NCBI GenBank assembly: GCA_963922205.1
Contig: CAWUHX010000172.1
Span: 711,539 to 775,538, forward strand
DNA from: Romanomermis culicivorax
Taxonomy: Eukaryota; Nematoda; Enoplea; Mermithida; Mermithidae
DNA length: 64,000 nucleotides
Reading direction: 5' to 3'
The notes beneath the pieces were generated by a model that was given only the letters and a program-made list of their open reading frames with translations, was not told where the DNA came from and searched no databases. Below, piece after piece: positions 1 through 64,000 of the stretch; the first letter of the stretch is position 1; the number at the start of each line of letters is the position of its first letter. The position numbers were made by a program, and so were the translations under genes.

Positions 1-59
1 ACATAAATAGAACAAAAAAGCATCACAAGCTTTCAAAGCAATCAGTTTGGAGTTTTTCG

Positions 60-945
60 TGGAGAGAAACCTGCATTTTCACCATTTTTACGGTCTGACT
101 TTTGAAAATTTAAAACTTCCCAAAAAGTGTAAAATGCACAATTTGGAAAACAATTTCATACCACATTATAGAACATTGTATTCTGTATCAAATACACAGT
201 CAATAATAAAATTACTAAATGTCTAGGCCGATATATCTCAAGTCACGTAAATAGATAGAAAAATGCTAAAAAATGCCAAATTCCAAACTTTGGGAGCCCT
301 GCGAATTTCATTTTTTATGAGTTTGAGAACTATATTATAATTCAACATAGGAAACTTGTATTACTGTCTCATTTTTAATATTTATCAAGCTCTAGTAGTT
401 TCACAGTGGAGGTTGAAACTTTCAGAAAATATAATTATAAGATAGTCTTCAGACTTCAAGTTGTGCGACCCTCTAGCAGTACATGAATTTGAATTTCCGT
501 AAGTTTTTTGTCAGCAGGTAGAAGACATTGTAAGCTATCTATTGTGTAGGAAATTTTTTGGTCCTTCTGAGCTTTAGCAGTATATATGATGATTTTTGTG
601 AAAAAATTGAGTTTTTGATCTCAAAGTTTGATGTTTCAAGCACCACTGTATTCCTGATAAGCACTTTACACTATTGAATCCTAAAGTAAATTGTAGCCCA
701 TTCATTGGTCTAATATTGGCTGAATTTTCAGAACACGATGTCTGACATACCTAAACTTGCAAAAGTTAAAAGAAGTGTATGTCACAAATCGAAAAGATTG
801 AAAATTTTCAACTTTCATCTTACTGTAGCTATGCGAGTTTTGATTTTCGAACGAAATGAATATCATTTTTGTTCCCAGCGCATCAAGTTACACCAAATAC
901 GTGATTTTCAGGTAGGGTTAATTTTTTACTTATCACAACAAAGCT
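60..945 (+). repeat. Dispersed repeat, copy 1 (pairs with 60480-61290)
   Basis: This stretch matches 60480-61290 in the same orientation over most of its length. Shared blocks include the region around 'gtctaggccgatatat', 'gaccctctagcagtacat', 'ttttttgtcagcaggtagaag', 'caccactgta' and the tail from 'agaagtgtatgtca' through 'gctatgcgagttttgatttt'. The two copies differ by many substitutions and small indels, so they are old. No conserved reading frame runs through both copies, and the family is not recognised. Confidence 0.75.
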
Positions 946-1997
946 GAATCCTCTCAGAAATCGTGTCTGAATGACTCTGAATGCGGTAATCATGAACGGT
1001 TGTAATTTTCGATGTGTCAAATTCTTGCCAGTGTTTTCAAAGTTCCTCATATCCAGCCTCTATATGTCTAGAATTTATTCGATTCTCATGCGCCCTTGAG
1101 CTTTGTGTCGCAGAGTGTTCCGCTAAGGCTATAATTAATGCCCTTGTTCCGCTTCAAATCAATAAGCTAAATATCAAGAAGACATTTGAGTAATAATGAT
1201 AAGCATCTGTGTGATATTGAATAAAATTTGCCCTAGCAACGTCATCCATGCGATCAAAACCGTGCTGATTAAAAGAAATGTAATCGAAATGGATTGCAAA
1301 CAATTTTTGGTTCCAACTCACCATTGTGTGATAAGTAATGCACGGTGCTCTTCCAGTTGTACAGCGGCATTGGTGGGTGTCGTTTCCCATACATAATTCC
1401 TCAGGGTTTGAAAATTAAGCCGTTTACATGGACAAGCTTCACTTCTGATTCAAGCTCCATTTCGCCTTAAACTTCAGTCTCAAATAATAACAATAGTGTG
1501 CCTACAGCTTCAGGTAATGCTAGTCAGACACTGCTCATGCAAAATTTTTGCACTAAGAGCTGTTCTTGACTTATTTAGCCTACGGTTTGCATCAAGTGTA
1601 GTTTAGTTGAATCAATCATAAGCTTGTCTGAGTTTTTGAGACGATTTATGGCGCGCAGAGCAAAGAAATCTCAACCAGGCCTACTGATATGTGAGCACAT
1701 CAGTAGAAGTCAGTCTGAATATTTTGCACTCACGTTCGTATTGAAGGGCATTCCGATTGACGATGGGGCTGTTCCATCACGGATCAGTGTCGGAGCAGAT
1801 GCGATCACCCTGGCTGAGGCTCAATTAACTCCGCCGGTTACGGAAACCCTGAAAGAGATGAAACATCAGTCCTACAGCAGGAATGCTCAATTACAGCAGT
1901 TGACGTTCTTCATAAAATCGAAAACCAACTCGCTGAAAAATTTAAAATTTTGCTTTTTGTAGCTCAGATCATTGATTTGCATAAAAATTTATTTCAG
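946..1997. other. Unassigned interval before the NIM1-like exon
   Basis: No kinase-like exon is visible here, although the NIM1-like exon at 1998 needs upstream coding exons. A 112-codon open stretch at 1624-1962 is somewhat GC-richer than its surroundings. It starts with TTG, has no recognisable motif and no matching splice partner. I treat it as uninterpreted. Confidence 0.4.
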
Positions 1998-2554
1998 GTA
2001 TCTTACTGTATTTCATGGTTGTCGGAAATACGCCTTTCAGGGGCGAAAGCGTCGCCGAGTTAAAAAAGCAAATTTTGAACGGTTATTTCACTTTCCCCGA
2101 AACGGCGTCGCCGTTTTTCCAAGATTTGGTGAACGGCATTTTGAAACAAGATCCAATAACCCGTTATTCGCTCATCGACGTGCAAAATCACTATTGGCTG
2201 TCTAAAGAACATTTCCCGGTCGAATTCGAAAAGTACAGTCTTACGCCCAGTGAGCAAGAATTAGCCGAAAAAGAGGACGTCAGGGCCATCTGGACCACTT
2301 TGCATTCGCTGGGTATTTCGGCCGAAATGATGACCGAAGCGTCGAGCAAAGGAGTGAGGAGTGCCATTGTAGGCACTTACAGGATCATTTTGTGCCAAGT
2401 CCAATCGAAAGACGAACAAATGAAAAAAGATTTGTTGGCCAAAAATATGGCTCAAAAGTTGGAGGAGGAGAAAAATTTACAGCAACAAAACGGGGTCTCG
2501 TTGAAAAGGAAACAGTTGATGAAGAGAACTTCCAAATTGTGTACTATTTTATGA
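1998..2554 (+). CDS. NIM1-like Ser/Thr protein kinase, C-terminal exon (partial)
   Basis: The exon follows an 'atttatttcag' acceptor (AG at 1996-1997) and begins in phase 1, reading (G)ILLYFMVVGNTPFRG. This matches kinase subdomain IX-X: a hydrophobic helix, then the 'pPF' loop that follows DxWxxG in AMPK-related kinases. The frame continues through the C-lobe (KKQILNGYF, then DPITRYSLIDVQNHYWL) and a long tail with 'SLGISAEMM' and 'VGTYRIILCQVQ'. It ends RTSKLCTIL. That tail order and the terminal Cys-aliphatic motif resemble vertebrate NIM1K. CTIL is a CaaX-like ending that could be prenylated. The ATP-binding lobe and catalytic loop are not in the window, so the gene begins upstream of it. 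The internal ATG at 2015 is not a real start. About 185 residues are encoded here. Confidence 0.85.
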
Positions 2555-3925
2555 AATGGATGCTATAGTCCGTTCATTTTTGAATGAGCCTCGCAAAACA
2601 AGAATATCCAAACAAATCCGTACGCATGTGATGATCCAGTCAGCGTGTCAACATTTTCTTTTTCCAATTTGTAGCTAGGGGTCAATCAGATGGCCGCGCA
2701 CGCAGTTTCTTTATATTTTCATGAGCATATATTCCTTCGAGGCTCATTTGGAAAATACGGAGTATAGATTTGACCAACGGTTGTGTGGAAGTGAAATTAA
2801 CGATTTGTTTAGATAATCTCAATTCCACATTGAGTTACAGTGATTCTGATTTGGATGCGTGGTACGCCAGTCCCTGATATCTTGGATTGGATACAAGCTC
2901 AATTATTCTTTGACTCATTAGCTTCAACAAAATATTTGATTTTCTCAGGACCAAAAATGTACGCTTGAGCGATAAACAACTCTTGTGGCACTTATGAGCC
3001 TCAAGCTTTTCAACACATACGGGTTGATAACAAGCGTTTTCTAAATTCTACACCGCATCTTGGACAATAAAAAGTAGAAAGAATTGTTTTTTTGAAAACA
3101 ATAGCGCAACAAATCGTCATTAAGTTATCCAAATTTCATGAAGTCTTTAGTTCGGACGAATCTCAATTAATTGCATCAAAATAAAAGTCAGTACCTACAG
3201 CAAAAGATATTGGCAGAATATTTACTAGTACTCAAGCTAAACTGACTCCACAAACTTTCAATCTTCATTGTGTATAAAACATGCGAAATGATCAGATTGA
3301 TCTATTGAACTCTTTTGGCATTCAATCCCACTTGTATTTTATCTTATTGCTCTACATACCCTAAGGATGTAATCTATTGGGCTCATAAAAGCGGGATGAG
3401 CAGGCTTTACGAGTATAAGTGATGGGTATCTTCGTGTATTTATATTCTCGCGGGTGTTTTCTTGGGTATTGTACGTATGGATTGTAAATCAATCCCGGAC
3501 TGTTGCTTCTTGAGGTTGATCAGCAAATTCAAAAATCCGCAAAACTTTTGACTTCCGCACTAAAGCGTCGTGATTGTATGAGACTGTAAAAATCACGATA
3601 AGTACAACTGTAAATCTCGCTGATCAACGCTCGAACATCCGGTCGTATTGTTGTTTCGACTGCAGCTTTCTGACAGTTTTTTGTATATTGCGAATTCGCC
3701 TATTGATCTGAAGCAATAATAAAAATTTTTATGAATACAGACGATAAATCTGGGATCATAAGCCTTACAGGTACTTACAAGCAAAGCGGGCACCAAGAGC
3801 AACAAGCCAGTGCTCAAATGACACCTTGAATTTTTTTCTCGATATAGGTAGTTAATTCCTGTAGGTACTTAATTCCTGTATTCATTATTTCATGCAGTGG
3901 TCAATTTCGTTAGTAAATGGACTTT
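2555..3925. other. 3' flank of the kinase; no gene recognised
   Basis: AT-rich sequence with many short open frames and no recognisable protein. A minus-strand open frame near 3593-3817 has a hydrophobic start and a possible 70-base intron (GTAAGT to TTGCTTCAG), but exon phases and codon use do not settle on one protein. Confidence 0.4.
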
Positions 3926-4185
3926 CTTTTCTTTTCTTTTCTTTTCTTTTCTTTTCTTTTCTTTTCTTTTCTTTTCTTTTCTTTTCTTTTCTTTTCTTTT
4001 CTTTTCTTTTCTTTTCTTTTCTTTTCTTTTCTTTTCTTTTCTTTTCTTTTCTTTTCTTTTCTTTTCTTTTCTTTTCTTTTCTTTTCTTTTCTTTTCTTTT
4101 CTTTTCTTTTCTTTTCTTTTCTTTTCTTTTCTTTTCTTTTCTTTTCTTTTCTTTTCTTTTCTTTTCTTTTCTTTTCTTTTCTTTT
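3926..4185. repeat. (CTTTT)52 microsatellite
   Basis: Fifty-two uninterrupted copies of the pentamer CTTTT (260 bp), with near-perfect edges. The perfection implies recent expansion or strong homogenisation. One strand is pure pyrimidine, so the tract could form triplex structures. All long open frames in it are repeat artefacts. Confidence 0.98.
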
Positions 4186-5337
4186 TTTCGTCGTATTTCC
4201 CATTCAAAATGTATTCTAACCACAGTTTTACATTCCAGTAAGTTATTTCAGTGAACCTTGAGCGAAAAAATTTAATTTGGTCGATTTGTGATTTTTTATT
4301 TCATTTTTCAATCGAATTACGCGCAGTAGTCGGCCCAAAATCTCGGCGGGTAGTGGGTGAAGGAAAAGCCTGTTACAGAAAATGTGCAATTTTTCGGAGT
4401 TATTGCGTTTGTTCGGTAATTTTTGTCATGTAAGCCGTATCACTGTAATTCAATAAGCTTTGTACCGTAATGATTGAAAGTCGTAGCTTTATCTACTGTA
4501 ATTTTATCACGTAATAATAATAATGAAAATTATTATTCTATAGTAGTTGTGGAGAACATGATCGGCTACACACGAGCACGGGCATAAAACGAGAAAGGGA
4601 AAATGAATATAAACGAAATTTTCAACAAGAAACAGCCTAACGAAATCAAAAATAATAATAAATCGAATTATTATTAAGGAAATAGGAAAAATCATATACA
4701 TATATAGTGTAGTCATTGTAGACTATATTATATAAGATGGAAGAATATTTGAACATGTTACTGTAATCGCTGCCACTTCTTTTACTCTGCTATCCTGCCA
4801 TGCCTTAGTAAGTTCTTTGTATATTTCCGGATACTATATTCTATAAAAATGCAATCAAGAATATCATTTATGCTTGAATGAGATAATATGCAAATTAGAT
4901 TAATTAGTAGTTCGCTAGAAAGAATTGGATTATCTAATGAGAGGATTATCTAGGAGCAAAGTGAACCAGAATCATCATTCGACGAGGTTCGTGAACGTCT
5001 GACGAGTCTCATTTTTGGCTTCGCGAATTCATAAATAAGGTTTCCTATCCAATTTTGATAGTTTCCACGAGGAATAGTTGTCCGATCAGCGAATATTCAT
5101 TCTGAAAATTATTCCGAAGGTAAGCTACATTCTGAAGATTCTAAATTCCATGAAAGGCACATAATAATTATAAGAGAAAAGCAAAACAAAAGATCAGGAA
5201 AATTTGGAAAGAAAAAAACAGTTTTTCAGAAAAACTATAAGCGAAGAACTAGAATAGAAAATAAAAAACTGAAAGACAATTCAGAACAAAGGGCTAAAAC
5301 CAACAAATTAAATGAAAGTTGGATGAGGTATTCGCAC
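4186..5337. other. Intergenic interval, nothing recognised
   Basis: AT-rich, with stop codons in all frames at short spacing. No protein motif, RNA structure or clear repeat partner is visible in this stretch. Confidence 0.4.
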
Positions 5338-5562
5338 AAAGGGTCATTTATATTTGCTTTTTCCAACGGAACGGAATGCAATCGATTTAACGTAACCAAA
5401 CGAAAGAGTTGCATTCGGTTCAGTTGGGGGTTACGGTCGGTCGTTTTCCGCAAAATTACAGTTATCGTCTCCGACCGAAATTGAATTTTTAGGCTCATTG
5501 TTTCAAGCTGTTGATGATCCGTTCTGTTCTGCTCCGTCGAAAAAGGCAAGTATTAATGACGC
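5338..5562. mobile_element. Short foldback MITE with CCGTTCCG-type termini
   Basis: The ends are imperfect inverted repeats: the left reads 'gggtcatttatatttg' then 'ctttttccaacggaacgg', and the right reads 'ctccgtcgaaaaaggcaag' then 'tattaatgacgcc'. A related block, 'ccgttccgttccgttccgcc' followed by 'gaaaaaggtaagtataaatg', lies at 37417-37463. The element is about 225 bp and too small to encode a transposase. No clear target duplication was found. Confidence 0.6.
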
Positions 5563-5923
5563 CTTATAGTTCATTCATTTTCAGAGAGCGCGGAATGCGA
5601 AAAGATGATCATGCATTGCAAGCCAACATTTTTTTCAAGTTGTATTTCTAACTGCTACAGTCAATCGGAGAAAAACGGCCACGTACGCTGGTTGTTTATT
5701 ACTTGCTTGAGGATCTTTCCTCTCTCTAAGACTCATTTGGAAAAATGGATTGTTGAAACCTTTAACAAGAAAAAAAAATTCTATAAAAAATAGTAAACAG
5801 GAGTGTACAGAAGAGAGGACACGAATCATCATATGAAAATAGAAGTACAGAAGAGAGCGAATAGCGGAGAATCAAATAACGAGAAAAACGATTTTTCATG
5901 TATTTTATAGGCCTCATCAAAAA

Positions 5924-8900
5924 ATGAATTTATCCTGTCCATGTCTGACCGGACCGTCGTCCAATTCGTCGGGCACGTTTTGTCACCTACACCCGTTGAA
6001 CGGGCTGGGCACCACCTTTCCGCCCTTAGGGTCTTTGAACGTCAATCTGTTTGCTGGAGGCAACAGGCCTCCTTTACCATTCGTTCATTCACCGTCCGTC
6101 GTACAGACGTCAACGGAATTCAGCCCATTGAGCTTGCCCACGGGGCTTTATTCTATGACCACAGCAGCGTGTAAGTGTTGCAATGTATGGTGAGAAGGGA
6201 TCATTCCACTGGCGAATTTCTAAAAATGTCAAAACTTTCTTAGTTCAATTTGAGCTCGATTAAAATGAATGTGATATTTTTTAAACAATCACATCTAAAT
6301 CTGTGGATTTGTGTTCAACATTACTATAACTTGACGCAAAACATTATTTTGTGTTCATGAGTTGAAAAGAGGAATATCACAGAAGAAGTAAGACCGAATT
6401 CAAGTTTTCCTACGTTTCTTAAAAAGAAGTTCTCATGACAAGAAACAAGAAAATCACGCTTATGTGATTCGCACTCTGACCCATTTATCAATTATATGTA
6501 ACCAGGATTTTTTTGAAGGGACGGAAAATTTTTTTGAACTTTTTTTATTGACCGGCAAGCAGGCGTCGTAAAAATTAACATTTCCACCTTTAAAAACGTA
6601 CCAAAATACACACTCCTACATGCATTTTTGAGGTTTCCTTTGCGTTACAAAAGAAGACCGCTCGAAATTTGACATTTCTAGCCATTGAGACGTACTGAAA
6701 TGCTCTCGTTGATGCGTTTGAAAAGTTTTTGGCTCAAAACTTCAATCTTGAGTTTTAAAGAATTTTTCGGAAATACATAGCCGAAAAAACTTGAAATTTT
6801 GGCCTCCTAGAATACATCTGGAATCAGAATAATGCCTAATTTTCGTTTCGATCCACTGAATAAGATTGTTTTGTTTTGAATTGTAGCGGTGCATAAATCT
6901 TCAAGGCAACGTGCTAGAAAATACCTACCTAACCAAATGCATGAAAATGCTCTATTTTTTGAAGAATTTTTAGGACTCACTGAAAGCTACTTCTGAACTG
7001 CAACAAATAATACTGAATCAAATATATAATCGGCGTGCTGCGCAAACATCGGGTTTCCAACTTCTACGCACCAAATGCATCTTTTTTCATATTCAAGCAC
7101 TTTTATCTGATCAGTAATAAGACCCCCAACCGTTGTTTCAAATCCAAACATTCTTAGTGCGCTCATGGACCAGATCGAGAACTTTCGGTTCATTTTTTGT
7201 TCAATACTTCTGACTTTTTATCAGAATTTCCCAAGTTGTATTCTAGAAATTTTCCACCACTCTTCCAAAGATGTGTTAGTCTTCAGTAGTTGACACGAAA
7301 TCTATCGATAAAAAATTTTTTTCATCAATGAATTTTTGAAAGAGGGATTCCGTCTTAGCAAAGAAGCACGATTTTGGCATTTTATCTCACTGAACGAGGA
7401 AACCTTTCCCAGGATAATTTTTTTCAGGGTTATCTTGACTTTTTAAAGATTAAATAGTATTTTGTTTTTCTTCGAGAATCACATCCGGAAGAAACAATTT
7501 TTCTCAAGTGAAAGTTTTTTAAATGGCTTTTTTCGTCCGAGTTCCTAAGAAAATTCCGTCGCGTCCCTTCACCTCGACCAAATTTGCATGCACTATATGC
7601 AACGGCTTTTGTGTTCAGACAACGCAAATCCTACGGCGTTCAGCCCCAGCCTTTTGAATCCGTATTGGATGAACGCCTTGGACGATGAAGCAAATTTCAG
7701 GCGGAAGCAACGGCGAAATCGGACGACATTCAGCCTTCTTCAGGTAGAATGTCGCGCAATGAAACAAAGTTGGTCAGAACATAATGAAATTAGAGTCTAG
7801 ATTATGCTCGAATACGAGAAGATACAAATACGCTGTTTTCTTAACATCAGACATTCTATAAGTATGGTTACTGTAGAAATAAGGGCATGAGTAATCGGCG
7901 GAATCCGCATGCGGATGCGGATGGACGATATGGTCTAATCAGCGGATGCGCAATCCGCCCATTTCAAGTATAAAAGGCGGATATGCTTGGCGGATGGCGG
8001 ATATTTTTTCCACAATTTTTCGGTCGATTTGCTCGAGTCGGAAACTTTTTTGGTGGATATTACATCTAAAAGGCGGATTTCGAAAAACAGGGCGGATCCG
8101 CATCCGCCATCCACATCATGTTTAAACGGCGAAGAATTTTGGTGGATACGCGGATATGGAATTTTTCATCACTTTTGTATGCTTTTATAGCTCTTTAAAT
8201 ACAAAAAACAAAAAAGACAGAACATGTCATTAGTGATACCCACACTTCTTTTCGGTGCAAAAGTAATGGTTTTTCATGTATGCATTTAGAAAACGTTCAT
8301 ACTGTCATCATTTATCGGGTTTTCTGTTGACTGGATTTTAGTCAAATGCTGAAAATGAACCTCTCTCTCTCAGAGTACGATCATCCAACATATACAATTG
8401 CAACATGGATTAATTTAGTGGCTTATTTTTTATGTGTAATTAATTTGTATATTTACCGTTTGATTTACAGTTTGTTGAAGGGCTGTTCCACCAGTGGCCA
8501 ATGTCAGGGTAGGTGTGACCGTCCCGACCAGGGCTTAGCAACAATGACTGGGTTCGGAACCCATGAATTGGCAGAAACATTAATCCTACGGGTAGAATGT
8601 TGTATGTTACCATACAACAATTTTAGTTTATTGTTAAAATTGATTTATTTTAATTCTCTTACATTTTAATTCTCTTACATTTAAATTTTTTTACATTTTA
8701 ATTTTTTCATAGTTTAATTAATCATTAATTTTTTAATTTTCAAAAATCCAATTCAAAATTTAATTCAGAATTTTAATTCAGAATTTTAATTCAGAATTTT
8801 AATTCAGAATTTTAATTCAGAATTTTAATTCAGAATTTTAATTCAGAATTTTAATTCAAAATTTTAATTTAAAATTTAATTCAAAATTTCAATTTAAATT

Positions 8901-11900
8901 TTTCAAAATTTCAATTAAAATTTTAGTTCAAAATTTCAATTAAAATTTTAGTTCAAAATTTCAATTAAAATTTTAGTTCAAAATTTCAATTTAAAATTTA
9001 ATTGAAAATTTGATTCAATTAAAAATTTAATTCAATTAAAAATTTAATTCAATTAAAAATTTAATTCAATTAAAAATTTAATTCAATTAAAAATTTAATT
9101 CAATTAAAAATTTAATTTAATTTAAAATTAAATCAAAATTATAATATTGTTGCAAAATTAAAAATTGAATCCTGCCACATCCGCAGCGGATCCGTCATTT
9201 CCTCTCCACTTTTAGACGTACATATCCTCCAAAAAAATTTTGGAGTCGGGCAAAACCACTGAAAAATTTGAAAAAAATATCCGCGATCCGCCCAGCATAT
9301 CCGCCTTTTCGACTTGAAGAGGACAGATTCCGCTATTTTCCGCATCCGCCGATTAGACCTCAACATCCGTACAAAAAGTTCGGATTCTGTCATTTTAATC
9401 CACCAATTAGGCAGCGGATATACGGATTCCGCATCCGCATCCGCCGATCAGACCATATCTGCCACCCGCATCCGCATGCGGATTCCGCCGATTTGTCGTA
9501 CCCTAGAAATAACTGTCAACGAGCTTCAGCACGTTTGATTTCGACAACAAAAAAATAATTTCGCGAAAATCTGGCGAGTGTGAAGACTTCAGTTCGATGG
9601 AAATCCTTCAGAATCCATTTTTTCGAAGCCAAATCAAATAAACCTACATTGGTGGCTATGGTAATCAGGCAGAATCATTGAGCACGACACAAAGCAACTT
9701 ATTTGACGGACAGCTGTCAGATTCGTCAAGGCAATTTGGCCTGTGTTCCACGATCTCTGAAATTATTGTTCGATAACTCGTGAATTTTTTGCCTATGGGC
9801 CTTGATTCGAGATTGTACTGTATTTCCTGACTGAGCTTATGTGTCGAGTAGCAGACTTGTTGGTAAAAATCCGATTGCAATATCAACCAGTTCAGTTGAA
9901 AAAGTGTGACATATCACCAGCGGGCACTTTTCAGTTAGTTTCTAAAACATACTTGTCCAATCAGTCCGGTTTTCATAACAAGCTTGTAAATTGAAAAATG
10001 ACAAAAGCAAATACCGATTTCCATTTACACTAAGTTTTTACTGTAGATTTTTAGCTGAATTGGTAATAGTTAGTTGATCAGGCTCACAAATTTAGCAGAA
10101 AATTGTACAAATATGAAATAGTATTTGCTTTCCTTTTTTCTCATTAACAAGTATTTAAAGAAAACAGACTATCTAGCCTGCTTCCTTAAAATGCTTATAC
10201 AGTATGAAATTCAGAAGAAAGTGCTATTTCCTAATTCCGTAATTTCACCAGTCACTCAAAAGTGGGAGTTTGACAACTAATATTAAGGTTTTGCGGATGA
10301 AAAATTCTGGAGTAGAAACGACTCTAGATAGCACTTACTTGGTCATTTTTGAGTCTACAAACATTCCGTACAACCAGAGTATATATCTTAAAGCCTATAG
10401 TATAAAACTACAGGTCAATTTTGATCTTATAGTTATTTATTGGCCTACTTTTGCAATAGTCTGTAATTCTTCGGATGAAGATATTGGAATTATGATTGGA
10501 AACTGTAGAAGCACGTAAAGCAATGACTGAAATTACATATAATTTTTAGTTGGAAGAATTGGAGAAAGCATTCCGTAAAACGCACTATCCGGATGTTTTT
10601 ACTCGTGAAGAATTAGCCAATAGAGTCAATTTGACCGAAGCTAGAATACAAGTAGAAAAAATTCTGAAACATTTTAGTGGTATTTAGAATGAACTTTTCT
10701 ATTCTAGGTTTGGTTTCAGAATCGCAGGTGAGTCACAGTTGATTATAAATTTGATTTGAAACAAGAATATGAGCTTTATATTTCGGAAGATCTGGAGTGT
10801 ACCGAATCCAAAAGCTGTGAAGATCTGGGATGAAAAAATGCGTCTTGCATACGCGTGACTTGCAGTGGTAGTAGAAAGACTCTACCCACTCCCCATGGAG
10901 TTGAGAACTCCCTCACATAAATCGTCTGGCTGGGCATACAATTACCCCTCAAGATTTGCTAGTCATATGGTTAGTCATGTAGTAGTCATAGGGATCCCCA
11001 TACTTTTGGTCGAAAAAATGGAAAATGTCAATTTTTTGCTTTAAAAATGGTCCTTTTTGAATAGGAAACGGTCAAAAATGTCAATTTTTTCGGCTCTTCG
11101 CGCCCACACAACTGAAAAATTGTTATAAATACGATTTTTTTCTTCAATACATACTGCGCTACTGTCATACAGGAGCGAAAATGGAAGGACGTCCCTCTTC
11201 AAAGTTCGGTCTCTATACCGAGCTCGGCCCTTCCTCCAAATGGAGTGAATTTTGAAAAAATACCCGAGGTTAGGTTCAATCCATTCTACTACTTTAAGAT
11301 GAACTTTTGAACGTAGACAAATGCTTTTGCACATTAAAGACCCACTGTGCACGTTGACATATTTTCTTGCAGATTGTTGGCATACCTGCAATACAGTAAG
11401 CGAAAAAAGATGTTCGAGAACTAGGGTAGTTTTTTCTCGGCAAGCATCTTTTTGCGTTGCAAAGTAAAATGGACTATCGGTATACATTGAGGACAGTATC
11501 AATCTTGGAGTTGTTCCACTTCTGGGGATTAGATTAAATTAAATTCCCTATCCCTTGGAAAGCTATGCATAGCTAATGTAGCTATTTCAATCCAATTAGC
11601 TGTCTCGCACACCATAAAATTCTACATACACCAAATCGGTATTATTTCGAATAAGAGACCATGAATAATATTGAATTCTATGCTGGACAACACCGTTCAA
11701 AAAAGTTAACAATGACTATCATACAAAATTTACTATACAGTAAAAGGTTTCTTCATTAAAATGTATGAGCAAAAACTAGACATATCGACAGAAAGTCCGC
11801 GCTTTTGCATATGTACGAAGATACTGTGACAATGGTGAGTTCAGGTATTTCATGCGTTTCCATTGAGCAATAGTTCAGAATTTCCACAGCCGATATTGAC

Positions 11901-12251
11901 GCCTGGTAACGGACTCAAGTATCGCTTTTCAGGGCAAAATGGCGCAAAGCCGAACGTTACCAAAAATCCGGCATTTTAGATAAACTAGATTCTATGAATA
12001 TGAACGGTGGTTGCTCAACCAGCAATAGTTTGGTCGGCAATAATAGCGACGGTTGCGACGAAAAATCCAATCCGACAATGGCGACGATGGTCGTCGGCGA
12101 AGCAAAATCGTTGTTCAGCGACGGCCAATCGCTGAATGTTAGCCAGTTACCTTCTTATAAAATCAACAAAACTTCATCGGCCGCAATCAACAACGGCGGC
12201 AAATCGGCATTTTGCTCCATTCATAGTTTGGCATCCGACGATCAAAATTAA
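5924..12251 (+). CDS. Paired-class (Q50) homeobox gene, DRGX/Prrx/aristaless-like, five exons
   Basis: Exons 5924-6170, 7619-7743, 10550-10651, 10708-10727 and 11933-12251 join in frame (phases 1, 0, 0, 2) to give 270 residues. The homeodomain spans about residues 113-172. It has R at HD5 (KQRRNRTTF), the block [12 protein letters not shown], then VWFQNRRAKWRK with Gln50 and Asn51. This is a sequence-specific nuclear transcription factor, and the [10 protein letters not shown] start plus WRKAER end point to DRGX or Prrx relatives. No paired domain precedes it. The N-terminal exon is Pro/Ser/Gly-rich (about 82 aa), and the tail is Ser/Asn/Gly-rich with no visible OAR motif. All donors are GT and all acceptors AG. 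A TTTTATAG acceptor at 5909-5910 suggests an upstream untranslated exon or trans-splice site. Intron 2 (2.8 kb) hosts a transposon. Confidence 0.9.
7883..9503. mobile_element. MULE-like non-autonomous element with ~0.25-0.3 kb TIRs and 9-bp TSD
   Basis: The left arm starts 'gggcatgagtaatcggcgg' and the right arm ends 'ccgccgatttgtcgtaccc'. They pair through several hundred bases of GCGGAT-rich sequence (about 7883-8110 against 9180-9503). The flanks carry the perfect 9-bp duplication tagaaataa at 7874-7882 and 9504-9512. A 9-bp duplication with long TIRs is typical of Mutator-like elements. The interior has no transposase, only an unassigned 0.5 kb and AT minisatellites. It lies inside intron 2 of the homeobox gene. 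Confidence 0.85.
8750..9120. repeat. Three successive AT-rich minisatellites
   Basis: Three tandem arrays follow each other: a 13-bp unit aattcagaatttt (about 8750-8870), a ~25-bp unit around caatttcaattaaaatttta (about 8890-9000), and a 17-bp unit aattaaaaatttaattc (about 9010-9120). All use the same AATT/AAATTTT vocabulary, as if one motif had re-expanded with changing period. They form the core of the surrounding MULE-like element. Confidence 0.85.
10060..10185 (+). repeat. Dispersed repeat E, copy in homeobox intron 2
   Basis: It carries the family signature 'ggctcacaaattt', then 'agcagaaaa', then 'tttgctttcc', then 'aaagaaaacagactat'. Copies or pieces occur at 12925-13125, 29695-29895, 31290-31350, 39225-39390, 44640-44790 and 45860-45910. 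No coding content is seen, so it is probably a MITE or SINE-like family. Confidence 0.6.
10920..11110 (+). repeat. Dispersed repeat D, copy 1 (pairs with 16090-16245)
   Basis: It shares with 16090-16245 the blocks 'caagatttgc', a 'gtcat/gccatggg' core, and a tail 'aaaaatgtcaatttttt' followed by 'cttcgcgcc'. This copy lies in intron 4 of the homeobox gene and the other in an intron of the sugar transporter. No coding potential. Confidence 0.55.
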
Positions 12252-12924
12252 CTTTCCTTTTCTTATGTACATGAAATAATATGAGAACGCTTACACGATG
12301 GTTTTATCGTAAAAATTTTTACACGATAATTTCTAACGCTCTGACTTGCTGTCAAATTTTCCATGACCTATGGTGTGTAGCAAAAAAGTTGAACCATACA
12401 AAATTGTAGTTGTTGGTTTCTGGTTTCATCTTTACAGGCATTCCAAGTTCGAACCAAACATATTTTTTTGGCAAAAGGGTGCTTGACTCCATGTAAAATT
12501 CTGGCTGTCCCACAGGATTCAAAGTATTATTTTGAATAATGTTTTTTGAACGAGATCCATCGATCGATACAACTAAGTCGTGTTTTGGGAAAACAATATT
12601 TTTCAGTGCCTAGTCCATCAAGGAGTGAGAATCCTGCAGCTTCGTTAGTTAAGAGTGAGCATCGTGTTCTAAGTTGCAAAAGCCGCTATTTGGTTGGGGT
12701 CGAAGATTTTGTGGGTGTAGTCAAAACACTTCAAACACATCCTCCTACAACGTACTCTAACTTAACCTGCATCCCATCCTGTCACCAATCTTCTTTTTGC
12801 AAGCTAACTCTGATCTACAAAAAATTCCTACCTGTGCTACACGATGAAATAACTGCTTTTACTTTCATTTTTTGTCATTCTCCATCGCCGAGGCCAGAAA
12901 TCGATTGGACTGCGAAGACAAAAA

Positions 12925-13125
12925 ACTAACACTGTCGTCAAAATCGTTTACACAAAGCTGTTATTCTAAAATTTCTTACTTCAAAAATTTTTAGAGGTTA
13001 TTTAAATGTGCTCACAAATTTTTGGTCCTATGTGGTATTTGGTCGAGTAGAAAATCATAAAAATATGAAATCCGGAACTTGCTTTCCACTTTCATTATTT
13101 ATAAGAAGAAAACCGACTACAGTTG
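12925..13125 (+). repeat. Dispersed repeat E, copy
   Basis: Shows 'gtcgtcaaaatcgtttacac', 'gctcacaaattt', 'gtagaaaatcataaaaatat', 'cttgctttccacttt' and 'agaaaaccgactac', in the same order as the 29695-29895 copy. Substitutions are scattered, so the copies are independent old insertions. Confidence 0.65.
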
Positions 13126-13660
13126 ATTTTCTTATACCTAATGCTGAAGACCGAAAACTCTGGCGTTCATATTGCAATGTAGCACCCGCTAGACTATTTT
13201 TGCCACCGAATTTACTCGGCCAGCTAACAACTGGTTGGACAATGATAAAGTAGTGAAAACAACTTGAGAGTTATCTCGTCAAAAAGGGATGTTAGCTGAG
13301 CTCTATAGAAAGATCATTAAACTAGAAAAAAAATTTGTTGCTAGGCAGTCGGTGGTGTCAGACAAAGACATAAATCGTAATAATATTTATATTCTGTCAA
13401 GGTTAGAAAGTCCATAACCATTGCACTAATATTTTTGACTGATAATTAGGTAGGTCCACTTTTTTCATTTCTAAGCCATCATCAGTTCGGCTATAACTTA
13501 TCGATCTTTGAAACAACCTCACCGATTTTTTCAATTCTCGAAAAAGATTTTATGGACAAAGTTCACAATTTTTCGAGCAACGTTACGACCTACACACATA
13601 TTTTCACTACATTTTATATGAAAATACTCTACACAACTATACTCCATTCATTTTTGAAAT

Positions 13661-13722
13661 GATCGATGCAGCGATCCGATGAAAGTGCAGCGATCCCATG
13701 ATGCAGCGATCCCATGAAAAAG
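13661..13722 (+). repeat. Short tandem repeat, unit ~ tgcagcgatcccatga
   Basis: Three imperfect copies of 'gcagcgatcc(c/g)atga' occur in a row with variable 'aaag' linkers. It is a small local expansion with no partner elsewhere in the window. Confidence 0.7.
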
Positions 13723-15448
13723 TGAGTTTAATACGGAGAAAAACTAGTAATGGCTTATTACAGTGATGAATGGAAGAATTTTTTCGACATTGAGCGACGG
13801 ACCAAAAAAAGCTTTCCTTCAATAACCTGGTTGTAGTCAAATTTTTTCGAGCAAGGGTCACTTTCAGTAAGCATCACCTTGCGGTCCGATAATCTAGCAA
13901 AAATTAACCTGAATTTTAAATATATTGTTGAATTTTCGACGCTGATTATTATGCTAACAATCATTTTACACAAAAATCATTTCTCACTGTGTAACGGGCA
14001 TATGGAGTTTCAAACATTTGCATAAAACGGCAGAAAATGGTTAATGTTGCATATTCACATACCGTTCAACCAGTTTGTATCATTTTTTGTTCGGGTTTTT
14101 TAAATGATAGAGCAGATGTTGTGCTATAGCTATATATCATATTCAATGCAAAAAAATGTTTCTTGATCTTTTTCTGGACAAAACAACACAGAAACTTCAG
14201 GATTTACCTATTAAAATTGTGCATATTTTGGCCTACAGTAGTCCACATATGTTAGTGCCGAACTCTATTTTTTCAGTTCAAAGAGCAACCATATGCCGAC
14301 CTTCAATGGGCCAAAAATAAGGAAAATAAAAGTACTGCTTATTGAGCTGAATGCTTCAAAGTACATCATGCATAACATTGTAATTTTGGTCAAAATAAGT
14401 ATTGCTAAAAGCATGAATGCATTAGGGAGGTCCGCACCCCAAACAGATTTTGATAGACCCCTAGCAGATTTGATCACGACGATGAAGGAAAATTAGAAAA
14501 ATTGGAGAGAAAGATCTTTACCGAGAAATTTGACGTTTTTCAACTGCATAGTTACAGCATACTCGGTGAACATTTCCTTATGACATTGAACCTACTTTGT
14601 TTTCGCTGCGTCCATTAACTTAATTTAAATGGGCTACAGTTATGACAGTGGCTAGGCACTAGACTAAGCTGGCCAAATTGACTTTCAATCTTTAAATCAA
14701 CTAGTTGAAGCCTGATAAAAATTAATGAAGTAAATTTTTACCCGACATTTCTCGGAGTTATGTTGAACTTTTCAGAACACATTTGTAGTCTTTCCGTCCC
14801 ATCGACCCATACGTTCAAGTTTTCAGCATTTCTATACGTATTTTATTTCTTATGAAATATAAATGTAACGAGATAAATTCATTTACGAATATTAAAATTA
14901 TACGTATATGAGGAAACAAATTTAAAAACATAGTAGCCAATCATACAATTCAACGACCATAACAGATAATGTAAGGCTACAAGAAAACGCAAGTTTTTTT
15001 GCAGGGGTCCTGCCAGCCGTTCATGGCTCAATTATGCGACATCGGTAACTGGAATAATCGCATTTATGAGCCGAATCCCGAAATGTGAAGAGGTTATGAT
15101 GAGAAAGCCAAAAGTTTGAATCAGGAGGAGTAATATGAAAGTGAATAGATAAATTTTCAATTTTCGTGGTCAGATTCACAACATTCGCAGGCAAGGATGT
15201 TGACTGAAGCTTCATATGAGGTTTTTATAATCTTCAGATTTTTATTCTAATTTTATACCCACATGCTATATTTGACTCCGCTACTCCAGATTGTATGTTC
15301 TGCCTGGCTAATGGCGTGAATTTTTGCATGCAACGTTTCCTACAAATCTAACTTCTGTACTTTGCCTCATGTGATTCGACCCCTAAGTAAATAATTCATC
15401 ATTTCCTACTTATGTTGACAAGTACAATTGTTGCCAAGAATTTTCATT

Positions 15449-17591
15449 TCACTTCAGGAGCGACTTTTGTTGGTCTTTCTGACTATTCTTCTCGATATTG
15501 TACATGAAGGAGGCGGCGATAACGATCGTTGCGCCCAATATGAAATAGCTATAAAATGAGAATGAAAACTATATTAAACTAAATAAAAATAAAAAAACTC
15601 CGCGACGGAAGAAATGTGAAGATTTTCTACTACTTACTGTTCTGCAAAAAGTTGCATGTCAAGTTAAGATTATTATTCTTTTGGTTTTCGCTGCGACTCA
15701 TTTCAAAAATCACGAACTATATGACGAACATATTTAAAAATTTCAGAATAGGCTATTTTCCCACACTATCCTATTTGTGACAGGATTTTCAAGGTTATTG
15801 AACTTTTCCATCTCCGAAATTGGACAATCCGAATAAAGTAGATTTACAATAAGTTTTTCTCTGTAAAGAAACAACTTACAATGAAGGCTCGAAGTCGCCC
15901 AACAAGAAATAAGACAGAATACTCGACAGAATGATCGACAGCGACGTTGCGAAGCCTTTCAAAATATTGTCGGCGTATTTAACAACTAATCCAATAATCA
16001 AACCGCCACACGCCTAGAAAGAAAATGATATAAACGTGATTATGAATCGTACATGTAATTGGGAGATGAAGTGTCATAAGACCCCAGAAATTGTCCGCCA
16101 TATGGCACGCCTTCAAGATTTGCCAATCACACGGCTGAAATGGGCCAGCCATGGGAACCGATATGTCAATTTTTTATAATAAATTGGTTATTTTTCATGA
16201 AAAACCCGTTAAAAATGTCAATTTTTCGTCGCTTCGCGCCATAAATAGATATTTACGGACGAGCGCCTGCGTTGTACGAATTCCATGCCCCCTTAGAATT
16301 ATTGGAAATCGATTCCCCTAGATCTGAAAGCTCCATTACATGAATATTATGAATTGTGCCTTTAGTATTAAACAAATTACTTGCAGAACTATGAGGAACC
16401 ATACTAAAGCGTTGTAACCTTGGAAAAATCCGTTCGCTTTAATAAGCTCGAAATCGGAAAAGAAAACGGCGCCAAAGCCGAACCATATGCTGAAGAACGC
16501 TGAATAGGGCAATAATTACGGGCGCCAGCGTTGCAAGAATTTTACAATAAAATGAAGACAATGGATAGGTAAGAAAAGCTAGAATTTAACTAACCTAATT
16601 GTAAATTTCTCATCCACACCGAGGTATTCGTAGTTTTTAGAATCTTTTCGAAATAAACACCAGAAAACCCGCTCGACAAACACGAAAATACTATGCACGT
16701 AAAACCAATCGTTTTATCGTAAGCGGTCAAAATGTTCGGTTTGTCGTTCTGACCGCTAGGCATCTGAAAGAGATGAGAATGGTTCGGCACGTAAAACATT
16801 TCTAAAGCTAGAATAAACGTAAATCACGATTCCGGTTGTCCACCAGAAACTAAGAAAACGTATTCTCCTAAAAATATGTCAATATTTTTTGCATAATGCA
16901 GATATAATTTTCTCAAATTTTCGTTTTTTTTTCAAGTTTGGAACGAAAATTTGAACAAAATTTTGGATTTTTGAACTTTGGAAAAACTGATAGTCGGTCG
17001 CTAACCTGAACGAAGGCGACGCCTATCGTAAGTAGAAAAAGTGATAACCATTTAATACCGTCCAATTTCTTTCCCAATAAGATGACGGAGAACATAGCCG
17101 TCGTCAATATTTTCATTTGGTAGGTGACCTGAAATGATTTACAGGCAACGAAGAAAGATAACATGCAAAAAACGATTATACTTGATACGTCGCGGCGTCT
17201 AAGTGGGATAAGGCTAGGAATAGTAAATTGTTTTGGACGACGTAAAGCACGGCCGGTACAGCTACTTTAAGGCTTTCGTATGGTTTCTTTATAGCTTCAT
17301 TATCTATGGCTCTGACGGTATGTCTCAGAGACATTTCTAGAAGATAATCTCTTTGGTTTCAGTCATGAACAGCAAATACGACTTACTATTTTCTTTGTAT
17401 AAAACGGCGAGGCACGTGATAATTTTCACTACTTCGGACAAAACGATGGCAGTTGATGATAAATATCTAGGACCGTCGACTTTGGCGGTCCTCGAATAAC
17501 GCAAAGTCAATATTAATACCGTCGTCTGCGTCATCAATAGGAACAAATTTAAGTATTTGTAATAAGCTTTCGAAGACGTGGAAGCTCCCAT
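15449..17591 (-). CDS. SLC35A3-like UDP-GlcNAc/UDP-galactose transporter, seven exons
   Basis: Exons on the minus strand are 17591-17387, 17336-17182, 17128-17006, 16763-16595, 16499-16381, 16013-15880 and 15548-15449. They join in phase to 334 residues, close to the usual 320-350 of the family. Such proteins are Golgi/ER antiporters that exchange nucleotide sugars for UMP to supply glycosylation. Family hallmarks appear in order: [72 protein letters not shown], and [29 protein letters not shown] and NGFFQGYN favour the SLC35A3 branch. The start is placed at the Met before [15 protein letters not shown]. The frame is open 53 codons further upstream, but that segment is not family-like. All introns are GT-AG. 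Repeat D sits in intron 5. Exact substrate is inferred. Confidence 0.93.
16090..16245 (+). repeat. Dispersed repeat D, copy 2
   Basis: Matches 10920-11110 in the same orientation, ending in the same 'aaaaatgtcaatttttcg' and 'cttcgcgcc' blocks. It lies within intron 5 of the transporter gene. Confidence 0.55.
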
Positions 17592-18045
17592 TGTTCTATA
17601 CTCGCAAGTTACAATGGCTAATTCTGTTAAACGGATAACGAAATAATAGGTAGGTACAATAAACGGAGTACCGTAAGGTTGGGTAACGTTATAAATTCTA
17701 ATTACGTAACGACAGTTGGCAAAACTAGTAGAGACATAAGTGCATATCAAATGAATCAGGCTAATAAAGGGTGTGCTGATCAGGCTAATAAAGGGTAGTG
17801 TGCTGATGTTACCAGCTAGAGTGTGCCATCAATCAGTTAGAAGAAGACTAAAAAAATCAGCAAGAAACTATTTTCCATAAACTTGGGCAATAATGAAATT
17901 TTATCATTTTCAAGCTAAAAACAAACAACAAGAATCGAAAATCAGACATTCCACTAAAATTTTCAATCCTAGCAGCAAGAACTCTTGCAGTTGAGTAGAG
18001 GGCAAAAATTACTTTATTTACGAAATCGTATCATCACTTTCGAAC

Positions 18046-18268
18046 AGACAGTCAAAAACTATTATCACAAATGAATGTAGAGTATAAAATATTGGCAGAA
18101 ACCTTAGCAGAACTACTAAAAAAGAACTTAAAACACATTATACATGAGAATCAGAAAGGCTTTGTACCAGCTAGATATATTGGCGGGCCTATAAGGTGTC
18201 TGCTAGACTTGATCGAATACTATGGGAACAGAGATGACAGTGGATATCTAATATCACTCAAAATCAGA
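18046..18268 (+). pseudogene. LINE reverse-transcriptase fragment
   Basis: The frame reads MNVEYKILAETLAELLKKNL, then IIHENQKGFVPARYIGG, then RCLLDLIEYYGNRDDSGYL. This is the fingers/palm order of non-LTR reverse transcriptases (NxDYKIlak...L, IIhpdQ.GFv.gR.I..n, SGyLlsLD). The frame runs into unrelated G-rich repeat just where the first catalytic block (LDFEKAFD-like) should follow, so the fragment is inactive. It is not contiguous with the LINE endonuclease fragment at 31830-33240, which could be a related family. Confidence 0.8.
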
Positions 18269-18312
18269 CAACCCCATGGGGAGGGGTATGAGGGGGGTAT
18301 TATCCCTACCTG
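18269..18312 (+). repeat. G-rich repeat terminus, copy 1
   Basis: Module 'accccatggggaggggtatg' followed by 'aggggggtattatccctacc'. It recurs at 63958-64000 and, inverted, at 35511-35556. It always begins after 'aga' or 'agag' and looks like the end of a transposon family. Here it truncates the LINE fragment. Confidence 0.75.
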
Positions 18313-18555
18313 AAGTCCTTAACACTGATGACTGGTTGCCTAATTTTGAGACAAAATGACGCGTTTAGTGGACATTTAGCTACACTACCCCCGAAAATTT
18401 TCAATTTTACCCCTACCTAAAAAATTTAACCTTGGAGACCTCTGCTCAAAATGATTAATTTTGACAATTTTCAATCAAAATTATTGATTAAAATAACAAA
18501 AATTCACAAATTATGAATGAATCAAAATTCGCATTTTTTATAACATTTTCTTCAA

Positions 18556-20400
18556 ATTTTGACCTGAAATTTTCGAAAAAGCTGAGATTTCTAACATATG
18601 TTCGAAATGTAAATTTTTTAAATTCCTCATTTAAGCTCAAATTATGATGGATTTTCATCGAAAAATTATAATATTTACAATTTTCGATTAATGTCGAATA
18701 AAAATTACAATTTTTTGATGAACCTTGATTTTGAATTGAAATTTCGGAATTCTAATTTAAATTGGTCATATTTAATAAGAAAAATTTTTCTGTGATTTTC
18801 GCTGTTTTAAGATAAGCAAAAATGTTTGGAAAATTGATTCAAAATCAATATTTTGTGAATAAAAAATTTCCCTCCCAAAAATTCTAAATTTGAATTTAAA
18901 GTTTTTTTTCATTAAAATTTGATAAATTTTGAATTAAAATTTAAAAAAAACTTCAAAAAGACTAGAAATTCGTTATTTTCGAACTGTTCTTTAAAATTTT
19001 CCAAAATTTAAGTTTCTTAAATTTCTAATTCTAAGTAAAATTTCCGGGGAATTTTCATGCGAAAATCACACTTTTTCGAATTTTTGTAGACTTTCCAGTC
19101 CAAGTTTCGAAAAAAACATTGAAACTTGCCTGGAAAAAAACTCATATTTTGATGAATTTTCATCCGAAAATTTACTTTTTCCCAAAGTTTTGATCTATTT
19201 TAAATTGAAATTCTAATTTTTAAATAGTATTTAATAAGTTTTGATTTGAAATTGAAAAAAATCAAAATTTAAAATCACACCCGTCATATTCAAGCAAAAA
19301 TTCAATCTCTAGTGATTTTTAGAACAATATTCTGATGAATTTTGCTAAAAAAATGATCATGTATTTATTGGATAGATATTTTGGAATTTTTGGATTAAAA
19401 GATCGAATAATTTTATGTATTGCACAATTTGACCTGAACTTTGCGAAAAAATTGAAATTTTTCAAATTTTTTCAAAATTTCGATTTTTTTAAATTTCTTA
19501 TTCTATGTAAAACTTCCACAAATTTTCATCGAAGTTTTTTTCTGAAAACTCTAATGAATTTTAGATTGAAATGTCAAAAAAATAATTCAAAATTTTAATT
19601 TAACTTGGTCATATTTAACAAACAAAGTGTATTATTTGTGATTTCCGCTTTTTTACATTTTAAATGTCCTCAGAATAGGCAAAAATGTTTGAAAAATTAT
19701 TTAAAAATCAATATTTTGTAAAGAAAAATTTCCTTCGCAAAAATTCTAAATTTAAATTTTAAATTATTTTCATTAAAGTTTGATAAATTTTGAATAATAA
19801 TTTAGAAAAAATTAAAAAAATAGAAATTCGTGATTTTTGAACTGTTTTTGACAAATTTTCAAAATTTCAGTTTGTTAAATTTCTCATTCGAAGTAAGATT
19901 TTCAGAAATTTTTCGGTAAAAATCATGGATTTTTTGTAGACTTTCCAGTCTATAACTTTCAAAAAAACATTGAAACTTGCCTGGAAAAAACTCAAATTTT
20001 GATGAATTTTCACCCGAAAATTTGTTTTTTCCCAAAATTTTGATCAATTTTAAATTGAAATTTCAATTTATAAATAATGTTTGATAAGTTTTAATTTGAA
20101 ATTGGAAAAAAAAATCAAAATTCAAATTCAGACCCGTCATATTGAAGCAAAAATTTAATCTCTAGTGATTTTTTGAACAATATTTTGATGAATTTGGCCA
20201 AAAAAATGATCATGTATTTATTGGGTTTTGGAATTTCTGTAATAAAAATTCGAATATTTCAATATAATTGCTCAATTTGACCTTAACTTTGCGAGAAAAT
20301 TGAAATTTTTGAAATTTTTCCAAAATTTCAATTTCTTGAAATTCTTTATTCTAAGCGAAACTTCCACAAGTTTTCATCGAAATTTTTTCAATAAACTTTG
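18556..20400 (+). repeat. Long AT-rich tandem repeat, period ~860 bp
   Basis: Two near-complete copies and a partial third. Landmarks repeat in order: 'tttgacctgaa' (18556, 19437; 'tttgaccttaa' at 20277), 'tagaaattcg' (18963, 19821), 'gacccgtcatatt' and 'aaaaaaatgatcatgtattt'. The copies have diverged in substitutions and homopolymer length. The content is almost pure A/T words with AAATTT and AATTTT, and no ORF is conserved between copies. Confidence 0.8.
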
Positions 20401-22190
20401 ACGAATCTCGGATGTTAAAAAATCGAGTCTTAAAATTCTGTGTAAACACAATTTTATTTAGTAGAGCAAAAAACGAAAGCAGAGAAGAAAGAGTGTGAGT
20501 AAAGAGCATAATATCGGGCTGAGCCTTGTCTACTTTGACCATGGTTTTTGGTCGTAAAAAAATTGAGAAATTGTAAGTCTTTTGGTTTTCTTTAGGCGCA
20601 CCGAAAAAAATCAGGTGTCACGAATAAAAATCATTTGATGCAGTAATCACAACAAACGTATTCAAAAACTATAACTTGCACATCAAAATTTGTTGGACTT
20701 TTTCGGGCTTTTGAAAAATAGGTCGGCCCGGCCTGAGAATTTTTTCAGGCAGCCCGAAGCCTGTATTTCAGACCGGGTTTTCGAGCTTGGATTCAGACCC
20801 TACAATAGATCCTTCACGTAAAAGTACGCATTTTTAAGTGAATTGAACATTAAAAAAAATTGATATATCATGAATTCAATTCCTCGTTTTTCAATCGAAG
20901 TTAACAGCTTTAAAATGTGACTTATAGAAATATTGTGAAAAATTGTCTGGAATCGATTCAGAGCCTTTGGAGTGGGTATATGTATAAAAATTTGCTACTG
21001 TACTACTACTGATTTAGGATTTATTATGTTAAAGATTTAAGGATTTTTATTTGAGATCGCTGAACGGGGCAAAGTTGATATTATTGTTAACATCAATACA
21101 AATGATAAATGAGGGCAGTTTAAAAAATTTTGATTCTGTGCAAGCTATTTGTCACCCAAAATTATATTACATCACGACAAACGTTCAATGATGTGACGTT
21201 TGATCTAAGGCAATTTGTTACATTCACATCGACCTGGATATCAACTGACAACTACTTTATATATTTAAAGTTCATAGTTGTTTTGGTTAATTATACATAT
21301 ATTTTATGTATTTGTAGTTTTATCATTTGCAGTTACTCAATGTTTCACCATTTCAGTTTTAAATAGTTTCAACTAATAATATATCAGCTTGTTCACTCAC
21401 AGAATTGAATTTCTTGTCGACAAAAGTTACATTCTTTTCATAAATTTCTACATCATTAACACAATATGGAATCTGTTTGCAAAAAATTAAAAGTTTTGAT
21501 GGATAAAAGGAAATTCAGTTTTAAAATCTGTGAACTTCAAACGAAAAGTGTTAATCTTTTCTTGAAATATTACTTTTTGCTAAAATATTCAATTTACTTA
21601 TAAAAATGGTTACTTTCCATTAAGGATTTAATTTTGCGAAAAAGTCTGTACATATACTTCATGTCGAAAAAGTTATATTCACATTTTTTGTGCAAAATTT
21701 CTTTTTGCAACCAGAATTAAAACAATCTCAAACAAATTTTTAATTTCGAGAACGTAAATTGTATTACCATAAATCCCTGTGTGTAGGCACCACCTTTTCA
21801 CCAAAAAACGTTGAGAAAATAGAGGTGATTTACAAAGAGTTGATCCAAAAAATAGGTGCTGCTTATAAATGAGTTGACTTTATACGCGAGAATTACAGTT
21901 GTTGTGAGGAAAATTGAAATTTTTATGAACAAACTGATGTATGCATACTAATTCATGTAACAGAAATGAAATCACAAAATTGTATTAGTACGAGTATTTA
22001 TTATCAACAGACATACTTGACAAGTAGACTATAGTTAAATCGAACTTTCAATGAACTGTTAGTTAAGCATGTACCCCATTCAAAACTTTGTCTATCAATT
22101 TTATTACTTGAATTTTAATTTTTCAGGATCGGTTTGATCGGATACAAAAAAATTTAAAATGGTTCACATTATACTACTATAGTGGCAGAG
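20401..22190. other. AT-rich interval, nothing recognised
   Basis: Low GC and stop-rich in all frames. No splice-supported exon, RNA gene or clear repeat partner was identified. Confidence 0.4.
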
Positions 22191-22440
22191 CGTGGCTCTT
22201 GCGAACATTGGCTTTGTTTCAGAAAATTTCACATCACACTTTAAGCAGGCACTGGGTTACGTTTGGTGGTTCAGGGCTTTTTCAGAAGTAAGAAAGGTGG
22301 ACATAAGGGGCTTCTTATCCACTATTTGGAACTGGTTGGAAATTACCCACTGTCTTCAACATAGCGTTGCGATATTTGAATATTACTTGCGTTTTTTCAT
22401 TTCGGTATCATGGTTTACTGTAGCAAAATTTTTCAAATTC
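22191..22440 (+). pseudogene. Possible polycystin/TRP-like channel exon or fragment
   Basis: An open stretch reads EVRKVDIRGFLSTIWNWLEI followed by HSVAIFEYYLR. This resembles the helix of polycystin-family channels, where a conserved 'E(I/V)RK...G..F...WNWLEl' precedes a hydrophobic segment. A TTTTTCAG acceptor just before 'aagtaagaaagg' could start an exon there. No neighbouring exon with polycystin character was found and the downstream frame is unconvincing, so this may be a relic. It could also be chance similarity. Confidence 0.35.
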
Positions 22441-22834
22441 CTCTAGAATACGAAACTCTTCAGAATGATTCATCTCATTTGGCGTGGGTTAGATTACGTC
22501 TTACTGATCTCTATCACACGAAACTTAGATTTTCTGGTCGGAAAAAGAATGCTGATTCAACATCAACTTTTTTCTTTTTCAAAAGTGTAGTATTTTTACA
22601 GCTATCTGTTCCGGAATACGAACTGTTCAATTACCACCCGAATCGACGTGGACTCACGAATCACTGAAATTTACCATCTAATTCATTAACTTGAGCAGAA
22701 AAATATTTTAGCTCGATTTTAGACAATCAAAGCCCGAAATTTTGCAGCGCTCTGCGCCAATACTGTAAAGTATTCACAAAGCTCTCAAATTTTGTGGCAC
22801 ATAAACAATCGGTTGCAAACACTGCTTTTTCTCT

Positions 22835-25100
22835 TCAAATAGTGCTTTTTTGATGCATTTTAGAGGGTTATGAAAATTTTGCGGCGCTTCGAGCCGATTA
22901 TAAATTTAACAATCATTATTATTTATTACGTAGCTCAAGCGCAGCTTTTAACACGTCCACCTTCACTTATCAGATAATTTTGAATAGTTTTGATCATCTT
23001 GAACGTATAATTTTATGTTTTAATTGGTAATCTCCAATATTTTGTCTTGATTTTAATGACGATTTTTCGAAACATATTTTGAGAAAGATGAACACGTCAT
23101 TTCTAGAAACTTTTTTAAGCGACCATTTCTTTCTTAACGTAAAATGAATTCAAAAGCTTCATGAAGGTCGTTTTCGAAATTTTCTACCCTTCTTTCTTAT
23201 TCACATCTTTTCGGCAAAATTCATCAAAGTTTAGGAATAAATTACTGGTTTTGAACTTTTTCAAATGATAAAATTCCAGAAATTACGACTTTTGGACAAA
23301 AAATTCAAATCTGCTTCTGGAAATAAATATTCGGAAAATCGATTTTCCAGCGTCGCAAAATACCCAAAAAAATTTTCCCGGCGCGAATTTTGGACTCTCC
23401 ACTTGTCTTAATAGAGAATTTATCAGTCGATTTCTCCTGTAATTCGAAGTCATTATGCTCTTGGATCGTTTGCTGGAAAACTTTTTACACAATACCTGTA
23501 AATTAGACTTAAAACTCAAAATTTTCAATTTTTTCATCAAATTTAATGAATTAACGGCTCTAAAAACACTAGAAGGTTTGAAAAAGCTCAAAAACACTTC
23601 AATAAAGCGTCTATGAGGATTGGGAAAAATAGGGGAAAAGATTTTGACCTTGTTTTCTCCTTTGGGGAAAAGGCCGGCAAGGGCCGTTCTTAGGGTTTAA
23701 GCGGCCCGGGCGAAGTTGGGTTTAGCGGCCCTCAATTTTTTCAATACATGATTTACTACTTTTTACCAGTGTTTCTTTGTGCACGGCTATTTGTGCCAAT
23801 TGACACAAGAGGTCGAAAAAATTGTGTATAAATTAATAAATTAATTTAGGTAATAAATCGTGCAAAAACAGAAAAAATGCATTAATTTTATGTAGAGATC
23901 GTGCCAACCTATTTTTCAGCCAACCATGTTAGTAAAATAAGAAAAAACTACAAGAAAACGGATCCAAAAATTTTTTTCGGTTCAGGGGGGTGGTGCTCAA
24001 AATTAAGTATTTTTCCAAACAAAATCAAAAAAATTTTCAAAAATTAAAAATCGCCGGAATTTCAAACAATTTACACTTCATCAGTTTAATTTTAATGTAT
24101 TTCTCAACGTTGTGAAGGTTCATTTTCCAGCGTTTTAGAAAGTGAAAATCCAAAAAATTTTCCGGCGATACGCGCCGGACCAACTAAATAAAATTAGATG
24201 ATTCTAATCGGAACCACACAAATGTTAATGTCGGATCACTGTTTCCCCCCCCCCCCCGGGCCTTTTCCCCAAATGGGGAAAGGGGTCAAAATTTTTTCCC
24301 CATTTTCCCGAAGTCGTTGTTTTCGCTTTAAAATGTTCACAGACGCTTTATTTAGGTGTTTTTGAGCCTTTTAAAGCCTTCTGGTGTTTTCAGACCCGTT
24401 AATTCATTAAAATTGAGGAAAAAATTGAAATTTTCGAGTTCAAAGTTTGATCTACAAGCATTGGTACAAACTTTCAAGCAAACTATCCAAAAGCATAATG
24501 ACTTTGAATTACATGAGAAATCGATGGTTAAGTCCTCTATGATGACAAGTGAGAACCCAAAAGGGATATTAATTTTTTGGGTATTGATATTCTGCGACGC
24601 TAGAAAATCAATTTTCCGAACATTTATTTCAAGAATTAGATTTGAATTTTGTGTTCAAAAGTCGTAATTTCTAGGATTTTACTTGAAAAATTTTAATACC
24701 AGTATAATTTATTTGTAACCTCTCAGGTACTTGGTCGAAAATATATGAGTAAGCAGAGTATAAATTTCCGAAAGATATTTCCATGAAGCATTTGAATATA
24801 TTCTACGTTAAAAAAGAAATAATTGCATCAAAAAGCTTAGACTTGACGTATTGATCTTTCTCAAAAGGAAAAAATGCGAATCTTCATCAAATATCATGAT
24901 AAAATATTGAAGATTACCAATGAAAACATGAGACAATACGTTCAAGATGATGAAAACTATTATAGATTATATGATAAATGAAGGTAGACATGCTAAAAGC
25001 CGCGCCTGAGCTAAGTAATGCATAATAATGATTATTAAAGTTATAATCGGCGCGAAGCGCCGGAAAATTTTGAGATTATGACCTTCTAAAATGCACCAAA
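22835..25100. repeat. Large foldback palindrome (~850-bp arms, ~560-bp spacer)
   Basis: The left arm (about 22835-23690) is the imperfect reverse complement of the right arm (about 24250-25100). Paired landmarks include 'aaagcgtctatgagg' with 'cacagacgcttta', 'cgttcaagatgat' with its complement, 'aaaagccgcgcctgagct' with 'agctcaagcgcagctttta', and the terminal 'cggcgcgaagcgccgg'-like blocks. The spacer has its own copies of the 26750-26880 repeat, inverted, and a C13 run at about 24246. There is no transposase. It is probably a foldback transposon. Confidence 0.8.
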
Positions 25101-27764
25101 ATGCATCTTTTCTGTATCCGATCCCCAAAATTTTCTTCCCCAAATGGGGAAAGAGCTCAAAATTGTTTTCCCCTTTCCGAATTTTTTTTCCCGAAAAAGC
25201 ACGATTTGGGGAAAAAAACAGTGTGTCGGATAAATTCCTGAGAACTATCGTTAACATGCTTCACCCGCTCCTGTAGAACACCAATATATTCTTCACGAGC
25301 TCATTTGGCTAATATAACTAGAATATTATCAATTTTTTCTTCATTTTTGCAGGTTTCTGACTCAGTGTTTTTTTTGTGCCAAAACATGGTTTTTGGCACA
25401 AAAAAAATTGGAATGGCACAAAAAATTTTGAGCGTTTCTGCCAATTGGCACAAATTTTTTGGCTGGTCAATCATTAAATTTCCTTGATTTTTAGACGTTT
25501 TAGGGGCTGAAAATGCAAAAATATTTCGGCGCTCCGCGCCGAATCAATGAATATAATATTTCCTATTCGTATATTTGACCCGAACGCAAACGATTTCTCT
25601 TCGAACAGTGTATTAGTATCGTTGCAGCAAACTTTATAGGCTGTCAAGACTGATGAGTGAAAAGAAATTCTGAATATTTTCACTTCATTCAGTCAGATTC
25701 GGATTTAAAACTGAAAATCTTTTTGTGTTTGATTGATTCAAATAGAGAAGTCGATATCGTTGATAATGGTACAATGTTTCGATCGAAAATTAACACGATT
25801 TTCTACTTTATTTTCTCTAGTCTTTACAAGGTTGTTAAATATACATAACACAGATATTCGTTCGTAGTCGAAAATAGAATCAATTTGAACTTCCTGAACA
25901 ATTCTACAGCTATTTAAATTGTCTCAGCATTCCATTTCTTTTTGGGATTTCGTGAACTATTTTGTTGCACAGTTTTTTCTTTTCTCACTGACATGGTTAG
26001 CTGAAAAAATAGGTTGGGCGCGATTTCTACGAAAAATTAATGCGTTAAACGTTAACTTTTTATCAAACTTTTCCAGTTTTCAGTATGTCTCTAGTAGAAA
26101 AAAATTTTTTGTGCCATTGGCACAAATTTTTTTTGGTCCCTTGTGCCAATTGGCACAAATGTCCGTGCACAAAAAAACGCTGTCTGGTAGCAAATTCTTA
26201 GTTTTTGCTAATTCCATTTCATTTTACATTCCAATTACCGGAAAATGTAACTAGGATTATGCGCAGGCTGAAGCCGTTACGCATTTGATGGGTATTTACT
26301 GTAGCATGTAGCTTTCCCGATCCATAAAAAGTACGGAAGGCTTGAACTTTGTTCCCGACGTCGGGAAAGCTATCCTTTCCCGATCAGGGAAACATCGGGA
26401 ACACCTTTCCTTATCAGGTCGGGAACGCTTCCAAATCACCGTTTTTTTTCCTCGAAGATTTTTTCCACATGATAACCGGACCCAAAATTTTTTGCCTCAT
26501 TTTCCAAAAATTTTCCTCATTTTTAAAAACGCTTATAATGTGGCTACGGATGCTTTTTTATGCATTTTAAAAGCATACCCAAGCATTTTGTTGTATTCGG
26601 AGTCAGAAACCTGCAAAAATGAGGAAAACATTGAGAAAATTCTGGTTATGTTTGTTAAAAGTGAGCTCATGAAGAATACATTTGTGTTCTACAGGAGCAG
26701 GTGAAGCATGTTAACGATAGAGTTCTGAGGAATTTATCCGCTCTATTTACATTTTGGTGGTTCCGATTAGAATCATCTAATTTTATTTAGCTCTTGGTTC
26801 GGCGCAGAGCGCCGAAATTTTTTTTGGATTTTCACTTTCTAAAACGCTGGAAAATGAACCTTCACAACGTTGAGAAATAAATTAAAATCAAACTGATGAA
26901 CTGTAATTTGTTTCCCATTCCGGCGCGGAAAAATTTACGGGTTTTTATATTCTAAAACGCTAGAAAATAAATCTCTCCAACAGATATTTATGAATAGAAG
27001 TTCTAAAATCGCAGTCTAGAATGATGTCTTCAATTTCCATCTTTAATAAGCGCAAAAGTGCAGGTTGCAAACGTTTAAAAACTTCCAAGCATCGAGAGGA
27101 AAAATTTATTAGAATTGATGAAAAATCTCAATTTTGGGCGACATAATGGACTGTTAACGATTAGAAAATGAAACGAGCTAACTTGATTGATGGAAACTGT
27201 TGAGCATTAATTAGTAAGTCGAAGTAGATATGATAACGGCCGCGCCTGATAGAAAATAGTTAAGATTATACCCATGACCGGCGCGTAGCGCCGGAAAATT
27301 TTGAGATTTTGACCCTTTTAAGTCCGCCAAAACGCATCTTTTCGGTTTTGAATTCCCCAAAATTTTTCCTCAATGAGAACCATACCCAAAATTTTGTTCT
27401 TCATTCCGAAATTTTTTTCCTCAAAACACCCAATTTGAGGAAAAAAAAACGGTGCTCCAAATACAACAAAATGCTTGGATATGCTCCTAAAATGCATAAA
27501 AAAGCGACCGTAGCTACGTTATAAACGTTTTTTATAATGAAGACAATTTTTGGAAAATGAGGAAAAAATTTTGGGTCCGGTTCTCATGTGGAAAAAATCT
27601 TCGAGGAAAAATAACGGTGTCCATCATCCGTAGCCACGTTATAAACAAACATTCATAAAAATGTGGAAAACTATTGGAAAATGATGAAAAAAATTTTGGG
27701 TCTGGTTCTCATGTGGAAAAAATCTTCGAGGAAAAAACGGTGCTTCGACTAATCAAATTGATGA
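25101..27764. repeat. Nested repeat cluster related to the foldback palindrome
   Basis: Several modules recur in both orientations. One is 'ggcgcgtagcgccgg' (around 27280). Another is 'atgagaaccggacccaaaat' type blocks (26470, 27550, 27690, 41110, 42690). A third is a 'ttggcacaaattttttttgg' type block (25370-25470, 26100-26180, related at 23780-23830), and a fourth is 'gattttcactttctaaaacg' (26826; inverted near 24130). These look like serial insertions of one AT-rich family. No real gene is visible. Confidence 0.65.
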
Positions 27765-29035
27765 CAGCATACCTGTAAGACCTCCGACTAGTTGGGGGTG
27801 GGGGAAAATCCGAAATTTTGGGGGGGGGGGTAGGAAAAAGTCGAAATTTTTCCCGAAAAAGGCCAAAAAACATACACTTTTTTGAAAATTTTTTTAATTT
27901 TTTCCAAACTGGGGGCATACCTGTACTTGGGGTGGGGCTTGGGGGGGGACCCCCCAACTCGGCCAACCCTGTACCCAAAACAGGCTTTTTTTTCGTCAAA
28001 AATTTACAGGCCAAATGGCTCCTAGACCTAAATTTTTAGGAGCCAAACAGACATTTTTAGGAGCCATAAATAATCAATGCACACTTTTGATAAAAATTAA
28101 TGCATTATATAATTCGTATAGTTTGATTGTATTTAATCCAAATTTATTTGTATCACAGATAGGGCAAATTTTTTGAATTTGCTTTTAAAACGGAACTCAT
28201 CAAAAAAGTTTATTTTCAATCAAAACACGACACGTTTATTCATTACGTTTCTTAGCAAAATCACCAGTTTTATATCGCGTTTCTTTAGCCCTTATTTTGT
28301 AAGCACTTTCGAAATCAAAATTATTACAATTGCTGTGGCATTTCTGCAAATGCATCAAGACGTCCAAATGTTCAGCCTGATTTGATGATCGATGAAAAAT
28401 CTAATTTTGCTATTTGATTTTTTGATTGAGGAAGACCTTACTGTTGTTTGCGATCAAGTTTTCGTCTTTAATCTGTTCACCAGAGAAAAACCACGCTCAA
28501 CGCCAGCGTTTGTTGCATTGAAACACAAAATTATCTCGGAAAAAACAGTTAAAAATAGTAGTAAATCGTTTATTGTTAAAGAGATCTTAAAAATAGAAAT
28601 GCATTCATGTAAAGTTGCTTGATATATAATATAATTATAGCAAACAACTAAAATTTGGTTAAACTTCAGCTGAATTTTTCGGAGCCAAATTGGCTCCTTG
28701 GAGTAAAATTTTAGGAGCCATTTTCGAACTTTTAGGAGCCCAGGCTCCTAAAATGACTAAAAAAAAAGCCTGACCCAAAATCATTTTCCCCCCAACCCCC
28801 CCCCCAGTTTGGAAAAAATTGAAAAAATGTTCAAAAAAGTGTATGTTTTTTGGGAAAAATTTCGACTTTTTCCTACCCCCCCCCCAAAATTTCGGATTTA
28901 CCCCCCCCCCCAACTGCCCAACTGGTCGGAGGTCTTACAGGTATGACTGGGGGGGTTGGGGGGAAACGATTTTGGGTACAGGGTTGGCCGAGTTGGGGGG
29001 GTCCCCCCCAACCCCCCCATACAGGTATGGATGAC
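27765..29035. mobile_element. Inverted-repeat element with long G/C homopolymer tracts
   Basis: The right arm (28745-29035) read in reverse matches the left arm (27765-28005) in the blocks 'catacctgtaagacctccga', 'aaatccgaaattttgggggg', 'gtaggaaaaagtcgaaattt', 'aaaacatacacttttttgaa', 'ccaaactggggg' and 'caactcggccaaccctgtac'. The modules are in shuffled order between the arms. An inner pair of 'ttaggagcc' repeats flanks 28040-28680. Multiple runs of 7-12 G or C could form G-quadruplexes. No coding sequence is visible. Confidence 0.75.
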
Positions 29036-29334
29036 AGTCCTCGCTCCGCAACACTTCGTTTCGTAGTTTTTTGAAGCAAAAATAATGCCTCGCGAGAAAT
29101 ATCGTACAGTAATCACGCGTGAGGTGGGCATATCGCAAAAAACTACATGACTTCGGCGTCAATAAAAGATCCCCAACGAAGCCACGAAAGAACGTCAAGT
29201 AGAATAAAAACCCTGCACCAGCCCTTACTCTAAAAGAACCTCATATTAAAAAACGCATTTCGGGGAAAAACAAAGCGGTTGGCAACATTGGCTGTGCGAA
29301 CAAAGAACCCTGAGCCCGTCATCGATGACTAGCA

Positions 29335-29660
29335 CTTGAAAAAATTTGTTACCGCTTGAAAAAATCGTTACCTTCGAACATGATGCACAAAATTTTTTCA
29401 AGATGCGTCGCAAAAATATCAAGACGCTTCGCGAAAATTTCAAGATGCATCGCAAAAGAATCAAAATGTAGGAGTTTTTCGATATTCGACTTTGTTTTCA
29501 AGTGCATCGGAATTTTTTCAAGCGCATCGCATTTTTTCAAGATAATCTTTTAAAAAATCAAGATGCCATCTTGAAAAAAATTAAGATCCCATCTTGAAAA
29601 AAAAATCAAGATCTCATCTAGAAAAAATCAAGATGGCCGAAAAAAATCAAGATTTTTAAA
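29335..29660 (+). repeat. Degenerate tandem repeat, TCAAGATGC(A/G)TCGC units
   Basis: Imperfect units of roughly 18-35 bp around 'ttcaagatgcatcgcaaaa' and 'aaatcaagatcccatcttga'. The left part matches 38170-38290 in reverse complement ('gcttgaaaaaatcgttacct' and 'tcgaacatgatgcacaaaat'), so another arm of the family lies about 9 kb away. Confidence 0.65.
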
Positions 29661-29694
29661 ACTAGCCAATCAAACGCATTGCTCCGCCTCGTAT

Positions 29695-29895
29695 AGTCTG
29701 TTTTTTATAAAATGCTTCCAAATCGAAAAAGAACAAAAATCAACTATGTCGTCAAAATCGCGTACCCAAAGCTTTCGCAATAGGATTTTTCATTCAATAA
29801 CTGTTAAAGGTCGATTGAATAGGCTCACAAATTTTCAGTCCAACACGACGAATGGTTTTAGCAGAAAACTGTAAAAATCTAAAATAGTACTTGTG
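29695..29895 (+). repeat. Dispersed repeat E, copy
   Basis: Contains 'gtcgtcaaaatcgcgtaccc', 'ttgaataggctcacaaattt', 'agcagaaaactgtaaaaatc' and 'aaaatagtacttg', matching the other copies in order. Confidence 0.65.
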
Positions 29896-29989
29896 TCACA
29901 TCAAGTAGATTTGGAGCCATGTCACATTAAACGAATTTGGGACAATCACATTGATGGAGGAGTCCATGCCAATTTGATAGAAAATACGG

Positions 29990-30900
29990 GGATGTCACTG
30001 TGAGTGGCATGCTGTGACCCTGTTGGGTGGCTCGCTTGATTTCTACTTCAGGAACCTAACCCAGCTGGTACTCCCTATAGGAGGGCCTATAGAGTACCTC
30101 GGTACTGTCCTTGGGTTCTGCTGTAGAGTAATGGACAGTACCGCCAGGTCAGGGGTGGCAATCCCTAGTCCCATTTAGTGAGAATGAAGGACAAGACCAT
30201 TTGTGGAATGGCCTACTGTAGGGGACCCGATTGTAAACCTAAATTCCCTTTTTGGCCCTAACCCCAGAGGTACGAGGGCTACTCTAACTGAGGGGATTCC
30301 CAAGGGAAAACCAGCTTAGGAAAATGTTCCCATAAATACACCCTCAACAACAATAATTCCCTGAGAACCCTTACCTAGTCCTTTTCTCAACTACGACTCG
30401 GCATGGGGCAATGGGTTCAGGGATCCTGGGATGACGGGAACAGGGGTAATGGCGTTCGGGTTCAGCGCGGGGTGTACTGTAAACAGGTCAGTGGGCGATG
30501 CAAGGGATCCACTAATGGAGCAGTGATGGAGGTACTAGGCCAGATGGGCGACGAATATCCTCTGTAGGAATGCAGGCGGCCAACGCAGTGTTGGACACAA
30601 AGATGTATGCAAATTTATTCGGTTACTGTAGGCGGCGTATGCAATGTAATGTTAAACAATGATATTATAACAATCGACGGATGCAAGATGCAAAAGCTAA
30701 ATGCAAGGAAAGCGATGTAGGCCCAAAAATGAGTGCAAAACTAATCAAACAGGCCCTTTTAAAGGGCCTCGTAGACCTACAGTATGCCCTAGGCGGAGCT
30801 AACAACACCCAAGCTAACTTCTACAGCGGAAATCGCCGCAGAAGATGCCTATGGTCACATAGACATTTTCCAGTTCGAATACGTTAAGCATTGGGGCGAG
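29990..30900. other. GC-richer island of unknown origin
   Basis: About 0.9 kb is much less AT-rich than its surroundings, with no long homopolymers and many 'cctgggat', 'gggccta' and 'tactgtag' words. A 68-codon frame at 30681-30887 shows no known motif. The composition suggests a solo LTR or a young unrelated insertion, but no paired end or target duplication was identified. Confidence 0.35.
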
Positions 30901-31829
30901 TTTCACTCTCCATGCTAAACATATGAACATCTTTTAGAGAGAATCTCCAAACTAGTCATTTCCCATTGCCAAACGTTGCTAGTTTTTACTGATAAGAGGT
31001 GCACGTAATGCTCCAATTATGGTCATGAGCTCGTAGAGCTTATCTTGGCGGAAATTCTAACTAACGGGTTACATACTGTTGTCTACATGCGCAACGGAAA
31101 AATAACAAAACGTAACGGAAATGAAACACAAAATGAAACAGACGTAAAATGAAACAGAAATGCACACAAGAATGCATGTAAAATATAATGAACGAAACGA
31201 AAAATAAGAGTAAGTAACTGTTAAACAAAAAGTGGTGAAAAACATAAAGTATCGGCATGATGTGAATCACGTGACGTTGGGCAAAATTGATCGGCACGTG
31301 ACACTTGCTTTCCACTTTTATAACATAGAAGCATTTTAACAAAAACAGGCTATATGTTTATATATTTTTAAACCTAAGGAGCTTTTATCCTGAAAGAAAA
31401 AACTAAGGCATGCTCAAAAATCAACTATAAGACGACCCTAAAAACAAAAATAATTTACGCCAGACACAAAATTATGCAATTAAGTAAGTGCGACCATATT
31501 TTTAAATAATGAGTAGCAAACGAAAATTTAAAACACATTTTATGAGAACTGAAAAATACTATATATTAAGGAAAATGAGGTTCTTAATTCAAAAATTAAT
31601 CACAGGTTTATCAAGCCTACTAATTTTGACAAGCTTATGCTTCTAAAAGTAATCCTCAAGAGGATTAGTCCATGATTTCAAATAGTCTAAGCACAGTTTT
31701 TCGCACATTTTTCGTAAACAATTCCCAAATATATACCAATCTCATCCTTTTCATTTGTCTCGTCAGCCGTATACAACTTTTTGTCATATACAAAACAATA
31801 TTGGCCACAGTTAGTTGTTCCTAACTACA

Positions 31830-33240
31830 AGAATCTAATTTCAAACCAAACTTCTTCTCAACACTCAACAAACATTTAACTTTCCCTTTTTAAAGGATTT
31901 TATAGCAAGTTTCACTCCAGCTTCAGAAATGTTGTCACTTCTTTCTACTGTTTTAGGAGGCTTGATATCGAAAAAATAACTTTTCTCATTTTTATCCTCA
32001 ATAGTTGATGTAAAAAGTGTACAATACTGATTATTGAATTCGCTCACGACTTCTAACTGGTCTTCCAAAAGAGTACCATCTTGCTTTTTAATGCTAAATA
32101 TTATTCTATTTTCAGCAGATCTTTTTTGCAACATTTTTGCTGTTGCAAGAGAAACTCTATCAGAGAGAATATCTTGGTAATGAGTTTTCCTTAATTTGGC
32201 TTTAATGTCAGATACGGTAAAATTTTAAGTTCATTTTTACTCTTTTTCAAACATTTGAGGTTTCCTCGACTTTAGAGTATATTTATCCTGCTCTCAAGGT
32301 TTATTTTCTTTTGACACAAAATTTTTTGTTGTACCCTTTTAGTGCGGGCAAATTCCCATTTGGAATCAACTTTAAAATGTTATCCAATGAATTTTCGGCA
32401 GACTCACTATTTACTCTATTCAAAAGCTTTAGAAAATACTTTTGGTCAACTCATTCAACTTTTGATTCTTTGTTTCTAAAAGACTTGCATCCATCTTCCA
32501 AATGGACATTAAGAAATCTTGTTTTCAATTTGATAACAAAACATTTATGATTACTACTTGCAAAATCAATTACACTGTGGGACTTGTAAGAATCAGCAAG
32601 TAATTGATTTGAATAAATTCTATCTATTCGAGAGCCAGTTTTACGAGCATGTGAAATATGAGTGAACAACTTTAACTTTGGGTTATGAAATCTAAAAACA
32701 TCCAAAAGATTCAGTTTATTTTTAATCAGCTCAAAAATATCAGCACCAGTTTCTTCTTGTCTAGAATTTCTTAAAGAATTTCTATCCAGATCCCTATTTT
32801 CAACAAAATTAAAATCACCTTGTACTAAAACTTCATCGTCGACAGTTAGTCGAAATATCCTGGTAGAGTTTTTCTTAAAAAGGTTTTTTTGTGACTATCA
32901 TTTGCTGGAGCATAAAGTACCAATATATAGAAAACTTTCTTCTAAACTTTGCAGATAAAAGCAAAAGCTCGACTCTTAATTTCAAAAATTTTTCTTTCAA
33001 TTTTCAGCCCTGGCGAAAGATTTACTAACAAAGCTATTCCTGTAGAATGTTCCAAAGGTCAAAAAGAAAATTTAGTTACAAAACTTTTACTAAAAGTATT
33101 TCTAAACATGAAGAAATCTTTACGATTTCTATAATGTGTTTCCTGTATTGCTAAAATATCAAATCTTTACTTTGTTTATAAATTTTACAAAGTTTTAAGT
33201 CATTTTTAGTCAGCCCTGCCCAGTTTAATGTGGCCACCTG
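31830..33240 (-). pseudogene. Decayed LINE ORF2: AP-endonuclease and linker
   Basis: Read on the minus strand, fragments in changing frames follow APE-type LINE endonuclease order: LNWAGLTKNDLK, then AIQETHYRNRKD, then LVLYAPAND, then VLVQGDFNFV...RDLDR, then DVFRFHNPKLKLFTH, then ARKTGSRIDRIYSNQLL and SSNHKCFVIKL. The endonuclease-to-RT linker follows (AENRIIFSIKKQDGTLLED, then EFNNQYCTLFTS). Stops and frameshifts interrupt it. It ends before any reverse transcriptase block at about 31830, so both ends are truncated. The GDFN and SDH-like (SNH) motifs mark the catalytic domain. Confidence 0.85.
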
Positions 33241-33560
33241 TGGTCTATTCCCAAGTGAGCGATTCCCAAGTGAGTGAATTCCCAATTTAACGACTCCCAT
33301 GTGAGCGATTCCAAAGTGAGAGAATTCATAAGTGAGTGACTTCCCAATTGAGCGATTCCCAATTGAGCGATTCCCATGTGACCAATTCTCAGGTGAACGA
33401 ATACCCAAGCGAGTGAATTCCCAATTGAACGATTCCCATGTGAGCGATTCCCAATTGAGCGATTCCCAGGTGAGCGAATACCCAATTGAGTGAATTCCTA
33501 ATTGAACGATTCCCATGTGAGCGATTCCTAAGTGAGTGACTTCCCAATTGAGCGATTTCA
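33235..33560 (+). repeat. Left arm minisatellite, ~18-20 bp GAGCGATTCCCAATT units
   Basis: About 17 units alternate 'gagcgattcccaattg', 'gagcgattcccatgt' and 'gagtgaattccca'. Units are contiguous with no unique spacers, so this is not a CRISPR array. Long open frames here are repeat translations. Confidence 0.9.
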
Positions 33561-34884
33561 AACAAGCGACCGAGAATGTAATAACACTTTGTTCATATTT
33601 TCTTTCTTTACCTAACATTTTCCTTTGTATGCATTTCTTAATTCTCTCGTTTTCTGGTTGTATTGTTGATGCTTTCGTTTTATGTATGTTTTAAAGTTTC
33701 CATCTTTTGTATCTGTTTTCTTTCTTTTTCGTTTTTCTTGTAATCTACTTTTGTTGGTCATGAAACAACACATTACAAGTTGTCATTTTGAATAAACGTA
33801 GTCTCCTGTGTAATTTTAATACAGTTCGACATGCTTGAGTCTTTCATCGTTGTAAGGGGCAAACTAAAATCGCCTACTTAGGCCTAAAAAAATAGGGCGG
33901 TTAGCGAAGTACTTTTTAAACGTCATCGGTCGGTTAGAAGGTCGTTTTTGGGTGGATTGGACAGTTATGGTATTTTGGTCGTAAAGGGCGGATGTCTTAC
34001 ATGAAACTAAAACTTGAAGTGGGCGGTTTGGACGATTAATAATGTGGCAGGGAAGGCGGTTTGGGTCGAAAAAGGACTTAATTGATTATTGAGGGTCGGT
34101 TAGGGCGGTTTGAACAGCCAAGGTTTTTTGAAAACGGAGGGACATTATGGGTGAAATGGTAATAAAAAGATTGAGATTGGACGGTTTGGACGGTTACTCT
34201 TTTTTTGTCGGAAAGGATGCGTTTGTTCATTTTTGCATAAGAAATTTCTGTGATACAACACAATGCGGGCCTAAGTTGAGTGTATTGCTGTGTCTCTTGT
34301 TAGCACAAAAAATTTTTGTACATGTATTCTGGTGGTAGCAAATGGTCGTTGAACAGTTGAAATATATTGTTAGTGGATCAAGCTGTATAGCTAAGTCGGG
34401 TCGAAGGCGCATGACGAAAAGCAGCACATAACTTTTGAGCCCAAAAATTATAACGAAAAAGCATTTTTATTCATAACCCAATGTCCCCTCGTCAACCGTT
34501 TGTAGCGGAAGTCAGTTTGTCAACCATATGATGAGGTTAATAAGAGCCAGAGGTCCCCTAGGTCGGAAATTTAGGTCGGGGTAAAATCGTAAATTTTAAT
34601 GGTAGTATTTAAAATATGCCGTGACCTTTTTTTTGCTCCCAACTTTTTTGCAGAGGAGGGGGGAGTTGTTGCAGTACTCTAACCACATACAACTTACAAA
34701 AATGAATAAGGCCCCTACTTTATGTTTTTTACAGTCAAAAAACATTTACTATTTCAGCTCCCTTTTCCAGCTCCCAATCATGCAACTTCAATGCACTAAT
34801 TATATGTACAGAATAGTCACACTTTGAAGATTGTCAAGCTAACTGATTCCTGCACAATTCAATAATCGGATACGACATACTTTT

Positions 34885-35018
34885 GGAAACATTATTTGAA
34901 CCAGCATCTGCAGCAGTATGGGCTTATTCCATCCCTGCTAAGGCTTGGAACAGTGCTTCCAATTGAAAGTCCTGATGCTGAATGCCGCTTTAGTATTATT
35001 AATCCCATTACATTATGA
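34885..35018 (+). pseudogene. hAT-type transposase C-terminal dimerisation fragment
   Basis: The frame reads YFWKHYLNQHLQQYGLIPSL then LRLGTVLPIESPDAECRFSI, then INPI and a stop. This follows the hAT dimerisation pattern (P.L..La...L.IPvssa.aER.FS...), with Cys-Arg where Glu-Arg is usual. The stretch is only about 45 codons and isolated, so the transposase is dead. It suggests that the inner unit at 33.86-36.40 kb derives from a hAT-like element. Confidence 0.6.
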
Positions 35019-35510
35019 ACTATGAGTTTGAAATCAAGTACCACTCCTGATCCACGTCAACAGACCTCACATGTCTCAACTCATAGCAGGAAAGTATGCC
35101 ACAACTTGGGTAACCATATGCGCACAGAAGACCCAACGCAGAAGCGGGGAAAAGGAAAGGAGAGCATGAAGAGGAAGACTTCCCAAGAGGTGATTTTTCG
35201 ATAAATCACATGTACATAAGTCATTATTTCATCTCCCAATTATATTTATAATGATTTCCTACAAGTAGTATATATTAATGTGCTGATATTCTTTCCTAAA
35301 AATCGCTATATGGCACAGAAGTTGCATACTTTCCCATTATCATTTGCTCAGTAAATGTGTCAAAAAGAGCAGTGAGTAATTCCTCACAATCACACATTGT
35401 GCAATTTTTCTCGAATTACAATAACCTACTGGGGAGAGGATGAGGTCTACCAAAATTTTTGGCTATAGTGAGCTGTTTTTATGGGGGTAGTAAATGAATT
35501 TCCAAATCTC

Positions 35511-35556
35511 AGACGGGGGTAATACCCCCCATACCCCCCTATGGGGTGCTCTGATA
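35511..35556 (-). repeat. G-rich repeat terminus, inverted copy
   Basis: The reverse complement reads 'caccccataggggggtatgg' then 'ggggtattaccccc', matching the modules at 18269 and 63958. Confidence 0.65.
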
Positions 35557-36929
35557 AGAGCTGTATAGTTTCGTGGAATTTGGCCTATACAGAAAATAAA
35601 TGCAGCAAAGTTCAAATGAGCACTGACAAAACACCATATGACTCTTTGGGGTCAAGTAAGCTAGGAGCATGAAGTATTGAATTTCGTGGAGAAAAAGTTG
35701 TTTCGCTTTGTCATTTGTTTGTATTTGTCGATTGGCTCTTAAGCTTTTGTTGACTGGTCTATTCCACTTATATGCATAATTAACGCTTTTGTTGTACTTA
35801 TCGTTTGATCTTGTTGACCATTTCTAATTTTATGTGAACCAAACGATTACTGTGTACAAAACATTCATATAAGGCGACTGTTATGCAACTTTTGAAAGAA
35901 AGATGCCCTTGTGACGCCTTACTAATTCGTGTTAAAAATCATTAAACCGCCCTAGCTGTCCAAACAGATGTTTTAATGATTGACATGCCAAACTATCCTA
36001 ACCGTCCTGCTCCTTCAAAAAAGGTCTTTAAATAACCTGAACGTCCAAACCGTCAAAAAAATTTTTCTAACCGTCCTTTACGACCAAATCGGCCATACCG
36101 TCCAACATGGCCAAGGGACCAAATGGCCCTAGCCGTCCAAACTGACCTAATCGTCCGAAGCGACCTAACTGTCCAAAACTGACCTAACGAACCAAAGTGA
36201 CCTGCCGTCCAAACTGACCTAACCACCCAAACAGACAAACCATACAAAAAATGAGCATGTTCTAGGTTGTGCAATAAACGTGACTATAAAACTTTAATCG
36301 ACCTAATTGATCTTGTACTACTTTTCTCTATAGAAACTGACCTTTACGCCAAGCAGTAAAAATTAGTGATCTATCTTAAAAATGTAAGTAGGCGATTTTA
36401 GTTCGGTCGTTGTAAGTGTGAAAATCTTCATAAAAAAACAAAAGAATGCTGAAACAAACAAAACATCAAGAGAAGGGAAACTTCAACAAAAAGGAAGACA
36501 TTAAGAACAAGTGAAAGTAGGCGGAAAAACATTAAAGAAAGAGAACATGAAGACAGTGTCAAGAAAGAAAAAGCAACATAGAGAAAGCAGCAAGGAAGAA
36601 AGATAAAAATGAAGATGAAAGATAATGAAGAAAAATCACAAAGGATAAAATTATGTAGAAAATAGAGCGTGCCGAATTGTATAGGAACTATACTGGAGAC
36701 TATGCTTATTGAAAATAAGAACTTGTAGTTGATTGTTTGATGAGCAAAAAAGAAAAAAGTAGATGCAGAGAAAAACGAAAATGAAAGAAAGCAGAGACAA
36801 AAGATGAAAACGTAAAAACATACATAAACGAAAACATCAACAATACACACAAAAAACAAAGAAAAAAATACATGCAAAGAAACATATAAGGTAAAGAAGG
36901 AAAATATGAAGAAATTGTTACTGCATTCT

Positions 36930-37140
36930 CGATCGCTGGATCGGAATCGTCCAATCGGGAATTCGCTGAATTGAGAATCGTCCACATGAGAATCACTCAA
37001 TTGGGAATAGTCCACATGGGAATCACTCAATTGGGAATTCGCATACTTGGGAATTCGCTCACTTGAGAATCGCTCACCTGAGAATCGCTCAACTGAGAAT
37101 CGCTCATTTGGGAATCGCTCACATGGAAATATCCCCCAGC
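36930..37140 (-). repeat. Right arm minisatellite of the foldback element
   Basis: Tandem 'gaatcgctcaattgg', 'gaatcgctcacatg' and 'gaattcgctcacttg' units, the inverted counterpart of 33235-33560. The arrays are not base-for-base complements, so each arm has evolved its own unit order. Confidence 0.85.
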
Positions 37141-37610
37141 TGTAATGCCTTGCTCATTTAAGACCGTAAATATGGCAGGCCCTACAGGGGTATTCAAGTA
37201 CTGGGCTCATGCTCATTAACACTGCATTAAACTAAAAATCATTAGAAAAATAATTTTATCACAGTGTAGTCGTTAACTTTTTCATCGTCAACAGCTTGAA
37301 ACGTTCATCCTGAAAATTCACTTTCGATTAGAAAGTATAACTGCGATTTTGCGGAGAACAACGGATAGGAAGCTCCAACTGAACTGAACAGAACGGAAAT
37401 TTCCGTTCCGTCGTTTGCATTCCGTTCCGTTCCGTTCCGCCGAAAAAGGTAAGTATAAATGACCGTTTACTTTCCTTATTTTCGGGCGACAAATTATCAG
37501 CACTGCGTATACCAATTTTTGACATTGTAATTTTCATCCTTTTTATATTACCCGCATATTCTTCTTCCTTCATGGCAGGCCCTACAGATGTTTATATAAA
37601 CAGGAAATCT

Positions 37611-38075
37611 TCAAAATAAATTTCTGAGGTCTGCTGCAGGGCGCCCTTGGTTTTTATGGGGGTGGCTGGAGGCGGAGGTTATTTTGCACAGGGAATCCTA
37701 TAGACATTATGGAAGTTTTTATTTTTCGATATTTTTCAGGAAAACGTCAGAAGTGCTTGTTTTTGACCCAATATGTAGTAATTTCGGAAAAGGATGGAAA
37801 TTTTGATTTCTTTGTCGTATTCCCGACGAGGTAGGGAACAGGCTTATAACAGCGGATAAATACCAAAATTTTGATTATTTACCAGAATTACTGAATTTTG
37901 AGTGAAAAACAAGCACTTCTGACGTTTTTCTGAAAGATCTGGAAAAATGAAAACTTTTATGAAAAACCAGTATTTTTGTCGGATTCCACGTGCAAAATAA
38001 CCCCTCCAACTACCACTCCCCATAAAAACCGCCCTCTGCCAGCAAGCCGTGACCCCAGAAATCTACTCTGAAGGG
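37611..38075. mobile_element. Palindromic MITE, ~190-bp arms
   Basis: The left arm has 'atttctgaggtctgctgcag', 'tttttatgggg', 'aggttattttgcac' and 'aaaacgtcagaagtgcttgt'. It pairs with the right arm reading backwards from 'gaccccagaaat' (38074). The centre around 37800 is unpaired. There is no coding content, and the target duplication is not clear. Confidence 0.75.
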
Positions 38076-38364
38076 TTCCCGTAAATGAGGCGGAGCAAAA
38101 CGTTTTCATCGGCTAAATTCAGAAATTTTCATCCTTTGATGTGCCGTCCGCCATCATGATTTTTTTCAAAATTATCTAAAAAAAGCGATGCGCTTGAAAA
38201 GAAAGTCGAACTTCTTGAGAAAATGTTGTGCATCATGTTCGAAGATAACTGTTATTTTCAAGTGGTAACAAATTTTTTCAAGTGGCCCTTCTCGTTTCCG
38301 TATATTCCAGTAAAAAGGGCGAGTGGTAGGACGCGACGCAAAACTATGTAAATTAGAAAATGTA

Positions 38365-38370
38365 TTTATT
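38365..38370 (-). promoter_or_regulatory. AATAAA polyadenylation signal
   Basis: On the minus strand AATAAA occurs about 55 bases after the stop codon of the small secreted protein gene. The spacing suits a nematode 3' UTR and supports the gene call. Confidence 0.55.
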
Positions 38371-38425
38371 GAACTATAAGAAAGATTTTAATTGGACAAA
38401 ATTTCTCAGCAAAAAGTTGCTCAAA

Positions 38426-39976
38426 TTAAGCTGTTCTTGAGGACAACCGACATTTCGTATCGATATCTTTTCTGTCGTACATCACCGTCTTTTCTTGGTT
38501 ATCGGGACCTTTTTCTACGCATCTACATCCACCATTCGGCCTCGGGAAACAATTGTCTTTCAAACCGCCAAATTTTGTTTTAAATTCTTTGATCATTTTT
38601 CGATGATTTTCGTGCGCAGTTTCCTCAATTTTAGATAGGCGTCGTTCATTGGGCTGTCTCACGCTGGTCTGATGCTCAAAAAAATTAAAATTGGATTTTC
38701 ACGGTTCTACGTAGAATTCGTGAAAATAATCAACTGGATAATATGCAAAACGGGAGACAATACAGACTGAAAGAGTCATAACGATCTTTCGGTAGTCTAT
38801 TTATTTTGAAACGATGCCTCGGAATTCAAGATAACCCCAATAATGCACGTGAGAGATAGTAAACTGGCATCGTATGTCGAAATCTTTTCCCTAAAGTTGT
38901 TGTCCTAACTGCTAAAGTAAACTAGAGAAACGCAGGATCAACATCTTTCTGCGCTCCGAACTCATTTGAAATATGAAGCAAAGTCGGAAAACATGATTTT
39001 GTCTTCTCTAAACATATTTGATGTTTGTATGATTTTTTTCTTCTACGCTTACCGAAGAGATAATATTCGAAATCATTCATTTGGAATGCTACAGAAATTT
39101 ACGCACACTGTTGCGCAGAAGGTGAACGTACATATAGTTTGTTTTTATAAAATGGAAAATGACATTTTACCGCTTCACCTGAGTTTCACCTGAATTAGGC
39201 TTGGGCTTAGGCTTAGGAAGTCGTGACGGTAAAATTGTTAACACATTCAAAAAATTGTTAGCGCTTATTCGAGTATTCCCACATATTTCCAGTCCTATGC
39301 GACCAATAGCAAGAAATCTTAGAAATATGAAATAGTACCTTTCATTTTTACAATTTAGAGGCATTTTAGGAAGAACAGGCAACAGACCAATGTAAGGAAA
39401 AAAAGAAACCATAACAAGTAATTATTCTGTCACGATAGGAAGAAAGCTCGTGAAGCTTTGTGAACGGAATACATTACAGTAACCGTTTGAGACAGAAAAT
39501 TAAAACCTGAAAAAACGTTTCTGTCTGAAACTCACGAGAGCGTATCAGCGACAGTGTAGCCGCTATGTTCTGTCAACAATCAAAATGCAGCAGTTCGAAT
39601 TGCTAAAAGAAACGTATTATTTCGTGTTTCCACGGCTTCAAAAAGAACGGCTTTCACATATTTTCGACAAACAGTTGATATTTCGCAGGAGCTACAGGAA
39701 ATTTCAGGATGCGAACATTTTCATGTCCTGCAGAAATTTTCGCCTAACCTCAATCTATAACAGGTTTCAATTCAGAAAATCATTGGACATAGATCACTCG
39801 ATTGACATGAATTTTTCGACAACTTCGACTTGACCATGTTATACAGTCTAGTCATGTTAACGAAAATACTCATCGTAAAATATATTGACTAATAATAAGG
39901 AATCTCTTACTTGTACTCTTTCCGAATACACCAACGCTAACGAAATCACCAAAAAGACGATAAGAAAACTTTTCAT
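38426..39976 (-). CDS. Candidate small secreted Cys-containing protein, two exons
   Basis: Exon 1 (39976-39911) encodes MKSFLIVFLVISLALVYSER then VQ, a textbook signal peptide, and ends at a GTAAGA donor in phase 0. Exon 2 (38668-38426) follows a 'gagcatcag' acceptor, also phase 0, and encodes 80 residues: a charged helix (NERRLSKIEETAHENHRKMI), then KDNCFPRPNGGCRCVEKGPD and KKD-like charged sequence ending in a CRLSSRTA tail. The mature product would be about 82 residues with four cysteines. An AATAAA lies 55 bases after the stop. The exon join is inferred from phase and strand only, and extra small exons in the 1.24-kb intron cannot be excluded. I do not recognise the family. A copy of repeat E lies in the intron. 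Confidence 0.5.
39225..39390 (+). repeat. Dispersed repeat E, partial copy
   Basis: Shows 'aaaattgtta', 'agaaatatgaaatagtacct', 'tttcatttttacaatttaga', 'ggcattttaggaagaacagg'. It lies in the intron of the candidate secreted protein gene. Confidence 0.5.
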
Positions 39977-40529
39977 TTTTACGGAAGAAATCAAAGTTTT
40001 GCCAACAGAGAACCCGAAACAAATTATTTTTTGTGGACAGGTGCTGAAGCCTTGCTGTCGCAAGCAAATTTTATCGCTAAAAAATAAATTTTCCACAATC
40101 AGCAAAAATTCTACAACGTATACAATTGAAATAAAGTGGAGCCGAATAAATAAGATAAAAAAATTTCAGCAGAGAAATTGGTGACGATTTTTGTTAGAAT
40201 AAATAAAGTACGAAACAAAATCTTATGATTTTTAGATCGAAAACAGGTACTTCTAAAACGACCTTGCTCGTCGATTCAATTTAAAATCGTATAATTTCTA
40301 GTCGGATAAAGTTTTTCGCAAAAAAAATAAAATAACCCAAATTGCAGACATTGAAAGGAGCAGTTGGGAACTGCTTTTTCAAAATATCGGCAACTTGAAT
40401 AGAAACTTTGCATTCACTCGATGAGAGTAAAAACGACGAAGGATAGGTATCTTCAAAATTATTCAAATTCAAAATTTCTTACTGCTGTTATAAAATTTCG
40501 CTTGATTCAATTCGAAAAAAATTCCTGGA

Positions 40530-41410
40530 CGATGAAATAGCCGCAACGGGCGAAAAAGTGTGCGGCCCGCACACTTTCTTGCGGTTTTCCAAAATTGCGG
40601 CCCGCAAGTCACCCGCAACCGGAAAAAAATGTGGCAACCCGCAACCGCATTGCGGTTTAGTGCGGTTTATGGACCCGCAAAAAGTTCTCGAGTGGAGTAC
40701 TTTTTGCTGTTCTGGCAGCCGCACTTGATACAGTATATGCCGTTTCGCGCTGAATAACACTGAATACCTGATCTTTATCAACTAGAAAACTCAATTTTTT
40801 CCAGAATTTGCTTTGTCCAGTGTTTTTTTTCTGCAAAGGAATCTTTTGAGGAGAAAAATTCGTGAATAAAGAAAAAAATTTATGCAAGGTTCTCATTGTC
40901 GAAAAAATTTTGGGGAATCGGAAACTGAAAAGATGTATTTTGGTGAACACTGTTTTTCCCGCCGGCTTTTTCGTCAAATGGCGATAGGGGTAAAAATTTT
41001 TTCCCCAATTTTCTCAAAGTCTTTTTTCGCTTAAAAATGCTCATAGACGGTTTATTTTAGTGTTTTTAAGCTTTTAAAACATTATGTTTTTAGAGCGGTT
41101 GATTTTTTCCACATGAGAACCGGACCCAAAATTTTTTTCCTCATTTTCCAAAAATTTTCCCCATTTTAAAAAAACGTTTATAATGTGCCTACCTACGGAT
41201 GCTTTTTCACGCAATTAGGAGCATACCCAAGAATTTTGACGCTTTTGGATTCGGAAACCTACAACCTTGCATCTCTTAAGTAATTTCCGGTTCGAAATTG
41301 CGGTTAACTATGCTTACAATTGCGGTTTTCCGGTTCCGCATTTTTGCGGAACCGCACAAAAGTATGCCATTGAGAGAGCCGCAAAAAAACCGGTCAAGTA
41401 TGCCTACGGC
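40530..41410. repeat. Repeat block rich in GCGGCCCGCA / TTGCGGTT words
   Basis: Both ends (40540-40680 and 41290-41400) are rich in 'ccgcaa' and 'ttgcgg' in opposing orientation. The middle (40840-41230) is another copy of the AT-rich foldback family, with 'atgagaaccggacccaaaat' at 41115. It looks like one transposon with CCGCAA-rich ends interrupted by a second. No gene is visible. Confidence 0.5.
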
Positions 41411-41521
41411 TTAACAGGGAAAAGCCAAAACAATAGAATATTTTACTGAATTAAGATTAAAAACAACAACAGAAACGTTGATTACACACCTCTAAGTTTA
41501 GTTTTGAAATTTCTCCACTAA

Positions 41522-43048
41522 AGCCGGGTATATACTTACCCGTACGCACGTGCACCGCCGATTTTTGAGCGGGCCCCGCAATTTGCGGCCCGGAAATTGA
41601 ACGCACAATCGTGCGCCGTGTAAGGTTTGTCAATGTTTGGGTCTATGGAGATTACAGGTTACTGTAGCTGAATAACCTGCAGATCGGACTGTTTACTGAA
41701 ATGTTCTTAGTTTATTCTTTCTTCTTTAGAATCGTCGACGAAAAGCGAAAACGTCAAGGGGCAAACGGCAGCGACGACGATCAAGAAAAACGCCAAGGTA
41801 AGATTGAAAAGGGAAATCGTAGTCTCGCAACGAAATTATGTTTCTTTCCAGGTTCCAAAGGACGCAAAAGCCGGACGGAAAAGACGACGTTTTACCGACG
41901 ACCCTACGACGAAATTGGGAGCAGAGAAGAAAAGCAGGTAAGCCAAATTTATTAAGAAATTGGTGAAGTAATTTTAACATACAAAACAAGCATATTTATA
42001 TAAATAAGAAGACATAAAAAATAGCATAAAAACTAGGCATTGACGTCATAAAATAACATAATATTATATCATAATCTAAGTAGGCGTAGTGGTAGAAAGA
42101 ATTGCATGACGTAAAACGAAGATTCTTGGCGTAGTGGCTACAGTAGGATCGGATAACGTAGGTTTGCCTGGTGTGTGTGCGAATGGGGAAGAGTCGTGGT
42201 TTACTGTAGGTTTCTTAATTATCGATCGATTTGTAGCGCCCTCACAGCCGCATTGCGGGTGCCGGGCGGGACCTGCGGGACCCAATAATTTTGCGCGTGC
42301 GGGCAAGTAGAAACCATTTCTACTTTTTCGCACATCTGTAATTCATGCGGATCAGGAACCACCGCCGCAGTACAGTAAAGTGTTGCTTTTTGCCCATGGC
42401 GCACGATTGAACGTCATTTTCGAGCCCCCCGTTGGCGCGATGCGATCGCATGGGAATATTTTTAGCTTGTTTCTGAAACGGGGGGAAAACTTTGGACTGT
42501 TTCCTAAGTCGGAAAAAACATTTTCGGATGCACGGTAGAAAATTCAAAAAATATTACGCACGGAAAATACATGGCTACTGTGCCTGGCGCATTTTAAAAC
42601 GCAATGTCATACGTTCGGGGGGGGGGGGGGGCACCGTTTTTTCCTCAAATGGGGTGTTTTGAGGAAAAAAATTTCGAAATGAGGAAAAAGATTTTGGGTA
42701 TGGTTCTCATTGAGGAAAAAATTTGGGGGAATTCAAAACCGAAAAGATGCGTTTCCGGCGCTTCGCGCCGGTCATGGGTATAATCTTAACTAGTTTCTAT
42801 CAGGCGCGGCCGTTAGCATATCATACTTGTAAACTATCGTTTTTTGCTCATGGCGCACGATTGTACTTGATTTTCCAGCCCTCCCTCACACCCGTACGCG
42901 TACAGTTAAGTATATTTAAATGCGGCCCGCAATGAGGCCGCATGCGCTTTTTTGGCTGAAGTATATTTTGACAATCCGCATTTTGGCCGCACATTGGCAG
43001 ATCGCAAAACTGCTCCGCACGTGCGTACGGGTAAGTATATACCCAGCT
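41522..43048. mobile_element. PIF/Harbinger-like non-autonomous element with TAA TSD
   Basis: The left end reads 'agccgggtatatacttaccc' then 'gtacgcacgtgc'. The right end, in reverse, reads 'agctgggtatatacttaccc' then 'gtacgcacgtgc'. The flanks carry the 3-bp duplication TAA (41519-41521 and 43049-43051), typical of PIF/Harbinger. The 1,527-bp interior has no transposase. It includes two exon-like blocks (41730-41937), a G14 tract at about 42618 and a nested piece of the foldback family (42640-42830). Confidence 0.8.
41730..41937 (+). pseudogene. Two exon-like blocks inside a transposon (possible captured gene fragment)
   Basis: Block 1 (41730-41797) lies between a TTCTTTAG acceptor and a GTAAGA donor. 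Block 2 (41852-41937) lies between TTTCTTTCCAG and GTAAGC. The 54-base intron between them fits the sizes seen in other genes here. Two joined frames are open. One reads a Lys-rich sequence (SENVKGQTAATTIKKNAK, then VPKDAKAGRKRRRFTDDP), the other an acidic/Arg-rich one. GC content exceeds the flanks. No family is recognised. The intact splice sites inside a transposon suggest a captured host-gene piece. Confidence 0.45.
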
Positions 43049-43197
43049 TAAGTCTGTTATTTCTTGAAATGCTTGGGAATGGTAAGAGCGGAAAGCAAGT
43101 GCTATTATACATTTTTATGATTTCCTGCTATGTCTAATAAGAACTAAAAATCTATGAACCTACTCAGCTACCCTTTGCCAATTTTGCACTAAAACAT

Positions 43198-44203
43198 CCG
43201 GCATAACTAAAGAATCGGGGACCCGTACTTTCTACAGCAACGGTTGAGCATATGGGCGGTTAGTAAAAGGGGCGTGGTTAAATATGGGCCAGTCTGGTTC
43301 TATTTTTAGCGTACTCTATTCTTACCTTGCACTTTTTAAGGCCATGACATTTTTATCTTGTCTCAGAGTCGTACACCAAAGAGTTGCGTTTAATGTTTAA
43401 GGAAAAAGAGAAGGAGAAAAATAAAGAGAATAAAGCATAAAAACGGAAAAACGGAAAAAGAAACCGAAAAAGTAAATATAATTTGATATAAAAGATACCA
43501 AACAAACATTAAAATAGCCGGTAAGGTCGTAGTTCACAAAACTTACGCCAAAATTAAACTTTTAATCCCCAAATTTCACATCAACACGGTTGTTTTTCGT
43601 TTATTTGTTTCAGTGGATTTTCATAAGCCAAATCTAAAGTAGGGCCGAACCGCTCCCTCTACATAAACTCTTCCTGGTAACCTTCGACAAAACCATTTGT
43701 TGTTTCATTTAATCTCTTAAAATTAGCTTTGACGCGTTTCCAATAATCTTCAACGTTATGCAGATACGTTTCTTTTCATACTTTTTGTTTTTTACTTTCC
43801 CACGCCATGACTAACCATTTCCGTTTCGGCCTGCACTAATTTCCTGCAGGACTTCAGAACTTTACAATACATTATTTAGCTTCATTCATTTCAAAGAAAA
43901 ATTGAAGATCTAAAAAATTGACAGAATTATCCTACTAAAGACAGTATAGATCTGCATTTAAAAATCGAAAATTTGAAATTGTTTGTGACGAATCGAAATT
44001 AATTAAATTTCATAATTTCATGGTAATTAAATTTCATAATCAATATAGAGCAGGCAAAAAGTGCAAGATAGGCAAAGCAAAGAGTTACGCTAAAAATAGA
44101 AGCAGACTGGCCGATATTTAACCACGCCCCCTTAACTAACTGATTGTACGCTTAATCGTTGCTGTAGAAAGTACGGGTCCCCGATTCTATAGTTATGCCG
44201 GTC
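43198..44203. mobile_element. ~1.0-kb TIR element, ends CCGGCATAACTA
   Basis: The left end 'ccggcataactaaagaatcg' then 'gggacccgtactttctacag' is mirrored by the right end 'ctgtagaaagtacgggtccc' then 'cgattctatagttatgccgg'. Pairing continues to about 150 bp ('aaccacgcccc' with 'ggggcgtggtt', 'ggccagtctg' with 'cagactggcc'). No transposase is visible in the AT-rich core. The target duplication is not evident. Confidence 0.8.
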
Positions 44204-44639
44204 ATTCTATAAAAAACAGACTATAGTAGGAAGGGTTTACTCTACTGGACCCACATACAAAGGGCGGTACGCTTGTTGGCCGATTAAAATTATCCAATTG
44301 CGTCTAATCCCCGATTATGTAATCGTGGATTAAAATAATCGGTAACCTTTCTCAGACGATTAAAGGACGATTACATAATCGCCGATTGGAATCATACAAA
44401 CAAGGGTTAAAAGTATGATAGTTGATTGAAACTGTACGACGCATACTGTTCACAGTGTAGGGGTACAGCTTTTCCTTCAGTACGTCATCTTTAAACATCA
44501 GTTGATCGTTTCAATTTTTTTCGTGATATCCACATGAAAATTCACATGTCGGTAAAGAGCCACTAATTTTAATTCTGAAGAAATTGAATTATTTTGAAAA
44601 AAATTAAAAAATTAGTTTATTATAAATTGAAAAAAAATT

Positions 44640-44790
44640 TTTTACTATAGTCCGTTTTTCTTGAAATGCTTCTAAATAATGAAAGTGGAAAGCACGTAGT
44701 ATTTCAGATTTTCTGCTAAACAATACATTATATAGGACTGAAACTTTGTGAGCACATTGGCCTAACCTTTAACAATTTTTTGAGTGAAAA
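44640..44790 (-). repeat. Dispersed repeat E, inverted copy
   Basis: On the minus strand it contains the family words 'gctcacaaagtttcagtcc', 'agcagaaaatctgaaatact' and 'gtgctttccactttcattat', in the same order as other copies. Confidence 0.65.
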
Positions 44791-45394
44791 ATTTTACAGT
44801 AAGAGCCTTATGTAAGTGATTTGATGACACTACTGATGTCACGAGGTGTAAGATTTACTGTATATAATTTTTTCGCAAAATTCAGCAAGCGTACTGTAAT
44901 TATTTCGTGTTTTTGTTCTCAATTCTGGAACGTTTTCCAGACGAACATTTTCATAAGTGTTTTGTTTTTCTCGTCTTCTTTTGTACATTTTCGTCTGGGC
45001 GACCTCAATATTCTGACGATAATCCAAAAATTAACCAAAAAACATGTGCAAGGGATGGTTATTAACGACCCTGCACACTATGGGGCCATCATTACGATGG
45101 ACCCACTCAACAAAGACTAATGGACAGATGTGAAGAGATATGCACGTTGTGCAACAGGTGATGCAATTTGCACAAAGGTTGTGCAAATATGCAAATGCGT
45201 TTTATGCCTGCACAGAGGCATATGCATGGGCAATCTACCTGGAAAGGTTCTGGGATAGATGCTGACCACGCCCTAGTCTAATGGTAAAGGTTACTATAGA
45301 CAATCGTTTTCATGGGAAGGACCCAAGAAAGTGGTCATTAGGAAGTGGAACAGCGATTGAGAAAAGTTGTGTGCTTGGCACAAATTGAAAAATA

Positions 45395-45634
45395 GAATCG
45401 CATATTGGGTTTTTGGTGCACGGACCAAAACCCATTGAAACGCATTGGGAGGTTTAAGGGAAGGACCCTTCAAACCCCTGAGTTTGGTGGTAGTGGGAAG
45501 GACCCTAAACCACAGAATCGCATATTGGGTTTCTGGTGCATGGACCAAAACCCATTGAAACGCATTGGGAGGTTTAAGGGAAGGACCCTTCAAACCCCTG
45601 AGTTTGGTGGTAGTGGGAAGGACCCTAAACCACA
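45395..45634 (+). repeat. Near-perfect 120-bp tandem duplication
   Basis: Two adjacent 120-bp units (45395-45514 and 45515-45634) begin 'gaatcgcatattgggtt' and differ at only a few positions ('tttttggtgcacgg' against 'tttctggtgcatgg'). Because the period is a multiple of three, open frames run through both. The word 'gggaaggaccc' also recurs in the flanks. It reads as a recent duplication, not a gene. Confidence 0.9.
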
Positions 45635-47421
45635 AAGTCCAGTAGTGTGGGAAGGACCCACCTACAGTTAGTCGATATTTTCAGTTTTGTAGCAGATCGT
45701 CAGAAAGTTGGGTTGTTCTATAGTTTTGTATGTTTGTTCCTTTTCACCGAATTCTGAATAAATAGAAAACCCAGAAGGGAATTGAGCTCATCCGTTCCCA
45801 TTCTTTGTCAGGGTCTCGCGTTCCAGGGTCGAAAATACAAAATAACCCTGACACTGATTTGTGTCACTTTTCTATTTGGAAGCATTTTATAAAAAACAGA
45901 CTGTAAATTTTTATTGAATGTTTATAAGAAAGTTTTTTTTCAATAATTTTTTATTTATTTTTTTTATCCAATTAGCTCTCTTGCACTTCCCTTCTTAGTT
46001 TAAATCGCGCCCAGAACTTCGATGGCTTCCATCGGATTTGATCTATATCCAGGAAATGACGATTTTATTTACTCGATTTTTTATGTCATCATCATTTAAA
46101 TCGTCCAGAAAAAACAACATCCATTCTTCGACTACAAAACCAACTACGCAATCGCAAAAAACATAATCGGCTTTTTGAACCTGGGGTGAGGCAAGATTGA
46201 AAATTCCGATTATCATAATCGCCAAATGATAACAGCTTCAATCGGCTGACGAGCTTACCGACTGTTTTAATCCTGGATTGAAATAATCGGCCGACGAGCT
46301 TACCAAAAAAATTTAATCCTGAATTATGAGCGGGGGCACCAATATTGTAGGTTAGGATGAGCACTCAACAGGCAAAGAACAAAACGCTCATACCACAGCA
46401 AAAGAAGTTTCTGAGAAGAAAGCTCGATGAAGGACTTTGTCTCAAACAAGAGTTTGACCCTGAAATGATATTCAGGCTGGTGCACAAAGAAGAAAGTTTC
46501 CAAACATAAACTAACAGTGCAACGAGTTGCAGGCTTCTGATCGTTGGAAGCAAGTCGTCTTTATGAGGACCAACGAGTCTACTACTATCATGCTGAAGCA
46601 AACGATCTATGAAGAAGATGAAGCAGAAGCTATGAAATATCCCAAGCTATGACCCATACTTGAACTAGTTTATTAGAAAATGCCCCGATGGGGCAGAAAA
46701 AAGGAGAATATACTTGCTTCGACAGTTGCCATGGTAGAAAAAGAAGTGGACTAGACTTTTGAGAACTTGGGTCAAAGTTGGAAAAAATTCACTTTCTTTA
46801 TGTAATTGGATTTTCATTCTTTCTCAAAAAAAAATTTCCATGTCTGTGAAAAAGTATATTCTGCAGCATCGTGCATTTTGTCCTTCAACTGGCATCAACT
46901 ACAGTAAAATTTTTCTATATGAAAATTATATGCACCTGACTTCAAGTGTAAAGAAATGGTAAACCGATAGCATTCTAACTTCCGACCAATTCAAAACTCC
47001 TGCCTCTCACACTTGCTGAAAAATAGTGAGGGAGGCATATTATAGTCATTTTCAGAACGATAAAGGAACCTGAGGTTCATTGCACTAACCCAACATGAGG
47101 ATAATCTCAACATCGGGATTAAATAGATGATCCTGTGTTTAAGCTATTCACAATGTCCAAATTATTTTCTTCCAATGCACAAATCATACTCACTTCAGGA
47201 TTAACTAAAACTGAGGGTTAAGTTCGAGTTTGGGAATCACAGAAATTTTCTATTTATTATGTGAGAATGTCACTTGATTCCTTTTGTTGACACCAAATTC
47301 AGTGGAATGTTTAACACCATTGGAAGCAAACATGTGTGAGAGGAGACACAGGGGTGTTGAGAGTGGCCAAAGCAGCCACCTCAACTACGAATTGTTGCAA
47401 AAAGAGAGCGCCTTTCCCACT

Positions 47422-47494
47422 GCTCGGTTGGCTCAGTTGGTTAGAGCGTGCGGACGGTAGCCGCAAGGTCCTGGGTTCAAGTCCCAGACCGAGC
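47422..47494 (+). tRNA. tRNA-like gene, anticodon GGT (Thr) with unusual C33
   Basis: A 73-nt cloverleaf is complete: acceptor GCTCGGT pairs with ACCGAGC, the D arm GCTC/GAGC, the anticodon arm TGCGG/CCGCA with loop ACGGTAG, and the T arm CTGGG/CCCAG with loop TTCAAGT. Box A-like (TGGCTCAGTTGG) and box B (GGTTCAAGTCC) promoters are intact, and a TTTT terminator follows nearby. Reading positions 34-36 as GGT gives threonine, but position 33 is C instead of the near-universal T. It sits in a transposon-like unit, so it may be a tRNA-derived SINE head and not a decoding tRNA. Confidence 0.6.
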
Positions 47495-47650
47495 CTAACT
47501 TTTACTGAAGCCCCGAGTAGGGGGAAGAGGTTGCCTCAACACTGGTGGCCCTTGACGGTCCGTCAAACTCAACGGCGGAGGGATGTTGAGAGTGGCCAAA
47601 GCAGCCACCTCAACTACGAATTGTTGCAAAAAGAGAGCGCCTCTCCCGCT

Positions 47651-47723
47651 GCTCGGTTGACTCAGTTGGTTAGAGCCTGCAGACGGTAGCCGCAAGGTCC
47701 TGGGTTCAAGTCCCAGACTGAGC
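47651..47723 (+). pseudogene. tRNA-like copy 2, degenerate
   Basis: Same 73-nt layout as the copy 229 bp upstream. The anticodon stem has an A:C mismatch (TGCAG against CCGCA), the acceptor has a G:T pair (GCTCGGT/ACTGAGC), and box A begins TGACTC. Box B is intact. It is probably a decaying tRNA-derived repeat. Confidence 0.6.
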
Positions 47724-48175
47724 CTAACTTTTACTGAAGCCCCGAGTAGTGGGAAGAGGTTTCCTCAACAGGGGTACAAATTTCCACAAGGGTTTTGAAA
47801 CTGGAAAATTTGTTATGCAAAAAATTTTTTGGTCAACTTTTTTTTGAATTTTTTGTCTCACAAAATGCTAAAACACCAAGGTCCACGCCTGTACTCTCCT
47901 AAAAATTTCAGAGATGCACATACTTGGTTGGAAAGTGTGTTGATGCACTCAGCTGCAGAATATACTTCTTCACAGACATGGAAAATTTTTTTAGAGAAAG
48001 AATGAAAATCCAATATAAAGAAAGTGAATTTTTTCCAACTTTGACCCAAGTTCTCAAAAGTCTAGTCCACTTCTTTTTCTACCATGGCAACTGTCGAAGC
48101 AAGTATATTCTCCTTTTTTCTGCCCCATCGGGGAATTTTCTAATAAACTAGTTCAGCTCTTTTTAGTGGGCCTCA

Positions 48176-48181
48176 ACCATG
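48176..48181. repeat. Polinton target-site duplication, left (accatg)
   Basis: The six bases accatg immediately precede the left TIR and are repeated exactly at 58841-58846. A 6-bp duplication is the Polinton norm. Confidence 0.95.
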
Positions 48182-49214
48182 AGTAGTAAGGCCGGCCCGT
48201 ATAGGTCGTACGCTTAAGGATACTCCTATCGTTTGTGTACGACGTATAATTTGTCACTTTTTTCCGATTTACAGGTCGTACAGTAAACATATACGGTTAA
48301 TTTCTTTGTCGATTTATAGGTCGTACAGTAAACATATAGGTCGATTTATAGGTCGCACGGTTAAAAATGTATGTTCTAGAGTTACCGTAATAGTAGAATT
48401 ACGGTAATTTTTCGATTATGGTAATAGTGGAATTGGGGTAATAGGTGTGTTACTGTAGATGAAAAAGGAAAATCGATGATGAACGGAAAATGGAAAATGA
48501 AAATATATGCGGAACAAAAATGGACATACAGTATACAAGTACGACACAAAAAGTAAGGCAAAAAATCGATCTGGAAAAAACTGGAAATACAGTGTCCGTG
48601 TAGTGCACAAAGGTGAGAAAGGTAAGGTAAACAAAACACCAAAATTGGATCTGGAAAAAGTGGACGTACGGTGCATATAGTGTACAAAGGAAAAAAGGTG
48701 AGGTAACAAAACCAAAATCGATTTAGAAAAAGTGAACAAGGGAAAAGAGCACACCTAGGGGGCATAGAGAAAGAACATGCAGAAAAGATTATACATAGAT
48801 CTGAAAGAGATGGTGTAGTGGACAAAGGAAAAAGAGCATGCCTAGTGGAAATAAAGAGAAGACCTACAGGAAAAATGTTATTGATCTAAGAAGAGAACAT
48901 TAGACAGCAGTGAAGAAAGCACCTGTGCTTGATAAAAGAAAAATGCTACTAAATGACTTTTCAAAAATCTAATGTGTTGTTTGCTTATATTACAAAATAA
49001 TCTTATCTAACCCATGACCCCTGACTACTGTAAGCTGTCTAGAAAAAAGAAAAAGGCCCAAGAAGGTAATGTATGAAAAACAAAAATCGATCTAAAGAGA
49101 ACATGTAGTGGACAAAAAAAGAGCATATGTAGTGGACAAAATGAAAAGACGCCCATAAATTATTGTCATTTCATGGAGAACATGTACTGGCCAGTATCAA
49201 AAATAACGAGTAAT
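48182..49214 (+). repeat. Polinton left TIR
   Basis: About 1,033 bp matching 57765-58840 in reverse complement with small differences. Near the tip are three subterminal units around 'ggtcgtacagtaaacatat'. Long open frames in the TIR mirror each other in both copies and look non-coding. Confidence 0.92.
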
Positions 49215-49308
49215 CTGAAAAAGGATAGTACCAGCAACAAATAAAGCTGTAAATGTTTTTTATTATAAAAAAATGAAAATGTACATGATATATAAATATA
49301 TAACGTAT

Positions 49309-50707
49309 TTAAATACTATAATCTGTAAAGGTTTCACGATTTTTATCAATCATTACGAGAGAGTCAAATTCTGCGTATATAAGTGCTTCAATACCCCCAT
49401 CTGGTATATCCTCTCCAAAATTCATCTGTAAACTGGTGGTTCCTTCACGTACGAGTTCCCAAAAATTACCATCCATACCCCAAGGAGTCAAATCAAAAAC
49501 AAAAACCGTGTTATGCGTTGTAAAAGAATTTCGAGTAATTTCATTACCCTTGTTATCTGTACCAATTCCTACACCCTCAAATAACTGTATAAAAGTGCGC
49601 AAATATTTGTTTTCTTTAAAATTTAACATATACGGCGTTGTAGGTAATGTTGTAGTACCACTTGTTATTTTAATTTCGTTTAATCCGAAATGCTTAAAAT
49701 TGAAGGGGCTTTGATTATAATCACCCCTAGCAGCCGAACCATCAACGAGCGCCACAACGAGATGACGAGGTAAAGGACCTGTGAACAATGAGTTCAGAGG
49801 GGCTGAGCGACGACTAGTTGTTATGTATAGACTTGTAACATGACATCGACGAATAGGGTATTTTGCAGCTGTATTTTGTAACATGGATTCAATAGCTAGA
49901 TTGATATTATCCGCAACTTCAACTTTTTTAATAAATAAAGACATGCTTTTAACCTCGATTTTATAAGCTTCGTTGTCAGTAGATATAAATTTTTGCAAGC
50001 AAAAATCATCTCTATGTCTGTATAAATCAATTTTCAAAGTACATTGATTCAATAGAAAACGTTCTTGCATAAATAGATCGGCATGTATAGGAGCCATTAA
50101 TTCAACAACTGCACTGTTTTTTAACATCTGAACTCTTTCCAAAGCACCCTTGTTTTTCTTTATATCAAGAACATCGCCATTTTCAAAAGCATAACCAGCA
50201 GCTGCAACATGTGTTGACTTAGCATCACGACCATAGTTCAATTCCGTTTCCAAATAAGATCTGTAAGCGTATCTATCCCCACTAAAATGTTAAAATGTTA
50301 AAATTAAAAAAACATGAACATACATTTAATTATAAAACTTACCTGTCAGATATTAATTTTCCATTTAAGTACATCTTGATCTGTTTAAAAAATGTTTTGC
50401 CGATCAAATTAATTGGTGCTACAACATTTCCAGTAGGGTTATTGTTGGCATCCGATGTTAAAACGCAAGCACCACCATTAGCTTTCGTAATTCGAATAGT
50501 AAAATATATAAAATTTTTTGATAAATCTAGCATATATGAATCTGGTGAAACAACAAACTCGTACGGTCCCTCATTAGTACAAGGATTCTGGAGTTGTATT
50601 TCAGACCAAAAACTTCTAGGAATAGCTACTTGAGTTGGAGGTACAGTAAATAAATCTAATTCCGTTTTACTACTAGGAGATGATGCAGCATCAATAAATT
50701 TACTCAT
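49309..50707 (-). CDS. Polinton major capsid protein (double jelly-roll type), two exons
   Basis: Exon 1 (50707-50343) begins MSKFIDAASS and exon 2 (50281-49309) continues after a 61-base intron (GTAAGT to TTTTAG). The join in phase 2 gives 445 residues. The sequence follows the Polinton/adintovirus capsid pattern: an N-terminal 'F.IP.....YvDL..t.iyf...I..' block (here ISK-less FVVSPDSYMLDLSKNFIYF), a jelly-roll core with RHLVVALVDGSAARGDYNQS, then PFNFKHFGLNEIKI, and a C-terminal DLTPWGMDGNFWELVREGTT. This protein should form the trimeric capsomers of icosahedral virions. The start overlaps the stop of the upstream gene by four bases (ATGA). It is the last gene of the array. Confidence 0.88.
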
Positions 50708-51225
50708 TTCGAATAGATATCCTTAAAACCGACTATTCTACGTGGAGTCTTTTTTAAGAATGAGGAATGTTGTTTTAGCTGCTTATGTTTATGTTGCTTT
50801 ATTTGACCATTATTCAACATTTTATTGCTCTTCAAATGTATCGTAGAAGTTACATGTTTGCGCTTTCCTAGACCTTTTCCTTTCTGAATCCGATCACCTG
50901 TCTCGTGTAATAAATTGCTTGCTGCATTTCGCCCATGATCTGTAACACTTTCTTTAAAAGAACGTCCTTCTACCATATCACCTGCAATTTTGGAACCTGC
51001 AGCAAGTGCGTGTTTTCCTGCAGACTTCAACAAGGGCATAGCTAGTCGCCATAAACTCTTGAAAAAATTACCCAATCCAGCTCCCTGGTGTCTATAATAA
51101 ATTGGGTATGCTGCTCTAAAACCTTCCAATGCACCACCACCTAATTGAAATTGACTATCTTGTATGCTCTGTTGATAAATTTTGATCCAGTAATCAACGG
51201 TTTCAGGGATAAATACGGTATGCAT
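50704..51225 (-). CDS. Polinton pVI-like capsid-associated protein
   Basis: 173 residues from an ATG. The N-terminal half has FQLGGGALEGFRAA, then GAGLGNFFKSLWRLAMPLLK, then GSKIAGDMVEGRSFKESV, an amphipathic Gly/Ala-rich region. This resembles the internal capsid protein found next to the major capsid gene in Polintons and compared with adenovirus pVI. The C-terminal half is Lys/His-rich (GKGLGKRKH, KQHKHKQLKQH) and could bind nucleic acid. The stop overlaps the major capsid ATG by four bases. Role inferred from position and composition. Confidence 0.75.
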   Translation of the reverse strand: MHTVFIPETVDYWIKIYQQSIQDSQFQLGGGALEGFRAAYPIYYRHQGAGLGNFFKSLWRLAMPLLKSAGKHALAAGSKIAGDMVEGRSFKESVTDHGRNAASNLLHETGDRIQKGKGLGKRKHVTSTIHLKSNKMLNNGQIKQHKHKQLKQHSSFLKKTPRRIVGFKDIYSK

Positions 51226-51381
51226 ATTTTGCTTTGAAAATCAAAAGGAACAACTAAATGAACTAATTAATTAATTAAGAGCGTTTGCGAAAATTCAACC
51301 TGACGACAACGTGTCCAAATGCAAATGAATGAATGAGTAAATAAAAATTTGATACTATGATTATAGGAATAAAGGAGTACG

Positions 51382-52278
51382 TCACTGAAAATGTAATTTA
51401 ACTATAACATTCCCAAACTGAAAGGGTATAAGCTCATTCATACTGTTTTTTATATTAATCTCGAGTACTGTAATTTCTTTCAATTGAATGGGTATATAGT
51501 GAGGTGTTTCATATAATCGACTCACATTATCTTTGTATTTTCCCTGAACATTTACTATACGTAAAAGCGGTGCTAAAGTATTTCCAACAATCTGATTTTC
51601 AATAATATTAGAGTAAACATAAAAATTCTGTAAATCATTCAAATTTGGTGGTTGAATGCCTAACATGTTTAAATGATTAGTTCCAGGCTCGGCAAGAAAA
51701 ACAGCTTTGGATGGTGGAATATGTGTGTTAGAATTTTTTGGAGGTTTCTCTCCAACAGTATATAAGTTAATATTCACAGCTCTGTTTAAAAAATCATCAG
51801 CAGTTGCATAGGCCTCAGTATTGGTAGAGCTAAATCCGAGAAGCTCCATTAACCGTTTGCTTATATCGATTTTACGTAAGATTGTACCACTTTTTATTTT
51901 CAAATTAACTAATCCTCGTCCATGTTCATCGTATGAAAACATGATTTCCATGTTAGTTCCGGCAATAGCTGCTCCAACTTTTGCATTCAACTCTTCAATT
52001 AATTCAGCTATGGTAAAGTAATGTTTTTCAAAAACTATTACTTTAATTTTTTTGACCTTATTTCCGACACCATCCGTAATTAACGTTATTACATTATCTC
52101 CACCATGATTGGTAAATGTAGCCCAACTATAGGGGTATATTATTTCACTTAGCCCTACCTCCCAGCTTCCATCTAGTTTTAAACGGTAAGGTAGATGGGC
52201 TGAAAAATCAGAGGGCTTGTTTCCATTTTTGCTATTACTAGGTAATGTGATATAAAATTGATCTTCAAAGGTTGTCAT
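51382..52278 (-). CDS. Polinton penton-like minor capsid protein
   Basis: 298 residues. The start FYITLPSNSKNG, then FSAHLPYRLKLDGSWEVGLS and EIIYPYSW, is the signature of the Polinton single-jelly-roll minor capsid protein that should occupy capsid vertices. The C-terminus closes with IPIQLKEITVLEINIKN, then FQFGNVIVKLHF, also family-like. It overlaps the end of the upstream two-TM gene by 14 bases, and the next gene begins 156 bases downstream. No frameshift is visible. Confidence 0.87.
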   Translation of the reverse strand: MTTFEDQFYITLPSNSKNGNKPSDFSAHLPYRLKLDGSWEVGLSEIIYPYSWATFTNHGGDNVITLITDGVGNKVKKIKVIVFEKHYFTIAELIEELNAKVGAAIAGTNMEIMFSYDEHGRGLVNLKIKSGTILRKIDISKRLMELLGFSSTNTEAYATADDFLNRAVNINLYTVGEKPPKNSNTHIPPSKAVFLAEPGTNHLNMLGIQPPNLNDLQNFYVYSNIIENQIVGNTLAPLLRIVNVQGKYKDNVSRLYETPHYIPIQLKEITVLEINIKNSMNELIPFQFGNVIVKLHFQ

Positions 52279-52573
52279 TATTTATAATGTTGTTTGCTGT
52301 TGCTATAGGTACGGTCTTCAATGAATTAGATGACTGTAATACTGTCGGTACAGGGCTAGGTAATAAATATCCTATACAAGCGCACAAAAGACCAACCCAC
52401 AATTGTGTATTATTATTGTAGAGAGATAAATTTATTATAGCTGTAATGACTACAATGTATATTAGTATGACCTGACTGAAGAAAACCACTTCGTTTCGAG
52501 GTAGACGTTTTCCAAAAAACTCCCAAAGACTGATGCGAGATGTTTCCGAATGCGTACTATTACTACTGTCCAT
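52265..52573 (-). CDS. Small two-TM Polinton protein
   Basis: 102 residues. After a polar Ser-rich N-terminus comes FGKRLPRNEVVFFSQVILIY followed by a hydrophobic run to ITAIINLSLY (about residues 29-52), and a second hydrophobic segment LWVGLLCACIGYLLPSP (about 58-75). A 'PR.E..FF.Q...IY..I..s..NLS' segment and the 'GYLLPSP' ending recur in small membrane proteins next to penton genes of Polintons. The function is unknown; a virion membrane or assembly role is possible. It overlaps the penton gene start. Confidence 0.72.
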   Translation of the reverse strand: MDSSNSTHSETSRISLWEFFGKRLPRNEVVFFSQVILIYIVVITAIINLSLYNNNTQLWVGLLCACIGYLLPSPVPTVLQSSNSLKTVPIATANNIINNDNL

Positions 52574-52885
52574 TTCAAAATAAAAAAATTTTTATTTAAC
52601 AATTAACTAGTCAATCATAAATTTATAAAAAGGCGGAGCTAGTAAAGTAACCAATAAAATTATACAAAAATATAAAGGAGGCGGAGCTATCAAAGTGAAG
52701 TAAAATTTATATATAAATACATATAGAAGGAGTTAACTTTTTACAAGCGTGTACATAATTTATTTCGCAAGTGACCTTTTACAGAAAATTTACAATGAAA
52801 AAACTTACAAATCAATTTATCATTATAAACTAAATTTGTGTTACTGAAACTTTTAAACATTTTATACATAGGAACATGTCGCACT

Positions 52886-53230
52886 TTATAATACAAAAAA
52901 TAAAGTATATATACCACAAACCCTACTATTAAAATTTTGTAAATGTTTCTTATTTGTATATATTATTAAAGTATTTTTGTTAATATAATTTATAAAAGCA
53001 GGAATAACTGGTGGTAAGCCATAAGAATCAAAATAATATACAGAGTTAGCATTATCAAAATACATAGCTATCCAATGACTTCCTTTTTGAAAAGATGTAT
53101 CGGTGTTTGCAATTAAAGCCGCGGGTCTTTTAACTATCTTCGGTAGAGTATCGCAAGCAAAAACTCCTAAAAAATTTTGTGATAATAGCTCATCTTGTTG
53201 AGCATAATATGTCAATACAAAGTTGTTCAT
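52886..53230 (-). CDS. Adenain-like (C5/Ulp1-type) cysteine protease, prematurely ended
   Basis: 114 residues. The catalytic layout of adenoviral-type maturation proteases is present: His52 in SHWIAMYF, Asp68 in YYFDSYG, a candidate oxyanion Gln99, and Cys105 in [11 protein letters not shown]. In virions such enzymes cleave capsid precursors. The frame stops nine residues after Cys105, whereas relatives usually continue for tens of residues. An open stretch of about 45 codons follows directly in another frame (about 52750-52885). This suggests a small deletion in a TA-rich tract, and the gene may be inactivated. Its first 41 bases overlap the integrase gene end. Confidence 0.85.
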
Positions 53231-54329
53231 CGTAATCGTCGTCGTCGTCGTCGTTTTGTATATCCTTTTCTAAAATCCAACTGTTGAATTTTTCAGGATA
53301 ACCCCACCACTTCACAAGTACTCTATTCTGACCATCTGGTAATCGTTTAGTCTTCAAAACCTTTTCAATTTTGTATTCTTTGATATTAGGATTAAAATCG
53401 ATTTTCTGTAGTTCTTTTTCATAAAAACGTCCTTCTATATCTTCGCCTTCCAGATCTTGAATTGTATAAAGTATATGATTTCGGGTCTTCACAATATGTT
53501 TTACTTTGAAAACTTCTTCACTCCATTGAGGTAAATAACCTTTGTCAAATACACCTCTATGTTTACTAATTCGCACGTAATCTCCTATATCAATCTTAGA
53601 CTTTCTAGTGTATAATCTTTCAGGGTAGAGTCTTTGCCATATAATTTTTTCGTTAGAATAATCTACATTAATAGGTTTTTCCTTAATAGATCTATGAACA
53701 GAGTGATTGTAGTTGGAAACAACTGCGGGTAAAATATCAATCCATTTATAAGTGGTAAACTCTGTAAAATATTTAAATAATTTAGTTTTTAAAGTTCTAT
53801 TAAACCGTTCCACTATTGAACATTTAATGTCTTCGTTTTGAGAAGTAAAAAAATGTATATCGTTAGTTTTCAATAATTTTTGGAAATCTTTGTTGACAAA
53901 TTCTTTTCCTTTATCGCTGCGCACTCTCCAAGGGATTCGACCTCTTTTCAAAATATTTTGAAAAGCATCACATACATTCTTTGCATGTTTTGATTTCAAT
54001 GGTTCAACCCATGCGTATTTACTTAATACATCTATACATGTAAACATAAATTTATATCCATCGTTGAAATCTGCTAAAGAAGACATATCTGCCAAATCAA
54101 TTTCCCATTGTTGATCCATAGCTGTAACATAAATACGGTTACGTGAAAACTTTTTGTTGACTTGCTTATGTAATGTATAACTATCTTGTTTTGAGAGCCA
54201 ATCTTCAACATTTTTACGTGTAATTGTTTTATTGTGTTTTCTAGCTTCCACATATAATTTTTCAATGCTAGAAAAAGCTGTAGGGTTTCCGTGTAAATTT
54301 TTGTACAATTTTGAAAGTAGTCTATCCAT
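53190..54329 (-). CDS. Polinton retroviral-type integrase (DDE) with chromodomain
   Basis: 379 residues from an ATG. The core has Asp78 (QWEIDLADM), Asp139 (RSDKGKEF) and Glu174 (SIVERFNR), giving the D,D(35)E spacing. N-terminal helices (about 1-65) precede it, followed by an SH3-like part ([19 protein letters not shown]). A chromodomain ([20 protein letters not shown] then GYPEKFNSW, about 318-350) lies near the C-terminus, then a poly-Asp run. It should insert element DNA into chromatin with a 6-bp duplication, as seen at the ends. It appears intact. It begins 4 bases after the upstream gene stop and overlaps the protease start. Confidence 0.95.
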
Positions 54330-54333
54330 TGTT

Positions 54334-55167
54334 CTAGTATAAAGGGGTATATCGTCTAAGTGTTCTAGCTTTTCTCCGTATCTTCTTTTCTGTCGAGTTT
54401 CCTTTACTCAAGATTGTATTGTCTTTGATATCTTCTTCGTCACTTGAAAATACACCAACACCTTTCACGAGGGATTTATTCAACTGTTTGAGACTACCGT
54501 TTGCCTGATTATCTGATTCTTCAGCAGCCGTTTGGTAGGAGAGTTTCCGAGGTAGAGTGAATAACATTCTGCGCAAAGGATTTCCTATAGCCTCTAAGGG
54601 TACATTATGTTTTCTCAAAGCATTAGCAAATTTGCCTACTCCAAGCGGTTGCGTAATTTTTGAACGTTTACATGACAAATCATGTAATAAATCAATAATA
54701 TGGGAGCCTTCAATTAATTTCCCATCAATTAATATTTCTCCTTGCTTATTAACATGTATACTAGGGTTACGTCTCACATGTTCCAATAATAATGATGCAG
54801 AACGTTTAAATTGTTTAGGGATTCCACTGAGTAATTTCTCATCATTCAACCAATCTTTTTCCTCAACCTTTAAATTAATGCTATCACTTTCATCATTAGT
54901 ATTTTCTTTTAAAATTATGGTAGCAGGTTGGGCGTTTTCGTGTTCAAAAGTTAAATATTGTGACAATAATTGAGAGTACATTTTGTATTGTTCTTCGGGT
55001 GTTAATGTATTATCCTTCATAATGCGCTCTAATTCGTTACGATACATATCAACTTGTCTAGCTATACCCGTCTTTTCATTTGCACTCGACGAAGAAGAAG
55101 CCTGAGAGTTATTCAACTTATTCAGAACCTCATGAGGGATAAGAGCAAATTTACTAGCAAATTTCAT
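54334..55167 (-). CDS. Conserved Polinton PX-like protein
   Basis: 277 residues starting MKFASKFALIPHEVL; a TTG-initiated frame extends upstream, but the ATG at 55167 is preferred. A coiled-coil-like Ser/Glu region is followed by a conserved block: KRSASLLLEHVRRNPSIHVN, then GEILIDGKLIEGSHIIDLLH and VGKFANALRKHNVPLEAIGNP. This block recurs in Polintons and adintoviruses next to the integrase, and its function is unknown. The tail is basic (KKIRRKARTLRRY), suggesting nucleic-acid binding. The gene starts one base after the upstream stop and ends four bases before the integrase. Confidence 0.72.
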   Translation of the reverse strand: MKFASKFALIPHEVLNKLNNSQASSSSSANEKTGIARQVDMYRNELERIMKDNTLTPEEQYKMYSQLLSQYLTFEHENAQPATIILKENTNDESDSINLKVEEKDWLNDEKLLSGIPKQFKRSASLLLEHVRRNPSIHVNKQGEILIDGKLIEGSHIIDLLHDLSCKRSKITQPLGVGKFANALRKHNVPLEAIGNPLRRMLFTLPRKLSYQTAAEESDNQANGSLKQLNKSLVKGVGVFSSDEEDIKDNTILSKGNSTEKKIRRKARTLRRYTPLY

Positions 55168-55168
55168 T

Positions 55169-55522
55169 CTATAATAATTTCTCTGTAACAAAAGCTGCTA
55201 GTGTAGATAATAGAGCCGGTAGTACTAGAGGTAAAAATGCTCCACCACTTTGAACTATTCTTGTACGTTTATTATGTAAGTCTTTTTTCTTGTTTTTTTC
55301 GTGTCTTGTAGCTAAAGCTCTAAGCAATAATTTATGCTTTGCCAATTTCTTTTTTAACTTTGAATTAATAGGGATATTACCATTCAATATGTTCAGACAA
55401 ATTTCGCATATACAACAGATCAAATCAGGGGAAGAATGTTGAAGAAAAACACGTCTTTGAACACAATTTGAATTTTTCAACACATTGAGCTCGTGAATAT
55501 ATTTCTTTAATCTAGAAGCCAT
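55169..55522 (-). CDS. Conserved small Polinton protein, basic with hydrophobic C-terminus
   Basis: 117 residues. A Lys-rich N-terminus leads into ICEICLNILNGNIPINSKLK, then a basic segment LLRALATRHEKNKKKDLHNK, then QSGGAFLPLVLPALLSTLAA. The NIL.GNIP...kkkL...k..LR.L pattern ending in a GG-hydrophobic tail is common in Polintons upstream of the PX gene. The function is unknown. The hydrophobic C-terminus might anchor in a membrane or resemble cleaved core peptides. Confidence 0.68.
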   Translation of the reverse strand: MASRLKKYIHELNVLKNSNCVQRRVFLQHSSPDLICCICEICLNILNGNIPINSKLKKKLAKHKLLLRALATRHEKNKKKDLHNKRTRIVQSGGAFLPLVLPALLSTLAAFVTEKLL

Positions 55523-55604
55523 ACAAAACAGACCGTACAGTACATAAAAATATTACAATAATGACCAAATGTTAAATGAACATTGAAACAGTTAATGTAT
55601 TACA

Positions 55605-56069
55605 TTAGGATAGTAATGAAGCTTCATTTTGTATAATAATATTCAACTCTTCCCGTCTAGAAAAAGCACACAATATATTCATATTCATAAAAAACAGTTT
55701 ATGTGTTGTATCTAGCTTTAAAAAAAGATCTTCTACAAAAATAGAGCGAGGTTCCATCATATCCAATTCTATTAGTAATAATTTGGCAAAACACCAAAAT
55801 TGTGTAACTTTTTTACGTCCCATAGGTAAACCAACTTCGCGACGTAAATGATTGCACGCCTTAGCTATGTCTTTGTAAAAAATCTTGGCTTCAGGTGAGA
55901 AACGAGTCCAAAACAAATCAGCCATCTCACGTTTCTGTTTGTTGGTTAGTATTTTACCTCAAATAAAAAATATTATAGATTAATAACTAGGTGAATAAAT
56001 AGATAAAAAATTTTTACCTTTTACTTTACTTTGCACCATTCTGACAAAAACTTCAAATGCGGCGGACAT
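55605..56069 (-). CDS. Unrecognised Polinton gene, two exons
   Basis: Exon 1 (56069-56018) encodes MSAAFEVFVRMVQSKVK, and exon 2 (55957-55605) continues after a 60-base intron (GTAAAA to TTTGAG, an atypical acceptor). The join gives 134 residues. It is mostly helical with aromatic residues (DLFWTRFSPEAKIFYKDIAK, VTQFWCFAKLLLIELDM) and has no recognisable domain. Position within the operon-like array supports a real element gene. If the intron is not used, the protein would start at the ATG at 55925. Confidence 0.55.
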
Positions 56070-56137
56070 TGTAATTGGCACAGAACAAACAAACAAACAA
56101 ATTATAGAAAAACGACCAACCTCTTCCAAAATTTCGA

Positions 56138-56494
56138 CTAAACTGATGTACTGTCAAATATTTTTTTCTGACTACGTAATAAAGCTATCGTATCAATATA
56201 TCCTAATCTAGTTCCCTTGATGTACAAGTTTTGAAATTTACTGGTACGGCTACAGCAAGAAAATACAGTAGGATTGAAAATATATATTTTGAAACACATT
56301 CGTAATTGCATAAATTGACCATCATTCTGAGGACATTGTAAAATTTTTTCTACAAAATGTAGTAAGGGTGTTATATGCAATTTATAATTTTCCCATAATA
56401 ATTCCCGATCTGTACCATTATCTGTATTTGGTATCGTAAAATCTGTAACATTTACAGGTTCTCCATTTTCATAAATTTGAAAAGGATATTGTAA
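56138..56494 (-). CDS. Unrecognised Polinton gene, 3' exon
   Basis: A 118-residue frame opens right after a TTTTATTGTATAG acceptor in phase 0 and stays open to the stop. It includes NGEPVNVTDFTIPNTDNGTD, LQCPQNDGQFMQLRMCFK and KNLYIKGTRLGYIDTIALLR-like sequence. No ATG lies near the 5' end, so a short first exon is expected between 56495 and 56690. A candidate ATG begins MIRHFYRKLFT, but its donor phase does not fit. Function unknown. Confidence 0.45.
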   Translation of the reverse strand, partial: LQYPFQIYENGEPVNVTDFTIPNTDNGTDRELLWENYKLHITPLLHFVEKILQCPQNDGQFMQLRMCFKIYIFNPTVFSCCSRTSKFQNLYIKGTRLGYIDTIALLRSQKKIFDSTSV

Positions 56495-56690
56495 CTATAC
56501 AATAAAAACAAATATAAAAAGAATTACGATAAGGCTATTAAGAAAAGTGTATTTACTGTATAACATATCAATAAATAATAAGATCCAACTAACTTGTAAA
56601 AAGTTTTCTGTAAAAATGACGAATCATTTAGGTGTATATAAAATCATATGATTATTGTTAGGAAATATATTAGATCTAAGTCAATATTTT

Positions 56691-57269
56691 TCAGGACATG
56701 TCTGTGTAAGATCTATTAATAAATAGCCATATGGTATACTCATCCTCATACGCTTCTATAAAATAATTTGAAGTAGTTGGGAAAATCTGTCGAGCCAGTG
56801 TGCGCACTTGTAATCTATCGCTAGGGTTTTTTAAAAGAACCAAATATTGAGCATTTATTCTACTTGTACGCATTCCATCAAAAAAGGCATTTTGAACTAT
56901 ATGTATAATTGATAGATTCCAGTGATGTGATCCTTTAGTAAAAAGTTGAGTTAAACGTTTATCATTCTTCATCTCTTGCATCATATCATCCATAATTAAT
57001 AGTTTAGGTGTATCTTTACTTTTTTGAAGTTCATCCAAGTCAGGTGAACCTTGAATGAATTCTACGTAAGAACATTTTTGAACTAATTCATCGTAAGCTT
57101 CTTGCCATTCGGAATAACACCAATAAATTTTCACAGGAGCAGGGTGAATCATTTCTTTAGCAAAAATTACAAGTTTTTTAACAAATTGTGTTTTTCCTGA
57201 TTTTGTTGGAGCAGAAACTATGCAGTTAAATGGATGTTTCCATATATAAAACTCATCAGGATCTGACAT
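56691..57269 (-). CDS. Polinton FtsK/HerA (A32-type) genome-packaging ATPase
   Basis: 192 residues from the ATG at 57269; the frame is open a further 15 codons upstream but without ATG. KHPFNCIVSAPTKSGKTQFV holds the Walker A site. The first Gly of GxxxxGKT is Ala here (A20...G25 K26 T27). Walker B is LLIMDDMMQE (Asp94, Asp95), followed by a sensor-like IIHIVQNAFFDGMRTSR. In relatives this motor packages DNA into capsids. The protein is slightly short for the family (usually 200-250), so a 5' exon may be missing. It is the first gene of the array, beginning about 0.5 kb from the end of the right TIR. Confidence 0.88.
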   Translation of the reverse strand: MSDPDEFYIWKHPFNCIVSAPTKSGKTQFVKKLVIFAKEMIHPAPVKIYWCYSEWQEAYDELVQKCSYVEFIQGSPDLDELQKSKDTPKLLIMDDMMQEMKNDKRLTQLFTKGSHHWNLSIIHIVQNAFFDGMRTSRINAQYLVLLKNPSDRLQVRTLARQIFPTTSNYFIEAYEDEYTIWLFINRSYTDMS

Positions 57270-57414
57270 CTTCCAAGAAAAACCAACCACTTTTTTACTT
57301 GGACACTTTTTCAAAATGATTTTATTTCATTGAGATGCTATTTATAATTACCCAAATTTTGATACAGTAAAACACGAATAGTTGGACAAAACAAAATACA
57401 GTGAAGCTAACTTC

Positions 57415-57764
57415 CATGAAACATTAAACATGCATCTTTTTCTTTTTCTACTACATATGCTCTTTTTTCTTTATCCACGACATGTTCTCTTTAGATCCAT
57501 TTTTGTTTTTCATACATTACCTTCTCAGGTCTTTTTTTTCTAGGCAGCTTACAGTAGTCCTGGCTCATGGGTTAAGTAAGATTATTTTGTAATATAAACA
57601 AACAACAGGTTAGATTTTTGAAAAGTCATTCAGTAGTGTTTTTCCTTTGTCAAGTACAGGTGCTTTTTTCACTGCTGGCAAAATGTTCTCTTTTTGGATC
57701 GATAACATTTTTCCTGTAGGTCTTCTCTTTATTTCCACTAGTCATACTCTTTTCCCTTTGGCCC
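57415..57764 (+). repeat. Diverged internal duplication of the right TIR
   Basis: This stretch repeats 57845-58160 in the same orientation: 'ctacatatgctctttttt', 'gttctctttagatc', 'tgtttttcatacattacctt', 'gattattttgtaatataa' and 'acatttttcctgtaggtctt'. It is more diverged than the TIRs are from each other, so it is an older tandem duplication inside the element. Confidence 0.8.
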
Positions 57765-58840
57765 ATTACTCATTATTTTTGATACTGTCAGTACATGTTC
57801 TCCACGAAATGGCAATAATTTATGGGCCTCTTTTCATTTTGTCCACTACATATGCTCTTTTTTTGTCCACTACATGTTCTCTTTAGATCGATTTTTGTTT
57901 TTCATACATTACCTTCTTAGGCCTTTTTCTTTTTTTTAGACAGCTTACAGTAGTCAGGGGTCATGGGTTAGATAAGATTATTTTGTAATATAAGCAAACA
58001 ACACATTAGATTTTTGAAAAGTCATTTAGTAGCGTTTTTCTTTTATCAAGCACAGGTGCTTTCTTCACTGCTGTCTAATGTTCTCTTCTTAGATCAATAA
58101 CATTTTTCCTGTAGGTCTTCTCTTTATTTCCACTAGGCATGCTCTTTTTCCTTTGTCCACTACACCATCTCTTTCAGATCTATGTATAATCTTTTCTGCA
58201 TGTTCTTTCTCTATGCCCCCTAGGTGTGCTCTTTTCCCTTGTTCACTTTTTCTAAATTGATTTTGGTTTTGTTACCTCACCTTTTTTCCTTTGTACACTA
58301 TATGCACCATACGTCCACTTTTTCCAGATCCAATTTTGGTGTTTTGTTTACCTTACCTTTCTCACCTTTGTGCACTACACGGACACTGTATTTCCAGTTT
58401 TTTCCAGATCGATTTTTTGCCTTACTTTTTGTGTCGTACTTGTATACTGTATGTCCATTTTTGTTCCGCATATATTTTCATTTTCCATTTTCCGTTCATC
58501 ATCGATTTTCCTTTTTCATCTACAGTAACACACCTATTACCCCAATTCCACTATTACCATAATCGAAAAATTACCGTAATTCTACTATTACGGTAACTCT
58601 AGAACATACATTTTTAACCGTGCGACCTATAAATCGACCTATATGTTTACTGTACGACCTATAAATCGACAAAGAAATTAACCGTATATGTTTACTGTAC
58701 GACCTGTAAATCCGACAAAAGCCAATCGTGTATGTTTACTGTACGACCTATAAATCGGAAAAAAGTGACAAATTATAGGTCGTACACAAAAGATAGGAGT
58801 ATCCTTAAGCGTACGACCTATACGGGCCGGCCTTACTACT
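57765..58840 (-). repeat. Polinton right TIR
   Basis: Reverse complement of 48182-49214. It is slightly longer because its tip has an additional subterminal 'gtacgacctataaatcg' unit (four units at about 58620-58800). It ends 'ccttactact'. Confidence 0.92.
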
Positions 58841-58846
58841 ACCATG
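58841..58846. repeat. Polinton target-site duplication, right (accatg)
   Basis: Exact copy of 48176-48181, directly after the right TIR. Confidence 0.95.
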
Positions 58847-58969
58847 CACGAAAACTTTCATAGAAGCACATTGAAGTCTTAAATTTGGTCATCTGCACTT
58901 CAAAAAAACAATAAAAAAAACTTCAAGCAACGAATTCTCACTTCCGACAAAAATAAAGGATGTGTAAAC

Positions 58970-59735
58970 CGCATAGTACTTAAAAAACGGTGTAAAGATA
59001 CTGAAAGGTGACCATATCTATTGAATTCCTCATAGTTTAGAATCCTTCAACCCAAAAAATCGCAGAAATACCTTTGTTTACACAAATGACTTTTTTCGTG
59101 TAAACTGACTCCGTCCATTGAATTTCCCATGGTCAGAAACATCTTCCCTCGAAAATCGCAGAAATACATTTGTTTACACTCAATATCAATTGATGTGTAA
59201 AGTGATCACTTTCATTATATTCCCAGTGGTCGAAAACCCCTCCAACAAAAAAACTCACGAAAACAGGCTTGGTTAAATCCGGAATAATTTTTTTGTGTAA
59301 AGTGACACATCCATTGAATTCCCCGTAGTCGAAAACAAAATCACGAAAATACGCTTGTTTACACCTGCGATAGTTTTTTTTTGTAAGATGATCGCATTCA
59401 TTGAATTCTCTGTGATCGAAAACCCCGCCCACCGGGAAATCACGAAAATACGTTTGTTTACACACGGGATAATTTTTGGTGTAAAGTGATCACATTCATT
59501 GAATTCCTCGTCGTCGAAAATCCCCTTCACAAGAAAATTAAGGCAGTACGCTTGTTTACATCATGGATAATTTATTTGTGTAAAGTGAGGACGTCTATTG
59601 AATTCCCCGCAGTCGAAAACTCCCTCCACTGAAAAATCACAGAAATACGCTTGTTTGCACCCGGGATAATTTTTCGTGTAAAGTGACCGCGTCCATCCAA
59701 TTCCCAATGGTCGAAAACCCTTGCAGCCCAAAAAT
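58970..59735. repeat. ~98-bp minisatellite, about seven to eight units
   Basis: Units of about 93-99 bp repeat 'gaaatacgcttgtttacac', 'gataatttttgtgtaaagtg', 'tccattgaattcc' and 'gtcgaaaaccc'. The word tgttta occurs at about 59075, 59171, 59356, 59455, 59553 and 59652. The units differ by 10-25 percent by eye. Minus-strand frames through the array are repeat translations. It begins about 125 bp beyond the Polinton. Confidence 0.88.
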
Positions 59736-60479
59736 CTCAATAGGCTACAGGTTTATTTGAAACGGCTAAAAAATTAGTTGTGCATTATGCTGCAAAAAAT
59801 TATTTTTTTGAACCCATAAGTATTATATAACAAAATTGGGGGAATTTTGCGTTTTCCGGCACTTTGGACAACCATATAATTGAATTGAGGCCATATATTT
59901 CAAAAAGAAAATTCGCATTTGAGATTACACCCCCAAGATGCTTAGGCCGAAGTATGGAGGTTGGATATGGCACACCGATTGCTGGGCATGGTGGAACTGG
60001 GGGGTCTCAAAAAGTGCGTTTTTTACCTGTTTTTGGGGCCCCACCGCGCACCACTTGCAGATAGAAGCGAAATGACAAAAGGCACCCCATAGTTTGCCCC
60101 TATGCCCGATATTATGCAAAAAACCCGAAGGTTCTAGCTCTTACCGTTTTGGCTCTAGGGGAGGACATGAAATTTGGGGCCCAAGTATATTATAGGTTGA
60201 CGCTGTCGCGCCACCTACGATATGGAAGTGATTTATTTCAAGTCTGATGCTTTGTTTTTTCTTTATGTCGACACCTAATGCTTTAAGATCATATAATCTG
60301 AAATATAAGATTTCGAGAAAAGCCAACTTTTCTTGGTCAAGAATTGAAAATTAAAATTTATGAGTTAAAATAGTCACCTGCTTTTTTGTAGATAACCCCA
60401 TGACTGTACACAAAGTTTTATCATTTTTCTTGGGAAACTAGGACATCGTGAACTATCCACTGCATGAGGAAATTTTCGG
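59736..60479. other. Unassigned interval
   Basis: Contains GC-richer stretches ('ggtggaactggggggtctc', 'tttggggccccaccg') and no convincing gene. The right part may belong to the dispersed repeat that follows. Confidence 0.4.
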
Positions 60480-61290
60480 TTCTTTTGAGCGTCAACTGTA
60501 GAAACACCTATTTCAGTGGAAACGACAGCTTTTTAACCATTTTTATCATCTTGTTTTCTACATTTTAAATCTTGTTGAAAAGTTTAAAATGCAAAATAGG
60601 AAAAAACTTTTTATACCCCATTGAGCATTGTATTTAGCATCTAATGAATGTTCAACCATATAGCTAGGTCATGTCTAGGCCAATATATTTTAAATCTCGT
60701 AAATGAACCGAAAAATGCCAAGATTCCCAGGGCTACTGTATCTATGCCAATCTTATTTTTTATGCAAAGTGAGTATTACATTATTATTTAGGATAGGTGA
60801 AACTTGTTCTATTTTGAAATGTATCAAGTGTTGATTCAGGTCGCAATTGTTAAAAATTTTTCGGATGGTATTCATACTCCAAGTCCTGCGACCCTCTGGC
60901 AGTACATTAGTTCGCATAATTTTTTGTCAGCAGGTAGAAGATTGGGAATTTTTCGGTGCTTTGAGCGTTAACGGAGTAAGTTGACTTTTCCTCTCAAAAT
61001 TTGAAGTTTCGAGCACCACTGTATTTTTAATACTTACTCTACACTAATAAATCTTACAGTAAACTGAGGCCCATTCATTGACCTAATATTGTGTAAATTT
61101 TCAGGACACGGTGTAAATTTTCAGGACACGTACCTAAACTTTCAAAAGTAGAAAGAAGTGTATGTCATAAATCGAGAATTGTCAATTTTTGAATTACTGT
61201 AGCTATGCGAGTTTTGATTTTCAGACGAAATGAATACCATTTTCGTTCCTAGCGCATCCCGTTACAACAAATGTGTGATTTCCAGGTAAG
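60480..61290 (+). repeat. Dispersed repeat, copy 2 (pairs with 60-945)
   Basis: Same order of blocks as 60-945, with a short local duplication 'cggtgtaaattttcaggaca' near 61100. Diverged, no shared reading frame. Confidence 0.75.
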
Positions 61291-61564
61291 GTTAATCGTT
61301 TACTTTTCACAACCACGCCTTAAGTACGTTTATGCGTACCAATAAGGTCTACTGAGAAGAATGGCAACGTTATTCATCTCACTTTTGGCTGTCGAATGCA
61401 ATCGCATGAATGATTGAGAATTTTCAATAATGGTAAAGCTTTTCTCTTTAGATGAGACTCCTAAGACGAATTTACGAGAGCCACTTCAGACCTTTCAAGT
61501 CGTGATTCATTGGGACTATTTAACCCCGACTTTAATTATAATGAAAAAAGGCGTATCCCCAATA

Positions 61565-62172
61565 CAGCGAAACTCACAGCGTTTCTCATTACAGCGAAGT
61601 CTCAATACAGGGAAATCTCAATACGACGATTCTCAAAAGAGCGAATACTAAAAATTTCTATGCATTAGAGTAAACGCGCACATCCTTTTTATGATAAATA
61701 TGCAAATTAGGTAAATTTAAATCGTTTTTGCTAGTTGAGATAGTCTATTTTTAGTTGCATTTGGCATTCTAATTTTCACATGCTTTTGTGCTGCAATTGC
61801 GGTAGGTACGCACGAACGGACTATTCCAAAATCACAAAAAAAATTTCTGTGAGAAACGCATTTTTTCGAAACGTTTGAAAAAACAAGAGCAAAAATTATC
61901 ATATGGATTCTTCATTAAAGTTGTTTTGTAGGCAGCTAAAAATCAAATTGATGAAATGAATGAAATGAAACAAACAAATAATAAAATAATTAAGCAGTAG
62001 GCAAAACAAAAAACGAATGATAGAGAGTTTTGAAAATTTTGAAAAAAAACGAATGATAGAGAGTTTTGAAAATTCGTTATTTTAAGAATCCGTTCTGATA
62101 CTTCGTTGGTTTGAGAATCACTGTATTGAGACTTCGCTAAATTGAGAATCGCTGTTGTGTGTTTCGCTGAAT
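61565..62172. mobile_element. Short foldback element with GCGAAR minisatellite arms
   Basis: The left arm (61565-61650) has repeated 'acagcgaaactcacagcg', 'acagcgaagtctcaatacag' and 'gacgattctcaaaagagcg'. The right arm (62070-62172) has the opposing 'ctgtattgagacttcgctaa', 'attgagaatcgctg' and 'gtgtttcgctgaat'. The core is about 420 bp and non-coding. The layout and words parallel the larger element at 33235-37140. Confidence 0.7.
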
Positions 62173-62472
62173 AGGAGACCATAAAAAATACTTAAGAATG
62201 GATTGAATGTACGACTCTTATTGTATCGCACAAAAAAGTCTAGCCAATGCCCCGAAACAAAAAAGACAGAAAATGTGGACTACGAAGTATACAACTTCTT
62301 ATACTTATACTCGTCTTTGGCGAGACTCACCTGGGACGAGTTCACCGCAATTATGACGCATTTTGATTTTTGACATAGAAAACTGCAGAATTTTCCTGTT
62401 TACATGTCAGAAAATTATCACAAAACGATGTTAAAAAATTCGCTACATAAATACATATAGGTTTTGGTTCTT

Positions 62473-63888
62473 TTAAGAGTCTTCAGACTTGTCATAATTA
62501 TTCAAATGTCGATATAACACGTCTCGATAGCGACAATTAGTAAATTTTTCGGCCGTTAAATATTGTCGTAGTTGCTCGAAGAGGCTACGTAAGGAATAAT
62601 AATTGGGTTCGTCTTCGAATCTAAAAGATATAAATTAATTGTCAAAAATTACCGGTAAGAAGTTCGAAAATTACTCGTGATTTCTACCGACGCGAAAGAA
62701 GAATAAGAGCGCTTTTTCGTGAAAAAGACCAATTAGAGTGATAAGTTTACGTAGAAGAGAGAATTTGCAAAACATGAATAAATTGACCATCCTGCAGTTT
62801 TCAACTTTTCCTCACTTGATAATCAAATTTATACGCGTGTTTTCAAAAAGTATTCATTAATGGGGTAAAACCAACCAAACGAAATTGTACCTCAAAGTAT
62901 TCAAGTAATCGTAAAAATTTTCGATATGACAAGGTAATCTGGACAGCAAATTTTCTTTCGTGGTCGTCATTTTGATATCGATCAGCGATTTCCACGAACT
63001 GGCATGTTGCCATGGCAAACTTCCGGTAAACAATATTACTAGCACATAAAGCAAACTCCATAAGTCGTCGACTCTACATTGATCCTGTTGAAATCATTGC
63101 AAATTACAATAATTTTTTTACAAATCTATCGCAAGCATGAAATAATCTAAATCTTAAATTAATGCTTTATTGTACTTTCGCTGAGGAGTACGAGATGACG
63201 TTTCTATACATTTTGTGAGTGGTCAATCAAATCTTACTTTCCCAAACGGCACTCCTGCGTGATTGATGCGTGATAATGCATTCATCGAAGCAAATAACGG
63301 GTTGCCGATGAAAGGTACATCCCCCAAAAAAGAAACAAGCTGGCCGTCGCTACTTCTATAGCGTTTAGCCGATCCGAAATCGAAAATGACTAATCTACTA
63401 AGGTGGCTAGATTTGAAAGCGAAATTCGACTGAAATATGAAAGTAATAATGTACGAGACGAGATAATAAATACGCATAAAAAACAAAATTTTGAGTGCAA
63501 GTGTAGAAACAAAAAATATAGGAATAGAACTCATTTTTCATAAACCTATATGTCATAGAATAAGCTAATATGAAAATTCAATTCCTTTGTCAGAATTCAT
63601 TGGAATTGTGAGGGAAATTTAGAACGCAATTTCGACCAAAAAAACATCACTAAAAGCTGGTAGAAAAATTACCACTTTGATATCCCGATGTACGAAATTC
63701 ACGTTATGGACAGCTTGTACTGAACTTAACATTTGACCAATAAACTGAGCGATTTCGTGGTAAGTAAAACTGCATAAATGGTTGAAGTAATAAAACTCGA
63801 CTAAGATCGGGACCCAGCAAGGTCATAACAAAGTATCTCGATCCGAAATACATGCCATGCTCAATCAAGTGCGGAGAGAATTCACATT
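62473..63888 (-). CDS. Casein-kinase-1-like Ser/Thr kinase, C-terminal four exons, one frameshift
   Basis: Exons 63888-63673, 63429-63238, 63084-62891 and 62620-62473 join with compatible phases. Motifs run in order: FVMTLLGPDLSR (CK1 'LLGPnL' block), NVNFVHRDIK with Val where Pro is usual, SNFAF, VIFDFGSAKRY (DFG), GNPLFASMNALS (activation segment), RVDDLWSLLYVL, GSLPWQHA, and the CK1-type DEPNYYSLRSLFEQLRQYL. This places it among CK1/TTBK-like kinases, which are expanded in nematodes. In the first exon the frame must shift by one near 63766-63780, at a TTTT run. That is either a pseudogenising indel or a sequence error. The ATP-binding lobe lies beyond the window. Confidence 0.82.
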
Positions 63889-63954
63889 CTAGAAAATGAG
63901 GAGCTGTGAATGAACAATCAGATTTCTAAAAAGGTCTACGAATGCTTTAAACAG

Positions 63955-64000
63955 AGTGCCCCATGGGGAGGGCTATGAGGGGGGTATTACCCTACCTAAA
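63955..64000 (+). repeat. G-rich repeat terminus, copy 3
   Basis: 'agtgccccatggggagggct' then 'atgaggggggtattacccta', matching 18269-18312. It would lie in an intron or the upstream region of the CK1-like gene and runs off the window edge. Confidence 0.7.

What the first reader, a model, noticed from the sequence alone, without database searches (positions are those of the whole stretch)
48182..58840. Polinton with intact ends and capsid, protease, ATPase and integrase genes but no DNA polymerase B
The TIRs, the exact 6-bp duplication and a colinear eleven-gene array show a complete insertion. Self-synthesising Polintons are defined by protein-primed PolB, yet there is no space or similarity for one. 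A 10.7-kb particle-plus-integrase module could be a non-autonomous lineage or a parasite of a PolB-bearing relative. The virion genes appear under constraint: all capsid frames are open.
Basis: partly seen in the sequence, partly recalled or inferred. Interest (0 to 1): 0.88.

Follow-up and report, generated by a model that had tools for sequence, protein, structure and literature searches.

The report
Polinton provirus missing its DNA polymerase
A virus-like element sits complete in what is probably a roundworm genome, carrying genes to build a particle and insert its DNA but none recognised to copy that DNA, so it may depend on a relative; whether this is a real lineage or one damaged copy is still open.

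Summary
Window 48182-58840 is one insertion with 1,008/1,052-bp inverted repeats (10 substitutions in 1,008 aligned sites), AGTAGTAAGG ends and a 6-bp duplication, ACCATG. Eleven minus-strand genes span 92% of 49309-57326: a double-jelly-roll capsid protein with a 61-bp intron, packaging-type ATPase, adenovirus-type protease, rve-chromodomain integrase with its D-D-E triad, and seven others. None of 14 ORFs scanned matched a polymerase; the largest gap in the array is 196 bp. Two corrections: the protease frame is cut short, probably by a frameshift, and open frames do not prove constraint, because the insertion looks young (36% of 600 neutral simulations gave no new stop). The host is probably a mermithid nematode near Romanomermis culicivorax: the only 2 of 50 MCP relatives with a species name are from it. 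One (85% over 123 aa) is joined to neighbouring gene Y, so the family has another copy. I favour a non-autonomous Polinton/adintovirus copied by a relative's PolB (0.5). A one-off deletion is the main rival (0.33). The deciding test, a search of the host genome for copies and PolB, did not complete in 21 attempts.

The parts
48176..48181 (.). left target-site duplication ACCATG
48182..49189 (+). left terminal inverted repeat (1,008 bp), starts AGTAGTAAGGCCGGCC
49309..50281 (-). major capsid protein, exon 2 (intron 50282-50342, GTAAGT...TTTTAG)
   Evidence: 50 homologues; junction agrees with continuous homologues
50343..50707 (-). major capsid protein, exon 1 (365 nt; unspliced ORF from this ATG is 122 aa; the two exons add up to 445 codons plus stop)
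50704..51225 (-). 173-aa ORF; minor core/pX-like by recall only
   Evidence: ORF and codon score; no match above cut-off, best Pfam E 0.054
51382..52278 (-). 298-aa ORF; penton/minor capsid candidate by recall only
   Evidence: ORF and codon score; no Pfam or PHROG match, no convincing PDB match (best E 0.49)
52265..52573 (-). 102-aa ORF with a hydrophobic stretch
   Evidence: Pfam best E 0.018, below cut-off; codon score slightly below zero
52886..53230 (-). adenovirus-type maturation protease, cut short after the Cys motif, probably by a frameshift; 52741-52962 in another frame is the likely remainder (inferred; that piece has no protease match)
   Evidence: PF00770 E 5e-7; ASFV S273R E 1.5e-4; remainder: Pfam best E 0.16, unrelated
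53190..54329 (-). rve integrase with C-terminal chromodomain, 379 aa, D78-D139-E174 present
54334..55167 (-). 277-aa ORF W; conserved Polinton gene by recall only
   Evidence: ORF and codon score; no Pfam or PHROG match, no convincing PDB match (best E 0.38)
55169..55522 (-). 117-aa ORF Z
   Evidence: only weak matches, E 0.037 or worse; codon score about zero
55605..56069 (-). gene Y, two exons (56069-56018, 55957-55605; intron GTAAAA...TTTGAG, 60 bp, predicted)
   Evidence: exon 2 is 76% identical over 41 aa to A0A915J9X8_ROMCU
56138..56494 (-). orphan ORF X, no clear start codon; exon of an incompletely resolved gene, or relic
   Evidence: codon score above zero; no homologue; fold pLDDT 38; four candidate first exons, none convincing
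56691..57269 (-). A32/FtsK-type packaging ATPase, 192 aa
   Evidence: Pox_A32 E 6e-5 on the 211-aa stop-to-stop frame
57432..57763 (.). diverged (87%) tandem copy of the inner TIR, between ATPase and right TIR
57789..58840 (-). right terminal inverted repeat (1,052 bp; one extra 44-bp unit in the array near its end)
58841..58846 (.). right target-site duplication ACCATG

Best explanation
It is a young integrated Polinton of the adintovirus type in a nematode, most likely a mermithid near Romanomermis culicivorax, that is non-autonomous for replication. It codes for its own particle proteins, packaging ATPase, protease and integrase, but no protein-primed DNA polymerase. Shown: the integrated form, its recognisable genes, the integrase triad, and the lack of a recognisable PolB or room for one. 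Inferred: the DNA is copied in trans by the polymerase of a PolB-bearing relative that recognises the same kind of ends, and the element's own integrase then reinserts it with a 6-bp target duplication. It is the reverse of an ordinary defective virus, which keeps its origins and loses its coat.
For: Intact TIRs and exact TSD. Gene array without a polymerase-sized gap. Integrase, protease, ATPase and MCP identified. Only 1% divergence between TIR arms, so the element moved recently and was then complete at both ends, if the arms were identical at insertion. The 87% inner-TIR copy beside the ATPase is more diverged than the arms, so this end was probably rearranged before the last jump (inference). 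A second copy in R. culicivorax has gene Y and the same MCP. R. culicivorax is reported to carry 6.5 Mb of Polintons, so helpers are plausible (PMC10879605, passage).
Against: No PolB-bearing helper was seen. No other full copy was seen, so a repeated polB-less layout is unproven. The protease frame is cut short. ORF X has no start and could be a relic. Of the 120 integrase hits listed (of 3,549), 3 name a species and none of these is Romanomermis. Host identity rests on two named MCP relatives.
Confidence: 0.5

Rival explanations
1. A one-off internal deletion: an ordinary PolB-bearing Polinton lost about 3.5-4 kb before or after insertion, and this copy is a dead end.
For: A PolB-bearing insect adintovirus is 14.5 kb with twelve proteins (PMC8363768, passages), about one polymerase gene larger than this 10.7-kb element (gene size recalled). 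ORF X has no start codon or homologue. The protease frame is cut short. The duplicated inner TIR suggests rearrangement at the ATPase end.
Against: No recognisable polB fragment in 14 ORFs. Normal gene spacing except near X and the right TIR. TIR arms only 1% apart, leaving little time for a clean loss after insertion.
Confidence: 0.33
2. PolB-independent life cycle: the integrase moves the element and host polymerases copy it, or ORF X, Y, Z or W is an unrecognised replication protein.
For: Four ORFs (X, Y, Z, W) have no convincing profile match; the best E-value is 0.037. Many protist EVEs lack a detectable polymerase, and an alternate replication mode or an undetected enzyme was suggested (PMC10120064, passages).
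Against: All four frames are 287 aa or shorter stop to stop, small for a polymerase. Long TIRs with arms 99% identical fit end-primed copying (inference).
Confidence: 0.1
3. A segmented system: polB lies on a separate segment with the same ends, so this is one part of a multipartite virus.
For: Precedent: Drosophila Vesanto virus may have up to twelve segments, with PolB homologues on three of them (PMC8363768, passages).
Against: No second segment seen. No call tested for one outside this window.
Confidence: 0.06

Closest known systems
Polintons/Mavericks and adintoviruses of animals
   Same: TIRs, 6-bp TSD, rve integrase with chromodomain, adenovirus-type protease, A32/FtsK ATPase, double-jelly-roll MCP
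   Different: No PolB, which is part of the four-gene core given in PMC3671162 (passages) and of the adintovirus definition in PMC11071296 (section 16); only 10.7 kb. Gene loss in Polintons is in print in the other direction: nine elements without MCP also lacked protease and ATPase (PMC4028283, passages)
Adintovirus-virion genomes lacking PolB and integrase ('meldviruses', PMC11071296, section 16 and a figure legend)
   Same: Adenovirus/adintovirus-class virion genes without PolB
   Different: Those also lack the integrase, and one pictured example has a primase-helicase and tyrosine recombinase; here the rve integrase is kept and no other replicase is recognised
Tlr1 element of Tetrahymena (PMC11071308, passages)
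   Same: Rve integrase without a standard pPolB
   Different: Tlr1 encodes a large pPolB-derived protein with a superfamily 1 helicase; this element has no room for such a protein
Polinton-like viruses and protist EVEs without pPolB or a detectable polymerase (PMC10120064, PMC12747079; passages)
   Same: Capsid-bearing integrated elements without pPolB or a recognised polymerase
   Different: Protist hosts; most PLVs have helicases and often tyrosine recombinases; this element is adintovirus-like and no helicase matched
Defective interfering genomes and non-autonomous transposons (recalled)
   Same: Depend on a relative's enzyme
   Different: They normally lose coat or transposase genes; this one keeps coat and integrase and lacks the replicase

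Membership tests
Polinton/Maverick | long terminal inverted repeats | tested here: met
   1,008/1,052 bp, 10 substitutions in 1,008
Polinton/Maverick | 6-bp target-site duplication | tested here: met
   ACCATG on both sides
Polinton/Maverick | rve integrase | tested here: met
   PF00665 E 5e-13, D78/D139/E174 invariant in 13 sequences
Polinton/Maverick | protein-primed PolB | tested here: not met
   No polymerase match in 14 ORFs; no gap larger than 196 bp in the gene array and 462 bp beside it.
Polinton/Maverick | adenovirus-type protease | tested here: met
   PF00770 E 5e-7, profile positions 1-55 of 179; the ORF is cut short
Polinton/Maverick | A32/FtsK packaging ATPase | tested here: met
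   Pox_A32 E 6e-5, just above the gathering score, 23.0 vs 22.8; no convincing PDB match
Polinton/Maverick | double-jelly-roll MCP | tested here: met
   50 homologues, 2 of them with precomputed PF21738. Model of P0003, 57% identical to window exon 2, pLDDT 86, matches PBCV-1, SGIV, Sputnik and mavirus MCPs, best E 4e-15. Of 3 homologues scanned, P0025 matches DJR-like_dom just under cut-off (26.2 vs 27); P0032 and P0014 match nothing; the window's own exons match nothing above cut-off
Polinton/Maverick | minor capsid (penton) protein | tested here: inconclusive
   298-aa ORF, no Pfam or PHROG match, no convincing PDB match; naming is by recall
Adintovirus | PolB with N-terminal OTU-like domain plus hexon recognisable by BLASTP | tested here: not met
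   Definition from PMC11071296; PolB absent. The hexon part was not compared with a named adintovirus hexon
Adintovirus | integrase with C-terminal chromodomain | tested here: met
   PF00385 E 7e-7
Non-autonomous lineage | several independent insertions with the same polB-less layout | not testable with these tools
   The genome search gave no answer in 21 attempts (first, last)

The most novel reading that the evidence does not exclude
A stable lineage of animal proviruses that builds its own capsid and integrates by itself but takes its DNA polymerase from other Polintons in the same nematode: a virophage-like satellite of a Polinton in an animal, or one segment of a multipartite Polinton.
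Probability: 0.3. Interest if true: 0.8.

Novelty: new variant of a known kind. Interest (0 to 1): 0.45.

Why it matters
Polintons were named self-synthesising because they carry their own polymerase. A mobile copy with particle and integrase genes but no polymerase would show that replication can be shared between elements in one animal genome, and would give a test of whether Polinton ends are recognised in trans. If it is only a deletion, it still shows a very clean loss of PolB.

Tried and rejected
Rejected: PolB hidden in a spliced gene. Gene spans leave no stretch above 196 bp free inside the array and 462 bp beside it, and none of the 14 ORFs scanned matches a polymerase. Rejected: MCP broken. 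What looks like a break at 50282-50342 is a GT-AG intron, and homologues read straight across it. Rejected as proof: 'open frames mean constraint' (0.355 of 600 simulations at 0.5% neutral change gave no new stop in 5,607 bases; at 1% it was 0.14).

Led nowhere: viral contig scans with the MCP and the integrase gave 0 relatives; records of the window's own or near genomes may be left out there. The integrase against 50,697 phage records gave 0. ORF X gave 2 candidates and 0 hits, no PDB match and a useless fold. PHROGs gave nothing firm. PDB sequence searches with the MCP exon, ATPase, MCP profile, penton candidate and W gave nothing convincing. Paper searches: nine were run. Of the three aimed at polB-less or non-autonomous Polintons, one search listed 0 papers, one search listed 8 (seen as a listing only) and one search listed 1, on protist PLVs (passages). 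Papers that I recall and could not read: Jeong et al. 2023 on nematode Polintons (look-up failed; a search for its title words, did not list it), Starrett et al. 2021 on adintoviruses (look-up failed), a 2024 review, and Widen et al. 2023 (not looked up by id; not among the 20 of 53 listed).

Not tested: whether X is a relic of the polymerase's N-terminal part. I suspected this from recalled features only and had no PolB sequence to compare.
Full report
What is there. The element runs from 48182 to 58840. Its arms are 1,008 and 1,052 bp with 10 substitutions in 1,008 aligned sites (7 transitions); the length difference is one extra 44-bp unit of a tandem array near the right end. ACCATG stands directly outside both AGTAGTAAGG ends. 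The 14-base terminus occurs exactly twice in the window; a third site with 3 mismatches is within chance (mean 1.57 in shuffles, 21 of 100 shuffles with 3 or more). Elsewhere in the window there is no TIR match beyond 14-19 bases (E 0.65), and the only element-ORF match is one weak integrase stretch (E 0.10).

Genes, from the right end: ATPase, X, Y, Z, W, integrase, protease, a small hydrophobic ORF, penton candidate, pX candidate, MCP. All are on the minus strand. Their spans, introns and the out-of-frame protease remainder included, cover 92% of 49309-57326; the largest gap inside the array is 196 bp, and 119 and 462 bp separate the array from the TIRs. Codon scores favour the annotated frame over the five other frames for all 12 ORF pieces; seven of these were in the training set, so for them this comparison is partly circular. 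Of the five not in it, X and Y score above zero and the small hydrophobic ORF, protease and Z slightly below. Pfam: Peptidase_C5, rve plus Chromo, Pox_A32. The protease also matches African swine fever virus S273R (E 1.5e-4). Penton, pX, W and Z are names or impressions from recall; no call confirms them.

Capsid. The MCP exon-2 frame has 50 homologues at E 1e-3 or better among 764 candidates. Homologues of about 440 aa read continuously across the place where the window has GTAAGT...TTTTAG, so this is an intron, not damage. Two relatives, P0001 and P0016, begin with ...FFSGDKYAYR, as expected if their frames open just after an intron at the same site (inference). A model of P0003 (57% identical to window exon 2, pLDDT 86, pTM 0.85) matches double-jelly-roll MCPs of PBCV-1, Singapore grouper iridovirus, Sputnik and mavirus. 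The best viral-library E-value is a Cotesia sesamiae bracovirus protein at 26% identity, although its TM-score is only 0.38. By sequence alone neither the exon nor the MCP profile finds a convincing PDB chain.

Integrase. 379 aa; D78, D139 and E174 (D-D-35-E) are invariant across 13 aligned sequences. The best relative is a 58% identical metagenome protein; 3,549 proteins passed E 1e-10 among 4,783 candidates and the best 120 were listed. P0022 (MCP) and P0057 (integrase) both report a 17,693-base contig, perhaps the same larger relative; I could not open that contig.

No polymerase. None of 14 element ORFs scanned matches a polymerase family.

Host. 2 of the 50 MCP relatives carry a species name, both Romanomermis culicivorax: A0A915K0P5 (54%) and A0A915J9X8 (85% over 123 aa); most rows have no name. 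The second joins the start of gene Y (76% over 41 aa) to the MCP in one gene model, so another copy with these two genes exists there. Its extra amino-acid changes look like decay (inference). A long-read paper reports 6.5 Mb of Polintons in that species (PMC10879605, passages only). Of the 120 listed integrase hits 3 name a species, none of them Romanomermis. The species is therefore an inference; another mermithid is possible.

Age and constraint. If the two arms were identical at insertion, 1% divergence means about 0.5% per site since. Simulated neutral change at that level left eight coding stretches (5,607 bases) without a new stop in 36% of 600 runs. Open capsid frames thus do not show constraint after insertion; they show that the copy was intact when it arrived. 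The protease frame ends just after its CG-Y-LF motif. The likely rest lies in another frame, but that 73-aa piece has no protease match of its own, so the frameshift is an inference. It may be a mutation or a long-read error.

Signs of rearrangement. Between right TIR and ATPase lies a tandem copy of the inner TIR at 87% over 337 columns, far more diverged than the arms and so probably older than the insertion. It could mark the place where a polymerase gene once stood; that is a guess. ORF X, next to the ATPase, has a codon score above zero but no start, no homologue and no reliable fold; it could be a gene with an unseen exon or a relic.

Reading. By anatomy this works like a Polinton or adintovirus for particle formation and integration, but it fails the PolB criterion and should not be filed as a self-synthesising Polinton. 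The best reading is a non-autonomous derivative copied in trans (0.5); a one-off deletion is the main rival (0.33). Published relatives of the idea: protist EVEs without a detectable polymerase (PMC10120064, passages); animal virus genomes with adintovirus-class virion genes but neither PolB nor integrase (PMC11071296, section 16); Tlr1, with an rve integrase and a helicase fusion in place of pPolB (PMC11071308, passages); and a possibly segmented PolB virus (PMC8363768, passages). Three full-text searches (listings of 0, 8 and 1 papers) showed no nematode Polinton with integrase and capsid genes but no PolB. The most relevant nematode papers that I recall could not be read here, so this is weak evidence of novelty.

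What would settle it. The copies in the host genome. The genome search was asked 21 times between and never answered.

Noticed in passing
47350-47770: Two tRNA-Thr (GGT) genes in a 229-bp tandem duplication (95% matches) about 400 bp outside the element's left end.
   Followed up: no
57432-57763: Diverged tandem copy (87%) of the inner TIR next to the right TIR, although the two TIR arms differ by only 1%.
   Followed up: partly
50282-50342: MCP intron; two metagenome relatives (P0001, P0016) have frames that open just after the same position, suggesting a shared intron.
   Followed up: partly
56138-56494: Orphan ORF with a coding-like codon score but no start codon or homologue, beside the ATPase.
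   Followed up: partly
59056-59720: Two satellite-like arrays with units of about 96-99 bp just outside the element's right end.
   Followed up: no
16913-17828: Nucleotide-sugar transporter exons (PF04142), minus strand: an ordinary host gene.
   Followed up: no
3923-4185: Perfect array of 52.6 copies of TTTCT.
   Followed up: no
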